Part shown: piece by piece, positions 1 through 23,759 of the stretch
How positions within the stretch are numbered: position 1 is the first letter of the stretch
Layout of the letters: each line of letters opens with the position of its first letter
Assembly (NCBI GenBank): GCA_014825775.1
Contig: MVAQ01000288.1
Location: forward strand, 1 to 23,759
Length of the DNA: 23,759 nt
Direction of reading: 5' to 3'
Origin: Krasilnikovozyma curviuscula
Taxonomy: Eukaryota; Basidiomycota; Tremellomycetes; Cystofilobasidiales; Mrakiaceae
Notes under the pieces: model-generated
Databases searched by the model: none
What the model was told of the DNA's origin: nothing
Seen by the model: only the letters and a program-made list of their open reading frames with translations
Made by a program: the position numbers and the translations under genes

Positions 1-2389
1 AACTACAGGAGGGGCTGTTGAAGAGGAAATGTGAGACGACTGTTGTCGCTGTTGCGATGGTGGGGGTGGTGGAGCCGGAGGTGTAGCTGCAGAAGGAGAA
101 GAAATGTTCAGCACCAGTTTAACTTGAGAGAAAAGTACTATGCTCACCAGGGTGAGGTTCGATAGCATCAATCGCTCGTTTAGCTTCCTTCCAAGCTTCC
201 AGATTCTACAAAAATAAAACAAATTTATCATCGATGGAGCATCAAACATCGTGGAAACAAGACTCGCCTGTTTGCACCAATCTCGGTGCATCGTAGCAAG
301 CGCAATGCTCATAGCACGGATATCAACGACCTTTTGTCTCTGAAACCTATCCAAATCAGCTTGGATTGTTTCAGAAGCGTACTTCAGGTCTTGTGCAGAC
401 AGGTGGAGCGCGTCTTCCAGCTGTGACCAAACACAATACCAGTCAGCCATTGCTACCAATGAGAGTCAGCAGAGTACTTACTTGAGAGATCTGATCTTTA
501 GTTTTTGAGATGTTATTTCTTCTCGTAGCTTCAGGATCGACATCCATCATGCCTGTGAGCGAGTGGCTGAGAGCGCTGAGGAAACCATAGCTCGACCCAG
601 ACGATCTACCTGCCCTTAAGGAACTAACGCCGGAAAGACTGCTCGAGGAAGGCTTTGCTGTTATTCTTGAAGTGATTGAGTCTTGTTGCGCTGAAGCGGA
701 GGAGGGGATAGTCGAGGAGTCCACTTCTTCGAATGAAGAACCCGAGCCGTGACTGCCGGCTTCATCGCCATTGCCACTGGATACTGCCGAAGTTGATGGT
801 TGGGTAGATGATGAGACTTTTGGCGGCGAAACGGGAACTCCTGCAGCTCGAAGAGCATCTTCCACTCGTTTTGCCTCAGCCTCACTCTTTTCCAATCCTT
901 CGAGGTACACCTTCTTCGAATCGATAGAATCGACCGTCATTTCATACTGGAGGTTCTTTTGGTGACGATATGCCAGCAGCTTCTTGATTGTGCTTCCGAA
1001 CTGGGTGTAGGTGTTGAGCGGTTCAGTCCATTCAGTTTCCCATGATTGAAGCTGCGACGAAGAATGGTCACATCAGAGATAGCGCTCAAAAAATCACAAA
1101 GTAAATACATCTTACAAGTTGTGCAGTTGACATGTACGTGGCATCAACAGCCTGTCCAGTTTTCTCTATCGCATTCGAAAGCGACCCAGTTTCGGTAACA
1201 CTAAATCCGTTTAGCACAGCCCCGAGCTCAGCGTAGTCGTGCGAGTGTTCTATCAACCATTAAAAACAAGGTCAGAACGAACTCTGGCTTCAAGCAGTCA
1301 GACACTCTCACCTCCCCATCGCTTCATCACCCTTCTGTTGACTTTCTCTAATCCACCGCTGAGATGTGTGACGAACTTGTTGGTAAACGCTTCACTCTCC
1401 AGGAACCTCGTATCTGGATTTCGTAATGGTTGAGCAGCTGAGGGGTTTGGAAGGGCAGCATATGCTTCAAAGTTTGTTCCTGAAGTTGGGTCGTGAGCAG
1501 GCGCCTTGAGTGGGTTCTTTGGGAGAAGGGAGAGAGGTGGCGAGTGTAGGATTTCGGTCTGAAGTAATGACGAAGGGCGAGAAGATGATGAGCAAGAGCT
1601 ACCAAGCTACCAGAAGTAGGTCCACTGATAGACTTTGAGACTAACCCAGCTAACACCTCCGTCTAGGAACCTCAGAAACACCTTGTCCATTCCCAGAATA
1701 GGGTGAGCCCCAATCCTTCTCAAGAAATCCTCCAACATTCTCTTCCTCTTTGAGATCATCGCAGCATCTTCTTTTGCTTTATTCTGCTTTACGGCATAGT
1801 CTACTACTGTTGATTTCGGCGGGATAGGTGGGACGATTAGCGTTGGGTAGAGCGACGCCAGTGAGTTTCTGAAAGAAGCAAACTCTGAGTATCGACGGTA
1901 TGATGTCGCAGGCTGTGTAATAAAACAGAAAGGAGGTTATGGGGAAACGATAAAGCTGGTCAATAGAGATACTCGACGCTACTAGGAGCAACCCAAAGCG
2001 AAGCGAGATGGATCTGAGTACTCACTCCGGCTTTGATCACGTATACAATATAAGAAGACCCTCCTTCAGTCGTCTTATGAGCATCCACAATCTAATGAGC
2101 AGGATAAAATGGATCATCAGCAGGGAGCAAGCACATTCAGGCAGCAATTCTCCGGCAGCGAAGCCAAAGCGAGCACTGGAGGAGGACGTCGTGGAGACTA
2201 GTTGCCTCTTTCCTGCTGAAGAAACGCACTTACCTCTATTGACCATCCTTCAGTCTGTAGGTACTTCTCTAGCTCAGTTTCTCGTCCAGACTGGGCTCTT
2301 GAGACCATCAGCGGGGGTTTGGGAGAGGGAACAGCTGGGGCTACTGGTGTTGGTTGCTCAGGATCGAAAGGATCTGGTGAAGTAGTCAT
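1..2389 (-). CDS. SNX41: Sorting nexin SNX41/ATG20 family, PX-BAR protein (3' end outside window)
   Basis: Phosphoinositide-binding sorting nexin of endosomes. Family members pair with Snx4/Atg24 for endosome-to-Golgi retrieval and selective autophagy. Exons on the minus strand: 2389-2234, 2091-2026, 1912-1646, 1558-1312, 1249-1116, 1051-482, 420-268, 205-148, and 86 to the window edge. All junctions keep the frame, giving 579 residues inside the window. The PX domain covers about residues 48-165: it has the RRYSEF phosphoinositide motif at 80-85, a PPIPPK loop at 102-107 and the following KRKRML helix. After it come the family block [16 protein letters not shown] and helical BAR-like segments ([18 protein letters not shown], then [16 protein letters not shown]). 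A Ser-rich disordered insert sits between the BAR halves and a Pro-rich segment is cut by the edge. The start at 2389 is chosen because the frame upstream overlaps the divergent VPS54 gene. The intron at 267-206 has a GC donor. SNX41 and ATG20 cannot be told apart by eye. Confidence 0.93.
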
Positions 2390-2549
2390 CGCCTTTGTAG
2401 TCCTATTTGTAGATCCTGCTCTTATATCCTGTAGGACTGAAGAATGGAATAATTGCCTTTGGTGGTTGAATGGGTGGTAGTGTGCACGCTCTGTGTTTGC
2501 ATTCCACCAGTCAAGCCACTTTCCAGATATTTTCGGCTGGAAACGAAAG
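2390..2549. promoter_or_regulatory. Shared divergent promoter of SNX41 and VPS54
   Basis: The two start codons (2389 minus, 2550 plus) are only 160 bp apart, so both 5' UTRs and core promoters must lie here or overlap the opposite gene. I see no clear TATA box. The promoter role is inferred from gene arrangement. Confidence 0.6.
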
Positions 2550-5500
2550 ATGGCCCCCTCAACTGTACCTGATATCGAGAGGATGGCCTCCCCAGCCCCC
2601 TCAGACTCTGTCATATCGATGGACGATCAGTTTTCGCTTACGGCAGGGGAATCTTCAAGGTTCGACTGGCAGAGAACAGACCGCTGTAAGTCTATTTCCT
2701 TGTTCAACTTTCTGTACCGCTCAATTGCATAAGATCCATATGTTTATTTGTATAATCTGACTCGTTGCCATTGGCTCTGGTGTCTCACTTTCCTGCGTGT
2801 AGTTCCCTCGACGTTCTCGCAAGCTGGCATGGACCTCAGCCAGCTGAACCTGGTGTCGCTCTCGAAGCCCTGGAATGCTCCAACCTCTGAACCCGGATTG
2901 AAGCAGAGTTTCCATGGTATGTTTTCTGACCTTGCGGCCTGTAGGGAGCTTGATTTTGAAGACTGACGCTGTCGACGACTCTGTTATACCTACACAGGAC
3001 TCGCCGCTGTCCTATCTCATCCTTCAAAACGACCAGCACCTCTGCGAGCTTCTCGAGTTCCTCTTCCATCCATTCCTCCCCCAGAACCTCTGCCCAAAGT
3101 CTCAAAGAAGGACTTCGAAGAATATCTGAAGGTCATCTCACCAGAATGGGACAGATTCGAAAAGGCACAAAAGGAGAACCATGACCCATCTTCCGCTAGT
3201 AGGAGGGTTTTCGAAGCTGGTGGAGATAGTTTTGCTATTCCCATTGGAGTGAGACCCAAAGAGCTCCTGCCTCTGAACACCATTCCACAGGTCTTCTTCG
3301 AACCAGAGTTCAACCTTGGCAACCCTCACACTTTCGACGTAGTAACAGAAACGGTACCAACTGCTGGTTCATCTAGATCTTTTGGAAAGCAGCTTCAAGC
3401 GTCAGTTTCTCTTGACGATCCTCCACCCTCTCTGAAGCCACTTCGACTGAAGGACGACGGCGAGCTCAGAACACCGACACCTCAGTCAGTCATGAATGAG
3501 CCTCTCGACAGCGAACCAACTCCGAAACCTGAGGATGTCTCAACAAACCAGCTACTTCAAGATAAAATGTCATACTATCTTGACATTGTGGAACAGCACC
3601 TGGTTCTTGAAATATCAAGAAGATCAGCTTCATTCTTTGCAGCTTTGACCAACCTTCAGGATCTGGAGTCGGAATCAAGTTCGTGCCTGTCTAGGATCGA
3701 ATCGCTTCGCAATGAACTGGATCTTTTAGACGACAACCAGGCAAAGAAAGGTCTAAGCGTTATCGAACTGCAGAGAGAGGTTGGAAGGCTGAAGAAGGTT
3801 GACCAGGGAATAACCGATATCAGAGGAATCGAAGAGGCAATCGGAATGATCAAGAACTTGGTTGGTAGTGGTTATGGGTATGATGCTGTCGACATCTGGG
3901 AGGAGGTCGAGTCCTGGCTTAGTAGGAAGGGTAAAAGGGAAGAGAAATCATTACAGCCTCCTTCAACGACAACAGCAACATCAACTGTCTCCGTCGACGA
4001 AAACTCGAACCTTGTTGTCCCACCAAAACGAGTATCATCAGTATCCCCCAAACATTCACCTTCAACCGTCGTCCCGTTACAACCTGCAATTTCATCGTCA
4101 TATTCACCACAGCCCCCTCCAACATCTAAAGACGGATCATCGCTTCCTCCTGTATCAGTTGCATCGGGTTCAAAACTACCACCTCTGACCCCAGCACTAG
4201 AACTTTCAACACTTTCGTCACTATCACACTTACCCAGCACATTGTCATCTCTATCGACCCTGATCGCCGTGCAATTAGAATCTGAACTCCAATCTGTTCT
4301 ACAGTTCGAACTCAATCATCCATCTTCCTTATCACAAGGGAAAGATGGGGAATCAAACAACGATGTGAATAGTGGGGCGGAACGATTCGTTGAAAAGATC
4401 AGGCCGTTGGTGGAGGGACTGCTGAGGGTGAGGAGTGGAGAGAAGATCGTCTCGGCCTACAAGGAGGTGGCCATCAAACAAGTCAGGGAAGCAATCCACA
4501 TTGTAAGTGTCTGTGTGGTTCTAATTGTACTTCTTCGTCAAGGCTGATTTTAAGTCCGAATTACGTTTCCTCAGCACATGCCTCTGGGACACGATCCGTC
4601 TGAAGACCATGATAGCTACACCTCTAACACTCCTATGGCCGAGAAAACTGCTAATTTGGCAAGAAAACTTAAAGATATGGAGCACTCCGAGTTCTTAGTT
4701 GTGGAGAAGAAGATGTTCAAAGGTCTCTTGGATTGTATCCAGCTTTTAGAGAAGTTTGCCAAGGGCGTAGAGGGCATTGTCGAGAAGTTCATGTAAGTGC
4801 CGGCCAAGGTTTGTCAATCTTGTTTTTGGCTAAGTACTAAGGTGATTTCGTGTCAAAACAGCGCAGCACGGGATGCCTCAAATCAAAACAATCCATACTT
4901 CCCATCTGTCCAGCTGTCCTCAGTTCCTACCCTTAACACAATTTCTTTGCCAAAACTTCAACAAGATCTTTCAGACGTTTTATCAACTGCAACTGAGCTT
5001 GCCAATTCCAGAGCATCAAAAGTGGTCGGCATACGAAACGACAAGCATTCGAAACTCAAACTACCCGAGTTCCTGGAAGTCTTCAACGAGGCGTGGTTGT
5101 TCGTTGTCAGTTGTGAGATTATTTGTAGAAAGATGATTGTAGGATTGAGAGGGACAATGGTTGTTCAGGTGAACTTTCCTGACGAGCACTTGATGTAGTC
5201 GCAGTTGCTGATCCTTTGCTGTTACAGGCGAAAACCTTCCTTCAAACATACCACTCGCAAAGGACAGCATCCTCTGCTCGATTGGTTGAGAACGAATTGT
5301 GGGCTCAAGTGGAAATCCCAGCATCCTATCAGCACGCGGTCAACCTCATCGTGGAAGCAGCTGTAACCGATCCGCCAGAGCTTGTTATCATTTCTTCGAC
5401 TCCTCCCTCCGCACCTCAGGCAGCTTCAGACCAGCAAGATGAACCCGGTGAAAAACTTCTCAAGATTGAAGACAAAACCTTCTTTGCTGTTTCAGCTACG

Positions 5501-7770
5501 CTGGAGGTGCTGATGCTGTTGGTGGACTACGTCAAAATCATCATCAATGTCGAAATTCTGACCACCGACGCGATGTCAAAAACGATCGAGTACCTAAAGG
5601 TAATATTCTTTTAGTACCCCTCTTACACACCTCTCTGTCTCTAACATCGTTCATGTCGTTTCTTTTTTTCCTCGTAGTCTTTCAACTCGAGAACGTGTCA
5701 AGTTGTTCTCGGTGCTGGTGCCATGAGGTCTGCTGGTCTGAAGAACATCACAGCCAAACATCTTGCACTAGCCTCTCAGTCCCTTTCGATAACAATCAGC
5801 CTCATTCCTTATATCCGTGAAACCCTCAGGCGTCATCTTAATTCAAAACAAGCAGTGATGCTGGTTGAATTCGACAAACTCAAACGAGTGAGTACTTTGA
5901 ATTATGGTCGCTGTCACAGAGCTTGTCCACTAACGAGCATGTTGTTACTTCCCGACTCAGGACTACCAAGAACATCAGAATGAGATCCATTCTAAACTCG
6001 TTGCTATCATGGCGGATCGTCTGGTACTTCACACCAAATCTCTACAGAGCATTGACTTCGAACAAGTTTCGAAGCATCTCGGTAAACCCAACGAGTACAT
6101 CGAACTGCTCGTAAAAGAAACTACGCAACTCCACAAGATTCTTTCAAAATACCTTCCACAGTCCATTGTCGAAGCTGTCATGAGCCAAGTCTTCGCTAGT
6201 ATGAACCACGCGCTGTCGCTGGAATTCGGGACTATCGAGGTGAAGACGGAAGCTGCGAAGGAGAGGTCAGTTCTTAAGGTCTAATTCTCTGTTCATACAT
6301 GACGTTGTTGACTGACTTCATCCTTTATGATCTTCGTGTAGAATGCTCATCGATGTCTCCTTCCTAGTTAACAAACTCACCGCTCTACCAAATATTACAC
6401 CTATTTCTAAGATTCTGGAGACACTGGTCAAAGACAAACAGCTTCCAAGGCGGCCTCTGGGCCAATCAATGCGGGGTCTGATGCGTCGAAGTAGTTCTCA
6501 AGGGAGTGGACCGAAGGATGAGGAAGCAGCTCCTACCTCGCTGATGGTACCCGAAGCAGATGAACTCATAGTCACTCCAGATGAGTCAGAATACAACTCC
6601 CCCCAAGTTCTAGACGTTCCCCTGCGGGCTGAATCACCTACGCCGCATGAGAGCGTTACAGAGGCTGAAATCACATCACCAGCAGAAGAAAATTCGCCAG
6701 CAGAACAGGAAAGTGCTGTCGCCTCTGATCCTTTGTCTCAACCAATACCATCTCCACCTCCATCTTCGCCTTTGGCATCGCGACTAGAGGCTCTTGCAGC
6801 CGGCGCGACCACTGAATCGCCGAAGCTGGCACCTGAACCGGAAGTGCAACCTACGGCTGCTCTAGAAGAGCTTCTTCCGACACAAGTTGCAGATTCTACC
6901 TCTCAACCTTCATCTACCGTATCAGTCAACTTCACCCCTACCAAGGCTACTTCCACCGCTGCCTCTGTATTCTCTCCAAAATGGACCTCTCCCCTCATAT
7001 CATCCCTTACCAAAGGTGTCCCATCAAAACCCGCGTCTCCCACCCAACAAAATTCTCCGCTTGGTAACAAACCCAGGTCAGCTTCTGCGCTGTCAGACAG
7101 GCTCGCTGCTGCCATGAAACGATCTGCATCTGGTCCTGGGCCGTCTGTCTTAGCGACATCAGAAGCTCAGCTTCCAGCAGCTTCAATACAGCCTTCTACT
7201 ATAACGGTAACATCAGTTCCTTTGGATGGGGTGAAAGAGGCTACAAGTGAACTTTCGACATCAACGGCGTCAGCTTCTGAATCGAATGACCAAGAACTAC
7301 CTCCATCGGTACCATTGAAAGATAAACTGTTATTTGATCCAGAGCCAGAGGTAGAATCTTCAGATCTCCAGACATTTGTTCCACCAACCATCATTATCGA
7401 ACCATCCATCAACAGTTCTGAAGCACATCTGGATGATCCTGTGGATGATACCCAAATCGCTTCGGTAAAGAGAGCAGAAGAAGTTGAGGTTGACGATCCG
7501 TTGATTACTCGTGAAGAATCAGTGACTGTGGAGGTACCTTCTGGAAATAAAGCAAATCCATTGGAGCTTGAGCCGGTCGTCGATGAACCACCACCCCCGA
7601 GGGAGGAGGCAGAGGAGGCAGAGGAGGCGCCGCCGTTGGAAGACACGGAAATTGCCACAACAGCACCTTTAGAGTCAAAAACTGTCCCTGTCGTAGAAGA
7701 TAACCAAGAACATCTGTTGGAAGAGCCAAAGTTGAGCGGAAATGAGGACAAGGTCGAAAAGGCGTCGTAG
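2550..7770 (+). CDS. VPS54: VPS54, GARP tethering complex subunit, with long disordered C-terminal tail
   Basis: Subunit of the Golgi-associated retrograde protein (GARP) complex, which tethers endosome-derived vesicles at the trans-Golgi. Exons: 2550-2685, 2803-2916, 2998-4502, 4575-4792, 4862-5168, 5228-5599, 5678-5887, 5961-6265, 6342-7770. All are in frame, giving 1531 aa. Family marks: LNTIPQVFFEPEFNL near residue 178; DKMSYYLDIVEQHLVLEIS at about 272, starting the coiled-coil N-terminal region; and the signature Vps54 block at about 843-970, containing SFNSRTCQVVLGAGAMRSAG and LKNITAKHLALASQSLS. Recognisable homology ends near residue 1090 (PISKILETLVKDKQLP). The remaining ~435 residues, all in the last exon, are Ser/Pro/Glu/Thr-rich and low complexity. 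Family members are usually about 900-1000 aa, so the tail is an extension. The start at 2550 is followed directly by a good frame; the upstream in-frame ATG at 2493 would extend into the promoter. Confidence 0.95.
7603..7629 (+). repeat. VPS54: 9-bp tandem repeat, three copies (Glu-Glu-Ala), in the VPS54 tail
   Basis: GAGGAGGCA occurs three times in a row, the last copy ending in G, and encodes (EEA)3 in the acidic disordered tail of VPS54. The unit length is a multiple of three, so copy-number changes would keep the frame. Confidence 0.9.
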
Positions 7771-7775
7771 AAACA

Positions 7776-7852
7776 GTGAGTGCTGCCCTTTATTCTCTTA
7801 AGTCTCAAGTTGTCGCTTATTAATCTTTGACTGACCTTTATTTTCCATAAAG
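7776..7852 (+). other. Possible 3' UTR intron of VPS54
   Basis: A GTGAGT donor begins six bases after the VPS54 stop codon. It is followed by a TTGACTGAC branch-like sequence, a pyrimidine-rich stretch and a TAAAG acceptor at 7852. Length (77 nt) and signals match the coding introns of this window. The junction would lie only a few nucleotides after the stop, too close to trigger the usual exon-junction form of nonsense-mediated decay. Inferred from sequence only. Confidence 0.45.
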
Positions 7853-8159
7853 TCTGTCTTTACTGTATCTATCGCCGTTTGTTTACACGCGGAAAGTTTT
7901 GCCCGGCTGAGAAGCGCGCATGATTAAGGATTTCGCTCAATTTTGTATGAAGAGTGTAGTATTCTGCACGTTCCACTGACGGCAAAACCTGTCCAACAGC
8001 AGTGCCTATTGCGCTCCGGATAGCTTTTCATTAGCAGAATTTCTATACGCAGCGTGTGCTGACATCGTCCAAGAAGCTGAGCTCTTTTGTTTACCCAATC
8101 AACGATCAACCTGATTGGAAAATGTTGAAACTTATAGCTGAAGAAACTTCTCTTGGGTG

Positions 8160-8780
8160 AGAGCTAGGTCTACACCACAGATTTGTAGGAAAAGGCGAGT
8201 TGACTGATATCGAAGCTCGTCCCATTCCATATCAAATTGCTGGGGCTCATCCGTAGAGCATCTTCGAGATCAGAGAATGAAAGTTAGATGATCCTCAGAG
8301 ATAACAGGGAGCAGCTGTCGCCTACACATCATCTCAAGCCAATGTCTCTTCAGCTCCTTCAGTCCCTCAGCAGCCATCATCAGCACCGAGAAGAGCCATA
8401 ACAAAGCTATACCCCAAGTGCGGCATCTCAGGACTATGCGTGCCAGGTCCATCTCATCTTTACGAACAAGGCGATGGAGGAAGAGCAAACATGACAGAGG
8501 ACGGAAGACCGGAAGCTTTGATTGAGGGGGAAGAATGGCGGGCGCAGAGATCAGCCTGAAGTACGAGATGACGGTGTTAACGAGGAGTATGTGCTGACAC
8601 TTCGAACGGTCGTGTGGTCGGGAGAAAACGCTTTCGAAGTCGACAGGCATACACTTTGTTTACTCTAAGGGGTTTCTTATTTTCGCGACTAGACAATGTC
8701 GTTGACGGGAGGAGTCGCTTTTGGAAGATCAGAGTCGATGGGGAAGGGAAGATCCGAGAACCGAGCAAAATGACTAGCAT
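8160..8780 (-). pseudogene. Doubtful coding remnant, minus strand
   Basis: Minus-strand stretches look more protein-like than random spacer but do not join into one gene. One stretch at about 8780-8695 carries HFARFSDLPFPIDSDLP before a stop. A 126-codon ORF at 8650-8270 includes the helical segment TWGIALLWLFSVLMMAAEGL. A ~38-codon stretch lies just downstream (DMEWDELRYQSTRLFLQ). The helical LLWLF...AAEG...RHWLE pattern loosely recalls the C-terminal region of fungal-specific transcription factors, but there is no Zn2Cys6 finger and little room for one before the next gene's promoter. It could be a decayed gene, a badly spliced real gene or chance. Confidence 0.2.
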
Positions 8781-8996
8781 ACGGTAACATGCGTGAGCTC
8801 ATATACAGCAAGCGATTCCGTCAAGTCAAATACTATGTTTCCTGAGCAGTGATCCTCTTTTGTCAACGCAAATTCAGCCTACTGAGCAATTCTGCTTGCA
8901 GGCAATGAATCAGTTCCAAGCAGCTCTCCTAGGGTGCCCTGCGACTTGTATCCCGTCCGTTTGATTGCTTTTACGCAGAGTCGTTAGCGTTTTATT

Positions 8997-9012
8997 ATTT
9001 ATATATATATAT
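8997..9012. repeat. (TA)n low-complexity tract
   Basis: A run of alternating TA lies about 165 bp upstream of the nuclease-phosphatase start. It may act as a nucleosome-poor or TATA-like promoter element; no function is shown. Confidence 0.8.
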
Positions 9013-9035
9013 TTTGAACAGGAAAAGTAGCCTAG

Positions 9036-9058
9036 AGAAAAAGAAAAAGAAAAAGAAA
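9036..9058. repeat. (GAAAAA)n purine tract
   Basis: Three near-perfect GAAAAA hexamers form a purine-only strand in the promoter of the downstream gene. Confidence 0.8.
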
Positions 9059-9168
9059 GGCGTGATGATCCGCAGGGGTTGTTTCCGAGTTGTTTTCGCC
9101 TGTGCGACGTTTGACCTGAACGTCTTCGGAAGAGAAGATTTAAAATTGCTCTCTGTAACAAGAAGACA

Positions 9169-9180
9169 ATGGTAAAATGA
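9169..9180 (+). promoter_or_regulatory. Minimal upstream ORF overlapping the nuclease-phosphatase start
   Basis: A three-codon ORF (Met-Val-Lys-stop) begins 8 bases before the main ATG. Its TGA overlaps the main start as ATGA. A scanning ribosome would meet this ATG first (context CAATGG), so translation of the main frame would need leaky scanning or termination-reinitiation, unless transcription starts downstream of it. Confidence 0.5.
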
Positions 9181-12100
9181 GTGGTCTCTACAAAGGGTAC
9201 ATACCAGAGTATCCAGAAATACGAGTAGATTGCTTCACAAATTCTCACCATGTTAACCCCCTCACTGGAGTCCGATTTCCTCCCACTCGACTCTGGCTCC
9301 TCAGCCACACACACTCAGACCATCTAGCAGGTCTAGAAGGCTATCAGACTGGTGGCCTCAGGATTGTTTGTACCTCAGAAACGAGGGATATCCTCCTTAA
9401 GACGGAGAGGGATAAAGACAGAGTAAACTTCGACAATGACTCTGAACCGGGTAGCAGGCCAGTCATGAAATATCCTGGCATGGTGCAGAAGGCATCTTAT
9501 AACCAGAGAACCAACAGTAAGGTGCCAGGTTGGAATAATTTCGTCAGTTTATTCCCCCGATCTTAAAATCCGGTCGTCCGTGGAGATGACTGACTCTTTT
9601 TCTGGATTATAGAACACCATCTTGGAATACTCTGTACCTGAACTATTTTACATCAACGGTAAAGAAATCACAATCACAGCCTTCCCAGCTAATCATATGC
9701 CTGGGTCCTGCATGTTTCTAATTGAAGGCGGCGACCATGGATCAATTCTACACACCGGTGATGTTCGTTGTGAACCTTCGATGCTGAGAGGTCTTCAACT
9801 GTATCATGGTCTGCGAAAGTACATGGATCCTGCCGCTATTGCGGTGGAAGGAAAAGGAAAAGCCCAGCCAGAGGTTGGACCAAGGTTGATGTTGAGAAGC
9901 ATGCATATCGACACATCCATGCTGTGAGTGATTTCTGAACTAGGACATTCAGTTCTAGCTTTGTTCATTGCTTCTTGGTTACTCACGCATTCAGAATGGG
10001 TACTGGTGAAATGCCGTCTAAGTGCGAGGCTGAAGAAGGAATGATCAGACTGCTGAAGATGTACCCAGAAGATACTCGCTTCTATCTGCATTTTTGGACA
10101 TGGGGGTAAGGCGAAGGTGAAACCAGAGTTTTAGTGTGGAAATGGAACTGATGCCTTGCGCTCGCCGTTAGATACGAGTCGTTGACCGAAGCCATCCTCA
10201 AAGCGTTCCCAGCCGAGACTGTAAGTCTGGCGCTTAAACGAAGACTAGTCAGTACAAAACTTCTCATACTGAAACCTTTTCTTAAGATCCACTTCGATCG
10301 GTATAAACACGATATTCTTGCGAATCCCAAAGCACAGCTCTCTTCGACCCAATTCCTCGTGTCTCGAATCTCTAAGGAAACTTCGTTGTCTCTACAGAAA
10401 AAGTTCAAGTTTCACTGCTGTGATCACAAGAATAAATGCCATGCTGTTCAGTCCCATGAGGTGACTCTCGGTAATCACACTTGCGTAGGTCATGTCGTTC
10501 AGGTCAACCCAACAGAGATGCGGTCGACTGCATGGGATCAGTATCTCCACGAAGTGGAAGCTCATCTGAAGAGAGCAGAACAGGGTATTGATCTCTGGCC
10601 TCACAGAATCGTGAGTGCTCATTTCTTCATCATCTGTATTGTATGTCAAATTTGACTCTTGTCATTGTAGACGGTTCCTTATACACGACACTCGCCTCTC
10701 CCAGAACTGATCTCCATTGTCGAGCTTTTTCGACCTCTCACCATCTACCCCAACACAATTAGAGCTCCCAGCGAGCCGATTGAATATCTCTGTCTGCCTT
10801 CTCTTTTCTCTGGTGTGCTGGAAGATGGAGGTGAAACTCTGTCGCATGAAGTAACCCAATGGGCAGATCTCCAAGACGGGACTCAAAAGCTATGGGTCAA
10901 CATTGCCAAGAAGCTCATCAGAGCAATTGGCGACAGACCAATTCCCAAAGAGTGTGACCATGCGGAGTATTGTGCTATAAAGCTGCAGCAGCTGCGTGAG
11001 CGTGCCTCCAGTGGTGCAGTCAAAGCAGTCGCGACTAGGAACACGACGGTGCAGCATCAGATTCTGGCTTTCATGTTTGGTAACGATCAAGAAGCAGACT
11101 GGAGATCAACTTGTAACAAGACAAAGAACAATGATGAAATAAGCAAATCTCATCCACAAAGTATCCAAGAGTTGTTCCCACCTCCTACATGTGTGAAGAA
11201 CAAGCGCGTCGTTGAATCACCTGCCTCGCACCATGTGGTTTCCTCCGCCGCTACTCTTTCATCCCATCTCGTTACGCGTGATGCGGAGAGCTTACACCTC
11301 CTACAGCCAACAACGGAAGCCGCTCCAAGTGATGATCTTGGGTCAGAGACTTTGGTATCCAAAACTCTGATGGTCTCTGATGTTCCCCCGAGGCCAATGT
11401 CTCTTTCAGGTGAGTGTTTTTCTCAAGATACTCACTGAGTTTCGTCTCTGACGGCAATTGCCTTCGCAGTTATTCAAGCAGCTTCACAAGATGATTATGT
11501 CATGAAGAATCCTTACGAAACTGAAATCTCGACCATGACTCAATGGGTGAAAGCGTTTAAAGCACTGAGGAACAGGGCCATTGAATTGGCTGGACTTCAC
11601 GCCAAACTAACGGAATCCGAAACCGACAAAAATACGTCTTCAAACCAACCTGTGCCAGCTCAACAAGCTGGAAAAAAGCGTGGTGCAGAAGCTATTACTG
11701 TAGATGCGTCCTTCAAGCGGGTGAAACGTTCTCTTTCACAGCCCGAATCATTTTCCGCCATCTTCCTTGACCAATCACCATTAGCAGCTCTATCTGCGAC
11801 TCCTGTTAAAACTCAACCACTTTTATTGGGCGAAGCCGAGCTAACAGGTGCTACCCTCAGTGGCTGTCGTCAAATCACAGATAACACACCTCCGTCTGTA
11901 TTGCACTTTGTCAACTGTCTTCCCCTCAACTCAGGTCCATTCGGGTCTGCCAAAGTCGCATTCTTTGATTTAGACAATACTTTGATCACGACTCAGTCTG
12001 GATCTGTCTTTCAAGTCACGTCGAGAGATTGGAAGTGGATGAACGATGACTATCCGCAGGTGCTGTCGAGGATTTCCAAAGCTGGGTAAGTGTTGATTTT

Positions 12101-12752
12101 GGGGGCAGCTTCGTCACTACCAGCGTCTAATTTATACCTTCTCTATACATAAGATATCATGTCTTCATTGTCAGTAATGACGGAGTACTCTCTCGAGATT
12201 TGGAGAAGCAGGAAAAGTGGGTCAAGAAGATCCACCGTTTTGCAAAATCGGTGAGTATCCTGCTCCCTGCCCTCTGATTTACCTAAGAAAGCTCACTTAG
12301 TTGATTTTCTTCAATTTCTTTTAGATTCCAGACCTGCCATTTACTCTTCTTTGCTCAATCGCTAATGATGAGTACCATAAACCTCAACCTGGCCTCTTTC
12401 ACTTCGCTCAAGAGATCCTTCGCTCCCGCAATTCCGTTACAAGCATCGACATGACAGCAAGCTTCATGGTCGGTGATTGTGCAGGAAGGCATCATAATGC
12501 GTTCCTCAAACGAAGGAAAGATAGTTCTGCGTACGACAAGAACTTCGCCAAAGCTGTCAATTTACCTTTCTTTGCACCGGAGGTAAACAGCCACATTTAT
12601 TTAGTATGAATTTTCGCCATTCTAATTTCTTGCTTGTTGAATAGGAATTTTTTGGAAGGCATCGGTCCACCCTGACCGGTTGTCCCTCATCTCATAACAA
12701 TCCAACTCTACGCCACACGACAATAAATGTTACCACCACTAAAACGACCTGA
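9177..12752 (+). CDS. Artemis/SNM1-like beta-CASP nuclease fused to PNKP/Tpp1-like polynucleotide 3'-phosphatase
   Basis: Predicted bifunctional DNA end-processing protein of 992 aa. Exons: 9177-9542, 9613-9923, 9995-10105, 10172-10220, 10287-10610, 10671-11409, 11470-12085, 12154-12250, 12325-12582, 12645-12752. The N-terminal metallo-beta-lactamase has HTHSDH at 44-49, NHMPGS with H150, and TGDVR with D172. Beta-CASP motif residues follow: D222 in HIDTSM, an FHCCDH segment, and VPYTRHS with H394. Order and spacing look closer to Artemis/DCLRE1C than to Pso2. A ~350-residue linker is Ser/Thr-rich and carries a bipartite-NLS-like KKRG...KRVKR at about 702-720. The C-terminal HAD phosphatase has FDLDNTLIT (D800, D802), IVSND (S846), YHKP (K890), VGDCAGR (D922) and LPFFAPEEFF, the order seen in PNKP and Tpp1. 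No kinase P-loop is visible, so it is phosphatase only. The exon 6/7 junction lies inside the linker and exon 7 spans linker and HAD start. Less certain points: the exon 1 donor (GTCAGT at 9543) and the last exon, which may splice on into a frame ending at 13010. Confidence 0.87.
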
Positions 12753-13210
12753 CCCTTCACTAGATCACTAGAATCTCATGTCGAAGCCGAACCTATTTGC
12801 TCAACTCAAGCGCTGCTGAGTCTCGATTCCACCGAATTGGCGAAGGAGATGGCGTTGTTGATGAGTCGGTTTAGTTTAGAAAGTACAAATAGTCGTAGCA
12901 TAAGCAGCCAGAGGTGGTATTTCTCAGGGCAGATACAACTCTCACACCGAATCTCCTGTCAAAAAAATGGTCCAGTGGTTGAGATCCGCTTGAAGCTTGA
13001 CGACTTTTGAAGCAAGTTTCCCTGTTCTTATACCTATATGCACTCGATATCCCTTATTATCAAGATACACTCCATAAGTGTGTGTTTTCTCCCAGTTTAC
13101 GAGTTTTCTTGTTATCTTATCTCCGCCTCAAAATTTTGCAAACTTTTGGTCGACCAAAGCGCAGAGACATTGGACGTAAAACTTCATCAACCACCAACCT
13201 TGCAGCAATC
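12753..13210. other. Spacer between nuclease-phosphatase gene and NOP2
   Basis: It holds the 3' end of the upstream gene and the NOP2 promoter and 5' UTR. The first 250 bp carry an open plus-strand frame (12765-13010, ending TGA) that may be an extra last exon of the upstream gene. The part next to NOP2 is T/C-rich and ends in a CCTTGCAGCAATC leader just before the start codon. Confidence 0.5.
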
Positions 13211-15780
13211 ATGGGACGACGAGCTAAGAACAAACAGGGAGCACCCCAACCTATAGTTCCCGTCCATGAAGGTCTCAAGCGTAAAGCTGACGGTCAAATT
13301 CCTCGTTCTGGAGGGAAGAAGGTGAAGGCGCTGAAGGGCAAAGGTCGAACTTCAGAGAGGATTGAGAAGGGGGCCGTTGATAGTGACGACGAGAAGGAAC
13401 AGGTAAAGAAGGTCAACGCCAAGAAGAGTGTTCCAAAGGGTGAGGTCGAGAGGAGTGTGTTTGACATGGAAGACGACGACGGCGAAATGGAGGAGGATGA
13501 GTTCAACCTAGCAGGAGGGTGAGGCCTACGTTTCAATTTTCTCTTCCTCTGCAATCCTATGCTAATAAACGGATATCCTATGTTCCTAAGGGATGGTGAC
13601 GAAGGAATGCCTGTGAGCACCAATTCAGCTCTCGAAATTTTGTGAAAACGCTCTAAATTCTGATACCATACTCTCACACTCTGTTTAGCGTCCACCTCCT
13701 ATCGCAATGCAGTTTTCTGATTCAGAAGAAGGCTCAGAGGTGAGTCCTGACTTGCATGCTGTCTTCCTGAAATTTTGACCTGAGACGCCGCCAAAATTTC
13801 CTCTCCAGATTGAGGATCTGAACGATATCTCAGATGATGAGATGATCCCTCACGGCGCAGATGATCAGTTCGACTTGGATGAAGGAGAGTTCCCAACCGA
13901 TTCGGAGGATGAGGAGGAGGAGGAAGATACCTCGGGAGCAGAAACCTCTGAAGACGAAGGCGAACCCAAACCCACCAAATCAAAGCGACCGGCAAATGCA
14001 ACCGGAGACTGGTCCGGTTCAGATTCAGAACCAGATGATCCTAATGAAGTTGATATCCAAATTAACGCTCAAATGGCTGAGGAGGACGAAGATTTCGACG
14101 GCGAAGAGCGGTTTGTTCTGCCAACTGAGGAAGAGAAGGTCGCTGAAGCTGAAGGTAGAGCTGAAGGTGGTCTTAGGAAGGTTGAAAAGCGATTAAGAGA
14201 GATTGTTAGGATCTTGGGAGACTGGTCTAAATACGGCGGAAAGGATGGAAGGTGAGTGAGCCGGTCGCAACTGTACTGCATCTACCTTTGCTGACTGTCA
14301 AGTTTTTTACACACTAACACAGGTCGAGGACAGATTACACAACTCAGATGATCTCTGACATCGCAACTTACTATGGTTATAATACCTTCCTCGTCGAGAA
14401 GCTCCTCCACCTTTTCCCAATCTCTGAAGCTATTCCATTCTTCGACGCCAACGAAACTCCACGACCAGTGACGATCCGAACCAACACCCTTCGAACGCGA
14501 CGAAGAGATCTTGCCCAAGCACTCATCAATAGAGGTGTCAACCTGGAACCTATCGGGAAATGGACCAAGGTCGGTCTCCAAGTGTTCGAGTCCGCCGTAC
14601 CGATCGGTGCGACACCAGAGTACCTTGCCGGCCACTACATGCTCCAAGCTGCTTCCTCCTTTTTGCCCGTCATCTCTCTTGCCCCACAGCCTGGTGAAAA
14701 GGTTCTCGACATGGCGTCCAGTCCGGGTGGCAAGACTACCTACATTTCCGCTCTACTTCAAAACACTGGTACTGTCTTCGCCAACGATGCTAACAAGGCG
14801 AGGTTGAAGTCGTTGACTGCAAATGTCCACCGATTGGGATGCAAGAATGTGGTTGTGTGCAACTACGACGGAAGGGAGTTTCCTAAGGTTATGGGTGGAT
14901 TTGACAGGGTCTTATTAGATGCGCCATGTTCAGGAACTGGTGTCATCAGTAAAGATGCGACTGTCAAGGTCAACAAGGTGAATTTGAGATATTCTTTTAA
15001 TCTGAAATTTATTGGATATTGACTTGATTCTCCTACACTTAGTCCGAACGTGATTTCCACCTGCTCTCCCACCTCCAAAAACAACTCATCCTCTGCGCTA
15101 TCGACTCTGTTAATACAGACTCCAAAACTGGAGGCTATATCGTCTACTCCACATGTTCGGTGATGGTGGACGAGAACGAGGCCGTTGTCGACTATGCATT
15201 GAGGAAGAGGCCGGGTGTCAAGCTTGTGGAGACGGGACTCGAGTTCGGAAGAGAGGGATTCACGTCCTTCAGAGGTAAAGATTTCGGGAAGGATATGAAG
15301 ATGACGAGAAGATACTTGCCTCATGTTCACAATGGTTAGTCTTTTGCATTTTCTCGAGGTGACGGAGGACATGTCAAGAAAAGTATTCGCTAATGCCTCC
15401 CTGTCCGCCTCGCCCGTAGTCGACGGTTTCTTCGTTGCCAAATTAAAAGTCTCCAAACCACCAAAGGGATCGAGAGCGAAGAAAGACGCTGCTGAGGATG
15501 AAGAGTTTGTTAGTGACTTTGTTCCTGCACCAGTGAACGAGGAGGAGGAGGCTGAAGCGGAAGCTGAGAAGGAAGCTGCTGATGCTGTCAAGTTCAATGA
15601 TGATGAGGACGAGGCTATCATTCAGGGTGAGTGCTTTCCCTTTCGAGCTCTGTACGAATTTAGTTTCTAATAGTTTCATTTCTTCCATATTCCATAGAAT
15701 CTATGAGGAAACACCTGAAGTCGAAGGGTATCAAGCTGCAACCTAAGTCGGAGGACAAGAAGAAGAAGTCTAATGCGTAA
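13211..15780 (+). CDS. NOP2: NOP2, nucleolar 25S rRNA cytosine-5 methyltransferase
   Basis: SAM-dependent RNA m5C methyltransferase of the NOP2/NSUN1 family. It modifies large-subunit rRNA and is needed for 60S ribosome assembly in the nucleolus. Exons: 13211-13518, 13591-13612, 13689-13739, 13809-14251, 14323-14977, 15043-15334, 15420-15626, 15698-15780; 686 aa. The N-terminus is basic ([22 protein letters not shown]) and followed by long acidic Asp/Glu tracts, typical of nucleolar proteins. The catalytic domain has [11 protein letters not shown], the SAM-binding loop [27 protein letters not shown] with C477, and [12 protein letters not shown] with the catalytic TC cysteine C531. It ends with [18 protein letters not shown]. 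The C-terminal tail is Lys/Glu-rich. The start has a purine-poor but acceptable context, and in-frame sequence upstream lacks family character. Exon 2 is a 22-nt microexon. Confidence 0.97.
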
Positions 15781-16042
15781 CATTGATCTCTCTTTCTTAC
15801 TTCTCTTGTACATGATTTCCTTTTGTACGATCATGGCTGTATTCTCATTCAAGTAGACAAACTTTCCGCGAGCGAGTGGCAAGCGGAAGAGAGTTTTCAC
15901 GTCTAAACCCGATCGAAAAAAATGCGGATGTCACTCGATGTCATCCAGGCTGGTGTTGACTTCCGTCTGTTTCATAGCTGAATCGGTATTAGATTCATAT
16001 ATTTGCAAGGGAAAACAAACAAAAACAACGGAAGAATGGACC

Positions 16043-16135
16043 TTAAGGTTGGTTCGAAGCACCGGTGGAGACACGCTTGAGAGGAGAACCCCAATCTTCT
16101 TCCCCCACTACTATTAGTGGAGGAGCAAGCCACAT
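16043..16135 (-). CDS. Possible 30-residue small protein, antisense in the PCK1 upstream region
   Basis: A complete ATG-to-TAA frame of 31 codons on the minus strand. It starts MWLAPPLIVVGEED and continues with a basic WGSPLKRV segment and a short polar tail. The sequence immediately upstream (CATATCAAG) could also be a splice acceptor, so this might instead be an exon. Nothing in it identifies a family. ORFs this short arise often by chance; it is listed because its composition is protein-like and the gap around it is otherwise empty. Confidence 0.18.
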   Translation of the reverse strand: MWLAPPLIVVGEEDWGSPLKRVSTGASNQP

Positions 16136-16228
16136 CTTGATATGCTGGAGATGTATCTTCTCTTCACAATGTCTCTAATTCGCCCTTACATGTTTATTAC
16201 ATTCTTGTGGATCTCTTGCGAGCTGGCG

Positions 16229-16342
16229 CAAATGTAAACAAACAGTTAGATCCTCGTAATCCCAGGACAATTTATATCACCAATAGGTTTCAAGGCTCTC
16301 AAGCTTCTTTCTACCCCTAGGCACCTTCTCTGTTTACATTTG
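16229..16342. repeat. 12-bp inverted repeat with forkhead-like cores
   Basis: CAAATGTAAACA at 16229-16240 is the exact reverse complement of TGTTTACATTTG at 16331-16342. The right arm is itself half of a smaller palindrome: TGTTTAC at 16331-16337 and GTAAACA at 16344-16350, separated by six bases. GTAAACA is the core bound by forkhead transcription factors, so three such cores lie within 122 bp of the PCK1 promoter. The sequence identity is seen directly; factor binding is inferred. Confidence 0.75.
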
Positions 16343-16693
16343 TGTAAACATCGAGTCTCAAAGTCAATATCATGTGATAAGCTAGGAGCTGCAGAACGAT
16401 GTATATCTGGGTGCTTCCCTCTCTCTGACTTTACTAGCACGACCTAGGGCGATCGGTGGGATCAGAAGAGGTCCCAGATCTTTTGCCGTAGGAACGTATG
16501 GAGTCTGGAGTTATCGATTTAAAGGTCGTTCGGATTTATAGGGCCAGTCGCCTCACGGATGTGGCGTCACAGCCCGCGCTGAGGTACTTAAGGCCAGAGG
16601 AAGCTGTTTGAATCCTCTATCCTCACCTCCCATCCTTTTCCCCATTTCCTTTTCTCATCCAACTTGTCTTAACCCCATCCCAATCAGCCTAGC

Positions 16694-19218
16694 ATGACCT
16701 CTGACGCAAATTACAAATTCCTTGGCTCTGCTATGGAATCCTTCTCCAGCGCAGGTTTCGATATGTACGTTTTCTCTCTTGAGCTAGTTCTTTCTCCTGC
16801 AATGTTGGATATAGTGTATCTATGCTAGTCTACTGCCAACATGAATGTTGCTGTAGCGCGAACAGCTTCATCATCCATATCTACCGGTGTCCCACTAGGA
16901 TCAACTCGATTCCGCTCTGCTCGAGGCCTTTCACGGGGCTTTTTTTTTGCTGTTCTCCTCTTTTTCATCCTTGAATGAGCCTCTGGACTAACTCTTGCTT
17001 CTTCATATTCTCTCTGCTTTTCATTCTGTCCAATTCGACGATGCTTCGGGTTATGGAATTTCCTTCGCCCATTTTTATCGCGTGACCTCATTTTCTTGCT
17101 TCTGGACTTTGGCGTTTTCTCTGTCTCAACACTTGGTTCAATGGATACTCACAGGGACAAGATCCACATCAAGAGAAATGCTCCAGTTGCTACCCTCTAC
17201 GAAGATGCCATCAAGAATGAAGGCGCCGTTATTTCTTCGTCTGGTGCCCTCATCAACTTCTCTGGAAAGAAGACTGGCCGATCTCCAAAGGACAAGCGTG
17301 TCGTTTACGAAGAGACGTCAAAGGACGACGTCTGGTGGGGCAGTGTTAACATCAAGATGGAGTGAGTCTCTTTTCGCCCTTTCACATGCTCGGTGACTGA
17401 CGACCTCCTTTTTGTTTCTTTTTTAAGCGAGCACACATTCGAAATTAACAGGGAACGTGCTATCGATTACCTAAACACAAGAGAGAACGTCTATGTATTC
17501 GATGGCTTCGCTGGAGTGAGTGGACTTGATGTCTAATGACTCCTTCTCATGTGACACTTGACTGATTTCAGCTCTCGATTGCTTTCTACTCCAGGCTGAT
17601 CCAAAGTACAGGCTCAAAATCCGTGTCATTGCTTCTCGAGCTTACCACGCTTTGTTCATGGTGCGTTTTTCAGTTGATGTCTTGAATTAAGATGACGGCA
17701 AATGTTGACCCTTGTTTTTATTTTTTTGTCTTCTCCTCTCCAGAACAACATGCTTATTCGACCAACTGAAGAAGAACTTGAGAACTTCGGGGAGCCGGAT
17801 TTCATCATCTACAACGCTGGCCAATTCCCAGCTAACAGATTCACTACTGGCATGACCTCGACGACCTCCGTCGAGATCAATTTCAAGAGAATGGAGATGG
17901 TCATCCTCGGTACTGAATACGCTGGCGAGATGAAGAAGGGTGTCTTCTCTGTGATGCACTACATCATGCCTGTCAAGTACAAGCAGTTGTCTCTGCATTC
18001 TTCCGCAAACGAAGGTGTCGAGAGCAAGGATGTAACCCTCTTCTTTGGTCTATCTGGAACAGGAAAGACGTGAGTTCGCTTTGGTCGCATCGCTGTTGTG
18101 GTCTGTGTCTCACTTTTAGAAAACTTTTTATTCGATTCAGCACCCTTTCCACCGATCCAAAGCGTGCGCTCATTGGTGACGACGAGCATGTCTGGGCTGA
18201 CACTGGTGTTTTCAACATCGAAGGTGGTTGTTACGCCAAGTGCATCAACTTGTGAGTATCTATTTTAACCTTTTTTTTCGTTTGTACCAGAAACTGAAAT
18301 TGCTCTTTCCCAGGTCCAAGGAGAAGGAGCCAGAAATTTACAACGCTATCCGATACGGTGCTATCCTCGAAAACGTCGTTTATGACCCATCCAACCGAAA
18401 ACCAGACTACGACGATGTATCCATTACTGAAAACACCAGATGTGCTTACCCAATCGATTACATTGAGGGTGCTCTTCCAGGCTCCCGATCAGTCCACCAA
18501 CCAAAGAACTTGGTCTTCTTGACTTGCGACGCATACGGTGTCTTGCCCCCTGTCTCCAAATTGACTCCTGAACAGGCTTCTTACCACTTCGTTGCTGGAT
18601 ACACCTCCAAGACCCCCGGGACTGAGGATGGTATCTTGGAACCCTCTCGTTAGTAGTCGCCTTCACAATTGGTTTCCTTTCCTGCCTCGCCTGATCCTTT
18701 TTCTCTTCCTGCCTTAAATAGCAACGTTCTCTACATGTTACGGTCAACCATTCATCATTCTCCACCCAGCACGTTACGCCGAGATGTTGGCTGAGCGCAT
18801 GTCTGCCACCAAGGCCGACTGCTACCTCATCAACACTGGCTGGACCGGCGGTAAATTCGGCCAAGGAAAGAGATGTCCTCTCAAATATACCCGAGCGATC
18901 GTCGACGCCATCCACAACGGCACCCTCGCCCAGGCAGAGTACGAAAACTTCCCTATCTTCAACCTGTCGATTCCAAAAGCCATCCCAGGCGTTCCATCTG
19001 AAATTTTGAACCCAGCTAAGGCATGGCCATCATCTGATGCCTTCAACGTTGAGGTCACCAAGCTTGCTGGTGCGTTTCCACCCCTGTTTTTCTCCATAGT
19101 TTGCCTCACTTCTAACCTATTCCTTGTCTTCCCTTCTCCAGGCATGTTCAACAAGGCCTTCACGAAGTACGAAGATGGCGTTTCAGAAAAGGTCTTGAAA
19201 GCCGGACCACTCCTGTAA
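16694..19218 (+). CDS. PCK1: Phosphoenolpyruvate carboxykinase (ATP)
   Basis: Converts oxaloacetate and ATP to phosphoenolpyruvate, ADP and CO2, the committed step of gluconeogenesis; cytosolic. Exons: 16694-16764, 17155-17361, 17428-17515, 17595-17660, 17744-18069, 18141-18251, 18314-18648, 18722-19069, 19142-19218; 542 aa, the usual length for the fungal ATP-dependent form. Motifs: [13 protein letters not shown], the phosphate-binding P-loop GLSGTGKTT at 246-254, the metal-binding kinase-2 motif GDDEHVW at 265-271, and [14 protein letters not shown] near the C-terminal region. The codon for T253 in the P-loop is split by the fifth intron. The first intron (16765-17154) is 390 nt, far longer than the others; joining exons 1 and 2 gives [15 protein letters not shown], which fits the family without missing residues. 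Codon use looks C-ending in places (AAC, GTC, TTC), consistent with high expression. The upstream region suggests carbon-source control. Confidence 0.98.
16765..17154 (+). other. PCK1: Unusually long first intron of PCK1
   Basis: A 390-nt intron (GTACGT donor, ACTCACAG acceptor) in a window where coding introns are mostly 50-100 nt. The plus strand is pyrimidine-rich with a T9 run. The minus strand holds an 88-codon ORF (17091-16825) that is very rich in Lys/Arg, which is what a pyrimidine-rich complement would produce, although its last 25 residues are more balanced. No snoRNA boxes could be placed convincingly. Confidence 0.85.
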
Positions 19219-19534
19219 TCTCAGAAATTCAAGTTTGCCTACATGCGTCTTTGGGGGTTTGGAGCGCCGGAGAGACGGTTGTACATAGTTTCTTCTTATC
19301 CTTCACTTGTTCTATACCAAGCATTACTTTCTGTAGCCATTCCGATGTGATATCACAGTAACCTAACGGTCCATTGTAAGCAAGTTATTCAACAAGAGAT
19401 TTGCAGTTGACAAGCGCCTCGCAAAAAAGCTTTTATTGTCTGAAGGGCAATGAAAAGTCTATTTCATTATGAACAAATTCTTACAACGTCACCTGATATA
19501 TTGCCTGAAGGGACTCGAAAAAGCTAATCTACAA
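19219..19534. other. Convergent 3' flank of PCK1 and the USP gene
   Basis: The 316 bp between the PCK1 stop (19218) and the USP gene's farther possible stop (19535) hold both 3' UTRs. I see no other gene and no clear terminator hairpin. Confidence 0.7.
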
Positions 19535-20874
19535 CTATAGCGCTGGACGCGCTGGTCCATTCATCTCGTTCGGACTGTAGGCGGTCTGCAAATTAACGAA
19601 GAATCCATCAGAATCAGATTAGGTCGGTTAAGCATTGGCATGAAGCTTTACCCCATGAGATTGCCATATTGGCCACGCCTAGAAGGATCTTTCTCCCGCT
19701 TCGCAAGCGTCTTCTTCACTTTTCTCTCCGGTCGGACGACGATGCATGGAACAGAACTGGATTTTCAATAGAAAGAGTAATTAGGCGATACATGGGGTTG
19801 ATAAGGGGACACGAGGAGGGGACTTACGAATGCGACACGCAGTATCTAGATACACTGCCCATCTTGCTCGTTCCAAGAATTTCACCGAATGCTTGGAGTT
19901 TTCCTCTCGACTAGAACCAGATGCAAAGGAGAAAGTAATTGTGAGTAGCTGAACGTAGCGCGAATCAGGATTCACAGACTCGGAGAATGAGGGCACGTAC
20001 CCCCTTTGTTCCCACAATCAGACTGTCAGGTCTATACAGCGCAATCAACCTCATCTGGAAAACAAACAATAGCAATATAAGTTAAGAGATCGGGCATTTG
20101 ATGATCTCTGGTGACTGACAATCTGTTCTGTGATCTTCCCGACGACGAACTCGACGACAATTGATATCTTTCGGTCTTCATCAATGTCGTCATTCTTCTC
20201 CGCAATCTCCTTCAACAGCTCATGAGCGTCATCCTTCAGATCCTGTTCCTTTCTCGCACTAGGCTTTTCTGTAGCGTAAACATACAAATTGGTAGAATCG
20301 TCAGGAGTAAGTGCGGCCGGAGCGGGGAGCTGGAATGGCCACTTACCTTCCCAATCTATTACTCTCAACGCTACAATCTCATCGCCCTCCTCTACCAAGG
20401 ATTCAAGAAGCCAGTCGAGGGCCTCCTCTCCGCTCTCGTCTGGCGACACTGCTACGAGGAACAACCTACTCTGCCTCGTCTTCGCGAACCCTTCTGATGA
20501 CGCCTGCTCGAGGTGAGGACCCATGTCAGTGACACGGACGGACCTACTTCTGTGGAGCATCATATCACCGTCAGACTTACCTGTAGCGTAAACGTAAAAG
20601 GGGTATCATCTGATTCGTCCAGCTCGAACCCTACCTTCGCTCGATACTGTTGAGCTCCAGCCTCACCCGAGCTCACTGTCCTCGTCCTCGTGAACGAGTT
20701 CCCTCTCAGGTTAGGGGGCCTCTCTGTCGACGGGGTTACGTTGGACGGGAAATGGATCGCTGGCTGAGACATACTGCCATCTGCTGCGTTTGGCAAAGCC
20801 GACGACGACTCAGAAGGACTGTAAGAGGATGAGTTCTTGAGGACTGGCTTTGGTGGTGGGGGCTGTAATGACAT
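19535..20874 (-). CDS. Universal stress protein (UspA-like) domain protein
   Basis: Nucleotide-binding-fold protein of the fungal USP family; the cellular role of these is mostly unknown. Exons on the minus strand: 20874-20581, 20503-20347, 20268-20120, 20054-20001, 19910-19828, 19756-19652, then a last exon from 19585 (stop at 19561, 288 aa) or from 19574 (stop at 19535, 293 aa). The N-terminal ~100 residues are Ser/Pro-rich and disordered. The USP domain runs from about residue 108: SRLFLVAVSPDESGEEALDW opens it, then GDEIVALRVID. The ATP-type loop follows as IVGTKGSRGKLQ...GTSKMGSVSRYCVSHSSVPCIVVRPER. The G-x2-G and G-S/T elements are present, so ATP binding is plausible. A basic tail follows (KVKKTLAKREKDPSRR). 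It lies head-to-head with the hydrolase gene. Confidence 0.9.
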
Positions 20875-21054
20875 TTGGGAAAACAGCCTTTGCTACCTCT
20901 AGGTCTTCAGCTGAAATGAGATTTTGAGGTACTTTGAATACGTGAGTAGACGGTTGCGGCGGAACGACCTCAAGAATGCTGCTGGCGACCTCGCCTCGAC
21001 ATCGAGAAGGCTACTTTTACTTTCCCTTCCCAGCCCATCGCATCTCTGAATAGC
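20875..21054. promoter_or_regulatory. Shared divergent promoter of the USP and alpha/beta-hydrolase genes
   Basis: Only 180 bp separate the two start codons. The 3' half (about 20940-21054) stays open in the hydrolase reading frame without an ATG and contains a pyrimidine tract with CCCAG before 21034, so a 5' leader intron ending there is possible. Confidence 0.5.
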
Positions 21055-22123
21055 ATGGTTGGAGAGCTGCATCCTGCCTCAAGATGGGGAGATGCTTCGA
21101 GTTCCTCGAAAAGGGCCTTGCTGATCCATGGTCTGTCCTCCGCGCCGCCGTCGTACTGGAGGATAGCACAAGGTCTTGTCACTGAAGGTTTGCCCTTCCC
21201 TTTAAAAATGAATTAAAGACTCCGAGCTGATCTGTTGTTTTTCTTTTGTCGACTTTTGTGGAAGGGTTCTATTGCGTTGCGCCTGATCTGGCTGGACATG
21301 GGAATGGAAACCGATTGGAAAGCTATACAATTGAGAACTACGCCAAAGACTTGCAACCAGTGTTGACTGAACTTCGATCTATTGATCTTCTCGTCGCTCA
21401 CAGTTTGGGTGCGTCTTAATTATCCCTCGTGCTAAACTTATGGCTAATTGCGTTCAGCCTCAGGTGGACCCATTATTTCTGTGCTCCTCCCTTCAATCAA
21501 GTTCAACCCAAGAGCTCGTCTCTTGCTTCTGGATCCACTCCTAGAGGCAGGCCTATCTCTCCTGACAACGGTCAACAACGCGCTTTGCACTGAGTTGTCG
21601 AACGTCGCTTCTGAAGAGCAATACCTCAAAGAAAACCCCAAGTGGAAGTCGCTGGATGCGAAATGGAAAGTATACGGTGCGCAGAGGTGTGATTTTGAGT
21701 GCGTGAGGAGTACTTGTACGGTACGCAAATCGAACACTTTCATCTCTGGTAATTCTAAGACTGATTGTCACCAGTCTCTTTCCCTTTAGGTGAATATCCC
21801 ATGGTCATACGCACAATTGATTCCTGAAGGATCTGAAAACTTCGACGTGATACTGCTCTCAGCGGAAAATGGCGCCAGGTTTCCTCACTCTGAAGCTCGA
21901 GCGCTCAAATCCAAACACCCAAAGACCAAGGCTGCTATCGTCTTAGGCACAGGTCATTCAATGTAGGTTCTAAAGAAACCTCTTCGAAAGGAGAGTTTGC
22001 TGAAGTGATTGCTCCCCCTGTCAAAAAAATAGTCATCGTGATGAGCCAGAGGTTGTCATCCAGGTTGCGCTTACCGGAGACGTCACGACAGTAGAAGGGC
22101 GACTGAAACAAATCGTGGCTTAG
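21055..22123 (+). CDS. Small alpha/beta-hydrolase fold protein
   Basis: Exons 21055-21187, 21265-21408, 21464-21720, 21790-21962 and 22033-22123 join in frame to 265 aa. The start fits the family layout (LHPASRWG, then KRALLIHGLSSAP, the oxyanion-hole HG at 25-26). The nucleophile elbow is AHSLGG with S91, split by the second intron. The likely catalytic His is H234 in GTGHSIHRDEPE. Where family members usually have the acid, the sequence reads LLSAENGARF, so the acid may be E204 rather than Asp; this assignment is a guess. GFYCVAPDLAGHGNGNRL is the typical strand and loop after the first turn. No signal peptide is seen, so it is probably cytosolic. The substrate cannot be predicted. The first donor is weak (GTTTGC), but it is the one that restores the frame. 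Confidence 0.85.
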
Positions 22124-22615
22124 AAGAAGGAGATACTGCTCTTTCTCTGCTGCTGCTGGTAAAGAGATGTCTTCGGGTCTAGTTTCCTGGCTTAGATAAA
22201 CTTATCAAGCGCCGAGGCTGAATCGATGAAGCACTGGTCTTGCTAATTGCTCTGCTATCGTCATTTTCAGCATTCAGTCATCCTTACCATCTCGCGAGGT
22301 GATGGAGAAGGATTTTTAGATAAAGAAGTGCTGTCAGGGTGGGCAGTTTTGTATTATTTTCGGTTATCTAGAAAATATGTTATGACCTTCATTCAGGAAT
22401 CGAGAGGAGGGGCTGCTCATCTCGCCTATTGATTACCTCCTACAGCCACGGTCTTATTTTTTTTGGAAACCCAGTTGCAGATAGAAGACAGAAAATAAGC
22501 TGTGCTGACCTCTTGTGGACGTTGGATTGGTGTTCAGCCTCCTTCTCCGACAAGCTTTATCTGCCTGGACGGACATAGTCCTTCTTCACCCCAACTCGGA
22601 ACAAAGTTCGTTAGG
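22124..22615. other. Spacer between the hydrolase and TAF13-like genes
   Basis: About 490 bp with no gene I can support. It holds the hydrolase 3' end and the promoter of the next gene. The frame of the downstream gene is open back to 22502 with another ATG, but that stretch is not conserved-looking. Confidence 0.6.
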
Positions 22616-23510
22616 ATGTCCACCCCAGCAGCTCCAGGGCAGCCAGTTCCTATTCCAAAGGAGGTCCTCGAAGCTAGAGCAGAGAAAGAGAGGGAACTGA
22701 GGCAGAGGCAGGCTGCTTTAGAGGAAAGGTCGAGACAAGTGAACGCTGGGGGTCCGAGAAGGAGAAGAGAGATCCCTGGTCCATTTCATTCGAACAGTGA
22801 GTAAAACCACTTTGTCTCTACGTATTTTTTGGGCTGGATAGCGACAGATTCAGATTGTTTGTTTAAACTGACGTGTCTGCACTTGCGTTTCTCTCGCTTT
22901 CTTTCTCGGATAGTCAAGAGCATGATGTACGGATTTGGTGACGATCCACAGCCTGCTGATGATTCTGTCATGGTCATGGAGGATTTAGTAGGACATTTCA
23001 TTCGAGACTTGGTGAGTTAGGGATTGGAGCAGCCGCTTGGCCCAACGTCGCAGTGTGACTTTAAGAGCTGCAGCAGCTGAGACACTTTCTTCTTTGCCCT
23101 GGAAATTGTACTAGTGCCAAGTCCCTGCATCTGTAGCTGGTCCTTCTTCTACAAATCGTGGTGGTGTCCCAACCCTCACTCCATCCATCCTACTTCGCTC
23201 CCTCTCACGCCATCCACTATCACAGCCGCTTCTTTCGAGAGCAGAGGAACTTCTCATCTTACAAAAAGATATTTCAGCGGCTAGAAATATGAGTGGATTC
23301 GATATTCCGTCAATAAGCGGAGGAGGGGGAGGTAACTGGAATGTCAAAGACGGCGGTGGAACACTCGCTGGTTTGGTTGGTGAAGGGTCAAAGGCGAAGA
23401 AAAAGTCTTCAGTGGTACCAAAGGGAGTATCAGTTCCGACAGGAAGGAAGCGAGGAAGACCGCCGAAGGGTCCAGTAAAGAAAGCGGGAACTTCGTCCAT
23501 GGAATTTTGA
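22616..23510 (+). CDS. TAF13: TAF13-like TFIID subunit with C-terminal AT-hook
   Basis: Histone-fold subunit of the general transcription factor TFIID; TAF13 normally pairs with TAF11. Exons 22616-22796, 22914-23011 and 23115-23510; 224 aa. The hallmark is IKSMMYGFGDDPQPADDSV followed by MEDLVGHFIRDL, the first helices of the TAF13 histone fold. After an inserted loop (SVAGPSSTNRGG), the sequence continues TLTPSILLRSLSRHP and then RAEELLILQKDISAARN, matching the family's later helices. The N-terminal ~60 residues form a charged helix (EARAEKERELRQRQAALEER) and a basic stretch. The C-terminus is Gly-rich and then Lys-rich, with GRKRGRPPKGP at about 203-213, a textbook AT-hook. Yeast and human TAF13 are shorter and not known to me to carry this motif. 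The start at 22616 is the ATG nearest the conserved part; 22502 is possible. Confidence 0.85.
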
Positions 23511-23759
23511 GCGCGTATACTTGCCGGCAAAAGTAGGTGATAAAATATGCTGTATCTTTAGAGGTATGTATGAGCTTTGATGTAGAAATACACGTTATGT
23601 TGAGCAAATTGCACTTAAAATTGAGCGCAACTATTTTTTATGGTGTCTTCTCTACTCTATCTATTGTTGTTGAATCAATTTACGAAGCTCTTCCTCCTCA
23701 CCACTCGCTCTACAGAGAAAGAGAACGGTGGTCAGTATAGATTGCTCCAAATTGTCAAG
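23511..23759. other. Right-edge flank, no gene seen
   Basis: The 249 bp after the TAF13-like stop are AT-rich and hold its 3' end. No convincing coding sequence reaches the right edge. Confidence 0.5.

Follow-up and report, generated by a model that had tools for sequence, protein, structure and literature searches.

Predicted fusion of an Artemis-type nuclease and a PNKP-type phosphatase

A single gene of Krasilnikovozyma curviuscula is predicted to join an Artemis-type nuclease and a PNKP-type DNA 3'-phosphatase in one chain. We consider it probable that the product is one nuclear protein in which an Artemis-type endonuclease and a DNA 3'-phosphatase, connected by a linker that carries an import signal, would together clean broken DNA ends. 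The unusual domain architecture itself appears to be real and is well supported by the sequence, and the combination is absent from the related fungal proteins that were found.

The window, that is, the whole stretch of DNA analysed here, comprises positions 1-23759 of one contig of a draft assembly (22.4 Mb, 387 contigs) and contains no N bases. The fusion gene occupies 9177..12752 on the plus strand, where ten exons run from ATG to TGA in a joined frame free of stops and predict a protein of about 992 residues; the ten-exon structure given in the preliminary description of this DNA was thereby reproduced. The N-terminal 445 residues are homologous to MBL/beta-CASP nucleases. They begin in exon 1 (9177..9542) with motif 1 (Asp18) and HTHSDH (residues 44-49), and continue through exon 2 (9613..9923), which encodes motif 3 (His150), motif 4 (Asp172) and motif A (Asp222), and the beta-CASP exons 3 (9995..10105), where the TWGYE motif begins, and 4 (10172..10220). 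Exon 5 (10287..10610) encodes the putative Artemis-type zinc ligands His281, His322 and Cys324 and the candidate Cys330 (992-residue numbering). Exon 6 (10671..11409) carries motif B (YTRHS, His394), the end of the nuclease homology near residue 445 and the first half of a spacer. Beyond intron 6 (11410..11469, 60 nt), exon 7 (11470..12085) supplies the second half of the spacer and then DLDNTL (Asp800/Asp802), exon 8 (12154..12250) HAD motif II Ser846, exon 9 (12325..12582) Lys890 and Asp922 (VGDCAGR), and exon 10 (12645..12752) the end of PNK3P (EFFGRH) and a C-terminal tail.

Intron 1 has two frame-compatible donors, one at 9522, which would end exon 1 at 9521 and give 985 residues, and one at 9543, which gives 992. 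On a donor profile built from the eight other introns, which themselves score 6.3 to 10.7, position 9543 scores +4.5 and position 9522 -1.5; thus 9543 is the better choice, though itself weak. With this donor the introns of the gene measure 60-74 nt, and all of the residues listed in the preliminary description (H150, D172, D222, H394, D800/D802, S846, K890 and D922) are present under the same numbers. All searches used the 985-residue version, in which numbering after residue 115 is 7 lower than in the 992-residue version.

The nuclease half

The Pfam family Lactamase_B_2 matched the nuclease half with 29.5 bits (E 6.9e-7), over its cut-off of 27. The DRMBL family reached 17.5 bits, under its cut-off of 22. 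Among solved structures, the N-terminal part matched Apollo (E 2e-10), Artemis (8e-8) and SNM1A (5e-5). A protein search with residues 30-260 found 49 relatives of 608-1284 residues among 404 candidates (best E 4e-41, weakest 1.8e-7). The 46 relatives that are named are all fungal, and at least 12 are labelled Protein artemis by their source. We take the named relatives to represent Agaricomycetes, one Rhodosporidiobolus and Sordariomycetes; no Tremellomycete protein occurs among the named matches of the protein searches.

In a first alignment of 15 of the 49 relatives with the fusion (16 rows), H44, H46, D48, H49, H150, D172, D222 and H394 are invariant and Asp18 is nearly so. The SNM1-family motif set is therefore complete in the fusion (D18, H44/H46/D48/H49, H150, D172, D222, H394), as had been claimed from the initial reading of the metallo-beta-lactamase/beta-CASP motifs.

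Assignment within this family was addressed with a second alignment and a tree comprising 16 of the 49 relatives (our own selection), human Artemis, Apollo and SNM1A, the genome's own Pso2-like protein and the fusion. According to the accessible parts of two reports, a second zinc site in the beta-CASP domain is unique to Artemis and is formed in the human protein by His228, His254, Cys256 and Cys272 (PMC7458816, PMC8450076). Three of these four ligands align with His281, His322 and Cys324, which are conserved in the fusion and in all 16 fungal rows. Apollo, SNM1A and the Pso2-like protein are without the first histidine of the site and without the cysteine, while a histidine at the His254 position is general in the family. 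A candidate for the fourth ligand is Cys330, which is kept in the 16 fungal rows and lies 6 residues past Cys324, as against 16 in human. Because of this difference in spacing, and because Apollo also has a cysteine in the alignment column of Cys330, an Artemis-type second zinc site in the fusion is probable and not proven.

The 5'-phosphate pocket points partly in the same direction. The accessible text of PMC8450094 describes this pocket in SNM1A/B; Y182 and K186 of Apollo are two of its key residues. Of the Apollo pocket residues given there, Y182, K186 and D275 are replaced in the fusion by W, Y and R and S274 by T; T257 is kept, and S258 adjoins an alignment gap. Phe318 of human Artemis, which fills the phosphate pocket, is an arginine in the fusion. 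The same text notes that the serine of HxHxDH occurs in SNM1A/B/Pso2 and is absent from human Artemis (HCHKDH), with no family rule stated in the part available (PMC8450094). The HTHSDH of the fusion differs from human Artemis in this respect, and 14 of the 16 fungal rows likewise have serine.

In the tree, the fusion and the 16 fungal rows form a group with human Artemis (99/94) that excludes Apollo, SNM1A and the Pso2-like protein. Long branches, flagged for the fusion and human Artemis as well as for Apollo and the Pso2-like row, make this grouping less sure. The fusion falls inside the basidiomycete rows (98/94) and outside the sampled Agaricomycetes, weakly adjoining Rhodosporidiobolus (86/79). 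By overall similarity Apollo scores at least as well as Artemis, and a profile built from the 16 rows places Apollo (E 7e-41) slightly ahead of Artemis (8e-39). Membership in the Apollo group was considered on account of these slightly better scores, obtained with the single sequence and with the profile; the zinc ligands, the substitutions in the phosphate pocket and the tree position led us to reject it.

These sequence features support the Artemis type that the preliminary description had proposed. The fusion shares with Artemis (SNM1C/DCLRE1C) the MBL/beta-CASP core, all metal ligands, three of the four zinc-site ligands and GYE replacing GKE. It is unlike Artemis in its C-terminal PNK3P domain, in the serine of HTHSDH, in lacking phenylalanine at human position 318 and in the spacing of the fourth zinc ligand, if that is Cys330.

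The phosphatase half

Residues 795-960 match the whole PNK3P model (PF08645, model positions 1-161) with 137.1 bits against a cut-off of 22 (E 6e-40), and the C-terminal part matches the solved structure of PNKP (E 6e-21). D800, D802, S846, K890 and D922 are all present (the DxD, S/T, K, D set), and we assume that they fill the corresponding catalytic roles. The complete HAD phosphatase set of PNKP/Tpp1 type that was initially reported is thus upheld by both the residues and the profile.

The fused phosphatase is 36% identical to the 1yj5 chain, which we take to be mouse PNKP, 33% identical to a wasp PNKP (P0001) and 31% identical to the PNKP of its own genome. Because that PNKP is itself 43% identical to the 1yj5 chain, the fused domain is no recent duplicate of that gene. 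Compared with these three proteins, the fusion has three substitutions adjoining catalytic residues: SND for (S/T)NQ, HKP for RKP and GDCAGR for GDAAGR. No 5'-kinase domain was found in the 985 residues with Pfam at E 0.1, and Pfam gave no FHA match in the fusion. Thus, the second half resembles PNKP/Tpp1 in having a full PNK3P domain with the core catalytic residues, and it is unlike them in the missing kinase and FHA matches, in its attachment to a nuclease and in its low identity to the PNKP of the same genome. It is predicted to be a 3'-phosphatase of the PNK3P family, with the three nearby substitutions advising caution.

The spacer and the continuity of the chain

The two domains are separated by 346 residues (about 350) with no Pfam match even at E 1. 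The fraction of disorder-promoting residues is 0.695 in the spacer, compared with 0.598 in the nuclease and 0.624 in the phosphatase. The spacer contains KKRG...KRVKR, the NLS-like motif placed between the domains in the preliminary description, which in our judgement resembles a nuclear import signal.

The only in-frame stop separating the two halves is the TGA at 11436-11438, inside intron 6. This intron begins with the donor CAG|GTGAGT, has CTGAC 17 nt before its end and closes with the acceptor GCAG|. The combination GTGAGT-CTGAC-CAG at intron spacing has 2 matches in the window, where 0.33 are expected (at least 2 in 5 of 100 shuffles). A looser intron pattern has 7 matches, all on the plus strand, where 2.6 are expected (at least 7 in 3 of 100 shuffles). 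A second acceptor, at 11481, keeps the frame as well. The printed match of the GTGAGT-CTGAC-CAG search extends to this second CAG.

On both sides of intron 6 the expected frame is open. More specifically, the part of exon 6 past the nuclease homology (188 codons) and the part of exon 7 ahead of PNK3P (160 codons) contain no stops in the expected frame, and each of the remaining five frames has 4-13 stops in the first stretch and 7-12 in the second. Shuffles of the same base composition leave the two spacer halves open at rates of 0.0001 (exon 6) and 0.0004 (exon 7). In all seven pieces scored, five of them spacer, codon use ranks the expected frame above both other plus-strand frames; in three pieces, a minus-strand frame outscored it. 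The codon-use scores count as weak evidence, because the rough training set includes antisense open reading frames that are probably not genes and because a stop-rich frame in the upstream stretch 8100-8700 scores 0.069 bits per codon, the same as the weaker spacer pieces. From the open frame and the splice signals we infer that intron 6 is spliced and that one chain runs through it.

Genomic context

The genome has a separate PNKP gene on contig C11, its only other PNK3P match, with AAA_33 kinase pieces, below cut-off, downstream. Since phosphatase and kinase pieces are both found in this separate gene, the fusion represents an addition and not a replacement. The single DRMBL match in the genome is a Pso2/SNM1A-like gene on contig C374 (SNM1A E 1.5e-59), and a Lactamase_B_2 search gave five matches; both searches missed the fusion gene. 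With the whole fusion protein as query, the only matches were the fusion gene and a single weak exon of the PNKP on C11; the Pso2-like gene was missed. No second Artemis-type gene was found in the genome by these DRMBL, Lactamase_B_2 and whole-protein searches, which are of low sensitivity; because the fusion gene itself was missed, the family searches leave room for such a gene.

Ku matches lie at two loci, and the open reading frame scanned at the second, which differs from the matched stretch, has no Pfam match. Four ligase loci are present, and one exon on contig C133 matches DNA ligase 4 (E 2e-10). Nothing in the genome matched XRCC4, DNA-PKcs, Tdp1 or the tail of ligase IV, but these searches are uninformative, since their controls were silent too. 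The upstream neighbour of the fusion gene is a Vps54-like open reading frame (just under cut-off), and downstream lie RsmB/F-type methyltransferase, PEPCK and Usp open reading frames; nothing in the neighbourhood suggests a repair cluster.

Distribution of the fusion

Precomputed domains show PF08645 in none of the 49 nuclease relatives, and the fusion therefore rests on one genome. When 50 proteins, including the 49 relatives, were searched by phmmer with the phosphatase half, the wasp PNKP was the only match; the spacer alone found none in the same 50. A protein search with the phosphatase region, covering lengths of about 540-1720 residues, had a 575-residue insect PNKP as its one match among 195 candidates and gave no fused Artemis-phosphatase protein. 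Ordinary fungal PNKPs and stand-alone Tpp1 are presumably under about 540 residues, and hence outside these lengths. A whole-length protein search gave nothing among 7994 candidates, which is weak evidence because the query of residues 30-260 later found 49 relatives. In agreement with the preliminary description, to whose author the architecture was not known, no account of an Artemis-3'-phosphatase fusion was found in the literature searched, which covered few subscription papers and included the accessible parts of PMC9779921 and PMC12204325. The same literature yielded no papers pairing PNK3P with DRMBL or with Artemis.

Alternative explanations

The in-frame TGA at 11436-11438 allows the sequence to be read as two adjacent genes, an Artemis gene that ends at this stop with intron 6 unspliced and a small 3'-phosphatase gene that starts at the ATG at 11502 (63 nt away) or at the in-frame ATG at 11535 (96 nt away, preceded by ACC). 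Yeast Tpp1, a stand-alone small 3'-phosphatase, provides a model for the second gene, and the 49 relatives do without the second half. However, a gap of just 63 or 96 nt leaves little room for a terminator, a promoter and leaders, and, of the nearest long plus-strand open reading frames, those upstream end at 7767, about 1.4 kb before the fusion gene, and those downstream lie about 450 nt past it. The donor, branch and acceptor of intron 6 are strong, and the frames are open right up to it on both sides, which makes two genes distinctly improbable. We regard as improbable, if a shade less so, that both forms are made, with splicing giving the fusion, retention an Artemis-only protein, and the balance setting the share of chains with a phosphatase. 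Because the one stop that separates the halves lies in intron 6, retention could yield such a product, of about 642 residues (635 in the 985-residue model), a length spanned by the range of the 49 relatives without PNK3P. Intron 6 is 60 nt long, a multiple of three, and holds a single stop; yet with introns of 60-74 nt throughout the gene this length is unremarkable, nothing points to regulated retention, and transcripts with retained introns are often degraded.

The fusion could also be real and its phosphatase half inactive, or directed to another substrate, serving as a DNA- or protein-binding module. The three substitutions fall at positions kept in 1yj5, the wasp protein and the PNKP of the same genome, identity is only 31-36%, and a separate PNKP is available for the 3'-phosphatase work. 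We nevertheless think this unlikely, as both aspartates, the motif II serine, the lysine and the last aspartate are kept and the PNK3P model is matched over its whole length. That an artefact of assembly or gene modelling has joined two unrelated genes would fit a 387-contig draft of a single genome, but it is highly improbable given a window free of N and a junction flanked on either side by a long open stretch in the same frame. The reading we prefer is thus the single spliced chain.

Proposed function and significance

In animals, Artemis and PNKP are two distinct proteins. According to the available text of PMC3547747, mammalian Artemis trims overhangs, hairpins and blocked ends at the cost of bases, whereas mammalian PNKP makes 3'-phosphate and 5'-hydroxyl ends ligatable and is brought to end joining by its FHA domain, which binds XRCC4 (PMC3547747). 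The fusion is most likely a single-chain end-cleaning enzyme for double-strand breaks. Imported into the nucleus through the spacer signal, with the two halves joined by a flexible linker, its nuclease half would cleave hairpins, overhangs or damaged ends at a break held by Ku and ligase IV, and its phosphatase half would turn a 3'-phosphate into a 3'-OH with no loss of bases. One recruited chain would then offer two routes to a ligatable end, one lossy and one loss-free, and the tether to the nuclease could stand in for the FHA domain. Activity, nuclear import and joint action in end joining are all predictions from sequence.

In bacteria, the end-joining protein LigD likewise combines several processing steps in a single chain, 3'-phosphate removal among them, although its domains are unrelated. 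The nearest precedent for such a merger is plant DNA ligase 6, in which, according to the part of PMC3198793 available, a beta-lactamase domain with a beta-CASP motif is fused to another end-joining activity; there the partner is a ligase and not a phosphatase, and the organisms are plants (PMC3198793).

It is conceivable, if unlikely, that a lineage of fungi possesses a hard-wired two-step end cleaner beside an ordinary PNKP, with the splicing of a 60-nt intron deciding whether the phosphatase is included. The natural fusion suggests that in this fungus the Artemis-type and PNKP-type activities work on the same DNA ends. It offers a single chain on which the order of end-processing steps can be studied, as well as an entry to the function of fungal Artemis, which is little covered in the literature searched.

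Loci outside the fusion gene

Besides the fusion, the source genome (G000) encodes a separate PNKP at G000:C11:29761-30437 (L011), which has both phosphatase and kinase pieces, the latter being AAA_33 matches below the cut-off that lie downstream of the phosphatase match. The C11 phosphatase is closer to the PNKP structure 1yj5 (43% identity) than is the fused phosphatase (36%). A family search of the genome returned one DRMBL match, the Pso2/SNM1A-like gene on G000:C374 (L012:1200-2760); this search did not pick up the fusion gene. Two MBL genes with repeated motifs lie head-to-tail at G000:C66:150000-158500 (L016); the pair resembles a tandemly duplicated tRNase Z long form. The long open frame at G000:C122:57409-57987 (L027; 578 aa) carries ATP-dependent DNA ligase domains and matches solved ligases only weakly (best E 2e-4, ligase 1); it is a divergent DNA ligase.

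Within the window, the fusion gene is accompanied by Vps54-like (2967-4544; match slightly below cut-off), RsmB/F-type rRNA methyltransferase (14318-15019), PEPCK (17696-18070) and Usp-like (20054-20605) ORFs.

Intron 6 and an internal ATG

Because intron 6 (window 11410-11469) is 60 nt long, a multiple of three, and contains one in-frame stop, its retention is predicted to yield an Artemis-only protein. Exon 7 contains an in-frame ATG at window 11535, directly preceded by ACC, at which translation of the phosphatase half could begin internally.
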